Assembly (NCBI GenBank): GCA_017634975.1
Contig: JAGBMJ010000137.1
Coordinates: 1 to 50,047, forward strand
Reading direction: 5' to 3'
Length of the DNA stretch: 50,047 nt
DNA from: Lachnospiraceae bacterium
GTDB lineage: Bacteria > Bacillota > Clostridia > Lachnospirales > Lachnospiraceae
The notes beneath the pieces were generated by a model. It worked only from the letters and a program-made list of their open reading frames with translations. It did not search any database and was not told the origin of the DNA. Below are positions 1-50,047 of the stretch, piece after piece. Position 1 is the stretch's first letter; the number at the start of each line of letters is the position of its first letter. The translations under genes were made by a program, and so were the position numbers.

Positions 1-2
1 AT

Positions 3-152
3 CCTCCTCTTGATTGGGTTTGTACATCCGGCCAAAGATGCAACTCAATCGTAAAGGAAGATCCTTTTTTATGCAACTGTCAATGTGCTATGCCGCCTGA
101 TCAGCGGTATGGGCATCACATAGAATTTGTGATTGACCCTATTTTAACCTAG
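3..152 (+). CDS. C-terminal tail of an unidentified Cys-rich protein (5' end outside window)
   Basis: An open plus-strand frame runs from the left edge to a TAG at 150-152 and encodes about 49 residues. It looks like real protein: four cysteines (CTSGQRC, then CNCQC), a run QRYGHHIEFVIDP and no low complexity. It converges tail to tail with the methyltransferase gene and overlaps its last 14 bases. I do not recognise the family. A restriction enzyme partner of the methyltransferase is possible from position alone, but nothing in the 49 residues proves it. Confidence 0.5.
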   Translation, partial: PPLDWVCTSGQRCNSIVKEDPFLCNCQCAMPPDQRYGHHIEFVIDPILT

Positions 153-1065
153 CATGTTCTTTTTCCCATAATCTAATAGCCAACCTATATATTTCACGAT
201 CCCGTTCCAGATTTGTTCGAGCAACATGCCATGTCAAGACATCGTTTTTCTTTCTAATTTCGCTTTTCGATAGATATCCTTTAGCCAAAGGGGATTTGTA
301 TGTATTTTTTTCCTCTCCCGGTTCTAGTTCTGGCAGATCTTCGAATATCTCCGATACTGTATATTTCCAAGATTTTTTATTTAATACTGGATAACTATGT
401 TTAGTATTTTTTTTCCACCCAATAAGAATGATACGTTTTCTATTTTGCAAAACCCCATAATCTGAAGCATTCGATATATCTTTTTCTACTACATACCCTC
501 TCTTTCGAAAACCTGATATTATCTCTTCTAAGTACGCTCCTTTTCCAGCTGTTAATAAGCCCGGAACATTTTCAAAAACAAACATCTCCGGAAGGTATTT
601 ATCTATTGCTCTAAAATATAGTTTATATAATGTGTTTCTTGGATCGCCTTCCATGTTTTTTCTTGATCTTCCCGCCATAGAATATGCTTGACACGGCGGT
701 CCTCCAATAATTATATCTATGTGATCAACTTTTCTATATTTCTTAGCTAAATCTATTTTTTTAAATATCGATAACATTGTATCATTTCTCATCGTTTCGC
801 AAATAACAGAATCTAAAATCCCATCCGGAACCATAGCGTATAATTCCTCTTTTGAGATCTTCCCTTCCAGATATTTGGTATATTGTTTTTCCATTCCGTT
901 TTCTTTCAGGTAATAATAACATTCCCTTGTTTTCAATGTATTACAAGCATCCGAATCCATTTCAACATGAGCTACGGGTTGATAACCTGCCGCTGCAAAT
1001 CCCTCTGACAATCCTCCTGCCCCTGCAAATAGATCTAAATATGTTATTTTTCTACTAGTACTCAT
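139..1065 (-). CDS. DNA (cytosine-5) methyltransferase, C-terminally truncated
   Basis: The 308-residue product shows C5-methyltransferase motifs in order: motif I FAGAGG (residues 13-18, SAM binding), motif IV GGPPCQAYS (about 120-128, catalytic Cys), motif VI FENV and motif VIII QNRKR. The expected motif IX (RxLTxREAAR-like) and motif X (GNAVPP-like), which close the SAM pocket, are absent. The protein stops after a helix that in the family leads into about 100 more residues. This indicates 3' truncation where the gene meets the neighbouring plus-strand gene, and loss of activity is likely. The start is supported by AAGGAA 8 bases upstream and by a very good promoter. It could have been a solitary methyltransferase or half of a type II restriction-modification pair. 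Confidence 0.85.
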   Translation of the reverse strand: MSTSRKITYLDLFAGAGGLSEGFAAAGYQPVAHVEMDSDACNTLKTRECYYYLKENGMEKQYTKYLEGKISKEELYAMVPDGILDSVICETMRNDTMLSIFKKIDLAKKYRKVDHIDIIIGGPPCQAYSMAGRSRKNMEGDPRNTLYKLYFRAIDKYLPEMFVFENVPGLLTAGKGAYLEEIISGFRKRGYVVEKDISNASDYGVLQNRKRIILIGWKKNTKHSYPVLNKKSWKYTVSEIFEDLPELEPGEEKNTYKSPLAKGYLSKSEIRKKNDVLTWHVARTNLERDREIYRLAIRLWEKEHARLK

Positions 1066-1110
1066 AATTCGTTTTCCTTAGCATTTCCTCTTAATAATTA
1101 TATAGTGAAA

Positions 1111-1173
1111 ATTATACCGCAAAACGTTCATTTTTGCAACGATAATTGTGCATTTTTACCAAATCGTTGCAAA
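1111..1173 (-). promoter_or_regulatory. Promoter of the methyltransferase gene with an inverted-repeat operator
   Basis: On the minus strand TTGCAA (1134-1139), a 17-base spacer and TATAAT (1111-1116) form a near-consensus sigma-A promoter. The arms TTTGCAACGAT (1133-1143) and ATCGTTGCAAA (1163-1173) are a perfect 11-bp inverted repeat, and one arm covers the -35 box. This arrangement fits repression, perhaps autoregulation by the methyltransferase or a controller protein. That role is inference. Confidence 0.65.
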
Positions 1174-1190
1174 TAACTTGTCTGTATATT

Positions 1191-1778
1191 TCACAAAATT
1201 ATCTCCATCAATCTATCATCTAAATAGTATTCTAACAATTTCCCGTTTTTCGGCCCTGTTCCGCCGAAGCACTCCTCAGCAACACTGCCATACATAGCCC
1301 CAAAGGTATCTGAGTCATTAGTGAATCGATAGATATTCCTTAGAAAGCCCATGTAAGAGTCGTTTTCATAGAAGCACCTAGCCGCTGCCGAGATGCTGCT
1401 CATACAGCTCACATCCTCTTTGTAGGTTTGACACAGTTCTGCTATCGTTTTTCCGCTGTACTTGTATACTTCCGGCGGATATTCCGACAGTACATAGTCG
1501 TAGATCTCCTGTTTCGTCTTTTCGTGCCGTGCCATCCATACACAGGTTGCTACGATGACTGCTCCCTTGATCCCCTCCGGGTGATCATGGGATACTTCAG
1601 CCGATCTTGCCGCTTCTTTCTTGGCCTGATATCGCCAGCGTCATAACGGTATCGTCCGTAAACATACATTTCATTTTTCCGTAAACAGTTCGCATGTATC
1701 CGGCTCCCGCCCTTCCACGCTTTCAAACTCATACTGCGATCCCGAGATATCCCCGAGGATTGCCCCGATCACTGCCAT
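1191..1778 (-). pseudogene. Decayed ADP-ribosylglycohydrolase gene
   Basis: Three frames must be joined to read the family. ATG at 1776-1778 gives MAVIGAILGDISGSQYEFES, the usual N-terminus. After a stop, a second frame reads KCMFTDDTVMTLAIS, with the metal-binding TDDT. A third frame reads SAEVSHDHPEGIKGA and continues as the 114-residue open frame ending at 1191, with FTNDSDTFGAMYGSVAEE (the DSDT metal motif). Intact relatives have about 260-280 residues; here about 195 codons remain, so the centre is deleted as well as frameshifted. The start overlaps the TGA of the AAA ATPase gene (ATGGCAGTGA), so this was once the next gene of that operon. An intact relative lies at 10,376-11,341. Confidence 0.8.
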
Positions 1779-3394
1779 GATTTTACCTCCGCTCTTTTTG
1801 CCTTATCCGTAAGGATCTCTTTCTTCTTCGGTACATCTGCGATCACGAACCGGCACAGTTCTTTCCTGTCCATGCTCCCCGATTCCACCAGCCGGTTGGC
1901 CTGATTCAGCATCATCTGTTCGAACAGATTCCTCACCATACGCGCATTGGCAAAGTTGATCTTATACCGCTCCCTTTCTTCCCTGATCCGCTCCCGCACC
2001 GCTGTCCGTATCCGTCCCCGCAGCTCGATTTCATTCTCGAAGCAGAAGTGCCGGAAGATCCCGAAGAGTTCCTCCCCGGTATAATCCGGGAAGGTGATCT
2101 CATAGGGGATCCTGGAGCGCAATCCCGGGTTGGAATCCAGAAACGAGCGCATCAGTGCCGGATAGCCTGCCACGATCACAACGGTATCTTCCCGGTGATC
2201 CTCCATCAGCTTGATAAGTGTATCAATAGCTTCCTGTCCGTATCCACCGTTATCGTCATTGACCAGCGAATATGCCTCGTCGATGAAGAGCACTCCGCCT
2301 TTGGCTTTCTTAAACAGTTCTTTCACCTGTGCTGCGGTATATCCCACGTATTTTCCCACGATATCCGCCTGCCCCACCTCTACCAGATGACCTTTAGAAA
2401 GGATGCCGGCTTCTTTATACACCTGCCCGAGGATCCGCGCGACGGTCGTCTTGCCGGTCCCGGGATTACCAATAAAGGCCATATGCATCGATACCGGTGC
2501 CCTGTAGATTCCCAGTTCCTCACAGCGCTTCCTTACGATCTGCAGATTGACCATCTCCTGCACACGCCGTTTTACCTCCGCCAGACCGATCAACTGCTGC
2601 AGCTCTTCCATGGCGTCTGTGGTATCCTCAGATTCCTGCTCCGACTGTTCCGGTTCTTCTTCCTCCGCAGCATCCTCGACCTCCAGGATTTCCATCTCTT
2701 CGTCCTGTACTGAAACTTCCGTCTGTTCTTCTTTCGCCTCAGGTTCTGTATTCTCCTCGCCCAGGACGGTCCTTTCCAGATATGCTACCAGTGCATCCTT
2801 TTCCCCCGCGTGCATATCCAGCAATATGCATGCCTCTACCAGTGGTTGCTTATCACCGGACATATTACTGAGTGGATCATATTGCAGGTCTTTTCCAAGC
2901 TTCTGCTCTATGATCCCGGCACAACCTCTGCACAACCTGTGTATCCCCAGGATATCTGCCAGTGTGAGAGTCTTCATCTCATTAAACATCGCCTTTACCA
3001 TAGTTTCCGCACTGGTCAGGTACAGAAAGGTAATGGGTGTATCCGTCTGCTCCCCCAGCAACTCATCTACCTGGAGCAGGAACGGAAAGAACACAAACAG
3101 ATCTGACACATCCTCACCGGATGCTTTTTCCCGCAGTCTCTCGTAAGCCGTAATATCCAACGGCGCATCAAAGCACCGATTCAAAAAATCCACTGCCTCC
3201 TGCCGCAGCGGCTCCTTTTTATTCAATACCCGCAGCGTAAAGTATGTCATATCCATCCGGATCCGCTCTGCCACCTTATCCTCCGGAACCGGAAAGACGA
3301 TCCCTTCCACATCCTCCAGCAGTCCCATGACACGATGTATCGTGAGTGTAAGCTTCCGGATCAGATCTGCACAGTCTTTTACATTCTCTTTCAT
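1769..3394 (-). CDS. CbxX/CfxQ (SpoVK-like) AAA ATPase
   Basis: Predicted cytosolic AAA+ ATPase of 541 residues. The first 230 residues are helical and have no family I recognise. A highly acidic Glu/Asp linker (about 220-260) follows, then one AAA domain: Walker A GNPGTGKTT (about 310), Walker B VLFIDEAYSL (about 368) and arginine-finger region LRSRIPYEITFPDYT. This domain type occurs in SpoVK, the Rubisco activase CbxX and type VII secretion EccA, which remodel protein complexes. The ATG at 3392-3394 is preferred over a GTG 33 bases upstream because GGGAGG lies 12 bases before it. The gene follows the HIRAN gene and overlaps the decayed ADP-ribosylglycohydrolase. Substrate unknown. Confidence 0.85.
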   Translation of the reverse strand: MKENVKDCADLIRKLTLTIHRVMGLLEDVEGIVFPVPEDKVAERIRMDMTYFTLRVLNKKEPLRQEAVDFLNRCFDAPLDITAYERLREKASGEDVSDLFVFFPFLLQVDELLGEQTDTPITFLYLTSAETMVKAMFNEMKTLTLADILGIHRLCRGCAGIIEQKLGKDLQYDPLSNMSGDKQPLVEACILLDMHAGEKDALVAYLERTVLGEENTEPEAKEEQTEVSVQDEEMEILEVEDAAEEEEPEQSEQESEDTTDAMEELQQLIGLAEVKRRVQEMVNLQIVRKRCEELGIYRAPVSMHMAFIGNPGTGKTTVARILGQVYKEAGILSKGHLVEVGQADIVGKYVGYTAAQVKELFKKAKGGVLFIDEAYSLVNDDNGGYGQEAIDTLIKLMEDHREDTVVIVAGYPALMRSFLDSNPGLRSRIPYEITFPDYTGEELFGIFRHFCFENEIELRGRIRTAVRERIREERERYKINFANARMVRNLFEQMMLNQANRLVESGSMDRKELCRFVIADVPKKKEILTDKAKRAEVKSWQ

Positions 3395-3455
3395 CGGTCT
3401 CAAACGCCTCCCTGTTCTTCCTCTCACCCAACGATTTCACAATATTATTTCGTGA

Positions 3456-3947
3456 TCAGTCCTCCATATAGATTGCGATCTTAAGCAGCTGCCACGGTGC
3501 AAATACCATCTCCTCATCCTCGTCATCATCGTCCGGAAGCCAGTTGATATCATCGAGGATCGCATACATCACCTTTCCGGCATCCAGCAGTCTCGCATAC
3601 GGAGCATTGTTTCTGCGCGGTACATAACCCAGCTTATGCCCTTTCGCATCTTTTACCAATATTGCCAGCTCGTCATATACATTCTTCGGTTCCCGGATCA
3701 GTTGCAGACGGTCGCCTACGTTCAGCGCCTTGACGTACTTCTTGATGCGCTTCACATGACCGCAGCCCGCCACATACACCTCTTCCAGATAGATCTGCCT
3801 GCTGAATGCCTTTTCAAAAGACAAACCCATCGGAGAATACAGCACCGTGGACAGTTCCTCCCTGGAGACATGCATCAGTTCCTGCTTCGCTGTCTCCTGT
3901 GCCTTATTCTTCTTTGGGTTTGTCTTACCTTCTTTCCGTTCCGCCAT
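3456..3947 (-). CDS. HIRAN-domain protein
   Basis: The 163-residue protein has a basic N-terminal tail and then a HIRAN domain: YVAGCGHVKRI, VGDRLQLIREPKNVYDELAI and LGYVPRRNNAPYARLLDAG. HIRAN domains bind DNA ends in SNF2-type helicases such as HLTF, but small stand-alone bacterial versions are mostly uncharacterised. The C-terminus is acidic (DDDDEDEE) and ends in FAPWQLLKIAIYMED. It lies between the J-domain gene and the AAA ATPase gene with gaps of about 25 and 60 bases, so they are probably co-transcribed. The start follows GAGGTG. A truncated second HIRAN gene is at 13,343. Confidence 0.75.
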   Translation of the reverse strand: MAERKEGKTNPKKNKAQETAKQELMHVSREELSTVLYSPMGLSFEKAFSRQIYLEEVYVAGCGHVKRIKKYVKALNVGDRLQLIREPKNVYDELAILVKDAKGHKLGYVPRRNNAPYARLLDAGKVMYAILDDINWLPDDDDEDEEMVFAPWQLLKIAIYMED

Positions 3948-3970
3948 ATCGCACCTCTTTTATGTGCCGA

Positions 3971-5014
3971 TCAGGTTTTCAGTTTTGCCCTCAGTTCTTC
4001 GATCCGTGCATTCAGCCTGGCGATCTCCGTATCGCATTCCTCCGCAAATACCCGGATCAGCTCCCGGCGCTCCGCTACCCACGCCTCATCCGCTAGCATA
4101 TCCTTCATATTGTAGGGGAAGCTGTCCTTGATCTGATGGATCTGATACTCCAGGTCCTTTTTCTGCAGGAGCAGGCGGTCCCGCAACTCCTTTAGCTTTG
4201 CGATATCCTCTGCCGTATCCTTATACTTCTCGGCGATATCCGTATCGTCTATGGTCTCCGCGATCTCCCGTAGCCGTTCCAGATCACCCTTTTCGTATGC
4301 GTCCATCGCATCCTGTAGCAGTACCTTTTCCTGCTCGGTGATGTCCGGGTTCATATCCGGATGCAGCTTCTTTACGATCTTGCGGTACAGCCGCTTCATC
4401 TCTTCTTCCGGCGTCTCCTGCCTAGGTTCTTCTTTAGGTTCTTTTGCCTCCTCCTTTGCGCGCTGTTCGCTCTCGGCATTATCAGATCGTTCCCCGGTCT
4501 TTCCCGTATCCGTTAGTCCCGTCTCTTCCTCTGTGTTCTCGGCCTCCCCGGTCGTCTTTAGAGAGACTGCCGACATTTTCTGTGCCGCCTCCCGCCTTCG
4601 CTGTGCTTCCTGCCGGTTCTTTTCGTCCTGCTTCGCACGCTCTCTGGCATATTCGGCGTTCTTTTTGATATCTTCCGCCTTCTTTTTTAAATCTTCCTCA
4701 TACTTTTTGAAGTCTTTTTCGGTCTGTCTCCGGGCCTCTTCGTACGATGCCGCTTCCTGTCGGTTGAGAGCCGCCTGGATATAGGCAATCACACGCTTGA
4801 GCTTCTCGATCTCCGTCAGCTTGAGCGTCGCTTCAAACTCCGCATTGCCCACCTTTTCGTTATAATCTGCCAGGATCTCCCTGCAGATATGCCCTTCCAG
4901 GTCGTCTTTTTCTGCCGTCAGATCCGCGATGTCCTGCTTCAGCTGACGGATCTGCGCGATCAGGGAGTCGTATTCGGATATGGTTTGGATTGGGATTACT
5001 TCGTATGATTTCAT
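3971..5014 (-). CDS. Coiled-coil protein with a J domain
   Basis: A 347-residue cytosolic protein. The N-terminal 130 residues are a charged coiled coil, followed by a Glu/Lys-rich linker. A J-domain core follows near residue 210: EMKRLYRKIVKKLHPDMNPD, with the invariant HPD that stimulates DnaK ATPase. A second coiled coil forms the C-terminus. It lacks the Gly/Phe and zinc regions of DnaJ, so it is a specialised DnaK partner. The start at 5012-5014 is chosen because GAGGTG lies just upstream; an upstream in-frame start would overlap the Lrp gene. It precedes the HIRAN and AAA genes, which suggests a joint protein-remodelling role (inference). Confidence 0.75.
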   Translation of the reverse strand: MKSYEVIPIQTISEYDSLIAQIRQLKQDIADLTAEKDDLEGHICREILADYNEKVGNAEFEATLKLTEIEKLKRVIAYIQAALNRQEAASYEEARRQTEKDFKKYEEDLKKKAEDIKKNAEYARERAKQDEKNRQEAQRRREAAQKMSAVSLKTTGEAENTEEETGLTDTGKTGERSDNAESEQRAKEEAKEPKEEPRQETPEEEMKRLYRKIVKKLHPDMNPDITEQEKVLLQDAMDAYEKGDLERLREIAETIDDTDIAEKYKDTAEDIAKLKELRDRLLLQKKDLEYQIHQIKDSFPYNMKDMLADEAWVAERRELIRVFAEECDTEIARLNARIEELRAKLKT

Positions 5015-5021
5015 AGACACC

Positions 5022-5474
5022 TCATAATGGATCAGGCATGATCCCGGCGTAGACATCCTTGACCACTTGCTTGACAGCCTGCGTTGACATCTGTATGCAA
5101 TCCGGCCCGCATTTCTTCTCTATGATCCGGATCAGATAGTTGATATCTTCCAGCGACCTGGCTACCGCTACGAAATGGATATGGCACTCGCCGGTCGTTA
5201 TGAAGATCTGCCGGATATAGGTCGTTCTGGTGGTGATATACTTCAGCACCTTATCAAACTTCTCCGGCTTGGTATAGAGATCCATAAACATGGTGATCTC
5301 GTCCTCACGATAGATACAAGTATTGTAGCCGCGGATGATGCCATCCTCTTCCAGCCTCCGGACCCGTTTCATGGTTGCCACACGGCTGATCCCCAGAGCG
5401 TCCCCCAATTCCTGATAGCTGATCCGGGCATTACCTTTCATAAGATCCAGGATCTGTTCGTCTTTCTCGTCCAT
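5022..5474 (-). CDS. Lrp/AsnC-family transcription regulator
   Basis: At 150 residues this has the normal length of the family. An N-terminal winged helix-turn-helix (DEQILDLMKGNARISYQELG, then ISRVATMKRVRRLEEDGIIRGY) is followed by a RAM-like ligand/oligomer domain (about 60-145). It is a close paralogue of the N-terminal half of the fusion protein at 7,729-8,571: most HTH positions are identical, and the ends IIEKKCGPDCIQMS and LIQKKCGGDILRMS correspond. The gene sits 7 bases upstream of the J-domain gene and about 40 bases after a small gene, so it may regulate this operon. The effector cannot be deduced. Confidence 0.85.
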   Translation of the reverse strand: MDEKDEQILDLMKGNARISYQELGDALGISRVATMKRVRRLEEDGIIRGYNTCIYREDEITMFMDLYTKPEKFDKVLKYITTRTTYIRQIFITTGECHIHFVAVARSLEDINYLIRIIEKKCGPDCIQMSTQAVKQVVKDVYAGIMPDPL

Positions 5475-5513
5475 ACGCTTCTCCCTGCTTTCGTGATTCT
5501 CAACTCCGCTTTT

Positions 5514-5732
5514 TTAGTCTGCCAGCCGCCCCATCTTCTTCCCGGTCTTTGCAAAGATCAGTGCATCATCATAGGAACAATTATGCTCTCTGGCATAAAT
5601 GATAAGCGCATGATCCAGATACGGATACTTCCTGGCCTCTACATATCCACGATTAGCTTCCAGCTCAGCCCTGTGATACAGTGCCCGCAATCTTTCGTCA
5701 CTTACTTCAAACAATACATTTAGAATCCCCAT
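5514..5732 (-). CDS. Small protein of unknown function
   Basis: 72 residues, predicted all-helical and soluble, starting MGILNVLFEVSDERLRALYH and ending FAKTGKKMGRLAD. A GGGGGAG ribosome binding site lies 6-8 bases before the ATG. It sits between the EF-hand gene and the Lrp gene in the same orientation with short gaps. I do not recognise a family. The AREHNCSYDDALIFA segment is typical of a folded helix rather than a shadow frame. Confidence 0.6.
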   Translation of the reverse strand: MGILNVLFEVSDERLRALYHRAELEANRGYVEARKYPYLDHALIIYAREHNCSYDDALIFAKTGKKMGRLAD

Positions 5733-5756
5733 ACCGTTTCTCCCCCGCTGCCTGCA

Positions 5757-6014
5757 CTAAAAATCATCATCTCCATCGAAGTCGTCATCATCTTCATCGA
5801 AATCATCATCATCGTTGAAGTCATCATCGTCGTCATCAAAGGAGTCTTCGTCGTCAATGATATCATCGTCCTCATCCTCGTCGTCATCGTCCGAATACCC
5901 ACCGCTGTTCTGACGGATCATTTCTTCCTCAAACTCATCCCTCTGCCAGCGCTCAAAGAAATCCAGCTCACCATCGTGGTTCCGATCAAATAATTCATCC
6001 GTGTGTCTCAACAT
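5757..6014 (-). CDS. EF-hand protein with poly-acidic tail
   Basis: 85 residues. Residues 10-21, DRNHDGELDFFE, are a textbook EF-hand calcium loop: D1, N3, D5, G6, hydrophobic 8, D9 and E12. From about residue 42 the protein is nearly all Asp/Glu with regularly placed Phe (DDDDF-type units). No signal peptide is present, so it is probably cytosolic and may bind or buffer divalent cations. The start has GAGGAGG 7 bases upstream. The coding DNA for the tail is a run of GAT/GAC-type triplets that is prone to slippage, so tail length may vary between strains. Confidence 0.7.
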   Translation of the reverse strand: MLRHTDELFDRNHDGELDFFERWQRDEFEEEMIRQNSGGYSDDDDEDEDDDIIDDEDSFDDDDDDFNDDDDFDEDDDDFDGDDDF

Positions 6015-6060
6015 ATGCCTGCCTCCTCACATGTGCTGTGTTATAGCGCCTTATCTACAC

Positions 6061-6249
6061 CTATACAGCATTTTTCTCTACAGCATATTCCACATTACTC
6101 GTCAAATGAAACCCATTACAGTAACCGCACCAATAATAGTCCAGCTTTTTCCCCCTTTCCTGTTCGAACTGCCTCCGGTAATAATTCGCCGCGTGTTCGT
6201 CCTGATATCTTTTCTTCCTACCGCATTGCCACCATACTAATCTTGTCAT
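6061..6249 (-). CDS. Small Cys-containing protein of unknown function
   Basis: 62 basic residues with one N-terminal Cys (WWQCGRKKRY) and a C-terminal WCGYCNGFHLTS. The three cysteines and the nearby His could bind zinc as a small ribbon. Comparable short proteins occur in phages and mobile elements. A GAGGG site precedes the ATG by about 9 bases. It lies in the same minus-strand series as the EF-hand gene. Function unknown. Confidence 0.6.
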   Translation of the reverse strand: MTRLVWWQCGRKKRYQDEHAANYYRRQFEQERGKKLDYYWCGYCNGFHLTSNVEYAVEKNAV

Positions 6250-6314
6250 ATCCGGTTCCCTCCTATTGGTTTGTTGGTTACCGTCTCCCCCTCTATGGCC
6301 TCATGCTATATCGA

Positions 6315-6791
6315 TCAATCCCAATCGTCCGGCTCGTCTTCCAGATAATCCCAGGCATCGTCCTCGTTTTCGAAGTCGCCGCGGTTATCATAGTAGAAAC
6401 CATCCACATCGTAGTCATCTACATCGCTATAGTCGGATCTGCTGCCGGATGAGCCGCTCGTCCGAGAACTCGTAGTCCGGGACGAGTTTGTGGTTCGTGA
6501 TGCCGGTCTCGGAGTAGGTGTCGGCGTGCTTCTTCTCGTAGGTTCGGCAGTATAGCTGTAGGAACTCCTTTCCCTTTCTGCCCTGGTAGGAAGCGGGTGA
6601 TCTTTAATATACTCAGCGTCAAAGTACTGTCTGTGGAATTCGCAATACTGGCTTCCCGCCGCCCTATGCACATTGCAATTTTGCTTTATACATGGATCGG
6701 ATGTAGTTACATTGGAAAACGCCATCCACAGAGCGAAAAATATGCCTGCACCTAAAACACATCCAAGAGTCTCTGCACCTTTATTCGTCAT
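6315..6791 (-). CDS. Membrane-anchored Ser/Thr-rich protein with acidic tail
   Basis: 158 residues from the ATG at 6789-6791, chosen because AAAGGAGG lies 6 bases upstream (an in-frame upstream ATG has none). A transmembrane segment at about 7-27 is followed by a Cys/His cluster (CIKQNCNVHRAAGSQYCEFH) that could hold zinc. A low-complexity Ser/Thr/Arg/Pro stretch comes next, and an Asp/Glu/Tyr-rich end. It resembles small membrane proteins of unknown role common in Lachnospiraceae genomes. Confidence 0.6.
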   Translation of the reverse strand: MTNKGAETLGCVLGAGIFFALWMAFSNVTTSDPCIKQNCNVHRAAGSQYCEFHRQYFDAEYIKDHPLPTRAERERSSYSYTAEPTRRSTPTPTPRPASRTTNSSRTTSSRTSGSSGSRSDYSDVDDYDVDGFYYDNRGDFENEDDAWDYLEDEPDDWD

Positions 6792-6935
6792 ATGCTGCCT
6801 CCTTTCGTACGTTGTCCTCCCCCTCACCTTTATGTTATCTTTTCTATCTCTTCGTCTATCTCCTATTATCCATATTTTCAGTCCAATATTTATCGCTTTT
6901 CGAGACGGATACCTCTCTCAGGATCAATTTAGGTA

Positions 6936-6968
6936 TAAAAAAACATTACAAAGTTTCCTTTATAATGT
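6936..6968 (-). terminator. Rho-independent terminator after the alpha-CTD-like gene
   Basis: On the minus strand ACATTATAAAG, loop GAAA and CTTTGTAATGT form an 11-bp stem (one G-T pair) followed by seven T. It lies 76 bases after the stop of the gene at 7,045-7,437. Confidence 0.8.
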
Positions 6969-7044
6969 CTTACCAAGAGTATCCGGATCCCGGATAGCAG
7001 CTGGCTGACATTGATTTTCGTTTTTAAGCGTAAACCGTTTTATT

Positions 7045-7437
7045 TTAAGAATTCATTATCACTATTTCCTTTACATATTGGCCTTTTTCGTGTTCCGGGA
7101 GGATCTTGAACTGGTAGCACATCAGCATCAGGAGCATTTCTTCCGCTGTTTTTCTTCCCAGGCTCCGGATCTTCAGAAGCTGTTGCTTACTGCTGGCATC
7201 CTCCTTTGCTGCTATAGCCCTCACCAGGGATCCGATCGTGGTATACCCGGATCGTAGCAGGCAGTTATTTGCCCGTACACTCATATCCAAAACGGATATA
7301 CTCTCTTCCATCTGTTCTTTTGTTAGTGAAATGTTGAAATAGATCATCTTTCTGTGCCTGGCAAGAAACTCCAGCATTGTGCACTCCGACATATAGGGAT
7401 CCATTTCGTTTAGAATCTGTTTGATACGTTCATTCAT
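7045..7437 (-). CDS. Stand-alone RNA polymerase alpha-CTD-like protein
   Basis: 130 residues. The region LDMSVRANNCLLRSGYTTIG followed by LLKIRSLGRKTAEEMLLML matches the alpha-subunit C-terminal domain of RNA polymerase (family pattern: L-x-LSVRxxNCLxxAGIxTIxxL, then LLxIRNLGxKSxxEI). The alpha N-terminal assembly domain is absent, so it cannot be a core subunit. In the family this domain binds UP-element DNA and activators. The start at 7435-7437 has GGAGG 8 bases upstream. A 130-residue homologue is the C-terminal half of the neighbouring fusion protein (both begin M-D/N-ERI and have EMDPYM). It has its own promoter at 7,587-7,615. Confidence 0.8.
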   Translation of the reverse strand: MNERIKQILNEMDPYMSECTMLEFLARHRKMIYFNISLTKEQMEESISVLDMSVRANNCLLRSGYTTIGSLVRAIAAKEDASSKQQLLKIRSLGRKTAEEMLLMLMCYQFKILPEHEKGQYVKEIVIMNS

Positions 7438-7519
7438 GACCGACACCTCCATTTGCTGCTCCGGTGATCTTCTCTACGCAGTTTTCGGATCAATACATCC
7501 ACTACGTGTAAGATGTTCA

Positions 7520-7549
7520 CCGTTGTTAACCGTTGTTAACCGTTGTCTA
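7520..7549 (-). repeat. Three 10-bp direct repeats in the leader of the alpha-CTD-like gene
   Basis: The plus strand reads CCGTTGTTAA twice, then CCGTTGTCTA, with an exact 10-bp period. The repeats lie in the transcribed leader between promoter and start codon. One helical turn of spacing suggests side-by-side protein binding. The binder is unknown. Confidence 0.6.
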
Positions 7550-7556
7550 CTCTTAC

Positions 7557-7659
7557 CGTTTCAGCGTCGACTCTGAACTTAAGATCAGTATAATCAAGGT
7601 GTCATATTATTTCAAGTGTTGCAGTTACGATTCGTAACTCTGGATTACGAATCGTAACT
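7557..7659 (-). promoter_or_regulatory. Promoter and operators of the alpha-CTD-like gene
   Basis: On the minus strand TTGAAA (7610-7615), 17 bases and TATACT (7587-7592) form a strong promoter. Two palindromes lie upstream: AGTTACGATTCGTAACT at 7623-7639 and ATTACGAATCGTAACT at 7644-7659. Their centres are 21 bp apart (two turns), near -51 and -72. A further near-palindrome, TTCAGNGTCGACNCTGAA, overlaps the start of the transcript (7557-7579). The same elements occur before the Lrp-alpha-CTD gene at 8,589-8,670. Confidence 0.7.
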
Positions 7660-7728
7660 ATTGGTAGTTTTATTGTCGTTCTCCGCGTGCCGGCGATCCT
7701 ACCGTGTGATCACATTGTATCATTGCTG

Positions 7729-8571
7729 TCAAGAGGTGGTCGTATTAAGCTCCACAACCTCACGCACAAACTTGCCTTTTTCACTCTCCGGCAGAATCCG
7801 GAATTGATAATACATGATCATCAGCATGATCTCATCAGCGGTTTTCTGCCCCAGATTACGCAGATGCAGAAGTTTATCCCGGCTCCGCTCCTCGCCCTTA
7901 TCCTCGATTGCATCGACCAGGCTTCCTATGGTATGGAATCCGGCCCGCCGAAGACTATTATTTGCCCTGACGCCCAGATCAAGTGCCGCTATATCCTCTG
8001 CCTTTTGCTCTTTTCTGAATGCCACACTAAACCAGATGGTCGATTCACGCATTTGCGCAAATTCCCTCATAGTCCCCACAGGCATATAGGGATCCATTTC
8101 GCTGAGTAGTTTCAAGATTCTTTCGTCCATAATCGCCGTCTCCTTGTTCTTGTCTCTACAGACTTCAGCTCCCATGTACGCGGACATTCGGAGAATATCC
8201 CCTCCGCATTTCTTTTGGATCAAGTCTGCCAGATACTTTAGTTTCTCCACAGAATCGGGAGCAGTAATTATATGGATACGGTTTTTGCCGGCAATACGGA
8301 AGATCTGCCGGATGCCGGGGATTCCTGCAGCAATATACTCCGCCACCTTGTCATATTTCTCCGGTACGGTGTCGATGTCAATAAACATCGTGCTCTCATC
8401 ACCGCGACAAATATCCGTCTTATACCCCCGGATGACACCAGCCTCTTCCATCTTGCGGACTCTCTTCATGGCCGCAACACGGCTGATTCCAACACGGTCC
8501 CCTAGATCTTGAAAACTGATCCTGGCATCATCCTTCATGAAATTGAGAATCTGCTCGTCCGTTCTATCCAA
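7729..8571 (-). CDS. Lrp/AsnC regulator fused to an RNA polymerase alpha-CTD-like domain
   Basis: 280 residues. Residues 1-145 are a full Lrp/AsnC protein: HTH DEQILNFMKDDARISFQDLG, ISRVAAMKRVRKMEEAGVIRGY, then a RAM-like domain. Residues 148-280 are a complete copy of the stand-alone alpha-CTD-like protein: MDERIL, EMDPYM, LDLGVRANNSLRRAGFHTIG and LLHLRNLGQKTADEIML. The start is a TTG at 8569-8571 with AGGAG 6-7 bases upstream. The joint still carries AAGGAG (8140-8145) 9 bases before an ATG (8128-8130), so the alpha-CTD half may also be made alone. I know of no standard family with this domain order. It probably links DNA binding directly to polymerase recruitment, or to polymerase decoying. 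Confidence 0.85.
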   Translation of the reverse strand: MDRTDEQILNFMKDDARISFQDLGDRVGISRVAAMKRVRKMEEAGVIRGYKTDICRGDESTMFIDIDTVPEKYDKVAEYIAAGIPGIRQIFRIAGKNRIHIITAPDSVEKLKYLADLIQKKCGGDILRMSAYMGAEVCRDKNKETAIMDERILKLLSEMDPYMPVGTMREFAQMRESTIWFSVAFRKEQKAEDIAALDLGVRANNSLRRAGFHTIGSLVDAIEDKGEERSRDKLLHLRNLGQKTADEIMLMIMYYQFRILPESEKGKFVREVVELNTTTS

Positions 8572-8588
8572 TCAGCTCTCCTTTTCTA

Positions 8589-8670
8589 CGTTTCAGCGTC
8601 GACTCCGAACTATGATTTCAGTATAAGCGTGCTGTTTTAGGAATGCAAGATGCCCATAACGAATCATAAT
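8589..8670 (-). promoter_or_regulatory. Promoter and operators of the Lrp-alpha-CTD gene
   Basis: On the minus strand TTGCAT (8643-8648), 17 bases and TATACT (8620-8625). A 23-bp element at 8589-8611, identical except for one base to 7557-7579, lies at the transcript start and is nearly palindromic around GTCGAC. A palindromic half of the upstream operator (CGAATC core, about 8655-8670) is again near -50. The match to the promoter at 7,587 in sequence and spacing implies common control, probably by one or both Lrp proteins. Confidence 0.65.
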
Positions 8671-8723
8671 TTTAGTTCGGGGCCCCTAACGACAAGAACC
8701 GGTCATCTTATGTACTGATGGTT

Positions 8724-9017
8724 TTAGTCCCTATCAATATCCATAATAGAATACCGTTCATAAAACTCTTCCAGAGTAATGACCTGCCCTTTTGCAGTAG
8801 CTCCCGCAGCACAGGTTACATTTCCCATCATCCGATATGTTTTTCCGGTCATATCTACTATTATAGGAAGTACTGATTCGATTATAACCTCATCACCTCT
8901 GATCTCTTCTGTATCTATCGAGTATCCTTTGCTCTTCAGTCTTTCGAGCAGAGATTCTCTTTTTCTTGTTTCCTTCTCTCTGATATATATCTCAACATTA
9001 TTATTCATCTGCCTCAT
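8724..9017 (-). CDS. Protein of unknown function downstream of the serpin
   Basis: 97 residues with no family I recognise. A charged helical first half (REKETRKRESLLERLKSKGY) is followed by beta-rich VIIESVLPIIVDMTGKTYRMMG and ends EEFYERYSIMDIDRD. The gene start overlaps the end of the serpin gene by about 17 bases in another frame, so translation is probably coupled. Two nearby ATGs (9015-9017 or 9006-9008) are possible. Confidence 0.6.
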   Translation of the reverse strand: MRQMNNNVEIYIREKETRKRESLLERLKSKGYSIDTEEIRGDEVIIESVLPIIVDMTGKTYRMMGNVTCAAGATAKGQVITLEEFYERYSIMDIDRD

Positions 9018-10338
9018 CTTCCTTTCCCATCCTTCGTTTTATATGAAACTCCAAAAACTTCAAACCGTCCAAGTTCTCATTCTTATAATATAACTCTGCT
9101 TCTTTCTTTATCCTCTGTACCTTTACAGAAGTTCCAGCTTCACTTATAAGTTCTTGAATCCTGGCATATTGAGCCTCTATCTCAAATGAATCCATACCTG
9201 CTTCATTTGAGCTGACATTCAGATCAAAGCCTTCGCCTTCCTGCTCCCCATCTTCAAGATGATTCACCGTTCCGACAAAAACAGGGAGTCCGGTATCATT
9301 ATGAACAATAGCAAACAAAAACGGCCTATCCAGTTCAACAACCTTATAATCGATTTTAGGTGGCGCACCATAACATGCAATAAAACCAGACACAGCAACT
9401 GCTTTAGTTCCATTTCGATCCACCTGGATATATGCCTTATGGATGAGTTTTTCCACCTTAAGCCTTTCATTGATCAGAGTTCCAAAATCTGCCTCTCCGG
9501 AAAACGCGCGGCTAATCCCAAGTTTTCGACAGAAATCGTTCAGTTCTTCTCCAAATTCGAACTTGTACTCCGGTATCGTTGTAATAACCTTCTCATGGCT
9601 CCTGCTCTTATATAACCTAGAAAGATCCAAGTCTTTTATAGCTTTCTTCAGATATGTTATTCCCTCTTTCTTCGGCAAGAGCGCCATATAAGAATAACCT
9701 TCTTCCCGATACGGCTTTACAAATCCTGTAAATAGGGGATCTTCGATGTACTGCCACTCTGTACTGCTCATCATCATTACTTCGCTATAACTGCCATCCG
9801 AGTTGTAGAACTCACCAAATCTGAGATCTTCGGCTTCATACTTTTCAGCCCATCTTGCATCAAACGCGACGGCATTCATAAGGCAGGCTATCAGCGATTT
9901 CCAAGAATCATCCGCTATCCGCGTTATCATCCCCCTAGTATTCTCGCTGACCCAACCATTTACTGCATCAACCATATCTTTTGCCGAAAACAATCTTCCA
10001 CCAAAGGTCCTCTTCAGTCGTTCTTCATACAAGGGAACAACCTTATCCCTGAGATCTTCTCTGATACACACAGCATTTGAGGCCACCAAAGCCCCACTTT
10101 CCATCAACTCTTTTTGGATGTCACCCAACCAAGCAATGATATCCTGCAGATCCGACTCTCCTCCTAATGCACTGACTATTTCTTCTTTCGTCTCCCCACT
10201 GGCAGCGTCCGCAAGCATAGCCAAAAGGTTCATTACTGAGAGTGGTGATATCACAATATTCTTATTCACATCCTCGATCAAGAAATCAAGCAGCTGCTTC
10301 GTAAGGGCGTTGTTTATTTTTATATTCTTCTCTTCCAT
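9001..10338 (-). CDS. Serpin-family protein without signal peptide
   Basis: 445 residues. The serpin fold is clear from NIVISPLSVMNLLAMLADAA (helix B region), LMNAVAFDARW (the LxNAxYFKxxW pattern), a hinge QVDRNGTKAVAVSGF, and PFLFAIVHNDTGLPVFVGTV near residue 345 (PFLFxIxxxxTGxxLFxG). The hinge has GT and small residues at the right places, so inhibition by loop insertion is possible. The reactive loop appears to run through FIACYGAPPK. About 80 extra residues after the serpin core are charged and helical. There is no signal peptide, so a cytosolic protease target is expected; most secreted gut serpins have one. The gene overlaps the 97-residue gene and lies about 37 bases after the ADP-ribosylglycohydrolase gene. 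Confidence 0.85.
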   Translation of the reverse strand: MEEKNIKINNALTKQLLDFLIEDVNKNIVISPLSVMNLLAMLADAASGETKEEIVSALGGESDLQDIIAWLGDIQKELMESGALVASNAVCIREDLRDKVVPLYEERLKRTFGGRLFSAKDMVDAVNGWVSENTRGMITRIADDSWKSLIACLMNAVAFDARWAEKYEAEDLRFGEFYNSDGSYSEVMMMSSTEWQYIEDPLFTGFVKPYREEGYSYMALLPKKEGITYLKKAIKDLDLSRLYKSRSHEKVITTIPEYKFEFGEELNDFCRKLGISRAFSGEADFGTLINERLKVEKLIHKAYIQVDRNGTKAVAVSGFIACYGAPPKIDYKVVELDRPFLFAIVHNDTGLPVFVGTVNHLEDGEQEGEGFDLNVSSNEAGMDSFEIEAQYARIQELISEAGTSVKVQRIKKEAELYYKNENLDGLKFLEFHIKRRMGKEDEADE

Positions 10339-10375
10339 TCTCTTAACTCCGTCATATATCCCAATGCTTCACGGA

Positions 10376-11341
10376 TCATCTTATAGTCACTGCCGCTTTC
10401 CTGCTGAGATCCTCAATCCACTCTCTCCGCTTGATCACTGACAACCATTCCTCCGGAATACCACCATATCCATAGTATAGCGCTGCCAAACCTCCGGCAA
10501 TCGCTCCGACGGTATCAGCATCATCCCCCAGATTCACAGCTGTGAGCAGCGCCTCTCTGAAATTGTTCGTTCGGATCAGAGACCACACGGCAGCCTCGAT
10601 GGAGTCCACCACGTATCCTGTACTCCTGATCTTTCTCTCCGGAATCTCCACGAACTCCTGCAGATTCTGTAATCTTCCGTAATATGCCAGTTCCACGCGG
10701 TTAGTGATATCCTTTTCGTAGAAGAAAAAGCCCTCATCCAATCCCTTCTGAAGCCGTTCCATCAGCGTGCCCTCCTTATCAAGGATCGCCTTCACACAGA
10801 AATAATACAATCCACACGCAATCTTCGCCCTCAGATGATTATGTGTCAGCCCTCCGATCTCATGAACTACTTTTATGGCGTCTTTTGTCGATAATTCTCT
10901 AGCGTAAGCATACAGGCAAGCCGGCATGATCCGCATTAGGGAACCATTTCCGTTTGAGCGTTCCGATACACCCCCGCATGTCATCGGATCACGGTCCCTC
11001 TCAAATGTCTCGATTGCGATCGAGCAGGTATTCCCCATATCAAAAGATTCTCCAAACGGAGTATATTCCCCCTCCTCATACCAATCGACAAAGCTGTCCA
11101 TAATATCTTCGAGATCTACTTCCCCCAGCTCTACGATACTGTCCAACGCCGCTAGAGCCATACTGCTGTCATCCGTCCAGGTGCCCTCCGGCATGTGATA
11201 TACCCCACCGGATTCCATCCCCGTAACGGCCCCCTCCGGTCTATCAACAATCTCTTCCCTAGCCATAAACTGTACCGGACAGCCCAGTGCATCCCCTACA
11301 ATAACGCCCATCATACCATCAATCCAAATATTTCTTTCCAT
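10376..11341 (-). CDS. ADP-ribosylglycohydrolase-family protein
   Basis: 321 residues, the usual length. N-terminal GMMGVIVGDALGCPVQF, metal site GTWTDDSSMALA, GNGSLMRIMP, GGLTHNH and C-terminal LGDDADTVGAIAGGLAALYYG give the two-magnesium site of the family, apparently intact. Such enzymes remove ADP-ribose from proteins or small molecules (DraG, ARH1/3). The ATG at 11339-11341 is chosen because AAAGGAGG precedes it by about 10 bases; an upstream in-frame extension has no good site. It precedes the serpin gene. Nothing in the window encodes an obvious ADP-ribosyltransferase. Confidence 0.85.
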   Translation of the reverse strand: MERNIWIDGMMGVIVGDALGCPVQFMAREEIVDRPEGAVTGMESGGVYHMPEGTWTDDSSMALAALDSIVELGEVDLEDIMDSFVDWYEEGEYTPFGESFDMGNTCSIAIETFERDRDPMTCGGVSERSNGNGSLMRIMPACLYAYARELSTKDAIKVVHEIGGLTHNHLRAKIACGLYYFCVKAILDKEGTLMERLQKGLDEGFFFYEKDITNRVELAYYGRLQNLQEFVEIPERKIRSTGYVVDSIEAAVWSLIRTNNFREALLTAVNLGDDADTVGAIAGGLAALYYGYGGIPEEWLSVIKRREWIEDLSRKAAVTIR

Positions 11342-11456
11342 TTGCCCATGCCTCCTTTGCGGTATTTGATGATACCAATATAGCAGAAAATGATCTGGGA
11401 CCGGTCTCCCGTGAGACGACCTGCTTCCAGTATAGATTGTCCGCCTTTTTGTTATA

Positions 11457-12062
11457 TTACCAAAGCATTTCCCACGAAAATCCACAGTCTTGACATACTG
11501 CTGTCTTGTGTTTTATTTCCCTCGTTCTGAATGTCGCTACTTCTTGGTATTTTGACCGTTTGGGTGTCAGGGCCCACAATCCTCCGGTTGCCAGGATCAA
11601 ACCGGTACGCCCGATATCATTTGCAGCCCGCGCCGCGATACTCTTCTTTCGGACCTCACTCGTATAGCCAAGTATCTGCTGATCATATAATACTGAAAAG
11701 GTAAGATTTTCGCTGCCGCACCTTGCACAACACCTCTTTCGAGGCGCCTGTGTTGTGGATACTCCATAAGCTCCAATTCCCCATAAGAATAAGCTGAAAA
11801 TCGATATAGCCAGCCAAAACAGAAATTTTCCCTTGAACAGATACACCAACGAATAAAAGAACAGTACAGTGGCTAAGATCATCAATACGGGGTGTTTCCC
11901 TAACTTAGACCAAACTATTCTTTTCTCTTTCGGCTCCTTCTGTACAGATGCCTTCTTAGAGAAATCCAGTTGCGTAACAACAAACGAATAATCACATACC
12001 GGACATCTTCCAGTTATATCAGAAACACTCTGCTTACACTGCGGACACTTTCTTAACGCCAT
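11457..12062 (-). CDS. Double zinc-ribbon membrane protein
   Basis: 201 residues starting MALRKCPQCKQSVSD, with a near-perfect GGAGGTGATC site. An N-terminal zinc ribbon (CPQC, then CPVC) leads to two transmembrane segments (about 67-105), then a second ribbon (CARCGSENLTF) whose partner pair is at the C-terminus (CQDCGFSW). The segment RAANDIGRTGLILATGGLWALTPKRSKY is the usual middle of this uncharacterised membrane family. Its upstream region has a 20-bp element shared with the gene at 14,580. Confidence 0.65.
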   Translation of the reverse strand: MALRKCPQCKQSVSDITGRCPVCDYSFVVTQLDFSKKASVQKEPKEKRIVWSKLGKHPVLMILATVLFFYSLVYLFKGKFLFWLAISIFSLFLWGIGAYGVSTTQAPRKRCCARCGSENLTFSVLYDQQILGYTSEVRKKSIAARAANDIGRTGLILATGGLWALTPKRSKYQEVATFRTREIKHKTAVCQDCGFSWEMLW

Positions 12063-12120
12063 AAGATCACCTCCTTGATCTCCTCCACCCTTGTCGACTA
12101 TAGGTATATTGTATATCTCA

Positions 12121-12140
12121 TACTGTCCAATAAACTCCAC
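12121..12140 (-). promoter_or_regulatory. Copy 1 of a shared 20-bp upstream element
   Basis: TACTGTCCAATAAACTCCAC (plus strand) is identical at 12,121-12,140 and 15,241-15,260, each about 60-80 bases before a start codon. Read on the minus strand it contains TTGGAC, and here TATACC follows 16 bases later, so it is probably the -35 region of a shared promoter type. Confidence 0.5.
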
Positions 12141-12183
12141 AGCATACCGTTTTTTTGTTCCCCGCCAATAATGATCGTCCAAT

Positions 12184-12229
12184 AAAAAACCTGAACAAGA
12201 GAACTCTCGCTCCTTTGTTCAGGTTTTTA
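12184..12229 (-). terminator. Rho-independent terminator (could work in both directions)
   Basis: Perfect 10-bp arms ACCTGAACAA (12189-12198) and TTGTTCAGGT (12215-12224), flanked by A and T tracts. It lies about 35 bases after the stop of the gene at 12,263-13,204. Confidence 0.8.
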
Positions 12230-12262
12230 TTCATCAGAACAGTTCTATCCTATTCTTTTTTA

Positions 12263-13204
12263 CTACTGCCCCGGCCAATCTTTTACATATGGTTTAAGAC
12301 GTTTTAGCACCTCTTTTACCTCCTCACCCGGCATTATCTTCATAAGTCTGTTATTAAGCCCCATCTTCGTTTCAGAAGATAATACAGCACCAACTATCTG
12401 CTCCTTCTTTTCCTTATACTTTTTCTCCGGAAATACTTTTCCAAAGAAGCTACGAAATCGCTGCTCCTCCTTACTATTCCCCAGCTTCTTCTCACCACTC
12501 TTTACCGAAAGCTTTGTATTTGATGTATTTTTCTGCGAATATTTGCTCGTTTTTATATGTGTCAGTATTTGCTGTGTTAAATTGCCCTCGAAATTTCTGG
12601 TGTGATTCTCTCCATACAGTTTCGTAAGCGACAGGTCGCCCAAAGGATCTGCATCTGTCGGAAGCTCATCCAAAGGACTGTTCTCGCCCATCAACTCTTC
12701 TTCTGTAACAACGTTGAAGCGAAAATGAAACTTCTCCACATTATTACGATAATATGCCAGCGAATATTCACAGATAAGCCCGCAAAGAAACGTCACATCT
12801 ATAGTTATCATTCTGATATTAGCCGGTCCAACACTCACGTTCATGGTCAACATTTGTATCTTCCCATCACCAAGTACCAGAATAAATCTGTCTATCTGGT
12901 TTTCTTCTTTCTTTATCTTGCTTGCCTCCACGTTGGGAGATCCCTGATGCAGGTATGTATTTCGCAGATTATAAACAAGTTCTCCGCTTAAAGATGGTTC
13001 CTCCGCAAAGGCATCCTCATTTCTAAGATGCTGGCCAATATACTTGTCATACCAACTAATATATCGTTGGCCAACCCTATCTTCCATTTCAGGATACTCT
13101 GCACAAGCACAGATATCCGGAAGTGCCAGAGCTAACGCCAACGCAGAGAAATAGCTATGATTCTTTAACGAATTCTGTATATCATTTACGAACACTTCTA
13201 CCAT
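12263..13204 (-). CDS. Unknown protein with a possible HEPN-like motif
   Basis: 313 residues. The helical N-terminal 110 residues contain ALALALPDICACAEYPE, RYISWYDKYI and LSGELVYNLRNTYLHQGSPN. RNTYLH fits the R-N-x(3)-H form of the catalytic HEPN RNase motif, and its place in a helix after a long helical run is similar to pEK499_p136-like HEPN families. A beta-rich middle and a Lys-rich C-terminus (about 215-313) follow. AAAAGGAG lies 8 bases before the ATG. HEPN RNases often act in phage defence or toxin systems. The assignment rests on one short motif. Confidence 0.5.
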   Translation of the reverse strand: MVEVFVNDIQNSLKNHSYFSALALALALPDICACAEYPEMEDRVGQRYISWYDKYIGQHLRNEDAFAEEPSLSGELVYNLRNTYLHQGSPNVEASKIKKEENQIDRFILVLGDGKIQMLTMNVSVGPANIRMITIDVTFLCGLICEYSLAYYRNNVEKFHFRFNVVTEEELMGENSPLDELPTDADPLGDLSLTKLYGENHTRNFEGNLTQQILTHIKTSKYSQKNTSNTKLSVKSGEKKLGNSKEEQRFRSFFGKVFPEKKYKEKKEQIVGAVLSSETKMGLNNRLMKIMPGEEVKEVLKRLKPYVKDWPGQ

Positions 13205-13301
13205 TCTGCGACTCCTTTTTGGACAATATATGGAGATATTTTAACATAGGTTTAGCCGATAGTCATCAACGGCTTGTCTTATCAGCTTGCGGCTCTCAAA
13301 T

Positions 13302-13344
13302 AAAAAACTGGCACAAAGATTTTTCGCTCTTTGCCCAGTTTTTC
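13302..13344 (-). terminator. Terminator after the zinc-ribbon/HIRAN remnant
   Basis: AAAAACTGG...CAAAGA, loop, TCTTTG...CCAGTTTTT form a long hairpin ending in a T run on the minus strand. It overlaps the last bases of the gene at 13,343. Confidence 0.7.
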
Positions 13345-13621
13345 ACAGTATCTCAACCGGAGCTTCTGGCATCTGTTGGTAGTTGCAGTACGGACAATAT
13401 GTTGCGAACATATCGATCTCTTTACAGCATCTTACGCACCGCCATATCGTTACTACCTCTTTCAGCTCACAGACTACACCTTTACTATCTACCCGTTTCA
13501 CAATAACCTTCGCCCGATCTCTCATCTGATCATAAATCTCATCGCCGGATACCGTTCCCGACAACACGGTATGATCACTATTCGCTACATAGCCGATCTT
13601 TCCCTGGCCAGCTTCTTCCAC
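13343..13621 (-). pseudogene. N-terminally truncated HIRAN domain with zinc ribbon
   Basis: The 92-residue frame reads GKIGYVANSDHTVLSGTVSG and DRAKVIVKRV, the second half of a HIRAN domain, then a zinc ribbon (CVRCCKEIDMFATYCPYC). In the same frame, upstream of the nominal GTG, homology continues as YYDAFAIRVEEAG, but no start codon serves it. The only good ribosome site, AAAGGAGG at about 13,650, feeds ATGATG in another frame that stops after 18 codons. The first half of the domain is missing. Deletion or frameshift is the simplest reading; a functional short protein from the GTG is possible. Confidence 0.55.
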
Positions 13622-13637
13622 ACGAATCGCAAAAGCA

Positions 13638-14228
13638 TCATAGTATCCTCCTTTTCTTCGCCGCCTTAAAATATCGCACTTCTTTCACTTGCTCTAAACG
13701 GAGTTCCCAGAAAGTTGCCTGTATCGAATCTCCGCGAATAGTCCACCAATAATCCAACGGAGTCAGATCAAACAACCTTTCTTCCCAGTTTTTATGCTTT
13801 AGGAGCTTTTGTTCTTTTTCAGGTAACTTACTCATAAGAAGTTCTATTTCACTATCCTCTTCTTCCGACCAGGTAATCAGATTATCCCGGATGACCAAAC
13901 TCCAAGAATCGAAATCCGAAAGTACCACCTCCTGATCCGGGATATCACATTCAAGGCAAACAAACTCTTCTCCCTCAAATCCATTTGCCCAGCGTTCCTT
14001 TCGAAGATCCGGTTTCTTACGAACTCCTTCCCATTGATACCAAGCCCAGACCGGCAATGTTACTCCCTTGGGTGGATCTCCGATTCGCTGTTTCATTTGC
14101 GTAACCAGCCAATCATATTGTTCCTTCATTACCGTATAAAAATAAGACTCTTCCGTCCGGCAACGATATACGCCGGTTTCTTTCATTTGTTCATATACCA
14201 TTATCGGTTGTATTGTCCATAGAATCAT
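13638..14228 (-). CDS. DUF3841-like protein
   Basis: 196 residues with the features of the DUF3841 family: TIQPIMVYEQMKETGVYRC, a Trp-rich PVWAWYQWEG segment and VVLSDFDSWSLVIRDN. Cytosolic, no membrane segment; function unknown for the whole family. AGGGGATGATCA precedes the ATG. It runs into the HIRAN remnant, whose reading frame overlaps its end. Confidence 0.7.
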   Translation of the reverse strand: MILWTIQPIMVYEQMKETGVYRCRTEESYFYTVMKEQYDWLVTQMKQRIGDPPKGVTLPVWAWYQWEGVRKKPDLRKERWANGFEGEEFVCLECDIPDQEVVLSDFDSWSLVIRDNLITWSEEEDSEIELLMSKLPEKEQKLLKHKNWEERLFDLTPLDYWWTIRGDSIQATFWELRLEQVKEVRYFKAAKKRRIL

Positions 14229-14278
14229 TGATCATCCCCTGCTTTTCCATCTTTCCCCGACGTGGTTCAATCTAAGGA

Positions 14279-14398
14279 TCACACCATTCCGCCCTCTTCC
14301 CTGCATTGCTTGAAGACCTCACAAACCGGGCAGAAGCACCTGTGCTTTTTTCGGTTCCCATTGAAAGTCTTCTTCAGCCAATAGATCAATTTCTTCAT
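14279..14398 (-). CDS. 39-residue Cys-containing small protein
   Basis: A short frame, MKKLIYWLKKTFNG then HRCFCPVCEVFKQCREEGG, with a GGAAGGCGG site ending 6 bases before the ATG. The CFCPVC motif could bind zinc. It directly follows the 44-residue membrane peptide gene, and both lie upstream of DUF3841. Family unknown. Confidence 0.5.
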   Translation of the reverse strand: MKKLIYWLKKTFNGNRKKHRCFCPVCEVFKQCREEGGMV

Positions 14399-14402
14399 TG
14401 TT

Positions 14403-14537
14403 TCACCGCCTTCCGAACACTGCATTATCAATTGTTGCACCGATCAACAAGGCTCCCAATAACCTGAACAAGCCCTTCAGGATCCAAATCGGTAATAAAA
14501 ACGGCCAAAAACATAATATCAAGATAAATCTACCCAT
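14403..14537 (-). CDS. 44-residue membrane peptide
   Basis: MGRFILILCFWPFLLPIWIL and a second hydrophobic segment RLLGALLIGATI make two membrane helices or one hairpin. AAGGAG lies about 9 bases before the ATG. Its TGA lies 5 bases upstream of the next small gene start. Function unknown; phage and toxin-like small membrane peptides look similar. Confidence 0.45.
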   Translation of the reverse strand: MGRFILILCFWPFLLPIWILKGLFRLLGALLIGATIDNAVFGRR

Positions 14538-14579
14538 ATACTTGTTTCTCCTTTTTGTCATCCTCTAAAAATCTCTTAC

Positions 14580-15182
14580 TCACATCCCCGCTGCATATCT
14601 GGCATGCTCCCTTGCCGTCAGGTGCCGCTTCTTTGTCCGAATCTTGGATATGTGTCTGCCGGAGCAGACCGTATCCTTGGCCGGATGAAAATACAACCGT
14701 TCATTCTGTTCCCGGATCTTCCTCTCCCGGGCTTTCTCTATCTTGTACCAGTCGTGCTTGACGATATATTCCAGATGTTTCCGTATGGACCGGTACCATT
14801 GTCTCTGGTAATGATAGCCTTCGAACGGACAGGTCTCTTTACAAAACTTCGCCGTATTTTTATGATACAGATGCATCTTACTTCCACTCTCTGCCGTGGC
14901 CAGTTTCCAACGATCCACCTTGGAGACGATCTCCAAAGTTCCGTCCGTATAGTCAAACAGAATGCTGATCCCGTTCGCCTCACAGATGTTCAGCAGATCT
15001 GTCATTTCCATTTTCAGTTTCTGCATGATCGCTGTGCAATGGATGCATGCCGTCTTCCCGGACTGATATGCTTCCTGTGCTGTTACGAACTCTTCCCGGT
15101 TATGCGGCGCGATCATTTTGGCATACCTGCAGTGTTCGTCGTGAACCATTTTGTCTGATGATCTTTTGCTGGAAATGTACAT
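14580..15182 (-). CDS. Unknown protein with Ada-like Cys/His motif
   Basis: 200 residues from the ATG at 15180-15182, where AAGGAGGAG lies 7 bases upstream. The N-terminal HDEHCRYAKMI...FVTAQEAYQSGKTACIHCT has the H-x2-HC ... GK-x-A-C-x2-C pattern seen in Ada metal-binding-type domains (Cys/His zinc or DNA binding). The rest is helical and basic, with YHKNTAKFCKETCPFEGYHY and an Arg/Lys-rich end. It shares its upstream 20-bp element with the gene at 11,457, so the two may be coregulated. Exact family unknown. Confidence 0.6.
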   Translation of the reverse strand: MYISSKRSSDKMVHDEHCRYAKMIAPHNREEFVTAQEAYQSGKTACIHCTAIMQKLKMEMTDLLNICEANGISILFDYTDGTLEIVSKVDRWKLATAESGSKMHLYHKNTAKFCKETCPFEGYHYQRQWYRSIRKHLEYIVKHDWYKIEKARERKIREQNERLYFHPAKDTVCSGRHISKIRTKKRHLTAREHARYAAGM

Positions 15183-15240
15183 AGGCGCTCCTCCTTCGGT
15201 TGTTGATCTCCCCCACCCTTGTAACACAGTGTAGCAAGTG

Positions 15241-15260
15241 TACTGTCCAATAAACTCCAC
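15241..15260 (-). promoter_or_regulatory. Copy 2 of the shared 20-bp upstream element
   Basis: TACTGTCCAATAAACTCCAC, identical to 12,121-12,140. It is followed by the same kind of ACAAGGGTGG-GGAGATCAA leader on the minus strand, 60 bases before the start of the gene at 14,580. The -10 box is weaker here than in copy 1. Confidence 0.5.
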
Positions 15261-15291
15261 TGAAGCCATAAAATATCGATTATTTTCATGC

Positions 15292-15332
15292 AAAAAAGAC
15301 GCGGAAGAGTCGAAACTCCTCCGCGTCTTTTT
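15292..15332 (-). terminator. Rho-independent terminator after the relaxase gene
   Basis: AAAAAGACGCGGA / TCCGCGTCTTTTT form a 13-bp stem with inner AGT/ACT pairing. It lies about 220 bases beyond the relaxase stop and upstream of the promoter for the gene at 14,580. It could act in both directions. Confidence 0.8.
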
Positions 15333-15553
15333 GCTAAATCGAACATTTGTTCCACGTGGAACATATTGCATTTTCCTGCCGACGGGTCCGGCAATTTTCT
15401 CCGGGCAAAGCCCGTTTGCACGCCTCGGCGCACAAATTCGCCAGCAGTGCCTCGCGATATCGCGAGGCTTCTTGCTTGTTGGCGGGTCCTGCCCCCAATC
15501 CCCCGGAACCTCGTTTCACTCGGAGCTGCGCATCACCCCGGGTGACGCTTTAT
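15333..15553. other. Intergenic region rich in palindromes (parS-like site)
   Basis: No gene is supported in these 221 bases. TGTTCCACGTGGAACA (15348-15363) is a perfect 16-bp palindrome one base from the ParB-binding parS sequence TGTTCCACGTGAAACA. GCCTCGCGATATCGCGAGGC (15449-15468) is a perfect 20-bp palindrome. CGGGCAAAGCCCG and CACCCCGGGTG are shorter hairpins. The cluster next to a relaxase gene suggests a DNA-processing or partition site of the element. Confidence 0.6.
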
Positions 15554-16978
15554 CTATAGAGCCCGATCCGTATTTTTATGCATTTCCTTCTGCCACTGCT
15601 CATCCCCGATACCAAGGAAACGTTCAATGTTATACTTCGCCATTTGCATGTCTTTCATCTCCTGCCGTGCCCGCCGATACTCCGCATAAGTCTCTTTTTT
15701 CTCCTGAAGTACGCGCCCATATTCCTCATTCAGTTGTTTGATCGTCGGCAGTTTTTCCACCTTCAGATCGGTGAACGCCTGCTTCGCTGCTTTATGCAAA
15801 GTCAGCGCTTCCCGGTGTTCCTCGAAGAAACGTTTACTATATCCGCCCTTCCGGTATTCCGCATAAATCTCCCGAGTCTTCGAATAATTGATGATATGTT
15901 TTTTCAATTCTGCGATCTCGGCAAGCCGTGCTTCCAACGCCTTCTGCCGTTCTGCGATCTCATGAAATCTTGCAGATGCCGCCTTTGCACTTTCGGCCAG
16001 CTGATCATAATCCCGCACGCCATGCTCTTCCAGATACAGCAGTGTCTGTGCGATCTGCTTGACATTATGGATCTTGGCCCAGTGCTCATACCCGGGACCT
16101 TTTCCCTTCGCGATCATCGCCTGGATATCCACCAGCATATCCAGCTTCCTGTCTTCTTTCGGTGTTGGCCCTTCCCCGGCTTGCCCCCGATCCGGCTTCG
16201 TCGCATGAGCGGCCTCTCCGGAAAATACCCGCTCCAGATCTTCCTCACGGTATCCTTCTCCCAGTGATCGGAACCTCAGGAACTTTTTCTGATTTTTCCC
16301 TTTCACGGAGATGTACTTCCCTCGCCGGATCTCATAATCCATTTCTTCCATGAGCCGGAGAAGCTCATCCATATCCTTTGGCTTTTTCTCCATACATGCG
16401 TCGATAACCGCACGGATCTCCTCCCGAAAACTCCTCCGGTCCGGATACTCTGTCCTTCGTGCTCTCTCACTTGACTTCCCCGGATCGATCACGGACAGTC
16501 CATTCTCCAGGCAGACGAGGTCGCTCACCTTTTGAAGCGCAATACCGGAGAAAAAGAAGTTCCGGAATTTCCGATCACAGTCAAGGTCGGTGGAATTATA
16601 AATGATGTGATTGTGGATATGCGCCTTATCCACATGCGTCGCGACAATGAAAGCGTGCCGTCCCTTTGTCCAGCGCATCGCCGTTTCATAGCCGATCCGG
16701 TTCGCCTCTTCCGGCGTTACTTCCCCGGGTTTGAACGACTGGCGGATCTGATAGGCAAGGATATCTCCCGCATATACCCTTCCGGTCTTTTGCAGATATT
16801 CTCTCTTGGACACCGCAAACTGTTCTTCCACGATCTTCGGATCGCAAGCATAACTGCTGACCAGTTCTCCGCCATTTGTCTTTTCGCCGTTCTGTGCATA
16901 GTCCGTCCTGTCCTTCAGACACTGCTGAATGGATTTTCCTTTATTCTTATGCATAGCGATCAGTCTCGTCGCCGCCAT
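15554..16978 (-). CDS. Relaxase/mobilization nuclease (MobA/VirD2-like)
   Basis: 474 residues. N-terminal MAATRLIAMHKNKGKSIQQC, the catalytic YAQNG region, and the three-histidine metal motif HVDKAHIHNHIIYNS (about 115-130) define a relaxase that nicks oriT and stays bound to the 5' end during conjugative transfer. The C-terminal half is helical and coiled coil (AKAASARFHEIAERQKALEARL). MobC-like protein is encoded 20 bases upstream. With no type IV secretion genes in view, it is probably mobilised in trans or the rest of the element is lost. Confidence 0.85.
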   Translation of the reverse strand: MAATRLIAMHKNKGKSIQQCLKDRTDYAQNGEKTNGGELVSSYACDPKIVEEQFAVSKREYLQKTGRVYAGDILAYQIRQSFKPGEVTPEEANRIGYETAMRWTKGRHAFIVATHVDKAHIHNHIIYNSTDLDCDRKFRNFFFSGIALQKVSDLVCLENGLSVIDPGKSSERARRTEYPDRRSFREEIRAVIDACMEKKPKDMDELLRLMEEMDYEIRRGKYISVKGKNQKKFLRFRSLGEGYREEDLERVFSGEAAHATKPDRGQAGEGPTPKEDRKLDMLVDIQAMIAKGKGPGYEHWAKIHNVKQIAQTLLYLEEHGVRDYDQLAESAKAASARFHEIAERQKALEARLAEIAELKKHIINYSKTREIYAEYRKGGYSKRFFEEHREALTLHKAAKQAFTDLKVEKLPTIKQLNEEYGRVLQEKKETYAEYRRARQEMKDMQMAKYNIERFLGIGDEQWQKEMHKNTDRAL

Positions 16979-16997
16979 TTTGCCTCACCTCTCCTCG

Positions 16998-17327
16998 TCA
17001 TATTGCGGCTAACCGCTGCAGGATCTCCTTCAGCAGACTCCATATTTCTTCCTGTCCTCTTTGGATATCCCGGATATCTTCCTCATATATGCTGCCGCCC
17101 TCATTGGCTCGTTTCGCGTACTGGTTGATATTGTTTGAATTGATCCTAAGAAGGCGTGCTACCTCCTTCACATCTGTCAGATCCAGCTTTACCACATATC
17201 CGTCGATCGCCATCTTACGTATATATGCGGCCATATTGCTGATACCGGTCTCCTGCATTTTCTGCCGGATCAGTTCCCTCTCGCCCGGGCGAAATCTTAC
17301 CAGGAACGAATCTGTATACTCTCTCAT
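16998..17327 (-). CDS. MobC-like relaxosome protein
   Basis: 109 residues with a ribbon-helix-helix-like N-terminus (FLVRFRPGERELIRQKMQET, then MAAYIRKMAIDG) and the LLRINSNNINQYAKRANEGGS segment typical of MobC family proteins. These bind oriT DNA and help the relaxase. The start overlaps the stop of a 34-codon frame (ATGA), and the relaxase follows after 19 bases, so they form one operon. Confidence 0.8.
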   Translation of the reverse strand: MREYTDSFLVRFRPGERELIRQKMQETGISNMAAYIRKMAIDGYVVKLDLTDVKEVARLLRINSNNINQYAKRANEGGSIYEEDIRDIQRGQEEIWSLLKEILQRLAAI

Positions 17328-17428
17328 AGCGCCGCCTCCAATACTCTTCTTTCTGCCAGGTCACTGTTCACCCTGGCCTGGTAGTAACTCTCCATGGTAA
17401 GCGGAGCATTATACAACGATGCCAGCAT
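17324..17428 (-). CDS. 34-residue peptide upstream of mobC
   Basis: MLASLYNAPLT followed by MESYYQARVNSDLAERRVLE. AGGAG lies just upstream of the ATG (17426-17428) and the TGA overlaps the mobC start codon (ATGA), which suggests translational coupling. It may be only a leader peptide. Confidence 0.4.
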   Translation of the reverse strand: MLASLYNAPLTMESYYQARVNSDLAERRVLEAAL

Positions 17429-17764
17429 ATACTCTCCTGTCTTCCTTCATTTTTCAATAGTTTTAATTCTCCCGGCATTTCTCCTTCCTTTCTTCCGCTC
17501 CTTATCCGGTTAAGCGGATCTGTCTTGCCTTGTCTCCTGTTACTTTTTGTGCATAAGAAAAACGCCGTGCCCGCAAGCTATACTGCTCACGAGCCGACGC
17601 TCATCCTATACTGTCATTCCTTTGCAAAAGAACCGGACTCCGCCGGGTGTCATCTTGCCCCTATCACTTTGTCCATCGTAAATATATCACAGGCGGATCT
17701 ATATTAAAATGGCCGGTCTGTGACATCGTGTGACAATTTGTGACTAAAGATTATGCATTAACCC
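17429..17764. other. Intergenic region with possible oriT
   Basis: No gene seen. CATCTTGC at 17651-17658 fits the nic consensus of IncP/VirD2-like relaxases (YATCYTGY) and follows the short repeat CCGGACTCCGCCGG. Three TGTGAC(A/T) units at 17719, 17729 and 17739 have an exact 10-bp period. This is upstream of mobC and the relaxase, the usual oriT position. Which strand would be nicked is not proven. Confidence 0.4.
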
Positions 17765-18130
17765 CTATGCGCTCTTCTGCCCTGCAATTTCGCGCACTTT
17801 TTCAATAGAAAGCCCGGAATACTCAGCCGCCTTTTCAACAGAAAGGCCATCTGCCAACATTTTCTTTACATTTATAATTCTATCTCTTTCTACTGCCTCA
17901 GTTCTCATTTCCTCCATAACTTTGCACATATGCGCCACCCCTTTCTCATCTTCCTTAAAATATCGTGCCCTGTCCGCTAAAATTTTAAAATGCATATCAT
18001 CTGGATTTGTGCAAGAAAAATCATGCATCAGCTTTCCTAATTCCGTTGCGCTATTCTGATTCTCTCCATTAACATAAACTATGTACTGACCATCATCAAA
18101 AGGTATCCTAATAATTCCAACCGTCATCAT
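17765..18130 (-). pseudogene. C-terminal fragment of an Rpn/PD-(D/E)XK transposase-like protein
   Basis: 121 residues beginning MMTVGIIRIPFDDGQYIVYVNG and containing LGKLMHDFSCTNPDDMHFKILADRARYFKE, the C-terminal part of the Rpn-like family of about 300 residues. The nuclease domain is missing, so this is a remnant. Its ATGATGA overlaps the stop of the AbiEii gene, so it may still be translated. The end (MLADGLSVEKAAEYSGLSIE) is the common helix of this family. Confidence 0.7.
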
Positions 18131-18939
18131 CCTGCCTTTAATTGCAGGTACATCAGATAAGTCAGTATTCCGTCAAATATCTCATCAATACTGTCATCCA
18201 GCCACCGCTTGTCGCTGCTGTCAACTCTTTCTTTATATCCCGCATTACCGAATACTTTTTTTACTCTTCTCACAACAGCACTCATATCATTCTCCTTCAT
18301 TTTGGAATCTTCAAAGATCAGAATCCGGAAGCAGTTCATCAGATTCTTTTCATTCAGTTTCCCGCATTGATAAAACATATCGTAAATATCCTTATACCTT
18401 GTGCTGAATGTTCCAAATTTAAGCAATGAACGCATTTTCTCAGAAAACATCTGCTCCCTAGAATTTATAAGAAGTGACGCTCCCTCATTATCAAATGCGA
18501 TATCAAAACAGTATTCTTCCTGCTCAATATCAAAATGTTTATGTACTCCCAGATCGATCTTGCTTTCGATGGTATTATTGAAATTATCCTTAATGTGTAT
18601 AAATACCCTTTTTCCGTTATAGTCCTGCTGATTCAATTCCGTTATATCTCCTACCCTTGTGATGGAAATACCGTCAATCGTGTTCAGTTTTCCTATAAAC
18701 AGATCTATAGATTCATCTGCCAGTGAATACCTTATAAAATCTATATCCATATCCTGCGTGGCGCGGCGCACCTCATTTGTAATGCTCCTCATAACAACGC
18801 CGCCCTTAATCGTAGCATTCCGGGACAGTGAGCTTCGCGATAATGCCTTAAGAACAATATCCTGGCAGACACGTGCTCTGGCATCATCCGGTTCATACCC
18901 GATTTTCTCCATTTCTTCCGTAAGATCATATAAATTCAT
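18127..18939 (-). CDS. AbiEii-like nucleotidyltransferase toxin
   Basis: 270 residues. IKGGVVMRSITNEVRRATQDMDIDFIRY carries the GG...DxD nucleotidyltransferase core of the AbiEii/AbiGii family, which modifies tRNA ends or other RNA to stop growth. The downstream conserved helix GTFSTRYKDIYDMFYQ is also present. It directly follows the AbiEi gene (one base shared), the normal antitoxin-toxin order. It probably acts in abortive infection or element maintenance. Confidence 0.85.
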   Translation of the reverse strand: MNLYDLTEEMEKIGYEPDDARARVCQDIVLKALSRSSLSRNATIKGGVVMRSITNEVRRATQDMDIDFIRYSLADESIDLFIGKLNTIDGISITRVGDITELNQQDYNGKRVFIHIKDNFNNTIESKIDLGVHKHFDIEQEEYCFDIAFDNEGASLLINSREQMFSEKMRSLLKFGTFSTRYKDIYDMFYQCGKLNEKNLMNCFRILIFEDSKMKENDMSAVVRRVKKVFGNAGYKERVDSSDKRWLDDSIDEIFDGILTYLMYLQLKAG

Positions 18940-19481
18940 CAGAATACCTCCATTTGCAGTGTTTCCATTACGAGTCTGGTCTTAGGCAGTTTTTCAGCAT
19001 ATTCCTCCACGGCCTCTATATCCAGATCATACAGAATCTTTCTGTAATTTCCGATTATCTCTTTGTAATAGTCAAAGGGCAGCTTGTTCTTATACCTAAC
19101 CAATTCTACAAGCATTCTCTCACGACTGAATATCCTTATACATGAGCCGCTGACTTCTTTCTGCTCCGTACCTAACCCCAGGCTGTCGCTGTTATCAAAA
19201 TACTGTACTATCCTTGGATCCTGTATCTTTGTGGAATCCTTATCTGTGATCAGATAATACTTCTTAGGAATCGTATCCGTCAATCCATGATAATAAAACG
19301 CACTATTCATTGTAAATACAGCATACGGATATGTTTTACCAATAACAGACAGATCCTGTTCTTTCCCCGCATCCGAATAGACTCCCCTTGAAATTTTTAT
19401 TAGATTCCCAGATAAAATATCTTTTCGCATAGCATAATCCGTATGATATCTCTGTTTACATTCCTTATACGAATATAGCAT
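18939..19481 (-). CDS. AbiEi-like antitoxin/regulator
   Basis: 180 residues from the ATG at 19479-19481 with GGAGG about 8 bases upstream. The N-terminal winged helix (YKECKQRYHTDYAMRKDILSGNLIKISRGVY) is followed by the antitoxin domain (YAVFTMNSAFYYHGLTDTIP). In type IV AbiE systems this protein represses its own promoter by binding inverted repeats. Several ATCCGTAAA/ACGGAT repeats lie in its promoter region. Confidence 0.8.
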   Translation of the reverse strand: MLYSYKECKQRYHTDYAMRKDILSGNLIKISRGVYSDAGKEQDLSVIGKTYPYAVFTMNSAFYYHGLTDTIPKKYYLITDKDSTKIQDPRIVQYFDNSDSLGLGTEQKEVSGSCIRIFSRERMLVELVRYKNKLPFDYYKEIIGNYRKILYDLDIEAVEEYAEKLPKTRLVMETLQMEVF

Positions 19482-19499
19482 AAAATCGCCTCCGTTATA

Positions 19500-19568
19500 T
19501 AAACTCCGTATTATTTTCTTTTTTACGGATTTCATGTAAACTGTACCACAAATTCCGTGATAGTACAA
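19500..19568 (-). promoter_or_regulatory. Promoter of the AbiE-like operon
   Basis: Minus strand TTGTAC (19563-19568), 17 bases and TACAGT (19540-19545). AATCCGTAAAAAA and TACGGAGTT lie between promoter and start, and ACGGAATT in the spacer; these are likely repressor contacts because they echo the arms of the hairpin at 19,581. Confidence 0.55.
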
Positions 19569-19571
19569 TAA

Positions 19572-19620
19572 AAAAAACAAGCAAAATCCGTAAAATGCTG
19601 TATTTTACGGATTTTGCTTA
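19572..19620 (-). terminator. 18-bp-arm inverted repeat: terminator and possible operator
   Basis: AAGCAAAATCCGTAAAAT and its exact reverse complement are separated by 5 bases. On the minus strand the hairpin is followed by GTTTTTTTT. It insulates the AbiE operon from upstream transcription. The arms contain the same ATCCGTAAA word as the AbiE promoter, so regulator binding is also possible. Confidence 0.65.
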
Positions 19621-19638
19621 AATTGACATACTATAGAA

Positions 19639-19788
19639 TCATATTGCTCCATTCAGCCTCTGCTTGATCACCCAGATGACATCTTCCTTCTCACGATCCG
19701 ATAACCGGTCGAACAGCCTGACAAAGGATGCATACCGATTACAGAGGATCTGCTCCTCTCCGGCCTCCACATAGGGCTCTATACCCAA
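19639..19788 (-). pseudogene. Small C-terminal protein remnant
   Basis: A minus-strand frame reads IEPYVEAGEEQILCNRYASF...RLFDRLSDREKEDVIWVIKQ and stops at 19,639. It is clearly protein-like, but no good start is visible: it runs back into the ppdK terminator, and only a GTG (PYVEA) is available. It is probably the tail of a gene cut at the island/core boundary. Family unknown. Confidence 0.4.
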
Positions 19789-19826
19789 AAAATAGGGAGC
19801 CCGTAACGGACTCCCTACACCATTAA
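19789..19826 (-). terminator. Rho-independent terminator of ppdK
   Basis: Minus strand TAGGGAGTCCGT / ACGGGCTCCCTA followed by six T, about 25 bases after the ppdK stop. Confidence 0.85.
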
Positions 19827-19848
19827 GAATCTATGGTATTCTCAATTA

Positions 19849-22482
19849 TTATTTCTTCTTGCTTGCGATAGCAGCCTGTGCTGCTGCCAAACGGGCGATC
19901 GGCACACGATACGGGCTGCAGGAAACATAATCCAGACCGATCTTGTGGCAGAACTCGATAGAGGAAGGATCGCCGCCGTGCTCACCGCAGATACCGCAGT
20001 GGATTTCCGGACGAACGCTCTTACCTTTCCTGATCGCCATATCCATCAGTTCTCCGACACCGTCCTGGTCGAGCTTTGCAAACGGGTCATTCTCGAAGAT
20101 CTTTCTCTCATAGTATGCCTGCAGGAACTTACCTGCGTCATCACGTGAGAAACCGTAGGTCATCTGGGTCAGGTCATTGGTACCGAAGCAGAAGAACTCA
20201 GCCTCCTTCGCAATGGTATCTGCGGTCAGAGCTGCACGCGGGATCTCGATCATGGTACCTACTTCGTACTTCAGGTCAGACTTCTGTGCCTTCAGCTCAT
20301 CATCGGCAGCCTTCACAACGATATCCTTAACGAACTTCAGCTCCTTCGCATCACCAACGAGCGGGATCATGATCTCCGGTACTACATTCCAGTCCGGATG
20401 ATTCTTCTTGGTGTTGATCGCTGCACGGATCACGGCAATGGTCTGCATCTTAGCGATCTCCGGGTAGGTGACATCCAGACGGATACCACGGTGACCCATC
20501 ATCGGGTTGAACTCTACCAGACCTTCGATACGAGCCTTGATCTGCTCAACGGTCTTGCCCTTTGCCTTTGCCAGACGGGCGATATCGTCCTCGGTCTTCG
20601 GAACAAACTCGTGCAGAGGCGGATCCAGGAAACGGATGGTAACCGGGTTGCCTTCCATAGCCTCGAACAGCTGCTCAAAGTCACCCTGCTGCAGCGGCTC
20701 GATCTTCTGCAGCGCTTCTTCTCTTTCTTCTACGGTATCGGATACGATCATCTCGCGGAATGCTTCAATACGATCCTCGTCAAAGAACATGTGCTCGGTA
20801 CGGCAAAGACCGATACCTTCTGCGCCAAGCTCTCTTGCCTTCTTTGCATCTCTCGGGGTATCCGCATTGGTACGAACCTTCAGGGTACGATACTTATCTG
20901 CCCATCCCATGATACGGCCGAACTCACCGACGATCTGTGCGTCCACGGTAGGAACCGCACCGTCGTAGATGTTACCGGTAGTACCGTCGAAGGAGATGAT
21001 GTCGCCTTCGTGATACTCCTTGCCGCCAAGGGTAAACTTCTTATTCTCTTCATCCATAATGATGTCGCCGCAGCCGGATACACAGCAGGCACCCATACCA
21101 CGTGCAACTACTGCTGCGTGGCTGGTCATACCGCCACGAACGGTCAGGATACCCTGGGATACCTTCATACCGGTGATATCTTCCGGAGAGGTCTCCAGAC
21201 GTACCAGAACGACCTTCTCACCGCGAGCCGCCCACTCCTCAGCATCTGCAGCGGTGAACACGATCTTACCGCATGCAGCACCCGGAGCTGCGCCCAGTGC
21301 CTTACCGATCAGTCTTGCACGAACGATCGCGCTCTGATCGAAGGTCGGGTGAAGCAGGGTATCTAAGTTTCTCGGATCGATCATCGCAACGGCTTCTTCC
21401 TCGGTACGCATACCCTCATCTACCAGGTCACATGCGATCTTCAGAGCAGCCTGTGCAGTTCTCTTTCCGTTTCTGGTCTGCAGCATGTACAGCTTGCCGT
21501 GCTCTACGGTAAACTCCATATCCTGCATATCGCGATAATGGCTCTCCAGCTTCTGGCAAACATCCTTGAACTGACCAAATGCCTCCGGGAACTTCTCTTC
21601 CATTTCAGCGATCTTCATCGGGGTACGTACGCCGGCAACAACGTCCTCGCCCTGCGCGTTGGTCAGGAACTCACCGAACAGCCCCTTCTCACCGTTTGCC
21701 GGGTTACGTGTAAATGCAACTCCGGTACCGCAGTCATCACCCATATTACCGAATGCCATAGACTGTACGTTTACGGCAGTACCCCAGGAATACGGGATAT
21801 CATTGTCTCTTCTGTATACGTTTGCACGGGGATTGTCCCAGCTGCGGAATACGGCTTTGATCGCACCTTCCAGCTGTACCTTCGGATCGGTCGGGAAATC
21901 TTCACCGATCTTGGACTTATATTCTGCCTTGAACTGGTTTGCCAGTTCCTTCAGATCTGCTGCATCGAGCTCAACGTCCTGGGTAACACCCTTCTTGGAT
22001 TTCATCTTGTCGATCAGCTGCTCGAAATACTTCTTACCTACTTCCATTACTACATCGGAATACATCTGGATGAAACGTCTGTAGCAGTCCCAAGCCCAAC
22101 GGGGATTCTGGGATTTCTCAGCCAGTACGGCTACTACGTCTTCGTTCAGCCCCAGGTTTAAGATGGTATCCATCATACCCGGCATGGATGCACGTGCACC
22201 GGAACGAACGGAAACCAGAAGCGGGTTCTCCTTATCCCCAAATTTCTTGCCGGTGATCTCTTCCAGCTTAACGATATACTCCTTGATCTGACCCATGATC
22301 TCGTCATTGATCTGACGGCCGTCCTCATAGTACTGTGTGCAGGCTTCCGTTGTGATGGTAAAGCCCTGCGGTACCGGCAGGCCCAGGTTGGTCATCTCCG
22401 CCAGGTTAGCCCCCTTGCCGCCCAGCAGTTCACGCATGTTTGCATCACCTTCACTGAACAAATAAACCCATTTTTTTGCCAT
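19849..22482 (-). CDS. ppdK: Pyruvate, phosphate dikinase
   Basis: 877 residues from the ATG at 22480-22482 (MAKKWVYLFSEGDANMRELL), with GAAGGAG 7 bases upstream; the family has about 874. It interconverts pyruvate, ATP and phosphate with PEP, AMP and PPi in the cytosol, the usual PEP/pyruvate route of anaerobic Clostridia. ATP-grasp domain N-terminal (LGGKGANLAEM, RSGARASMPGMMDT). The swivelling domain has catalytic His in GGMTSHAAVVARGMG. The C-terminal TIM barrel has catalytic Cys in EIHCGICGEHGGDP. All key residues are present. A single gene with its own terminator. Confidence 0.97.
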   Translation of the reverse strand: MAKKWVYLFSEGDANMRELLGGKGANLAEMTNLGLPVPQGFTITTEACTQYYEDGRQINDEIMGQIKEYIVKLEEITGKKFGDKENPLLVSVRSGARASMPGMMDTILNLGLNEDVVAVLAEKSQNPRWAWDCYRRFIQMYSDVVMEVGKKYFEQLIDKMKSKKGVTQDVELDAADLKELANQFKAEYKSKIGEDFPTDPKVQLEGAIKAVFRSWDNPRANVYRRDNDIPYSWGTAVNVQSMAFGNMGDDCGTGVAFTRNPANGEKGLFGEFLTNAQGEDVVAGVRTPMKIAEMEEKFPEAFGQFKDVCQKLESHYRDMQDMEFTVEHGKLYMLQTRNGKRTAQAALKIACDLVDEGMRTEEEAVAMIDPRNLDTLLHPTFDQSAIVRARLIGKALGAAPGAACGKIVFTAADAEEWAARGEKVVLVRLETSPEDITGMKVSQGILTVRGGMTSHAAVVARGMGACCVSGCGDIIMDEENKKFTLGGKEYHEGDIISFDGTTGNIYDGAVPTVDAQIVGEFGRIMGWADKYRTLKVRTNADTPRDAKKARELGAEGIGLCRTEHMFFDEDRIEAFREMIVSDTVEEREEALQKIEPLQQGDFEQLFEAMEGNPVTIRFLDPPLHEFVPKTEDDIARLAKAKGKTVEQIKARIEGLVEFNPMMGHRGIRLDVTYPEIAKMQTIAVIRAAINTKKNHPDWNVVPEIMIPLVGDAKELKFVKDIVVKAADDELKAQKSDLKYEVGTMIEIPRAALTADTIAKEAEFFCFGTNDLTQMTYGFSRDDAGKFLQAYYERKIFENDPFAKLDQDGVGELMDMAIRKGKSVRPEIHCGICGEHGGDPSSIEFCHKIGLDYVSCSPYRVPIARLAAAQAAIASKKK

Positions 22483-22554
22483 GTCTTTCTCCTTCTTCTC
22501 CCATTCGTAGTTTTGTTTTTGCAACTTCTTCTTCCCCCGGTTTTTCACCGGCAC

Positions 22555-22747
22555 TGCTTACATAATAGCATACTTCTAGTGATATTGCACGAAAATTATA
22601 CCGAAAATTTGGACAAAAAAACTCGGACAAAGTGAATAACTTTACCCGATAAAGTACAAAAGACACCTTCAGCTACGGCATACAGTCCTGCTAAACTCAC
22701 TTCGTTCATTAAGCAGGAACTGGTACCCTCAAGGGGAAGGCAGGATT
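22555..22747. other. Intergenic region with ppdK promoter candidates and a dispersed repeat
   Basis: A TATAAT box is present on the minus strand near 22,600, but its -35 is unclear. ACCCTCAAGGGGAAGGCAGG (22725-22744) belongs to a family of short palindromic repeats also seen near 28,695 and 29,656. Confidence 0.4.
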
Positions 22748-23965
22748 TCAGGGGAGTAAGGATATCATTCTTGCCGGGGTCCGGTAATACATACTGGAGA
22801 TCTTGATACCGGTACGCGGGGAGGATGCATGGAGCACCTGACCGTTGCCGATATAGATCCCGACGTGATTGATACGTCCGCCTTTGGAATAAAAGATCAA
22901 ATCACCCGGCCGGATGGTCTCGGCGGTAACTCGTGTACCGTAGTTTGCCTGCGATGCCGCATGGTGCGGCAGTGAAACCCCGTATTTTTTGTAGATCTGC
23001 ATGGTGAAGCCGGAGCAGTCCACACCTTTTGTCAAGGACACACCGCCCCAGACGTAGCGGTTACCTATGAACTGCTTCGCATATTCTACCAGCTGCGCGC
23101 GGGTACTCTGCACACCGTACTCCTGCAGCAGATCCTTCATGGAAACTGCCGTCTGCAGCTTATCTTCTACTTTCACAAAATCCGCAGAGACGTACGCCTC
23201 TTCCCCATCCAGATCAACTTTGATCCAGCCGTCCAGCTGATCCAGCACGATCAGCTCCTCGCCTTTGGAGACAAACGTGATCACCGGCGTATTGATACTG
23301 GGCTGCTCACGGACTTTCAGACCGTCACCGGAAACGATCGCCACCGGCTCGATGACTTCCTGTGCCAGCAAAAGCGCCTTGGGGCCTGTCAATAGGAATT
23401 CCGTACTGACATAACCTTCCACCTTGCCGGATCTGATATGTGCCCAGCCGTCCTCAATATCCAGCACTTCACAAGCCGCATGGTTGGACAGCTTGCCCAC
23501 CAGATTACCGTCCACGGGTTTCTCACGGATGTTCAGATGATTGCTCACTTCGGCGATACCCAGATTGTTATAGCCGAAATAGGTGATGGGCTCTTCCGGG
23601 ATCTCGAGTTCCAGAAGAGACTTTTCGATCTCGTACTCTGCTCCCAGCTGTACCAGTACCTTATCCGCCACGACCATCTGCAGAGCCTGCTCCTGTTCGC
23701 CATCGTTGATGCCGCGGCTGCCGGTCAGTTCTACCACATCCGCCGCTCCGGCCAGTCCGAGGCTTTCGGCGCTCACCACTCCCGGTGTCACCTGCGGAGC
23801 GGATACTGTCAATGGTGTCGGTGTATATACCCTGTCCAGCGGAAGGATCACGTTACGCAGCGAAAAAAGGCAGACGGAAACCGCTGCCAGGCCAACAATG
23901 AAATATGCGCCGAACGAAACCCTCTCCGGCTTCTTCCGGGAATTCTTCCTGCTTTTTTTTGCCAT
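22748..23965 (-). CDS. NlpC/P60 cell-wall hydrolase with SH3 domains
   Basis: 405 residues. A Lys/Arg-rich start and one membrane helix (about 19-40, signal anchor) place it outside the membrane. Two bacterial SH3-like domains follow (LNIREKPVDGNLVGKL; LKVREQPSINTPVITF), then a C-terminal NlpC/P60 endopeptidase: catalytic Cys in GVDCSGFTMQIY, His in RINHVGIYIG and third polar residue in QVLHASS. It probably cuts peptide stems of peptidoglycan. The start lies 2 bases after the stop of the phosphate transporter gene, so the two are co-transcribed. Confidence 0.9.
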   Translation of the reverse strand: MAKKSRKNSRKKPERVSFGAYFIVGLAAVSVCLFSLRNVILPLDRVYTPTPLTVSAPQVTPGVVSAESLGLAGAADVVELTGSRGINDGEQEQALQMVVADKVLVQLGAEYEIEKSLLELEIPEEPITYFGYNNLGIAEVSNHLNIREKPVDGNLVGKLSNHAACEVLDIEDGWAHIRSGKVEGYVSTEFLLTGPKALLLAQEVIEPVAIVSGDGLKVREQPSINTPVITFVSKGEELIVLDQLDGWIKVDLDGEEAYVSADFVKVEDKLQTAVSMKDLLQEYGVQSTRAQLVEYAKQFIGNRYVWGGVSLTKGVDCSGFTMQIYKKYGVSLPHHAASQANYGTRVTAETIRPGDLIFYSKGGRINHVGIYIGNGQVLHASSPRTGIKISSMYYRTPARMISLLP

Positions 23966-23967
23966 AA

Positions 23968-25608
23968 CTAAACTATGTCGTCTCTCTTACGAATATAGGA
24001 AGCAATGTTCAATGCGTGATCCGCCACACGCTCCAGTGCGCTGACCACGTCGGAAAAGATCATACCGGCTTCCGGTGTGCACTCCTGCAGGGTCAGCCGC
24101 TCGATGTGATTCTTCTGCAGCTGCTGCTCCTTGGCATCCACACGGTTCTCCATATCGGAGAGAGTCTTCATCATCGCCGCATCCGGTGATTTTAAAATGG
24201 AATCCAGCGAAGTCGACAACATCTTGTTGACCATTTCCAGCATCTCGGCCAGTTCCTTCTGTGCCTGCGGGCTGAACGTTGCCCCCTCTTCCTTCCGGCG
24301 CTTTGCCATCCCTGCAATATTCTCTGCATGGTCGCCGATGCGCTCGATATCGTTTGCTACATGGAACAGGGAACCGATCCCCTGCAAGTCCTCGATGGGC
24401 AGTGTAGACGTATTGATCTTGATAAAATAGGAAGTGATGGAATGGTTCAGGAAATCGATGTTCTTTTCCATCTCATACACTTCATTGATGTCGTCATCGT
24501 CCAGCGTGATCAGCGCGTTCATCGCACGGTTTAAGTTATCGTTTGCCAGAGCCGCCATACGCTCCAGCTCCTTCATACCGTCGATCACTGCAGTAGACGG
24601 ATTGAACAGTACTTTATCACCGATAAACTTAAGCTGGAAGGTATCGCGATAGCCTACCTTCTGATCCTTGCCCGGTACCACCAGGTAGGTCAGCTTCACG
24701 ATCAGGTTGGAGAACGGGAAAAGCACGATGACCTGCACGATCTTGATGATCGTGTGGGCATTTGCCACAAACCGTCCGTCATCCGCCGAGATCGAATGCA
24801 GAGCCTGCGAGATCGGATCCATCGCGATCATAAATACGATAAAGATCAGCACGGTACCGATCACGTTGAACAGCAGGTGGATCATTGCCGCACGCTTCGC
24901 ATCTTTCTTGCCGGCCAGGGATGCCAGCAGCGCCGTGGTGCATGCGCCGATATTGCAGCCCAGTATGATGAACAGACAGATATTCACATCTGTGAACAGC
25001 CCCTGCTGTGCCATCAAAAGTGTCAGGGAAACGGTTACCGAGGAACTCTGTACGATCGTGGTGATGACAAGACCTACCAGCACGGCCAGCAGCGGATTCT
25101 TGAGACTGGCCAGCGTATCCACGACCATCTGGGATTCCTTTAAGGAGCTCATTCCCGAAGACATCGTAGAGATGCCCAGAAACAGTACACCGAAACCGGT
25201 GACCACATCGGAAAACTTCTGCACGGTCTGGTTCTTGGCTACCATGGAAGCGATGACACCTGCCAGAAGAATAAGCGGAGCATATGCAGAAAGATTGAAC
25301 GAAACCAGCTGACTGGTGATGGTGGTACCGATATTGGCACCGAAGATCACGCCGGCTGCCTGATAGAGTGTCATCAGACCGGAGTTGACAAAACTGACGA
25401 CCAGTGCTGTACAGGCCGAAGAAGACTGCACGATACCGGTGAAGAATATCCCGACCATCAGACCGGAAAAACGATTGGTGGTAAATTTTTCCAAAATACC
25501 ACGGAGCTTGGCACCGGCTGCTTTCTCGATCCCCTCGCTCATAATGGTCATTCCCAAAAGGAACAGCCCCAGGCCTCCTGCCAGTGACATCAGTTCTTTC
25601 ACACCCAT
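23968..25608 (-). CDS. Na/phosphate cotransporter family protein with PhoU-like domain
   Basis: 546 residues. Two repeated membrane halves each carry the Na/Pi signature (FTGIVQSSSACTALVVSFVN and VITTIVQSSSVTVSLTL, with QSSS in both). A cytosolic helical PhoU-like domain follows from about 340 (VANDIERIGDHAENIA; ALERVADHALNIASYI). It most likely imports phosphate with sodium. A TTGCAT-17-TAAAAT promoter lies upstream, and the NlpC/P60 gene follows directly. Confidence 0.9.
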   Translation of the reverse strand: MGVKELMSLAGGLGLFLLGMTIMSEGIEKAAGAKLRGILEKFTTNRFSGLMVGIFFTGIVQSSSACTALVVSFVNSGLMTLYQAAGVIFGANIGTTITSQLVSFNLSAYAPLILLAGVIASMVAKNQTVQKFSDVVTGFGVLFLGISTMSSGMSSLKESQMVVDTLASLKNPLLAVLVGLVITTIVQSSSVTVSLTLLMAQQGLFTDVNICLFIILGCNIGACTTALLASLAGKKDAKRAAMIHLLFNVIGTVLIFIVFMIAMDPISQALHSISADDGRFVANAHTIIKIVQVIVLFPFSNLIVKLTYLVVPGKDQKVGYRDTFQLKFIGDKVLFNPSTAVIDGMKELERMAALANDNLNRAMNALITLDDDDINEVYEMEKNIDFLNHSITSYFIKINTSTLPIEDLQGIGSLFHVANDIERIGDHAENIAGMAKRRKEEGATFSPQAQKELAEMLEMVNKMLSTSLDSILKSPDAAMMKTLSDMENRVDAKEQQLQKNHIERLTLQECTPEAGMIFSDVVSALERVADHALNIASYIRKRDDIV

Positions 25609-25739
25609 GACTGCACCTCGCTTATCCTGTGTACGGAACTCTCCTGTTCCATAATCTCCTCCCGGCCAAAGGCCGCTTTTTGAACATTATTGCCAAAATG
25701 TATTGTGGTTTTTTATTTAATTTTCCGCAAACATTTCTT

Positions 25740-25768
25740 ATTTTAACGGATAGCGTTCAAGTATGCAA
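25740..25768 (-). promoter_or_regulatory. Promoter of the Na/Pi transporter-NlpC/P60 operon
   Basis: Minus strand TTGCAT (25763-25768), 17 bases and TAAAAT (25740-25745). The leader to the ATG is about 125 bases. Confidence 0.65.
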
Positions 25769-25860
25769 GGGCAATTTATCGTCAAAATTTGAAATGGACA
25801 AAAGTTAACAAAAAAATCATCTCAAACCGTCTGTTTTTATAACTATTGCAACAAAAAAAA

Positions 25861-25889
25861 TTGACCTTGGAACACTCTTTTGTTATAAT
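25861..25889 (+). promoter_or_regulatory. Promoter of the GGDEF-EAL gene
   Basis: TTGACC (25861-25866), 17 bases and TATAAT (25884-25889), near-consensus sigma-A, with an A/T-rich stretch upstream that may act as an UP element. Confidence 0.8.
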
Positions 25890-25935
25890 TTAATCTATCG
25901 ATGAACATTATGCGCAGCGAAAAGGAGTTCCTGAC

Positions 25936-27660
25936 ATGATGAAAAGAAAATTATCCAAAACCAACCATTTTGCCGATACTCTGAACCGTGTTTCCGTGAA
26001 CAAGGAAGTTCCGAAGAGCGCTTTTTTTATCCTGCTTCTGCTTTTCCTGATCGCAAACCATATCACACGTGGTCTTTCCCGCAGTCCGGGTGTATGGATC
26101 ATCAACGGAAGAGAGTTTTATCTGTCCTCGCTGGCCGGTGTGACTGCTTCTCTGGGCAACATCTGCATTCTCCTTTTGGTCATTTTGTTCGGAAAAGCCG
26201 GCTTCATCGCCACACTGATCCTTTTGATCGTGCAGTTTCCAAGCCTTCTGGTCTCCATCCTCCTGGGACGGAACTATGCCGCCGTGCAGGGCATATTTAC
26301 CAATCTGCTGACGATCACAGCCAGTGTGATCATTTTTCTGAACCACCTCCGGGTTGTGAATTATCAAAAGAAAATGCGCGAGCAGGCCATCACGGATCAG
26401 CTCACCGGCATTCCGAACCGCTTCGCCTGCTTTGAGCTGATGAACGATCTGATCGCCAAAAAAGAGAAATTTGTTTTGGTTTCAACGGATCTGAACAACT
26501 TTAAAAGTATCAACGATACCATGGGACACGCGGTAGGGAACAAAGTACTGATCGAGATCTGTGAACGCTGGAAGGCCATCGCTTCCCGGGAAGACGCAGA
26601 AACGCTGGACTTTCTGTCACGTCCCGGCGGAGATGAATTTCTTCTCGTGATCCGTGCCTATCAAAATGAAATGGACATCCAAAACGCGATCCGACGCTAT
26701 CAGAATGCCCTGGAGCAAAAGATCACCATTGACGACTGTGACTATTTTCTGAATGCAAGCTTTGGATATGCAGAGTATCCTGCGGATGCCGAAACCGCTA
26801 TCGTACTCGTCTCATATGCCGATACCGCCATGCACGAAGTGAAGGATTCCGTCAAGAGCGACCGCATTCTCCGCTTCACGCAGGATCTGGCAAAGATCGA
26901 GAAGAATCTGGCAACCGAGCGCAAGATCCGTAACGCGCTGGAACAGGATTCCATTTTCTTCTATCTGCAGCCGCAGTACGATATCGATCACAAACTGCGC
27001 GGTTTTGAAGCACTGGCACGTATGAAGGACAGCGAAGGTAATATGGTCAGTCCGGGCGAATTTATCCCCGTAGCCGAAAAGATCGGTCTGATCGACCAGG
27101 TGGACTTAAGTGTCTTTCGCAAGTCTGCCATGCTCCTCGGAAAACGGATCCGGGAAAGCAGCGCCGACATCACCCTTTCCATCAACATCTCGGTACGCCA
27201 TCTGATGAAGAACAACTTCATGGATGAGATCCGCGAAATACTGGAAAAAAGCAGTCTGCCGCCAAAGAATCTGGAGATTGAGATCACGGAATCCATAATG
27301 ATCGATTCCATCGACAAAGCCCTGGAAGTGATCGGCGAGATCAAAAAACTCGGCATCAAGATCGCCATCGATGATTTCGGTACCGGCTACTCTTCGTTAA
27401 GTTATCTGAACAAGTTTCCGGCAGATCTGCTCAAGGTCGACAAGTCGTTCATCGATGAGATGAACTCCAGCGAATCTTCCAGACAGTATGTCGCTACGAT
27501 CATTTCCATCGGACATATCATGAACCTGGATGTGATCTCGGAAGGCGTGGAAAAGCCGGATCAGCTGGAAACCCTTAAAGAGATCGGATGCGACTTTATT
27601 CAGGGTTATATCTGGGGCAAACCGTTACCGCCGGAAGAAGCCGAGAAACTGGTGTATTAA
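25936..27660 (+). CDS. Membrane GGDEF-EAL cyclic-di-GMP enzyme
   Basis: 574 residues. Four or so membrane helices (about 27-140) lead to a GGDEF domain (TDQLTGIPNRFACFELM, active site PGGDEF near 235) and an EAL domain (GFEALARM, ITESIMID, DDFGTGYSSLSYL, EGVE). Both active-site signatures are intact, so it could make and break cyclic-di-GMP; which prevails cannot be read. No sensory domain other than the membrane part is visible. AAGGAG precedes the ATG by 8 bases. A single plus-strand gene between two minus-strand operons. Confidence 0.92.
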   Translation: MMKRKLSKTNHFADTLNRVSVNKEVPKSAFFILLLLFLIANHITRGLSRSPGVWIINGREFYLSSLAGVTASLGNICILLLVILFGKAGFIATLILLIVQFPSLLVSILLGRNYAAVQGIFTNLLTITASVIIFLNHLRVVNYQKKMREQAITDQLTGIPNRFACFELMNDLIAKKEKFVLVSTDLNNFKSINDTMGHAVGNKVLIEICERWKAIASREDAETLDFLSRPGGDEFLLVIRAYQNEMDIQNAIRRYQNALEQKITIDDCDYFLNASFGYAEYPADAETAIVLVSYADTAMHEVKDSVKSDRILRFTQDLAKIEKNLATERKIRNALEQDSIFFYLQPQYDIDHKLRGFEALARMKDSEGNMVSPGEFIPVAEKIGLIDQVDLSVFRKSAMLLGKRIRESSADITLSINISVRHLMKNNFMDEIREILEKSSLPPKNLEIEITESIMIDSIDKALEVIGEIKKLGIKIAIDDFGTGYSSLSYLNKFPADLLKVDKSFIDEMNSSESSRQYVATIISIGHIMNLDVISEGVEKPDQLETLKEIGCDFIQGYIWGKPLPPEEAEKLVY

Positions 27661-27734
27661 AAGAGAATGTTCCGCTTGCGGAACGCCCGCGCCGAGCGCG
27701 GTTGCGATAGCAGCAATATCCTAAGAAAAGAAAT

Positions 27735-27761
27735 AAAAACTTCCGGTAGCGGAAGTTTTTT
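27735..27761. terminator. Bidirectional terminator between GGDEF-EAL and ribF
   Basis: AAAAACTTCCG / CGGAAGTTTTT with a 4-base loop, A tract before and T tract after. It serves the plus-strand gene and the minus-strand nusA-ribF operon end. Confidence 0.85.
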
Positions 27762-28674
27762 ACTGTCTGCGTCCTATGGCAAGATCTTTGTCCATCTGCG
27801 CTTTCAGCGCGTCAACGCTTTCGAATCTCATCTCCGGGCGGTGAAACCATTTCGGGATCACGGTGATCTCGTGATCGTAACAGCAGTCACCGCTGTAGTC
27901 ATAGAGGTAGCTCTCGATGGTGACTGCTTTGGTCCCATTCACGGTCGGTTTGGTGCCGATATTGGTCATTGCGCGGTACTTCTGTCCGTCCAGCAGGACT
28001 TCCGAGAAATAAACACCGTACGGCGGCAGGAGTTTGTTTCCCGGCGGGATCAGATTGACGGTCGGGATACCGATGGTACGGCCAAGCTGCGCGCCGTGAC
28101 GCACGATACCGCGGAATGAATACTCATACCCCAGACATGCTCCGGCCTCTTTCAGTTCTCCCGCTTCGATCATGGCGCGCACGCGGCTGGATGAGACTTC
28201 CGTATTTCCGATCCGCAGCTTCTCCACCTGCACGGTCTCATATCCGCCACTCCGCTTCATCGCATCCAGCAGAGCAAAATCCCCGGCGCCCTTTGCTCCA
28301 AAGGACAGATCGGTACCGGCTGCTACCAGACGTGCCTGCAGACGCCGGCACAGGTATTCTTCAATAAACGTCTCCGGCGCGATCGCTGCGTTTTCCTTCG
28401 TCATCGGGTATTCGATCAGCAGATCCACACCGAGTTCTTCCAGGATCCTCTGCTTCTCTTCCCTCGTGGTAAGTACCTTGCCGTCCGAACTGCCGAAAAG
28501 CTCCTCCGGTGACGGATGGAAGGTAAAGACTACCGCCAGCATTCCGTCCTGCTTTGCAGACAGGATCTCACCCAGAAGACGGCGATGCCCCAGATGCACA
28601 CCGTCGAATTTCCCGATCGCGATGGCAGTGGGAGAAGAGGTATGGATTTGTGACAGATCATTCAGGATATACAT
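27760..28674 (-). CDS. ribF: Bifunctional riboflavin kinase/FAD synthetase
   Basis: 304 residues from the ATG at 28672-28674 (GGAGAG 4-5 bases upstream). The N-terminal adenylyltransferase domain has GKFDGVHLGHRRLL and VEVSSSRVR-like NTEVSSSRVRAMI; the C-terminal riboflavin kinase has GIPTVNLIPP and PPYGVYFSEV with TNIGTKPTV. It makes FMN and then FAD. Last gene of the nusA-infB operon, the usual place after truB. Confidence 0.95.
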   Translation of the reverse strand: MYILNDLSQIHTSSPTAIAIGKFDGVHLGHRRLLGEILSAKQDGMLAVVFTFHPSPEELFGSSDGKVLTTREEKQRILEELGVDLLIEYPMTKENAAIAPETFIEEYLCRRLQARLVAAGTDLSFGAKGAGDFALLDAMKRSGGYETVQVEKLRIGNTEVSSSRVRAMIEAGELKEAGACLGYEYSFRGIVRHGAQLGRTIGIPTVNLIPPGNKLLPPYGVYFSEVLLDGQKYRAMTNIGTKPTVNGTKAVTIESYLYDYSGDCCYDHEITVIPKWFHRPEMRFESVDALKAQMDKDLAIGRRQ

Positions 28675-28682
28675 AAGCTCTC

Positions 28683-28715
28683 CGTCAAACACCTTTCCCT
28701 CAAGGGGGAGGCAGG
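28683..28715. repeat. Dispersed short palindromic repeat
   Basis: TTCCCTCAAGGGGGAGGCAG between truB and ribF; relatives at 22,725 and 29,656. Confidence 0.45.
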
Positions 28716-28724
28716 TGCGTATGG

Positions 28725-29624
28725 TCAGAAAAACATATTCTCGGAACGGTAGTTTCCGCGCTCCGCGCTGTATCGATAGACAGCACAGAACGCCAGCTCT
28801 GCATTGTAGATCCGGAAACGTTCCCCGTCCTGCGGGCAGATGCCCTGCTCCCGGAAACAATTGTCGGTCAAAGGATTGCCATTATCAATGCGTTTCTTTT
28901 CCTCCAGCCGCACATGCAATGGCCGGCAGTTCTCATAAAAATGCTCGATGGACAGAACATGTTCTTCCAGCCGTCCACTCTGCATCAGCTGCTGTACCTG
29001 TTCCAGCGTCAATGCCGTATCTTTGGTAAATTCACCGCTGCGCGTACGCTCCAGACGTTCCATACTGGCACCGCAGCCAAGCGTTTCTCCGATATCCCGG
29101 CAAAGGGAGCGGATATAGGTTCCCTTGCTGCATTCGACACACATCGTTACAACGGGCAGTTCGATCTTTTGGATCTCCAGCGCCAGGATCGTTACCTCAC
29201 GTCCCTTACGCTCCACTTCCACGCCGGCTCTCGCCAGTTCATACAGATGCTTACCGTCCTGCCGGATCGCAGAATACATCGGCGGGATCTGCGCATAAGT
29301 TTTTACAAAGCTCCTGCAGACTGTGCGCACTTCTTCTTCCGTGCAGTTCACTTCCCGCTGTGTGATCACGGTACCGGTCATATCCTCGGTATCTGTGGTC
29401 ATTCCCAGACGCATCTCACAGACATATTCCTTCGTCTTGTCCGTCAGATGCTCCACCAGACGGGTGCCCATACCCAAACATACCGGAAGCACCCCTGTCG
29501 CTGCAGGATCGAGTGTTCCGGTATGTCCGATCTTTTTCTGTTTTAGAATGCCGCGCAGTCTGGCGACCACGTCAAAAGAGGTGTAGCCCTCTTCTTTATC
29601 GATATTGATCACTCCGGAGATCAT
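28725..29624 (-). CDS. truB: tRNA pseudouridine-55 synthase
   Basis: 299 residues. GVINIDKEEGYTSFDVVARL, catalytic Asp in GHTGTLDPAATGVLPVCLG, and CSKGTYIRSLCRDIG are TruB hallmarks. Makes pseudouridine 55 in the T loop of tRNAs. GAGGGG lies upstream of the ATG. Part of the nusA-infB operon between nrnA and ribF. Confidence 0.96.
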   Translation of the reverse strand: MISGVINIDKEEGYTSFDVVARLRGILKQKKIGHTGTLDPAATGVLPVCLGMGTRLVEHLTDKTKEYVCEMRLGMTTDTEDMTGTVITQREVNCTEEEVRTVCRSFVKTYAQIPPMYSAIRQDGKHLYELARAGVEVERKGREVTILALEIQKIELPVVTMCVECSKGTYIRSLCRDIGETLGCGASMERLERTRSGEFTKDTALTLEQVQQLMQSGRLEEHVLSIEHFYENCRPLHVRLEEKKRIDNGNPLTDNCFREQGICPQDGERFRIYNAELAFCAVYRYSAERGNYRSENMFF

Positions 29625-29639
29625 TATTACCCCTCATCA

Positions 29640-29680
29640 GTCAGCTGCGCTGACAGCTTCCCCCCGGAGGGGGGAAGCCA
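29640..29680. repeat. Hairpin repeat between nrnA and truB
   Basis: GCTTCCCCCCGGAGGGGGGAAGC is preceded by GTCAGCTGCGCTGAC, giving two strong hairpins with no T run. Same repeat family as 22,725 and 28,694. It may stabilise or process mRNA. Confidence 0.5.
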
Positions 29681-29683
29681 AGT

Positions 29684-30640
29684 TTAAGAGTATTGTTTTG
29701 CAATTTCTGCAATAATCTTTTCTTCGAATTCCGCGATGGTGCCATCGTATTCGCAGCCGGCCGCGCGGGCGTGTCCGCCGCCGCCAAAGGCTTCACAGAC
29801 CTTTGCCACATTTACCGCATCCGAGGAAGAACGCAGGCTGCCTTTGAAATGCCCCGGTGTCTTTTCGTAGATATAAACGGAACAGTCCACACCCTCGGTA
29901 TTGCGCAGACGCTCTACGATACCTCCGGTCTCATCGCGCCCGGTACCGAGCTTTGCCATCAGTTCCAGATCCGCGCTGCTGACGATCACCCTGCCGTTCA
30001 GATGAAAACGGCTGTCCAGAAGGGCCTGCCCCATCATGCGGTTCTGCAGGTCGGTACGGATGTAAAATGTCTCATCCAGCATCCGTGAAAAATCAAAATC
30101 ATACTCCAGGAGATTGGCACATATGCGCATCGTCTCCGGCCTGGTATTGGAAAAATGAAATACCCCCGTATCATGCGCGATGCCCATATACAAAAGCTCC
30201 GCGATCTGAGCATCCAGCATATCCTTCGGGATCAGGGAGCCGATGATCTCCGCGCAGGCCGCAGCCTCCGGGATCACATAGTTGTACTCTCCGGTACCGT
30301 TTGCGTTGCTGATATGATGATCGATGTTGATCGTACGTTTTGCCGCATCAAAATATTTCTTCGATCCGCTGATGCGCTCATAGTTCGTATCGCAGACGAT
30401 AAACACATCAAAAGGCGCACGCTCCGGAAAATCCGTGATCAGCATATCCCGCCCGGGGATATGATCAAATGCCTTTTCCGGCTTCTCCAGAAACACCTCT
30501 GTCTTTGCCCCCGACAATGCCTTTTGCAGATACATCGCCAGTGCCAGATTGGAAGCGATGCAATCGCCGTCCGGATTGAGATGTCCGGTGATCCCGATCG
30601 TCTTCGCATCTTTTACGAGTGCCAACAGATCAAATGCCAT
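29684..30640 (-). CDS. nrnA: DHH-family oligoribonuclease/pAp phosphatase
   Basis: 318 residues. The metal-site motifs GHLNPDGDCIASNLAL, VCDTN, NIDHHISN and HDTGVFHFSNT define a DHH phosphoesterase; the DHHA1 domain has FGGGGHARAAGCEY. NrnA degrades nano-RNA and 3'-phosphoadenosine-5'-phosphate. It follows rbfA by 2 bases in the translation operon, as in many Firmicutes. Confidence 0.92.
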   Translation of the reverse strand: MAFDLLALVKDAKTIGITGHLNPDGDCIASNLALAMYLQKALSGAKTEVFLEKPEKAFDHIPGRDMLITDFPERAPFDVFIVCDTNYERISGSKKYFDAAKRTINIDHHISNANGTGEYNYVIPEAAACAEIIGSLIPKDMLDAQIAELLYMGIAHDTGVFHFSNTRPETMRICANLLEYDFDFSRMLDETFYIRTDLQNRMMGQALLDSRFHLNGRVIVSSADLELMAKLGTGRDETGGIVERLRNTEGVDCSVYIYEKTPGHFKGSLRSSSDAVNVAKVCEAFGGGGHARAAGCEYDGTIAEFEEKIIAEIAKQYS

Positions 30641-30642
30641 AC

Positions 30643-31050
30643 TTACTCCTCGTCGCCCTCATCCTCTGCTTCCGGATGCTCCGCTCTCGCCTTTTCGTCG
30701 GCGGCACGCACTTCATCGATCAGCTTGGACATATGATTACCATAGGCGATCGAATGATCGGCGATAAACGTCAGTTCCGGTGTATTGCGCAGGTTCAGTT
30801 CTTTTGCGAGCTGGCGTTTCAAGAAGCCCTCCGCATTCTTAAGCCCCTTAAGCGCTTCCTTCTCATCCTCACCGTCCGCCAGCATGCTCACCCATACCTT
30901 GCAGGTCTTCAGATCCGGTGCCACTTCCACATCCGTAACCGATGTGAACTCCGGCACACGCGGATCCTTCAGCTCACTGCGGATCAGCTCCGCCAGGATC
31001 TTCTGCACTTCCGAATTGATCCTTGTATTTTTTACGCTGTTTTTTCGCAT
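30643..31050 (-). CDS. rbfA: Ribosome-binding factor A
   Basis: 135 residues, KH-like fold: RINSEVQKILAELIRSELKD, VTDVEVAPDLKTCKVWVSM and LRNTPELTFIADHSI. Matures the 30S subunit (16S 5' end). An acidic C-terminal tail is common. It follows infB with only 1 base between them. Confidence 0.95.
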   Translation of the reverse strand: MRKNSVKNTRINSEVQKILAELIRSELKDPRVPEFTSVTDVEVAPDLKTCKVWVSMLADGEDEKEALKGLKNAEGFLKRQLAKELNLRNTPELTFIADHSIAYGNHMSKLIDEVRAADEKARAEHPEAEDEGDEE

Positions 31051-31051
31051 A

Positions 31052-34021
31052 TTACCTCGGTACCTCTACCATAATGTACGCTTCTACCTGATCCAGTTCC
31101 TGCATCTGGTCGAAGCCTTCAAATACCAGACCGCATTCAAAGCCGGCCTTTACTTCCTTGACATCATCCTTGAAACGCTTCAGGGATGCTAAGCTGCCCT
31201 CATAGATCTGCTCGCCTTCCCGGGTGATACGGATCTTGCAGTCTCTCTGGAATACACCGTCCAGCACGAAGGAACCTGCAATGTTACCGACTGCAGATGC
31301 CTTGAAGATCTGGCGTACTTCCGCATGACCGATGATCTTCTCTTCGTATACCGGATCCAGCATACCCTTCATTGCTGCTTCGATATCTTCGATTGCCTGA
31401 TAGATGACCTTGTACAGACGTACGTCTACACCTTCGCGGTCTGCGGTCTGCTTTGCCACCGCATCCGGACGTACGTTGAAACCGATGATGATCGCGCTGG
31501 ATGCACTTGCCAGCACCACATCGGATTCGTTGATGGCACCTACGCCGCCGTGGATCACTTTTACAACAACCTCTTCGTTGGAAAGCTTGAGCAGGGACTG
31601 CTTCACGGCTTCCACACTACCCTGTACATCCGCTTTGATGATCAGGTTCAGTTCCTTCAGATTGCCTTCCTGGATCTTGCTGAACAGGTCATCCAGGGAC
31701 ATCTTCGCCTTGGTATCCTCCAGCAGCTTCTCCTTGTTCTGTGCAATAAAGGTATCTGCAAAGCTCTTTGCATCCTTATCATTTGCGTGTGCGATAAAGA
31801 TCTCGCCCGCGTTCGGTACATCGTTAAGACCTAAGATTTCAACCGGAATGGAAGGACCGGCTTCCTTTACACGGCGTCCCTTATCATCCACCATCGCACG
31901 CACCTTACCGTGAGATGCACCTGCGGAGATAAAGTCACCGACATGCAGGGTACCTTTCTGTACCAGCACGGTTGCTACCGGGCCACGGCCCTTATCCAGC
32001 TCCGCCTCGATCACCAGACCTCTTGCCCGGCGCTTCGGATTGGCCTTCAGCTCCAGTACATCTGCGGAAAGCAGGATCATTTCCAGCAGGTTATCGATCC
32101 CTTCGCCGGTCTTTGCGGAAACCGGTACGAAGATCGTAGAACCACCCCAGTCTTCCGAAACCAGTTCATATTCGGTAAGTTCCTGTTTTACTCTGTCGAT
32201 ATTTGCGCCCGGCTTATCGATCTTGTTGACTGCAACGATGATCTCGATGCCGGCTGCTTTTGCGTGGTTGATCGCTTCTACGGTCTGCGGCATGACACCG
32301 TCGTCCGCAGCGACTACCAGGATCGCGATATCCGTGGAATTTGCACCACGCATACGCATCGAGGTAAATGCTTCGTGTCCCGGCGTATCCAGGAAGGTGA
32401 TCATACGATCGTCCACCTTCACCGTGTATGCACCGATGTGCTGTGTGATACCGCCGGCCTCACGGTCCGTGACATGCGTCTTACGGATCGCATCCAGAAG
32501 GGAAGTCTTACCATGGTCAACGTGCCCCATAACGCAGATGACGGGAGGTCTCTCCACCATCTTGCTCTCTTCCTCGTCCTCTTCCTTCAAGAGTTCGGCG
32601 ATCACATCTACTTTCTCTTCTCTTTCGCACATGATCTCGTAATCCAGTGCGATCTCCTCTGCTTTTTCAAAGCTGATCTCCTGATTTACGGTCACCATCT
32701 CGCCCTGCAGGAACAGTTTCTTTACAATCTCGGAAGGATTGATGCGCATCTTCTCCGCAAACTCTTTGATCGTAATGTTGTCCGGAAGTGTGATCACCTT
32801 GATCTCTTCCTCTACCTTCTCCTGCTTCTTGGCCTCCGGCTTGATGAAACTGCCGGCACGGGAGTTACGTCCCTTTCCGATATTATCCTCGTAGAACGAG
32901 GAATTCTTCCGCTGCTCGCGATCACGATCCTTGTCGTTATGCTTGCCTCTGCGGTTATCCTTGGTCTCTACTACCGGTGCTGCCGCAAAATTATTGCCGC
33001 GGCCGCCGCCCTGCTGCGGTCTGCCGCCCTGGCCTCCCTGCCCCGGACGGCCATTGCCGCCAAAAGAGCCCGGTCTGCCGCCGCCCTGTCCCGGACGATC
33101 CCCACGGCCGCCGAAACCACCTGCATTCTGCGGACGGTCGCCTCTCTGGAAACCACCTTGCTGCGGTCTGCCGCCCTGGCCCGGGCGATCGTCTCTTCGG
33201 AATCCGCCGCCATTCTGCGGGCGATCATTCCTTGTATTGTTTGCGAAACCGCCGTTCTGCGGGCGTCCGGTATTTGCTCTCTGCGTATTATCCACGCGCT
33301 GCTGTGCTTCGGCATTCTGCGCTGCTGCCGCCGCCTGTGCTGCCTGCGCTTCTGCTGCCTGTGCAGCAGCCTCCTGCTGTGCACGTGCGGCTTCCAGCTG
33401 GCGCTGCTCCGCTTCTTCTCTTGCACGTTCTTCTTCCGCACGACGACTGGAGATCGCGCCTGCACGGTCGATCATATTGTCACGCGGCTTGATCGGCCCG
33501 CGATTCAGATTCGGGTTCGGTCTGCCATAGCCTCCGTTGCCGCCGCCGTTTCCGTTACGCATCGGCTGCGGACTGCGCTGGTTTCCGCCTACGTTTCCGC
33601 CGGTGATGATGATGGTCTTTTTCTTTTTCTGCGGCATGCCCTGCCCCTGTGCACCTGCGTTATTCTTCGGTGCAGCAGTATTCTGCGGTTTCTGTTCCTG
33701 ATTCATCTCTCTGTTCTGAGGCGCATTGTTCTTCGGTGCCTCTGCTTCCTGCTTTTCTGCAGTCTTTTCCTGTTTTACGGTTTCCTTCTCGGGAGCCGGT
33801 GCAGATTTGGGAGCCGGCTTTTCGTCCGCTGCTCCCGCACGGGTATACCCCTGTGCCTTCAGATCGTCTGTCACCGCTTTTTCAAACTCTTCCGGAAATT
33901 TGCTGGACGCGGTCTTTGCACCTGCGCCATGCTTTTCCAAAAGCTCGATGATCAGAGTATTCTTCGGAGCCGCTCCGTCCGCGCCCACAAAATCCTTTGA
34001 AAACTCACTGATTCTCGCCAT
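31052..34021 (-). CDS. infB: Translation initiation factor IF-2
   Basis: 989 residues from the ATG at 34019-34021 ([17 protein letters not shown] 11 bases upstream). An IF2-N helix is followed by about 300 residues of low complexity rich in Gly, Arg, Gln, Asn and Ala with repeats like [11 protein letters not shown], then a second IF2-N ([20 protein letters not shown]). The GTPase has [22 protein letters not shown] and NKIDKP, followed by the C-terminal IF2 domains. Delivers initiator tRNA to the 30S subunit. The linker is long compared with Bacillus IF-2. Confidence 0.97.
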
Positions 34022-34355
34022 TGATCGCACTACCTCCCTTATCACTCATACCTGCCAGCTTCTGTACCGAAGCTGCAAAACCCTTATCATTGACGGACAC
34101 CACGCTGCGGAATTCCTTTCCGATCGCGTGTCCCAATTCTTCTTTTAACGCATACTCAAAATACGGCACCCTGTAATAACTGCACATATCCCGATAATGC
34201 TTTTTTGAAGCTTCCGACGTATCCTCGCTTACGATCACCAGATACGACTTGCCTTCCTTTACGCTCTGCTCCGCCGCAAAACCGCCGCTGCCGAGTTTCC
34301 CCGCCCGCTGCGCCATACCCAGGAGTGAGAGCAGCTTATCCTGCCGATTCGCCAA
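34005..34355 (-). CDS. L7Ae/L30e-family ribosomal-type protein
   Basis: 116 residues from a TTG start (34353-34355). [20 protein letters not shown] and [20 protein letters not shown] match the K-turn-binding L7Ae family (YlxQ type) found between rnpM and infB in Firmicutes. The start overlaps the end of rnpM by 20 bases and its end overlaps infB, so the genes are translationally coupled. Confidence 0.88.
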
Positions 34356-34623
34356 TGCCTTCGTATGCTCCTTCTAACTGTTCATAAACTTCCGCCGGGA
34401 TGCTCACCTGCAGGCTGCGCTCCAGGCTGTGCTTCTTCTGTGCCTTTTTCAGGCATTCCACATTTCTGCACAGATAGGCACCTCTGCCGTTCTTCCGTCC
34501 GGTATCGTCCAGACAGATCTCGCCTTCCGGCGTACGCACCACACGGATCAGTTCTTTTTTGTCTTTACGTTCTCCGCAGCCCGCACACTGCCGCTGCGGC
34601 ACCCGTTTGGGCATCATTGCCAT
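34336..34623 (-). CDS. rnpM: RnpM/YlxR-family RNA-binding protein
   Basis: 95 residues with RQCAGCGERKDKKELIRVV and GRGAYLCRNVECLKKA. The YlxR family binds RNA, and in Bacillus it modulates RNase P. It keeps its usual place after nusA. Confidence 0.9.
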   Translation of the reverse strand: MAMMPKRVPQRQCAGCGERKDKKELIRVVRTPEGEICLDDTGRKNGRGAYLCRNVECLKKAQKKHSLERSLQVSIPAEVYEQLEGAYEGIGESAG

Positions 34624-34629
34624 AAGGAT

Positions 34630-35799
34630 TTACTCCTCTCCGCCCTCGCTGCCTTCGGCGGTCTCTTCCGCATATCCCTCTTCGGTATACTCTTCCTCGT
34701 ACTCGCCGTCTTCGTACTCATCATCCATATAGTCTTCCACACGGAAACCGTATGCATCCTTTGCCTGGGTCTCGGACTTGATGTCGATCTTGTAGTTGGT
34801 CAGCTTGGCCGCCAGTCTTGCGTTCTGGCCGGATTTACCGATAGCCAGAGACAGCTGCAGATCAGGTACCACGACATTTGCGGTACGCTCTTCCGGATCC
34901 GCAAATACGTTTACGATCTTTGCCGGAGACAGGGCATTCTGGATCAGCTCGCCCGGGTTCTCGCTCCAGTTGATGATATCGATCTTCTCGCCGTACAGCT
35001 CGTTTACGATCGCATTTACACGGGAACCGTTGACACCGACGCATGCGCCCACCGGATCCACGTTCGGATTGTGGGAAACGACAGCCATCTTGGTACGGCT
35101 GCCGGCTTCACGTGCGATCGCCATGATCTCTACGGTACCGTCTTTGATCTCGGTCACTTCTTCTTCAAACAGACGTTTTACCAGAGTCGGGTGAGAACGG
35201 CTCACCGTGATCTTCGGTCCCTTCGGCGTGCTCAGCACGTCCAGTACATATACTTTGATGCGGCCGCCCTGCTTTAAACGCTCGGTCGGCACACATTCGG
35301 TATCCAAAAGCAGTGCATCGGTCTTGCCAAGGTTGATGGAATAGCCCTTGCCCACGCGGCGCTGTACAACGCCGGTGATCACATCGGCTTTCTTCTCAAA
35401 GAACTGGTTGTAGATCACGTTGCGCTCTTCCTCACGGATCTTCTGGGTGATCACGTTCTTTGCATTCTGGGTAGCGATACGGCCGAACTCCTTGGAATTG
35501 ATCTCTACCTCTACAAAGCCTCCCGGCTGAACCTGCGGATCGATCTCCTTTGCTTCATCCCAGCTGATCTCGATCGCGGGATCCATAACGTCGTCCGCCA
35601 GCTCAATGACTTCCTTGGTGGCGATCACATGGAACTCGCATGTATCCTCGTCAATCTCTACACGTACATTATCTGCTGATTTGAAGTGGTTGCGGCATGC
35701 CGTGACCAGGGAATTCTTGATGGCTTCGAACAGAGCCTCCCTGCTGATCTCACGCTCACGCTCCAGCATGTCCAATGCAACTTTCAGATCCGAATTCAT
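34630..35799 (-). CDS. nusA: Transcription elongation factor NusA
   Basis: 389 residues: N-terminal polymerase-binding domain, S1 domain (ADVITGVVQRRVGKGYSINL) and two KH domains (VGACVGVNGSRVNAIVNELY; LSLAIGKSGQNARLAAKLT). It lacks the C-terminal acidic repeats of E. coli, normal for Firmicutes, and ends in a Glu/Gly-rich tail. Acts in pausing, termination and antitermination. Confidence 0.96.
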   Translation of the reverse strand: MNSDLKVALDMLEREREISREALFEAIKNSLVTACRNHFKSADNVRVEIDEDTCEFHVIATKEVIELADDVMDPAIEISWDEAKEIDPQVQPGGFVEVEINSKEFGRIATQNAKNVITQKIREEERNVIYNQFFEKKADVITGVVQRRVGKGYSINLGKTDALLLDTECVPTERLKQGGRIKVYVLDVLSTPKGPKITVSRSHPTLVKRLFEEEVTEIKDGTVEIMAIAREAGSRTKMAVVSHNPNVDPVGACVGVNGSRVNAIVNELYGEKIDIINWSENPGELIQNALSPAKIVNVFADPEERTANVVVPDLQLSLAIGKSGQNARLAAKLTNYKIDIKSETQAKDAYGFRVEDYMDDEYEDGEYEEEYTEEGYAEETAEGSEGGEE

Positions 35800-35800
35800 T

Positions 35801-36061
35801 TCATTTTCCTCCTAAAGAATTTGGTTGCTCACTCGTGTTTGTATCAATAAAATCAGATAGCTTCAGTTTTCTGATTTTTTTCCTTAATTCGCGGTACTGT
35901 TTCACATCCCGTCTGAGCTGTGCGCGGTGTTCCTTTTTCAGAAGCTTCACCTTCTTTCCGGCAGCTTTCTTCGCCGCCTTGCGCTCCGGTTTTCCCTTCT
36001 TCCAAAGGTCCCACAAAAGCTGTAATACTTCGCCGCCCACTTCAATCAGGATATCTATCAT
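35801..36061 (-). CDS. Lys-rich small protein between rimP and nusA
   Basis: 86 residues from the ATG at 36059-36061, with GAGG 7 bases upstream. MIDILIEVGGEVLQLLWDLW is followed by a very basic helical stretch (KKAAGKKVKLLKKEHRAQLR). It ends 1 base before nusA. Most genomes have no gene here. The charge suggests RNA or ribosome binding, but no family is recognised. Confidence 0.65.
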   Translation of the reverse strand: MIDILIEVGGEVLQLLWDLWKKGKPERKAAKKAAGKKVKLLKKEHRAQLRRDVKQYRELRKKIRKLKLSDFIDTNTSEQPNSLGGK

Positions 36062-36136
36062 AAAACACCTCATCCGCCGCTTGGGGCGCCCCCGGCACAC
36101 AGTACCGCCTGACGCACCGTATTCACAGGCAGCCTG

Positions 36137-36604
36137 TCAGAAATCCACTTTCAGACGGATCACCGCCAGTTTGCTGCGCTCAAATGTCTGTGCCTCTTTG
36201 CCTTCCGCTTCGATCGTTACCGTATCCTTATCAAAAGCCTTCAGGATCCCGGTGTATTCCTTCTCACCATCCACTGCCTCAAACAGCTTCAGTTCCACTT
36301 CCTCGCCGATGCTGTTTTCGAAGTGACGGTCTTTCTTTAACTGGCGTCCCAGTCCCGGACTGCTGACCTCCAGGATATAGGCATCTGCGATCAGATCCGC
36401 TTCGTCCAGCTTCTCCGAATATGCCCGGCTCACAGCTTCACAGTCCTCAATGGTCACACCGCCGTCCTTATCAATATAGGCACGCAGATACCAGTCACTG
36501 CCCTCTTTGACATACTCCACATCATAAATGCGTACACCCTGTGCATCCGTGATCGGCTGCAACAGCTGTTCCGCTCTTGTTTCGATGTCTTTCTTTCCTG
36601 CCAT
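36137..36604 (-). CDS. rimP: Ribosome maturation factor RimP
   Basis: 155 residues from the ATG at 36602-36604 (MAGKKDIETRAEQLL; AGGTGG upstream). RIYDVEYVKEGSDWYLRAYI and EVSSPGLGRQLKKDRHF are family hallmarks. Needed for 30S maturation. First gene of the nusA-infB operon. Confidence 0.95.
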   Translation of the reverse strand: MAGKKDIETRAEQLLQPITDAQGVRIYDVEYVKEGSDWYLRAYIDKDGGVTIEDCEAVSRAYSEKLDEADLIADAYILEVSSPGLGRQLKKDRHFENSIGEEVELKLFEAVDGEKEYTGILKAFDKDTVTIEAEGKEAQTFERSKLAVIRLKVDF

Positions 36605-36633
36605 AAAAATAACCACCTATGCATATAAACAGA

Positions 36634-36660
36634 TAAGAGTAGGTGCACCACCTACTCTTA
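36634..36660 (-). promoter_or_regulatory. Perfect 12-bp hairpin in the rimP leader
   Basis: TAAGAGTAGGTG and CACCTACTCTTA around a 3-base loop, in the transcribed leader 30 bases before rimP. No T run follows on the minus strand, so it is more likely a protein site or mRNA stability element than a terminator. Confidence 0.6.
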
Positions 36661-36684
36661 CCATACTCAATCCTACAAAACATT

Positions 36685-36712
36685 ATTTTATCACTTCTGT
36701 ATTAAAATGCAA
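36685..36712 (-). promoter_or_regulatory. Promoter of the rimP-nusA-infB operon
   Basis: Minus strand TTGCAT (36707-36712), 16 bases and TAAAAT (36685-36690). Confidence 0.65.
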
Positions 36713-36766
36713 GTGTTTTTTCGAAAAGCATGATCAAAGAAAAAACTGACACAGACAAAAAAATAC

Positions 36767-36795
36767 TGGTCAACATAATATTATTATGATATACT
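36767..36795 (+). promoter_or_regulatory. Promoter of the Ala/Glu-rich protein gene
   Basis: TGGTCA (36767-36772), 17 bases and TATACT (36790-36795), divergent from the rimP promoter. Confidence 0.5.
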
Positions 36796-36861
36796 TGATC
36801 ATATTGATGGATTTTCAGGACGGAAACGCAATATCGTTTCCTTAGGGAGGAAGAAAAAGCT

Positions 36862-37458
36862 ATGTCTTTGTTTGGTGCGTTCAAACACAAGAATGATGCA
36901 TCCGTAAACATTGAGCCTGCGTATGAACCGGAAACCGAAGCAAAAGGGGATCTGGACTTTGTAAAAGGCCGAACCGAAACCGCAGAGGAAGTCATTCAGG
37001 CGCACCTTGAGGAAGAAGCCCGGGCGCTGGAAGAGGCAAAGCAGGCAGAAGTACAGAAAAAAGCGGCAGCGGAAGCTGCAAAAGAAGACGTATCGTCAGC
37101 CGACAGTGCTGCCATTACAGAAGACGTACCGGCTGCCGGCAATGCTGCTGTTGCAGAAAACGGAGCTGCTCCGGCAATCGTTGTTCCGGAATATGTTCCG
37201 CCAATGAATTTTGCAGACGCATTGGAAGAGAATCCCATTCCGGAATCCGGGAAGATCTGTCAGAGAGTACCGGTAACGCAGCATGATCCGGTGATCAACC
37301 TGCCGGAGTTCCACCCTTCCGATGAACCGGCGATCGCGTTGATCCGCGGTGATGAAGGCTTCCTTGCCAAAGATCTGGTCAGCGGAATGATGGCGATGGG
37401 GAACTGCGAAGATGACGCAAAAGACCGATTGATGAGCCTGCTAGCGCAGCCGGCGTAA
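36862..37458 (+). CDS. Ala/Glu-rich protein of unknown function
   Basis: 198 residues. A charged helical region (about 30-75, EEEARALEEAKQAEVQKKAA) leads through a low-complexity linker to a conserved-looking C-terminus (FHPSDEPAIALIRGDEGFLA, DLVSGMMAMGNCEDDAKDRL). No signal or membrane segment. AGGGAGG lies upstream of the ATG. A single gene with its own promoter and terminator. No family recognised. Confidence 0.7.
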   Translation: MSLFGAFKHKNDASVNIEPAYEPETEAKGDLDFVKGRTETAEEVIQAHLEEEARALEEAKQAEVQKKAAAEAAKEDVSSADSAAITEDVPAAGNAAVAENGAAPAIVVPEYVPPMNFADALEENPIPESGKICQRVPVTQHDPVINLPEFHPSDEPAIALIRGDEGFLAKDLVSGMMAMGNCEDDAKDRLMSLLAQPA

Positions 37459-37505
37459 GTGTTCGAAACCGTAAAAATGCCCTACCAGGGGGAGATAACC
37501 TTTTT

Positions 37506-37550
37506 AATGGACGGTCCGTATGGTGAATACCTTGCGGACCGTCCCATGTT
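37506..37550 (+). terminator. Terminator of the Ala/Glu-rich protein gene
   Basis: GGACGGTCCG / CGGACCGTCC perfect 10-bp arms, then CATGTTTTT. Confidence 0.8.
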
Positions 37551-37732
37551 TTTACTCAATACCGGAAATCATTTCCGTTGTTGAGTATAAAATACGGGCA
37601 GGATGCGCACTCGCATGTAAGGAATTCAGCCGCCAAAGCGGCATGTGCTCGGCGCTCCTGATGCTAATTGTCAATGGTTTCTTGTACTCTTTCTTGTGGA
37701 AATTCCCGAAACCTGCTCTAAATGTAGACATT
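37551..37732. other. Intergenic stretch without visible gene
   Basis: Between the two converging terminators. ACTCAATA...TTGAGT and GAATTCAGCCGCCAAAGCGGC give weak hairpins. No coding frame is supported. Confidence 0.4.
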
Positions 37733-37760
37733 AAAAAAGGACCGGATTTTACTCCGATCC
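37733..37760 (-). terminator. Terminator of the peptide operon
   Basis: Minus strand GGATCGGA, 6-base loop and TCCGGTCC followed by six T, 62 bases after the ABC exporter stop. Confidence 0.75.
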
Positions 37761-37822
37761 CACATTTTCCTCGTTATATTTCAAAGTTCAATTCTGCAAT
37801 TATTCTTATTATCTGTATTGGT

Positions 37823-39496
37823 TTACAACTCCACCACCTGATCCGCGTACTTATCCAGATACCGCCTGTGGCTGACATATAAAACCGTCGGATGCTCCGA
37901 TCTTGCTATGGCATCCAGTATCTTCATCTCCGTCTTTTCATCCAGCGCGGAGGTCGCCTCATCCAGAATCAGAATAGCGGACTTCTTAAGCAATGCTCTC
38001 GCTATCGAGATACGCTGTGCCTGTCCTTCCGAAATACCCGTAGCCTTTTCGCCGATCTGAGTATCAATACCATCCGGCAGGCTTTCCACAAATTCCAGCG
38101 CATCAGCAATTCTCAGCACCTCTTTCATCTCATCAGCCGTCGCGTCACTCTTCCCCATCCGGAGATTATCGGCGATGGTACCAAACATCAGGGTGTTCCC
38201 CTGCGGAACATAGCTGATCAGTTTTCTGGTGTTTACATCACATTTCTTCCGGATCCCGTTCTCGGAATAAAATGACAGTTCTCCTTCCGATGAAGGCAGG
38301 AATCCCATAATCGCTCTTAAAAGTGTGGTTTTACCGGCACCGGACTTTCCGGCCATCATCACCATCTGTCCCGGTTTAATATCAAAGGATACATTCTGCA
38401 CAACAGCCTCGGCCTTGTATCCCACAGTAACCGAATCCGCCAATATACCTAAATAAGCGCATCCCTCATTGCCATCCGTGAAAGCCCTGATTTCTTCCGG
38501 ATCCGCCTGTTCTTCCTCCAGCTCACTGACCTCTATGATCCTTCCAGCGGAAGCCAGCACACCCACGATCTGTGGGATTTGGTTTGCCAGAGAATAGATC
38601 GGTCCCTGGATCTGTCCTACCAGACTAAGAAAAGCGGTCATCACGCCAAAGGTGATCGCCCCGTCACTGACCATCAGTGCTCCGACCACAAATGCGATCA
38701 TATGAGCTCCGGTAAAGGTGATACCGATCACACCGGTTCCAATCACCTTCCACTTGTTCTTCTGCCTGACCAGTTTCAGTCTCTTATCCTGGATCTCCTG
38801 TAATCTTCTGATACTGTTTTCTTCCTGTCCGAAAAGCTGAACCAGTGTAGCCTTGCTAAGTCTCTCCTGCAGGAAAATACGATAATCCGCCTCTGTCTGC
38901 TGATACTCCTTCTGTATCTTATTCATACCCCTGCTGATAAGCTTCCCTGCTACTGCCCCGATGGGGGCAATGATGATAAGTGCAACAGCAAGAGCAGGCG
39001 CATAATTCCATAAGAGACAGAATGCAAGGATCAGCCGGACGATCAACGCTCCCCCTGAAATAATCAGCCTGCTCACACCGGAAGTGATCTGCTCCACATC
39101 ACTGGTGATCCTGCTGAGCAGCTCTTCACTATGATACTCTGTCCTGCTGATCCAGGGCAGACGCAGAAACCGCTCAAACAGGCTGCTCCGCATCTGGCAG
39201 GCGTATTTTTCTGTGATCGTTGCTTCCAGCAGCGATTCCAGCACCCCTCCAACGATAGAAAAAAGCTGTAGCCCTACCATGATGATCACCAGGGTGCGAA
39301 GTACCACCTGATCTCCCGCCTTATCCACGATCGACTTATTGACAAGAGATACCAGCACGGAAGCTACAGCTACACTTGTGTTAAGAAGCAGCAGACCAAG
39401 CAGGGATTTTTTGCTTTTTGCAGTTAGTTTGGCAATCCATCTCAAATACTTCCTCTGATTCTTGCCGTCTTTCAGAAAACCTATATATTTATCCAT
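37823..39496 (-). CDS. ABC transporter (membrane domain plus ATPase), peptide exporter
   Basis: 557 residues. Six membrane helices in the first 310 residues, then an ATPase: Walker A GKSGAGKTTLLRAI, Q-loop ISYVPQG, signature ISEGQAQRISIARALL (a variant of LSGGQ), Walker B AILILDEATSALD and switch His in VSHRR. The layout is that of the D protein of lasso and other RiPP clusters; no N-terminal peptidase is fused. Last gene of the peptide operon, 4 bases after the nucleotidyltransferase gene, so it probably exports the modified peptide. Confidence 0.88.
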   Translation of the reverse strand: MDKYIGFLKDGKNQRKYLRWIAKLTAKSKKSLLGLLLLNTSVAVASVLVSLVNKSIVDKAGDQVVLRTLVIIMVGLQLFSIVGGVLESLLEATITEKYACQMRSSLFERFLRLPWISRTEYHSEELLSRITSDVEQITSGVSRLIISGGALIVRLILAFCLLWNYAPALAVALIIIAPIGAVAGKLISRGMNKIQKEYQQTEADYRIFLQERLSKATLVQLFGQEENSIRRLQEIQDKRLKLVRQKNKWKVIGTGVIGITFTGAHMIAFVVGALMVSDGAITFGVMTAFLSLVGQIQGPIYSLANQIPQIVGVLASAGRIIEVSELEEEQADPEEIRAFTDGNEGCAYLGILADSVTVGYKAEAVVQNVSFDIKPGQMVMMAGKSGAGKTTLLRAIMGFLPSSEGELSFYSENGIRKKCDVNTRKLISYVPQGNTLMFGTIADNLRMGKSDATADEMKEVLRIADALEFVESLPDGIDTQIGEKATGISEGQAQRISIARALLKKSAILILDEATSALDEKTEMKILDAIARSEHPTVLYVSHRRYLDKYADQVVEL

Positions 39497-39500
39497 ATTA

Positions 39501-40592
39501 CTACTTCACTTGCTTAAGTATTTTCAACTCCCTGATCATTTTGCCGTTTTTAAGACCGCGCAATACCCGATAGAAAGGCAGTAATGGCAGTAGGATCTTG
39601 TGCTTATAAAAGAAGGGAAAATATGCCGCCATCGCCTGATATCTCTTGTTCTTTTTGCTAACTGGCACAAAGAAACGGTTCAGCATATACCAAATCTTGC
39701 CCCCTCCGTATTCTTTCATCCGGTTTTCCACGCGATGATCCATCGTACCATACACCCCTGACGACAGAACATATTCAAGCATTTCCTTATCAGCATCCGT
39801 CAGTTCCTTACCGGAGAACAGGTGCTGTGCCAGCAAGCGGTTGGCAGCCTCAAATTCCGCGATCCCCAGCTTTTCCGTTTCCGTCGCCACATAGTCCATA
39901 TCAAGGGACTCTTTTTGCAGATATACATACACATCAAGAATAGAACGTAGTCCCGTTCCCCCCATGGAATAGTGCTTATATTCATGGGCGAGCATATAAA
40001 TGTAAAAGTCCTCCGGGCTGAAATGCTTCTCATATCCATCACCCAGCAATCTTTTTTCCACATCTGTATAGTATTTATACATTTTCTCGTCGTGACCGGA
40101 ACCAAACAGAGAAGTATGCATCTCAAAATTGCTCACAGGTTCCTTGTGATACACATCATGATTGCTGGCACCAAAATGTTCCACACTAAATCCCAGCTTT
40201 TCCATGATGCTTTTCACGTCATCTGCCCGTTTGGCATCAAAGAGAATATCATGGTCAGACATCTGTCGCATGCCATACACAGGATACAGATGCTGCAGAA
40301 GAGTTCCCTTAAGGGGCATATGCCAGATACCTGCCGCGTCCAGTTCGGCAAATACCTCTGACATTTCCATATCCATCTGCGCATTCTTCAGTGCGGAATG
40401 CTTCTTTGCTTTAACAAAGCGTTCTTCCTTTACCCCAGCAGTTTCCAATGCATGAGCGACCGTAGCTGTAAGATAATGCCTGTTCGCCTGTTCATACAGC
40501 TCGTCCATATCCATACCGGCGATCCGCTCCGGATCTGCTTTCACACCATTTACTGCGCACGATACGAGATAGATCAAATCCTCCGCTTCCAT
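39501..40592 (-). CDS. Nucleotidyltransferase-fold tailoring enzyme
   Basis: 363 residues of the PF14907-like nucleotidyltransferase family: MPLKGTLLQHLYPVYGMRQM followed by SDHDILFDAKRADDVKSIM, the usual G-x-LL ... R-x-x-D-x-D region, with DHD in place of DID. Such genes occur in paeninodin-type lasso clusters beside a kinase, where they are thought to modify the peptide. The second Asp of the motif is kept. Acts in the cytosol. Confidence 0.8.
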   Translation of the reverse strand: MEAEDLIYLVSCAVNGVKADPERIAGMDMDELYEQANRHYLTATVAHALETAGVKEERFVKAKKHSALKNAQMDMEMSEVFAELDAAGIWHMPLKGTLLQHLYPVYGMRQMSDHDILFDAKRADDVKSIMEKLGFSVEHFGASNHDVYHKEPVSNFEMHTSLFGSGHDEKMYKYYTDVEKRLLGDGYEKHFSPEDFYIYMLAHEYKHYSMGGTGLRSILDVYVYLQKESLDMDYVATETEKLGIAEFEAANRLLAQHLFSGKELTDADKEMLEYVLSSGVYGTMDHRVENRMKEYGGGKIWYMLNRFFVPVSKKNKRYQAMAAYFPFFYKHKILLPLLPFYRVLRGLKNGKMIRELKILKQVK

Positions 40593-40638
40593 GTAAGTCT
40601 CACTTCCTTGTTCCTAATACTAAATCAAGGTTCAAAGA

Positions 40639-41130
40639 TTACCCATGAACCTTGACTTTTCTAATTATTCTTTCAACTTTGTCCACAACACGGTGCGGTA
40701 AGATCAAAAGCCGCCTAAAACGCCACAGCGCGCACCAGCGTGCGGCACGGCGGCGCCACTTCAGGTCATCACAATCAATTGTCCGCTTTCCGCGCCGGAT
40801 CAGCTTCGCCTTGCCGAGAATATTTGAGCGAGGGAACCACCCGTCCGGTTTACGATTTCCGTCGCCAAAGGTCTGCACTCTGTCACCGTCCAGCTTCCAC
40901 ACCCGGTGCAGGCAGTATTCTCCGCCCTTATAATGCCCCGGAAAAAGCACGATATCACCGACCTTGATGTTCTCCGGCATTATGCTTACCAGCATCACCT
41001 GATCTCTGTTCACGCGGATCAGCGGAAACATGCTACTCCCTACCACAGTGAACCAGATAGGCGGTGCTTCCGCACCGCCTTCCCGCATAGCCATCCACTG
41101 CTCAATGGACAGGGAGACACGCTGCGTCAT
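40639..41130 (-). CDS. S26-type signal-peptidase-like protein
   Basis: 163 residues. WFTVVGSSMFPLIRVNRDQV holds the Ser nucleophile (GSSMFP). CLHRVW and FGDGNRKPDG supply His and Asp as in archaeal/ER-type S26B peptidases rather than the Ser-Lys pair of bacterial LepB. No clear transmembrane helix; the C-terminus is Arg-rich. ATGA overlap with the PqqD gene. The best candidate for removing the leader of the precursor peptide, since no lasso-type B2 protease is present. Confidence 0.78.
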   Translation of the reverse strand: MTQRVSLSIEQWMAMREGGAEAPPIWFTVVGSSMFPLIRVNRDQVMLVSIMPENIKVGDIVLFPGHYKGGEYCLHRVWKLDGDRVQTFGDGNRKPDGWFPRSNILGKAKLIRRGKRTIDCDDLKWRRRAARWCALWRFRRLLILPHRVVDKVERIIRKVKVHG

Positions 41131-41393
41131 GCTTCAGCCACGCCCGCCTCGATCAGCGAGGCAATGGTCTTCTGAACGTCGGCGCTGGCGGTGTCGAGGG
41201 ACACGTCATATTCCTGTGTCAGCGCCTGGGCGGTTTCCTCCGGGGTGCTGCCCTTCTGCAATTTCTCGAAGATGAACGCGCCGGTGTCGTTGAGCATCAG
41301 TGAGCCGTTAAACTCTTTCACGTTCTTGCCTGTAGGCATCACCAAGTTCATGCCCGGCACTTTTCTCAAAATGAATCCATTCTTGATCTTCAT
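41127..41393 (-). CDS. PqqD-family peptide-recognition protein
   Basis: 88 residues: FILRKVPGMNLVMPTG, LMLNDTGAFIFEKLQKGSTP and EYDVSLDTASADVQKTIASL fit PqqD, the RRE domain that binds leader peptides of RiPPs and hands them to modifying enzymes. Follows the precursor gene and overlaps the S26 peptidase gene. Confidence 0.85.
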   Translation of the reverse strand: MKIKNGFILRKVPGMNLVMPTGKNVKEFNGSLMLNDTGAFIFEKLQKGSTPEETAQALTQEYDVSLDTASADVQKTIASLIEAGVAEA

Positions 41394-41448
41394 ATCGTTT
41401 GCTCCTTGCCTATATCTTTAAGCCCGGTATAGGGCGATTTTGCCGAAG

Positions 41449-41479
41449 GTCAGCCGAGATTCTGCGAATCCCGGCTGAC
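41449..41479 (-). promoter_or_regulatory. Hairpin between precursor and PqqD genes
   Basis: GTCAGCCG-A-GATTC / GAATC-C-CGGCTGAC, 8 plus 5 pairs with one mismatch and a 3-base loop. No T run. It could protect the short precursor mRNA or weaken read-through, so the precursor is made in excess over the enzymes. Confidence 0.55.
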
Positions 41480-41539
41480 AAGGGTGGCTTCTTGAGCCTT
41501 CACCATGTGGATACAGCAGATGTTCCGTATCTGGCCATA

Positions 41540-41668
41540 TTATTGGATGGTGCAAGTCAAGGCAGAATCGTTTACATATTCGCATCCGCTTGCTGTGATT
41601 CGATCACTGGCGTCGAACTCCACCTTGGTGACCTCGGGGGTTTCATAGACCTTCTTTTCGTTCTCCAT
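41540..41668 (-). CDS. RiPP precursor peptide
   Basis: 42 residues from the ATG at 41666-41668, with AAAGGAGG about 8 bases upstream. The leader-like part has YETPEVTKVEF, the Y-x-x-P and hydrophobic spacing that PqqD-type RREs bind in lasso leaders, followed by ITASG. The C-terminal part GCEYVNDSALTCTIQ has two Cys and an Asp at position 7. It lies between the radical SAM and PqqD genes. The core could be Gly28-Gln42 (cut after Ser27, small residues at -1 and -3), with thioether, lasso-like or other modification. Confidence 0.75.
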   Translation of the reverse strand: MENEKKVYETPEVTKVEFDASDRITASGCEYVNDSALTCTIQ

Positions 41669-41743
41669 TTTGGTTTCCTCCTTTCTGTTTGATGATATGT
41701 TTACCGCCACGGGCGGGAAACAACGATTCAAGGGGGAGACAGA

Positions 41744-42847
41744 CTATTTTGCCCGATATTCTTCGCCAATGTCTGCCTGCCGTCTCATCCACGCACAGGT
41801 TTCACTATTACACAAATGCCTTGCAGCAAAACTCTTGTGCTGTGTCGGACAGTAGTGACACTTATCCTTGTGAGAACATCTGTGGCACTCCTCCGGTACT
41901 TCATAGTCCTTCACGCCATGGTTGACTTCTCTCCACGCAGCCCCAAAACCAATATTCTTCACATCGGCACAGATCACATCCCGCGGGAAACCAAGACAGG
42001 GCTCCATAGTACCGTCCCAGTTTACAGCGAAGGTGGTTCTTCCACCATTACAAGAGAGCCCGCGCTGCATGATACGTGATTCATCGTCCGGAATATCCCC
42101 CATGAACTCCGCCTCTTCCTCCGTCTGACTTCTGGGCTTGCGCGGAAACATATCCCGGTATTTTCGGTGAATGCGGGCATTTTCCTCCAGGCTCAAGCCG
42201 AAATCTTCCATACTGCGCCCGGTGTCTTTGTTTGCCTCAAACAATGCAACATTTACACTGACATCCTCTGCGCCGAGAGTACCGGCATATTCCATGATCC
42301 GATCCACCCAAGGCAGCATATAGGCGCTTGGGGTAATCTTCAGTTGAACGTGCAGCCCTGCCGCTATGGCGGCGCGGACATTCGTTGTTACTGTTTCAAA
42401 TACATCATGCCCGGTGACAGCCGTATAGGATTCCCCGTCACAGCCGTAGAGGGACACATCGATTACATAGGGTGGATATTCGGTGAACAGGTCGATCATG
42501 CCCTTGTTCAGCAATATTCCGTTGGTTTTGACACGGACAGACATCCCCTGATCGATCAGATACATATAGATTCTCTTAAAGTCCGGGTGTGTCATGGCCT
42601 CGCCGCCGGTGAGCAGGGCGATCATCATGCCGTTCTCTATTGCCTGCCCCATAAGATCGATCCACCGATCTCCATCAAGCATACGCTCCTTTACCGTCGG
42701 ATCGGAAAGATGCACATAGCACATCTTGCAGTCCAGATTGCACAGCGGCGTCAGTTCAAAGCAGCCGCTGATCGGCGTGTCATTCTCTCTGGCATTCTGC
42801 ATCGCCATTTGCAGGAATTGGTTGTAGTTTATCGTGTTCATTGTCAT
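41744..42847 (-). CDS. Radical SAM/SPASM peptide maturase
   Basis: 367 residues. TPLCNLDCKMCYVHL has the C-x3-C-x2-C iron-sulphur motif, GGEAMTHPDF is the SAM-binding GGE, and the C-terminal SPASM domain has CNGGRTTFAV, EPCLGFP and CHRCSHKDKCHYC with further Cys. It probably modifies the Cys-containing precursor encoded just downstream (75-base gap). The gene starts directly after the kinase stop. Cys-to-alpha or Cys-to-beta/gamma thioethers and other bonds are all possible. Confidence 0.88.
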   Translation of the reverse strand: MTMNTINYNQFLQMAMQNARENDTPISGCFELTPLCNLDCKMCYVHLSDPTVKERMLDGDRWIDLMGQAIENGMMIALLTGGEAMTHPDFKRIYMYLIDQGMSVRVKTNGILLNKGMIDLFTEYPPYVIDVSLYGCDGESYTAVTGHDVFETVTTNVRAAIAAGLHVQLKITPSAYMLPWVDRIMEYAGTLGAEDVSVNVALFEANKDTGRSMEDFGLSLEENARIHRKYRDMFPRKPRSQTEEEAEFMGDIPDDESRIMQRGLSCNGGRTTFAVNWDGTMEPCLGFPRDVICADVKNIGFGAAWREVNHGVKDYEVPEECHRCSHKDKCHYCPTQHKSFAARHLCNSETCAWMRRQADIGEEYRAK

Positions 42848-43759
42848 TTACCCCTTGCAGATCGTTTCATATGTCAGCCGTACTGCTGCTTCATCGGGCA
42901 GACAGCGCAAGTGGTACATAGACAGTTCCTGAGCCAGAGTTCCCATAAGGGCAGTTGCACCATTCATAGCCATATCGTCCCAAACAGGCATCATAGCTTG
43001 TTTGAGCATTACGGTCATCGCCTCAACAGGGTTCATAGCAAAGATGCGGTTTTCCATCGCCTGTTCCAGCCATACCAGCGCTCTCACAGGAACATTAGTC
43101 TGTCGATGTATGCCGTCTTTACCGTCCCAGGGCATTCCGAAACCTATCCATTTTCCGTCTATCTTACGAAGTCCCGGTCTATCACCGATGATGAAATCCG
43201 CATCAAGGTATTTCTCCCACAGCTTCGCCTGGGTAGACTTTCCCATACCGGAAGGACCGAGAAAGATCACGCCAAAGCCGTCCTTTTCTACCAGCGAAGC
43301 ATGAAGAGGAATCCCGTCCCACATGACCATACCCGCCTCGCAAGCGGCTCGTATGGAGTATGACAGAGGAATGGACGGTTGTATGTGCAATACATGACCG
43401 TTTCTTTCGACGTCAAAAAATCTTTCTGTCACCCAAACAGTCATTTCCTCATAATTCTTGCTTGCAAGCACAACATTTCTCGCGCCTTCCGCAAGACGAA
43501 GCTCGTCCGCAAGGGTGTTCACAAACGCCCAGCCGTTGCCAGTATCATGAATTGTGAAGTATTCCGTCTCATATGCCACAGGGCAGTTCAGCGCCCATGT
43601 GCGCTTTTCCTCAAGTTCCCCGGCATCACCATAATGCAGGGTGAAGGTATGGGTATAGGGCATCTCGTTCCTGAACGCAGAGAGATACTCCATTGATTCA
43701 TGTTCACTTATTTCATCGTCCGTAAGCAGACGATAGTTTGCAAAATAATATTCACGCAT
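42848..43759 (-). CDS. HPr-kinase-like peptide kinase
   Basis: 303 residues. Walker A GPSGMGKSTQAKLW after PLHASLVEKDGFGVIFL, with the DADFIIGDRPGLRKIDGKW segment of HPr kinase/PEPCK-like enzymes. Its length and the N-terminal half fit the lasso-cluster kinase (K) type, which phosphorylates the peptide tail in paeninodin clusters. First gene of the operon. GAGGAG lies 12 bases before the ATG, rather far. Confidence 0.8.
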   Translation of the reverse strand: MREYYFANYRLLTDDEISEHESMEYLSAFRNEMPYTHTFTLHYGDAGELEEKRTWALNCPVAYETEYFTIHDTGNGWAFVNTLADELRLAEGARNVVLASKNYEEMTVWVTERFFDVERNGHVLHIQPSIPLSYSIRAACEAGMVMWDGIPLHASLVEKDGFGVIFLGPSGMGKSTQAKLWEKYLDADFIIGDRPGLRKIDGKWIGFGMPWDGKDGIHRQTNVPVRALVWLEQAMENRIFAMNPVEAMTVMLKQAMMPVWDDMAMNGATALMGTLAQELSMYHLRCLPDEAAVRLTYETICKG

Positions 43760-43803
43760 TCCGGCGGTGCACTCCTCAAAATTGTATAGCCTCTCAAAAT
43801 CTC

Positions 43804-43847
43804 ATTATCGCATACCCCCCCCCGAAAAATCAAGTTAAATTTAACTT
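43804..43847 (-). promoter_or_regulatory. Peptide-operon promoter with G9 tract and palindromic operator
   Basis: Minus strand TTGATT (43828-43833), 18-base spacer and GATAAT (43804-43809). The spacer contains nine consecutive G (43815-43823). The perfect 16-bp palindrome AAGTTAAATTTAACTT (43832-43847) overlaps the -35. Slippage in the G tract would change the 16-19-base spacing and so switch expression. Confidence 0.6.
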
Positions 43848-43859
43848 TTATGCCCCTTA

Positions 43860-44013
43860 TTGACTGTATCGCACTTTACACTTTTTGCCCTGTTCCGAAT
43901 GTTGCTTCCACTGACTACTCTTGACATTTTTATTTGCTTTCTCCTCGTAAATACAATAGCTTCCATCAAGCGGAAGCACCACATGATGGAAGTTATTACC
44001 CCTTTGCTTTGAT
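43860..44013. other. Probable left end region of the transposon
   Basis: Non-coding. CTTCCATCA...TGATGGAAG (9-bp arms, 14 bases apart) and GCTTCCATCAAGCGGAAGC are nested inverted repeats near 43,969-44,000. In Tn4451-type elements the TnpW gene is close to the end opposite the recombinase, so the boundary should fall here or a little to its left. The exact end is not visible. Confidence 0.35.
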
Positions 44014-44244
44014 TTAAGACACAGTTCCAAATTCCGCCGTGAAATTCATATCACCCGCAATGATTCTGTTTATTTCTGCCACGTTGCAGTCCGAAATGAT
44101 CATTTCTGCGGCGGTTCCCGTTTTACCTCCCAACACGTTCACGCTGAAACTGGTATTTTCCATAACATGCTTATATTTATCGCTGTTACTGATACCCACT
44201 CCGCTAATGAATGCTTTATAGAAAAAATCACACATTTCCTGCAT
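44014..44244 (-). CDS. Small protein downstream of TnpW-like gene
   Basis: 76 residues: MCDFFYKAFISGVGISNSDK and FGGK-like VLGGKTGTAAEMIISDCNVAEINRII. It starts within the end of the TnpW-like gene (overlap about 17 bases in another frame). A second ATG (MCDFF) with AGGAA is also possible. Function unknown. Confidence 0.5.
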   Translation of the reverse strand: MQEMCDFFYKAFISGVGISNSDKYKHVMENTSFSVNVLGGKTGTAAEMIISDCNVAEINRIIAGDMNFTAEFGTVS

Positions 44245-44428
44245 CGACTTTCAAAACCCTTTTCAGCTTCTGTGAAAATGTCTGTCCCTGCTTCTTAAAA
44301 TGTAGGTTGGCAATATATGTGGTCTTGCCGATAGTTCGTGTTATTGTGCTTGTGGGCAAAAAAAAAGCGCTGATATCATTATCGACAACTGCGCTCTCCT
44401 GCTCCGGTATTAAGTTTTTGTTCTCCAT
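44228..44428 (-). CDS. TnpW-family transposon protein
   Basis: 66 residues. IGKTTYIANLHFKKQGQTFS followed by KLKRVL fits the TnpW family of Tn4451-like elements (pattern IGxTTYxVxxHFSxxxKExMxxKxxRLI). Located after the relaxase gene as in Tn4451 (tnpZ then tnpW). Role unknown. Confidence 0.75.
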   Translation of the reverse strand: MENKNLIPEQESAVVDNDISAFFLPTSTITRTIGKTTYIANLHFKKQGQTFSQKLKRVLKVDAGNV

Positions 44429-44439
44429 TTTCGTCCTCC

Positions 44440-46068
44440 TTATAAACTCGGATCATTTCTCTTTTTTGTGATACTTCTTGACGGCTGATGCCTCTCATTT
44501 TCAAGCATTCTTTCGAGATCACGCTTGTTGTAACTGAGCACTTCCATCTTCGCAAGATCGACTACCGCATTTGAGATGGCTTTCTCCGTCTTCTGTGATT
44601 TTTCTTCCAGCCCGGTAAGCTCTTCCTTCCATTTCTTCGGTACGATCTTTTTATCCGGTTCCTTGATCATATCTTTAAGGATGTTTTTATACATCTTGAA
44701 AGTGTTCAGCTCGGTCTGATGCTGCCGCTTATATTCCTCTGCTTTGCTCTTTTTGAAAAACCCAAGTGGCTTACCCTTTTTATCTTCCGCGCCTTTCAAC
44801 TTCCAATACTCTACATTGAACTTATGATATGGCTCATATTTCTCCTCGCAGAAGTCGATCAGTCCCTGAAGATAATCCATTCGGGTACTCGTAACACCAT
44901 CGCTCTTTTCAAGCCTGTCATATTCAGCCTGCAATGCTTTCCTGTCAGCCTGCATTTCATCAAAAGTAGTCCATCCCTTGCTCTGCACATAGGCTTCCAT
45001 TTTATCCTTGTCCTGCAAAGCTGCACGGTCAGACACTTCACCGATATATTTCCCCTTAACAACCGGAAGCGTAAGACGGTTATTATTACGCTCACACATC
45101 CTCCGGATCATATCAATGATCTCGCTCTTGAATGCCTTAACAACAGCAACCGGAATAGCCTTAACCGCTTCAAGCTCTTCCTTGGCTTTTTCAACCGCCA
45201 TACGGGCTGCATTGATGATAGCATTTTTCTTTATGATGTCACGGTTGATATTTCCACGGATAGTCTGTATCCCGGCACGCTCCATTGCGCTCGACTTTTC
45301 TCCGAGATGTATCTGCGGTATGATATCAAGCCCCTGTTCCTTGAATGATCTATGCTCCCAAAAGTCCTGCGTCATGCCCAGCTCGGCATTGGCAGAATTG
45401 ATAGCGTCCGTCAGTTCTTTTCTCCATAGTTTGCTGTACTCCTGATTATCCCAGTCATTGGTCTTTATTGTGGTACATTTCCACTGCTTTCTGTTCTGCT
45501 TATCGACTTTCTGCTGTCCGGTCTTTTTATCAATGACTGGAATACGCTCGCCGTTCTCGTCCGTAAGATATATTTTCTTCTGCTTCGGCATCCAATGCCC
45601 CTGCTCATCTATACTCCGCAGGGTTAGCATGATATGGGCATGAAGATTACGCTGTCCCTTATCATTTTCAGAGTCATGAATGGCAAACTGAACGCACATT
45701 CCCTTTGATACAAAAAGCCTTTCGCATAGCATCCTAACGAACATGATCGCAAACTGATAAGTCCAGAGATTAGGAAGTTCGATTCTCCAAGTCCTCGCAA
45801 GCTGAGCATCACTCTTTTTCTCAAACATCTCGACAGAATTCCACAGCTTAGCCGGATCGTTATATTCTGCCGGGGCATTTTCGGGAAGAAGCACCTCCGA
45901 ATGTACCAAGTCTTCATGACCCTTCGGGTAGTATGTCTTGCCGTCATATTCGGAATACATCTTCTCACGACAGATATACCCTGACTGCTCGACTGCCGAA
46001 TGACCGCCGGTACACTTCGCAGTTCTGCCGCATATCTTCATGCGGGTACTTATGTTTTTAACTGCCAT
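44440..46068 (-). CDS. MobA/MobL-family relaxase
   Basis: 542 residues. HSAVEQSGYICREKM, LHAHIMLTLRSID (metal-binding His pair) and MYSEYDGKTYYPKGHEDLVH are MobA/MobL (MobQ) hallmarks. The C-terminal half is coiled-coil. It nicks the element oriT to allow mobilization by another conjugative system. GAGGTG precedes the ATG, and the oriT-like repeat lies about 60 bases upstream. Corresponds in position to tnpZ of Tn4451. Confidence 0.85.
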   Translation of the reverse strand: MAVKNISTRMKICGRTAKCTGGHSAVEQSGYICREKMYSEYDGKTYYPKGHEDLVHSEVLLPENAPAEYNDPAKLWNSVEMFEKKSDAQLARTWRIELPNLWTYQFAIMFVRMLCERLFVSKGMCVQFAIHDSENDKGQRNLHAHIMLTLRSIDEQGHWMPKQKKIYLTDENGERIPVIDKKTGQQKVDKQNRKQWKCTTIKTNDWDNQEYSKLWRKELTDAINSANAELGMTQDFWEHRSFKEQGLDIIPQIHLGEKSSAMERAGIQTIRGNINRDIIKKNAIINAARMAVEKAKEELEAVKAIPVAVVKAFKSEIIDMIRRMCERNNNRLTLPVVKGKYIGEVSDRAALQDKDKMEAYVQSKGWTTFDEMQADRKALQAEYDRLEKSDGVTSTRMDYLQGLIDFCEEKYEPYHKFNVEYWKLKGAEDKKGKPLGFFKKSKAEEYKRQHQTELNTFKMYKNILKDMIKEPDKKIVPKKWKEELTGLEEKSQKTEKAISNAVVDLAKMEVLSYNKRDLERMLENERHQPSRSITKKRNDPSL

Positions 46069-46128
46069 ATCTGCACCTCGCTTTCTGCCGTATTAGGCAT
46101 ATGCGATGCCGACGGTGCAACAGGGCAG

Positions 46129-46339
46129 ACTTTGTGTCTGGTGAAGCTCTACTCTTTAGAGCTTCATCAGACACAAAGTACACTAAGGGGTAGGTGTGCC
46201 TCGCACACCGGAGGGGAAGCGTAGCGTCCCCTCTTGGCTGCCACCGGCAGACAACCGCTGTCCGCAGGACGCCTCCGGCAGGACGCACAATACCACCGCG
46301 AGCGGTGGTATATCTGTGCGCACCCAGAAAATCTGGGTG
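46129..46339 (+). other. Putative oriT of the transposon
   Basis: Arms ACTTTGTGTCTG-GTGAAGCTCT (46129-46150) and the complementary 46158-46179 pair over 22 bases with one mismatch and a 7-base loop, followed by ACACTAAGGGG. RSF1010-type oriTs have the same order: inverted repeat, then TAAG at nic. Further hairpins follow (GTGTGCCTCGCACAC, GGGGAAGCGTAGCGTCCCC, ACCACCGCGAGCGGTGGT, CCCAGAAAATCTGGG). It lies directly upstream of the relaxase gene. Confidence 0.6.
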
Positions 46340-46349
46340 AAAGACCTGG

Positions 46350-46790
46350 TCAGTTTTCGTCCTCGTCATTTTCCTCATTTTCGGAATCAACATCATCACC
46401 ATCAGCATCGTCATAATCAGCCTCCTCTGTTTCGTTACCCTCGGTTTCGACAGTTTCATTTTGATCATCCGTCTTTTCTGCTTCCTGCTCTTCCTTCGGT
46501 CTTTCTTTGATAACCGTCTTGATCAGATTTGCGACACCGGCAAAGCTGAACGCACAAGCTATGATCCTGTTCATTTCCGGTTCATTAAACTCATACGCAT
46601 TAAAACCTTCGGGGAAGTATTTCAGCACACATCCGCCCATCATATATTTGTGGCGATCCTGTATCTTTCTTATGCGATCATTTTCATCCTTTACAGCCTT
46701 CGCATACTGTGCCTGTGCCTGCCGGAATTTCTCATCCGCCTTCGCCATCTTCTTGGATTTCTCCATCTGTGTAATTGCTCTCTGTTCCAT
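46350..46790 (-). CDS. DUF3847-like transposon accessory protein
   Basis: 146 residues: coiled-coil start (EKSKKMAKADEKFRQAQAQY), a small conserved core RIRKIQDRHKYMMGGCVLKY and NEPEMNRIIACAF, then a Glu/Asp-rich tail. DUF3847 proteins accompany MobL relaxases in Clostridia elements and probably help relaxosome assembly. AAGGAG precedes the ATG by 8 bases. Confidence 0.65.
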   Translation of the reverse strand: MEQRAITQMEKSKKMAKADEKFRQAQAQYAKAVKDENDRIRKIQDRHKYMMGGCVLKYFPEGFNAYEFNEPEMNRIIACAFSFAGVANLIKTVIKERPKEEQEAEKTDDQNETVETEGNETEEADYDDADGDDVDSENEENDEDEN

Positions 46791-46836
46791 TTGAAATTCT
46801 CCTTTCTTATGTGCGCCGTTTCCGGCAATTTATGGT

Positions 46837-46884
46837 AAAAAAAAGACGGTGACGATAATCTTCAAAAGATAATCGCCGCCGTCT
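46837..46884 (-). terminator. Rho-independent terminator
   Basis: Minus strand AGACGG...CGATTATCTT / AAGATTATCG...CCGTCT hairpin followed by eight T. It is distal to the AAA/nuclease gene. Confidence 0.8.
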
Positions 46885-46944
46885 GCGGTAACGATATTCA
46901 ATTTTTTAAACCTCCCTCCTACCCGTAGGCTTCTTTATATCAGA

Positions 46945-46976
46945 AAAGGCATTCGGAATTGCTCCTAAATGCCTTT
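46945..46976 (-). terminator. Second hairpin after the AAA/nuclease gene
   Basis: AAAGGCATT / AATGCCTTT, 9-bp arms with a short T run on the minus strand, in tandem with the terminator at 46,837. Confidence 0.5.
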
Positions 46977-47043
46977 ATCTTTATATTACTGTTCGTTCAT
47001 CTATGGACTACTGATCATGTTTTTGAAATTATGCATAAACCAG

Positions 47044-48711
47044 TTACTCCAACTTAAGCTTAACCTGCTTCTGAAAAAATGCTGCCCCATAGCATATTAT
47101 CTCCTCATATCCTTTTAGACCTTCGGCATATTTTTCCTTAACAATCTGCTTGATGGCTTCCTTGCAATCCTTGTCCATATCAGATTCTTTATCCGACTTT
47201 TTCGCTTCTATAATGATCGCGCGTCTGTTCTTCTTGTCCTTAAGCAGAATATCAGGTCTTCCAAGCCCCTTTTCCTTATTGGAATCTACACTGTATCCCC
47301 TTCCAACAAATACTCCAGCAAGAAAAGCATGATAGTAGTCCTCATGATAATCATTATAACTTATCGTATCCCATAGGAGCCCTGATATAATTTCCGTGGC
47401 ACGCACTTCATCCTTCTCCCATAGAGTATTGATCAGTTCTTTTACCGTATCATTGCTGACTGTCTCCGTGAAGAAACGGACTACCGTATCCTCAAATATT
47501 GACGAAATCTCTCTGTTGGGAATCTTTAATGAAACCGTTTCCCCCTCTTCCCCCGCATCAGCTTTCGTAATGTATCCTGTCATCAGGAGTACACTCCATA
47601 AGTTATCCTCTGTGGAATGTAGCGTATCATAGGTCAATTCATCCGAAATTGTCTGAACGATTGTTTCACCGTTCAACAACGCCTCGAATTTATCAGAGAC
47701 GTCAAAGTCTGTACGCTTCACAAATGTCAATAGAATGCCGTTATGACTGGTATTCTTCCAGTAGTTTTTGGGCTTAGCATCCCTACGCTTCTTTAATGCG
47801 GAAAGGTAATTGATCACATCCCAAGGGCAATACACATAACTGTTGCCAAAAACATATCCGTCATACCATTCCTTGATCGTATCAGCCGTTTCGAATCTGT
47901 CAGCCGCTTTAAGAATAGCTGTGATTTCATTCTTTGAGAAACCAAAATACTGTGAAAAATCTTCATCAAGCACCGAATACGATGCAAAATTATTAGTGCC
48001 AGTAAATATGCTTTCCTTAGCTATCCGCAGGCATCCTGTAACCACGGCGAACTTCAGGAACTCATTATCCTTAAGCGCCGTACTCATAATTCCCTTGATA
48101 ACATCCAGCATTCTGGAGTAATAATGATTCTTGGCAGTATCCTTTTCGCTTGCCTTTGCCAGCGGCACATCATATTCGTCTATAAGCAGGATAACTTGCT
48201 TGCCATATACGTTATATAGCATTCGCATCATGGTTTTTAAGGAATTCTGAACATCACTTTCATTTCCCTTCTGCGCCTTCAATCGAGCGAACACATCCAA
48301 ATCATCCTTATCTGCCATGTCTTTTTTTGCTATGTCTGAAATTCCCTTGCATACGTCTGCAATTACATTCATCAATTTCGCATATGCAACTTCATATGTT
48401 TCTGATTCAGCATCCTTAAATGAAATAAAAAGCACCGGATACTGATTCATCCACTCTTTGCAGAATGTCTTATGTTTCGCAATAGCAAGATTTTCGAACA
48501 GGCTCTTACTGTCCTTTCTGATGTTGAAGAAGTTCTCCATCATACTCATCATCAGAGTTTTTCCAAACCTTCTTGGTCTGGTAAAGAGCGTAACTTTATT
48601 ATTCGTATCATGCACAAGTTCATACATGATCTCGGTCTTATCCACATAGTATGCATTTTCATTACGAAGAGCCGCAAAGTCCGCTTCTCCAACGCTTACT
48701 GTAAAAGCCAT
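47044..48711 (-). CDS. AAA-ATPase/PD-(D/E)XK nuclease-like protein
   Basis: 555 residues from the ATG at 48709-48711, with AAAGGAGG 7 bases upstream. N-terminal AAA_9-type domain: YYVDKTEIMYELV, RPRRFGKTLMMSMMENFF (Walker A variant), VILLIDEYDVPLAKA (Walker B). C-terminal PD-(D/E)XK-like domain: GLGRPDILLKDKKNRRAIIIEAKKS. Such proteins are very common in gut bacteria and often sit on mobile elements. Defence or regulation has been suggested, but the role is unknown. It is cargo between the transfer genes and the recombinase. Confidence 0.8.
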   Translation of the reverse strand: MAFTVSVGEADFAALRNENAYYVDKTEIMYELVHDTNNKVTLFTRPRRFGKTLMMSMMENFFNIRKDSKSLFENLAIAKHKTFCKEWMNQYPVLFISFKDAESETYEVAYAKLMNVIADVCKGISDIAKKDMADKDDLDVFARLKAQKGNESDVQNSLKTMMRMLYNVYGKQVILLIDEYDVPLAKASEKDTAKNHYYSRMLDVIKGIMSTALKDNEFLKFAVVTGCLRIAKESIFTGTNNFASYSVLDEDFSQYFGFSKNEITAILKAADRFETADTIKEWYDGYVFGNSYVYCPWDVINYLSALKKRRDAKPKNYWKNTSHNGILLTFVKRTDFDVSDKFEALLNGETIVQTISDELTYDTLHSTEDNLWSVLLMTGYITKADAGEEGETVSLKIPNREISSIFEDTVVRFFTETVSNDTVKELINTLWEKDEVRATEIISGLLWDTISYNDYHEDYYHAFLAGVFVGRGYSVDSNKEKGLGRPDILLKDKKNRRAIIIEAKKSDKESDMDKDCKEAIKQIVKEKYAEGLKGYEEIICYGAAFFQKQVKLKLE

Positions 48712-48825
48712 ATGCGTGCCTCCTTTCAGCCTTGAGATCACCCTCAAATTTGCATAATAATCCGTTTATTATAGTACCATATAACCGTCAAATTTTCAAC
48801 CAAAATCGTTGACATAACTCTGCCG

Positions 48826-49116
48826 TTAGCTCACTGACTTATCACCCTTATTATGCAGATTATTTGCCCGTTCACTCGCCGCCTGTCTCTGCTCCGCTGA
48901 TAGCCGTCTCGGCTTACGATAATTAACAGCAGATTTAGGCATTTCATAGGTCTTGTCGATGTCTGTCACGCCTATGCACTTATAGACCTCCGGGAAGCTG
49001 ATAACTAACTGGTCAAGTTTCCTCATAACGGTAGGATCACGGGTGTAAAGGGTGGCGGTTGGTTCCTCGGCATTAAAGTTTATGATTGTTTCTCGTTCAT
49101 AGCGTGATAGTTTCAA
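48826..49116 (-). CDS. Conserved transposon protein of unknown function
   Basis: 96 residues from a TTG start (49114-49116) with AAAGGAG 6 bases upstream. YERETIINFNAEEPTATLYT and YRKPRRLSAEQRQAASERAN match a small conserved protein regularly found in Clostridia mobilizable elements. No known function. It starts about 235 bases after the recombinase stop. Confidence 0.7.
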   Translation of the reverse strand: MKLSRYERETIINFNAEEPTATLYTRDPTVMRKLDQLVISFPEVYKCIGVTDIDKTYEMPKSAVNYRKPRRLSAEQRQAASERANNLHNKGDKSVS

Positions 49117-49153
49117 GATTGCTCCTTTCTGCCCATGTAGGCTGTAAGATATG

Positions 49154-49274
49154 ATTGATGGATGGATGGATGGACTGACGGACAGGACTGATTTTTTCTC
49201 CCAGCCGCCATCCTGTTTTCTCCCAAATCAACCATCATTTTAGGAGAAAAGTAGTTATTGTTGGGAGAAAAGAA
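49154..49274. repeat. GATG tetranucleotide run and TTTTCTCCCA repeats
   Basis: A GATG x4 run (about 49157-49172) is followed by TTTTCTCCCA at 49194-49203 and 49216-49225 (22 bp apart), AGGAGAAAA at 49242-49250 and the inverted copy TGGGAGAAAA at 49262-49271. It lies between the recombinase end and the next gene. No gene is supported here. Possibly binding sites or recombinase end-like repeats. Confidence 0.5.
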
Positions 49275-49350
49275 AAAGTGCTGATGGACATATATCTTCC
49301 ATCCGCACTCTTTCATATGCCGTTATCCCGATAACTATCGTATGAACTTG

Positions 49351-50047
49351 TTAAAAATCAGGTACTACAGAGTCGGCAAGTACCACACTTACCTTTGAAT
49401 AATGCTCCTGATCATATTCCTCGGCAGGGATACCGTAGGTGTTGGTATTATCTGCCTTGAGCTGTGCAATCCTCGCTTTTCTTCTCGGCTCGTATGCTTT
49501 CTCCCACTTCTGCTGTGACCCCCTTGCCTTACGTGCCAGATACTGCTCATGACGCTTATCTTTAATGGCATTCATGCGCTCGATCTCAGCCTTTTCCACC
49601 TCGGTAAGCTCCTTCTCCGGCATACTGTAATTGCCGATGAAATTGAAGTAGATATCAATCTTCTGCGTGGTCTGCACGGATCCCTTCCTGTCCCTCTCAT
49701 GCACTTCGATATGATCAATGAACTCACTGACCATAAAAGGCGTGATTTCGTCAAAATCATTGTACCTTGCCATAAGATCAACAAACCTCTTTCCGCTCTT
49801 GCGATTTTCCTCGACCTCTGACAGAAAAGCCTCGATACTCTCAACCTCTTCGTTAAGCTCACCCTGCTCCTTGGAATACTGCCTGATAAGCGTTTCATAT
49901 CTGCTTTCAGGCATCTTCCCAAGTGCGTTATCCTCATAAATCTTGCAGATAAGCCTTTCAAGCTCGTCCACACGCTTCCTGCACTGCTTAAGACGATCCT
50001 GCTTCTTCTTGGCTTCGGCACAGCGATTGTCCGCTTCCGTCTGGGTG
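49351..50047 (-). CDS. Large serine recombinase, C-terminal part (TnpX-like; 5' end outside window)
   Basis: The frame is open to the right edge and gives about 231 residues. RFVDLMARYNDFDEITPFMV...EFIDHIEVHERDRKGSVQTT followed by KIDIYFNFIGNYSMP is the DUF4368-type C-terminus of Tn4451-like serine recombinases (coiled-coil and DNA-binding part). The catalytic Ser domain is out of view. It would excise and integrate the element. Ends in a charged tail. Confidence 0.85.
   Translation of the reverse strand, partial: TQTEADNRCAEAKKKQDRLKQCRKRVDELERLICKIYEDNALGKMPESRYETLIRQYSKEQGELNEEVESIEAFLSEVEENRKSGKRFVDLMARYNDFDEITPFMVSEFIDHIEVHERDRKGSVQTTQKIDIYFNFIGNYSMPEKELTEVEKAEIERMNAIKDKRHEQYLARKARGSQQKWEKAYEPRRKARIAQLKADNTNTYGIPAEEYDQEHYSKVSVVLADSVVPDF

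Follow-up and report, generated by a model that had tools for sequence, protein, structure and literature searches.

A seven-gene operon in the genome of a Lachnospiraceae bacterium probably (we put this at about 0.68) represents a radical SAM branch of the LPP (linear polyphosphorylated peptide)-type phosphopeptide RiPP systems (Popov et al., Nat Commun, May 2026; PMC13381572), in which a Cys crosslink would be combined with phosphorylation, cleavage by an S26 peptidase, and export. Its product is very probably a secreted short peptide in which an iron-sulfur enzyme closes a ring at paired Cys residues and which is phosphorylated as well; no published case of this combination appeared among the literature matches listed. 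The window, i.e., the whole stretch of DNA that was analyzed (50,047 nucleotides), carries all seven genes on the minus strand, and their positions, together with the domain and profile matches, bear out the operon as drawn in a preliminary description, whose reasoning did not name the precursor:

42848..43759, minus strand: HPrK-like peptide kinase, 303 aa (Walker A GPSGMGKST at residues 168-176, His153, Asp193)
41744..42847, minus strand: radical SAM/SPASM enzyme, 367 aa (CxxxCxxC at 36/40/43; PF04055)
41540..41668, minus strand: precursor, 42 aa (ORF behind a GGAGG-type ribosome site)
41449..41479, minus strand: 14-bp stem-loop in the interval between the precursor and RRE genes (mRNA level; RNA folding versus shuffles)
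41127..41393, minus strand: discrete RRE of the PqqD family, 88 aa, lasso B1/LppB-like (PF05402)
40639..41130, minus strand: S26 archaeal/ER-type signal-peptidase-like leader peptidase, 163 aa (TIGR02228, PF10502)
39501..40592, minus strand: PF14907 nucleotidyltransferase-like protein, 363 aa (PF14907, 151.5 bits)
37823..39496, minus strand: MsbA-like ABC exporter, 557 aa (MsbA-like model, 254 bits, below cut-off), with no peptidase domain among its Pfam matches

A comparison of gene neighborhoods starting from the radical SAM protein, as had been suggested earlier, found the same gene set in relatives carrying several phylum labels, which argues that the operon is more than a chance assembly and upholds the earlier view of a RiPP operon that unites a radical SAM enzyme with a kinase and is devoid of lasso enzymes. 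In the nine close relatives (radical SAM protein scoring at least 390 bits, with at least 3.5 kb on either side) the HPrK, RRE, and S26 genes are present in 9/9, the nucleotidyltransferase in 7/9, and the ABC exporter in 4/9. Bacteroidota carriers include the isolate Prevotella ruminicola KHT3, and a plasmid collection contained no relative of the radical SAM protein at E 1e-15. An ordinary LPP system with an incidental radical SAM neighbor, yielding a linear phosphopeptide, would account for the five of the seven genes that fit the published LPP core set (S26, RRE, HPrK, NTP transferase, and MsbA-like exporter; PMC13381572). Such an arrangement is nevertheless very unlikely: the radical SAM gene sits between the kinase and the precursor in the window and is retained in close relatives despite altered gene order, and gene fusions in relatives tie the kinase both to the RRE (19 ORFs) and to the radical SAM enzyme (2 ORFs). 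Further, on a tree of the S26 proteins radical SAM presence requires four changes, compared with 32.5 on average after shuffling, and 0/500 shuffles were that low; the clustering is inflated by close relatives and was computed with L005-L083, found by the radical SAM query, labeled by locus.

The radical SAM enzyme of the proposed branch matches PF04055 with 54.6 bits and the SPASM model with 20.0 bits, slightly below the cut-off of 21.5. All eight Cys residues of its SPASM region (266, 284, 321, 324, 330, 333, 346, and 351) are invariant in 19/19 aligned rows (the window and 18 relatives), C346 not being invariant in a 42-row set, and the full auxiliary Cys set expected of a sactipeptide/ranthipeptide SPASM maturase is present. 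The protein (AlphaFold model, mean pLDDT 90.2) leaves no space for an N-terminal RRE. The top match in a sequence-profile search of the PDB is SkfB (6efn, E 6e-30), a Cys-thioether maturase, followed by matches that include other chemistries, viz., cytosylglucuronate decarboxylase, sulfatase-maturating enzyme, MoaA, and PqqE. The top NCBIfam matches are the heme b synthase AhbD and MoaA models, all under cut-off, and the AlbA, PapB, and SkfB models also appear, far under cut-off.

The precursor is made up of a leader, MENEKKVYETPEVTKVEFDASDRITA(S), and a variable core, (S)GCEYVNDSALTCTIQ. Precursors of the relatives share a YxxPxV leader motif and a leader tail VEFDxxxRI[TA]AS, followed by cores of 12-22 residues (median 18) that are hypervariable except for the paired Cys. 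At least two Cys are found in 27/28 distinct cores, with a single core Cys in the close relative L022, and a Ser lies two residues ahead of the Cys position in 27/28, a candidate counterpart of the polyphosphorylated Ser that LPPs carry close to the N terminus of the core. Cores differ even between operons whose radical SAM genes share 97-98% identity: between the window and L005 this gene is identical at 872/900 nt, the leader shows seven changed codons, all synonymous, and the core shows 11, of which eight are nonsynonymous. Likewise, L019 and L033 are identical at 78/78 leader and 36/48 core nucleotides, and L018 and L034 at 63/63 and 29/63, in a comparison set where some Prevotella precursors begin at an internal Met. 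This rapid core divergence suggests a role in recognition or antagonism. Three cleavage registers within the I-[TA]-A-S block fit, none suiting every row (L010 has Pro and L032 Val in this block). Phosphorylation of a C-terminal Ser in the manner of paeninodin was considered and rejected, such a Ser not being common to the precursors. The stem-loop downstream of the precursor (150-nt region, z -3.18; 3/200 shuffles fold equally well) is a possible stoichiometry or processing element.

The paired Cys and the radical SAM gene occur together. In a Cys-blind scan a precursor with at least two Cys was found in 8/8 radical-SAM-plus loci that had a precursor and in 2/21 RRE-plus, radical-SAM-minus loci, both of them doubtful (Fisher p 1e-5, counting related loci as independent). 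The scan covered 60 S26 loci, 59 from other genomes and a second locus of the host, taken mostly by best E-value rather than at random from S26 matches in 127/391 genomes, with a search profile built from radical SAM loci only; 8/60 lacked an RRE and were excluded, and the 21 are those of 43 RRE-plus, radical-SAM-minus loci that yielded a precursor. One radical-SAM-minus locus with two Cys (L150) starts close to the end of its contig, at the point where a radical SAM gene would be expected, and its S26 protein nests among radical-SAM-plus sequences; L168 was counted by way of a second, spurious-looking ORF, and L127 carries an additional doubtful Cys-free ORF. The radical-SAM-plus locus L122 was missed by the automatic scan, and its precursor has two Cys. 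L123 and L130 each have an additional one-Cys candidate, so two different types of product may come from one locus. Candidate precursors came from 26 distant radical SAM loci, for which alone a ribosome site was demanded; four of these loci are without a two-Cys candidate (L038, L048, and L063 with one Cys; L083 with none, in a doubtful ORF).

These observations bear on whether the enzyme acts on the Cys at all. It might instead perform a C-C crosslink, an epimerization, or a decarboxylation, with the two Cys forming a disulfide after export; the chemical diversity of radical SAM/SPASM enzymes, the under-cut-off AhbD and MoaA matches, and the lack of any conserved acceptor between the two Cys in the 28 distinct cores would all be compatible with this. 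We consider it unlikely, if the most serious competitor, given that the radical SAM gene goes along with paired-Cys precursors in loci drawn separately, that SkfB is the top structural match, and that the Cys are the main constant target, the remaining core residues being hypervariable.

The HPrK-like kinase matches TIGR04249 (ScmC, kin of HPrK) with 42.6 bits (cut-off 125) and HPr(Ser) kinase models weakly; its profile matches the HPr kinase structures 1ko7 and 1jb1 in a sequence-profile search of the PDB, and its AlphaFold model has a mean pLDDT of 92.9. H153, K174, and D193 are each conserved in 64/64 rows, and the S26 residues Ser33, His75, and Asp90 in 47/47, in alignments filtered by length and score; Asp96 is an alternative third catalytic residue of the latter. 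The S26 protein scores 43.4 bits against TIGR02228, the archaeal-type signal peptidase I model (cut-off 51.85), and 19.5 against PF10502 (cut-off 22.9), and shows no N-terminal membrane span by eye. Since LPP has been published as this set lacking the radical SAM gene, with S26 as the leader peptidase (PMC13381572), the S26 enzyme of the window is better seen as an LPP-family leader peptidase than as an oddity. The RRE (PF05402, 55.4 bits) was compared with the PDB using a profile built on 18 RREs (14 encoded alongside a radical SAM gene, four not), which matched the lasso proteins TfuB1 (E 6.3e-9) and TbiB1 (5.1e-8) and LppB (9x8z, 2.4e-6); its invariant N35 and D72 (at least 90%) are 37 apart, matching the spacing of LppB N33/D70. 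The PF14907 protein is a possible hexose transferase acting on a phosphate, by analogy to the pseudomycoidin precedent given in a review. This, the detectable LPP products left unaltered by lppN deletion (PMC13381572), and the presence of the gene in 0/18 Bacteroidota loci, many of which end early, weaken the earlier suggestion of a nucleotidylated peptide.

A lasso peptide, with cyclase and B2 protease encoded elsewhere and the radical SAM enzyme and kinase merely decorating it, might be read from the YxxP leader, the B1-like RRE with its two top structure matches to lasso B1 proteins, the Thr at -2 and Asp at ring position 8 of the window core if begun at Ser27, and the lasso-cyclase-like gene adjoining the distant relative L070. 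We rejected this as extremely improbable. PF13471, the lasso protease domain, has no match in the host genome and two weak ones in the genomes of 29 relatives, none above cut-off; the host PF00733 matches all lie on contigs other than that of the operon, in unrelated contexts (judged by eye from ORFs: neighborhoods with pyrG/gltBD-like genes, a glycosyltransferase locus, and an ORF resembling guaA); and Asp/Glu occurs at ring positions 7-9 in 8/28 cores, or 9/28 in the other register. The absence of both lasso enzymes from the operon, reported earlier, holds.

What the sequences themselves show is the genes, the conservation of catalytic residues, the contrast between a constant leader and a hypervariable core, the fusions, and the Cys/radical SAM association; from these we infer every reaction and the order in which the reactions proceed. 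The RRE would bind the YxxPxV leader and deliver the 42-aa precursor; the SPASM enzyme would crosslink the paired core Cys into a small macrocycle, most likely through Cys thioether(s) to variable residues. The kinase would phosphorylate a core Ser, the best candidate being the near-invariant one two before the first Cys; the PF14907 protein, where present, might decorate the phosphate, more likely with a sugar than a nucleotide. The S26 enzyme would remove the leader inside the conserved [IM]-[TA]-A-S block; export of the mature product would fall to the ABC protein. The kinase/RRE/S26 chassis of LPP would here be coupled to radical chemistry, giving a natural series of short, putatively cyclic core peptides behind a fixed leader, and raising the question of which target drives core diversification while the surrounding machinery stays near-identical. 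We see even odds that these "radical-SAM LPPs" form a distinct RiPP class of macrocyclic, Cys-crosslinked peptides that carry (poly)phosphate as well as a sugar or some other decoration, are released by a SipW-like peptidase, show fast core diversification, and are distributed over different phyla of gut and rumen communities.

Among known systems, SynChlorMet (TIGR04248-TIGR04251) similarly combines the HPrK-like ScmC, the PqqD-like ScmD, and the radical SAM/SPASM proteins ScmE and ScmF; membership was rejected, with bits/cut-offs of 42.6/125, 17/100, 49.3/400, and 58.3/400, all far short. The SkfB/AlbA/PapB maturases share a SPASM radical SAM enzyme and Cys-bearing precursors, whereas their RRE is fused to the enzyme and that of the window is discrete, alongside a kinase, an S26 peptidase, a nucleotidyltransferase, and an exporter without a peptidase domain. 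With the paeninodin/pseudomycoidin lasso systems the operon shares the HPrK kinase, nucleotidyltransferase, PqqD-type B1, and ABC exporter, as the preliminary description recognized, but these equally make up LPP core genes (PMC13381572); unlike them, it is without the macrolactam cyclase and B2 protease, and has Tyr in the leader motif where paeninodins have Trp (PMC13381572). The claim of a new RiPP class stands in part: the exact radical SAM plus kinase set was not described among the literature matches listed, whereas without the radical SAM gene it is the LPP set. The main text of the LPP paper contains none of the terms radical SAM, rSAM, SPASM, thioether, sactipeptide, or Bacteroid, "adenosyl" occurring solely within a microcin C reference, and it does not identify the final product (PMC13381572). 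Beyond the five shared core genes, the likeness to LPP as described there extends to the LppB-related RRE, the YxxPxV leader, the lack of lasso enzymes in the core, and an S26 protein with Ser/His(/Asp) that fits a SipW-type peptidase. Of the LPP precursor consensus YxxPxVLxHQxIxFETxxS (PMC13381572), the precursors of this branch match YxxPxV only, with VEFDxxxRI[TA]AS in place of LxHQxIxFETxxS. LPPs were described as Bacillota-restricted (PMC13381572), whereas the radical SAM branch occurs in Bacteroidota too; this branch, with its added radical SAM/SPASM gene and short core with paired Cys, is the new element relative to LPP.

The peptide operon reported in the preliminary description, with its kinase, PqqD, nucleotidyltransferase, ABC, S26 and SPASM radical SAM genes, is present as follows (L-numbers denote loci of relatives or, for L118, of the host genome itself):

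37823-43759, minus strand: operon; in transcription order, HPrK-like kinase, SPASM radical SAM, 42-aa precursor, RRE, S26, PF14907, ABC
41449-41479: strong 14-bp stem-loop between the precursor and RRE genes, directly 3' of the former
44440-46068: MobA/MobL relaxase upstream of the operon
L005, 316-1917: MobA/MobL relaxase near the L005 copy of the operon
L118 (host contig C146), 2996-5646: HPrK, RRE and a 550-aa S26-NTase fusion, of the linear polyphosphorylated peptide (LPP) type and without radical SAM

The RRE is a discrete protein of the PqqD family and the ABC exporter lacks a peptidase domain; the radical SAM gene directly abuts the kinase gene with zero gap, and the RRE and S26 genes overlap by 4 bases. 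The 150-nt region around the stem-loop has a fold z of -3.18, and predicted folds of the 150 nt 3' of the precursor contain a stem run of at least 10 in 25 of 30 copies, a count made without shuffle control.

Scanning genome contigs with the radical SAM protein yielded 79 loci, 30 of them close (at least 390 bits), which come from Bacillota, Bacteroidota (18 loci, including that of the isolate Prevotella ruminicola KHT3, L017) and, by record name only, Actinomycetota, Synergistota and Chloroflexota. Many are cut by contig ends, with RRE seen in 29, S26 in 25, HPrK in 24, NTase in 9 and ABC in 5; in the nine with at least 3.5 kb on each side, RRE, S26 and HPrK are universal, with NTase in 7/9 and ABC in 4/9. 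In this neighborhood search, as proposed in the preliminary description, kinase, RRE and S26 thus recur beside the radical SAM gene, and these four form the constant core of the branch. The Bacteroidota loci carry RRE (18), S26 (16), HPrK (14) and ABC (1, a partial-length match in L017), with NTase in 0/18, and where in view are ordered radical SAM, precursor, RRE, S26, kinase. The branch is rare, as the host was the sole match among 295 genomes from its order at E 1e-60. Individual loci carry extra tailoring genes, viz., a glycosyltransferase (L006), protein-kinase-like (L019), arylsulfotransferase (L029) or APH-like (L011) gene. The relaxases in the host and L005 genomes, taken with the near identity of the L019 and L033 operons despite their differing phylum labels, hint at a mobilizable element.

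The window and 29 close loci (all but L011, which has none in view) gave 30 precursors in total, 28 of them distinct. Their leaders share Tyr at position 1 (27/28), Pro at 4 (28/28), Val at 6 (27/28), V-E-F-D at 9-12 (each at least 27/28) and Ile or Met at 17 (28/28). The cores, numbered from a conserved Ser (27/28), span 12-22 residues, with Cys at position 3 in 25/28, at least two Cys in 27/28, the last Cys 1-7 residues before the end, and Lys or Arg in just 4/28. Between the window and L005, whose radical SAM genes are identical at 872/900 nt (99/100 downstream), the leader shows seven synonymous and no replacement changes, and the core 11 changed codons with eight replacements; leader and core identities are 78/78 and 36/48 nt for L019/L033, and 63/63 and 29/63 nt for L018/L034. 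This pattern of a preserved leader beside a changing core, seen in three locus pairs, is strong evidence for a translated ORF with a constrained leader and a core under diversifying pressure from which Cys is exempt. Three Bacteroidota loci (L022:9131-9259, L024:2049-2177, L025:1648-1776; two distinct precursors) have Trp in place of the first core Cys (SGW) and one or two Cys further along, and may reveal a different crosslink.

An S26 profile search matched 127 of 391 genomes of the class, host included; 60 loci were fetched (59 from other genomes and the host's second), with an RRE present in 52 of them and a neighboring radical SAM gene in nine. Scanning without regard to Cys content revealed precursors in 8/9 radical SAM-plus and 21/43 RRE-plus, radical SAM-minus loci, and these had at least two Cys in 8/8 versus 2/21 loci (Fisher p 1e-5), with 20/22 ORFs of the radical SAM-minus loci being Cys-free. 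Two radical SAM-minus loci have paired Cys: L150, which begins close to the edge of its contig, on the side expected to hold the radical SAM gene, and L168, which counts via a doubtful second ORF. Among the original 79 loci, candidates with at least two Cys occur in 22/23 close and 22/26 distant loci having a candidate, a ribosome site being demanded for the distant set only. Weighing against the association, the radical SAM loci L123 and L130 carry, in addition to paired-Cys precursors, a one-Cys candidate near the RRE/NTase genes (L123:10734-10883, L130:11189-11398); a single locus may therefore yield two types of peptide, the one-Cys form perhaps being a second, distinct product of this machinery.

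On a 100-protein S26 tree, the distribution of radical SAM genes requires 4 changes against 32.5 in shuffles, a clustering inflated by close relatives, in a sample where loci L005-L083 came from a radical SAM query and the S26 loci were taken mostly by best E-value; the window falls within a set of 45 radical SAM-plus rows (support 97/92). The L118 locus, the host's second, adjoins an 822-aa ORF, and the automatic scan found no precursor there. Distant relatives include kinase-RRE (19 ORFs) and kinase-radical SAM fusions (two ORFs, L063 and L070), and L137 has an S26-ABC fusion. In L070 (4790-9664) the HPrK-radical SAM fusion is accompanied by an RRE and a YxxP precursor. Immediately upstream of these are a leader-like ORF containing Trp and a gene resembling a lasso cyclase (NF033535, 177 bits; cut-off 525), so that lasso and radical SAM systems may be paired as neighbors here.

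In the radical SAM enzyme, C36, C40, C43 and eight Cys of the SPASM region do not vary across 19/19 rows (window and 18 relatives) or, save C346, across a 42-row set. Likewise conserved are kinase H153, K174 (Walker A loop) and D193 (64/64) and S26 Ser33, His75 and Asp90 (47/47). The kinase profile matches HPr kinase/phosphatase structures, that of S26 ranks ER-type SEC11 subunits first, and that of the RRE ranks the lasso B1 proteins TfuB1 and TbiB1 first, followed by LppB (9x8z) and a paeninodin-type RRE (9x90). The best structure match of the radical SAM profile is SkfB (E 6e-30), a thioether maturase; enzymes of other chemistry are among the next matches. This kinship and the association with paired Cys suggest that the enzyme crosslinks the core, most likely through a thioether. 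The main rival, a disulfide accompanied by other radical chemistry, is disfavored by the same association and by SkfB ranking first.

The remaining steps of the proposed thioether pathway can be modeled on LPPs, for which leader binding by LppB and cutting by LppS are reported as demonstrated (Popov et al., 2026; PMC13381572): the RRE would bind the leader and S26 would cut it. The LPP kinase is described as phosphorylating one Ser near the new N-terminus (PMC13381572). As precedents for the PF14907 step, deletion of the LPP nucleotidyltransferase gene is described as having no visible effect (PMC13381572), and in pseudomycoidin, according to a review, the nucleotidyltransferase puts hexoses on the phosphate. 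The preliminary description's proposal of a new class holds in part: the set of kinase, RRE, S26, NTase and exporter is the published LPP family (PMC13381572), whereas no paper among the literature matches listed pairs it with a radical SAM enzyme, and 'radical SAM', 'rSAM' and 'SPASM' are absent from the LPP main text. LPPs are there called restricted to Bacillota, whereas the radical SAM branch also occurs in Bacteroidota, as in P. ruminicola. Since its precursor departs from the LPP leader consensus as given there and the 'linear' feature is doubtful for its product, we do not file the operon as an LPP; it would work like an LPP system to which a probable crosslinking enzyme has been added.
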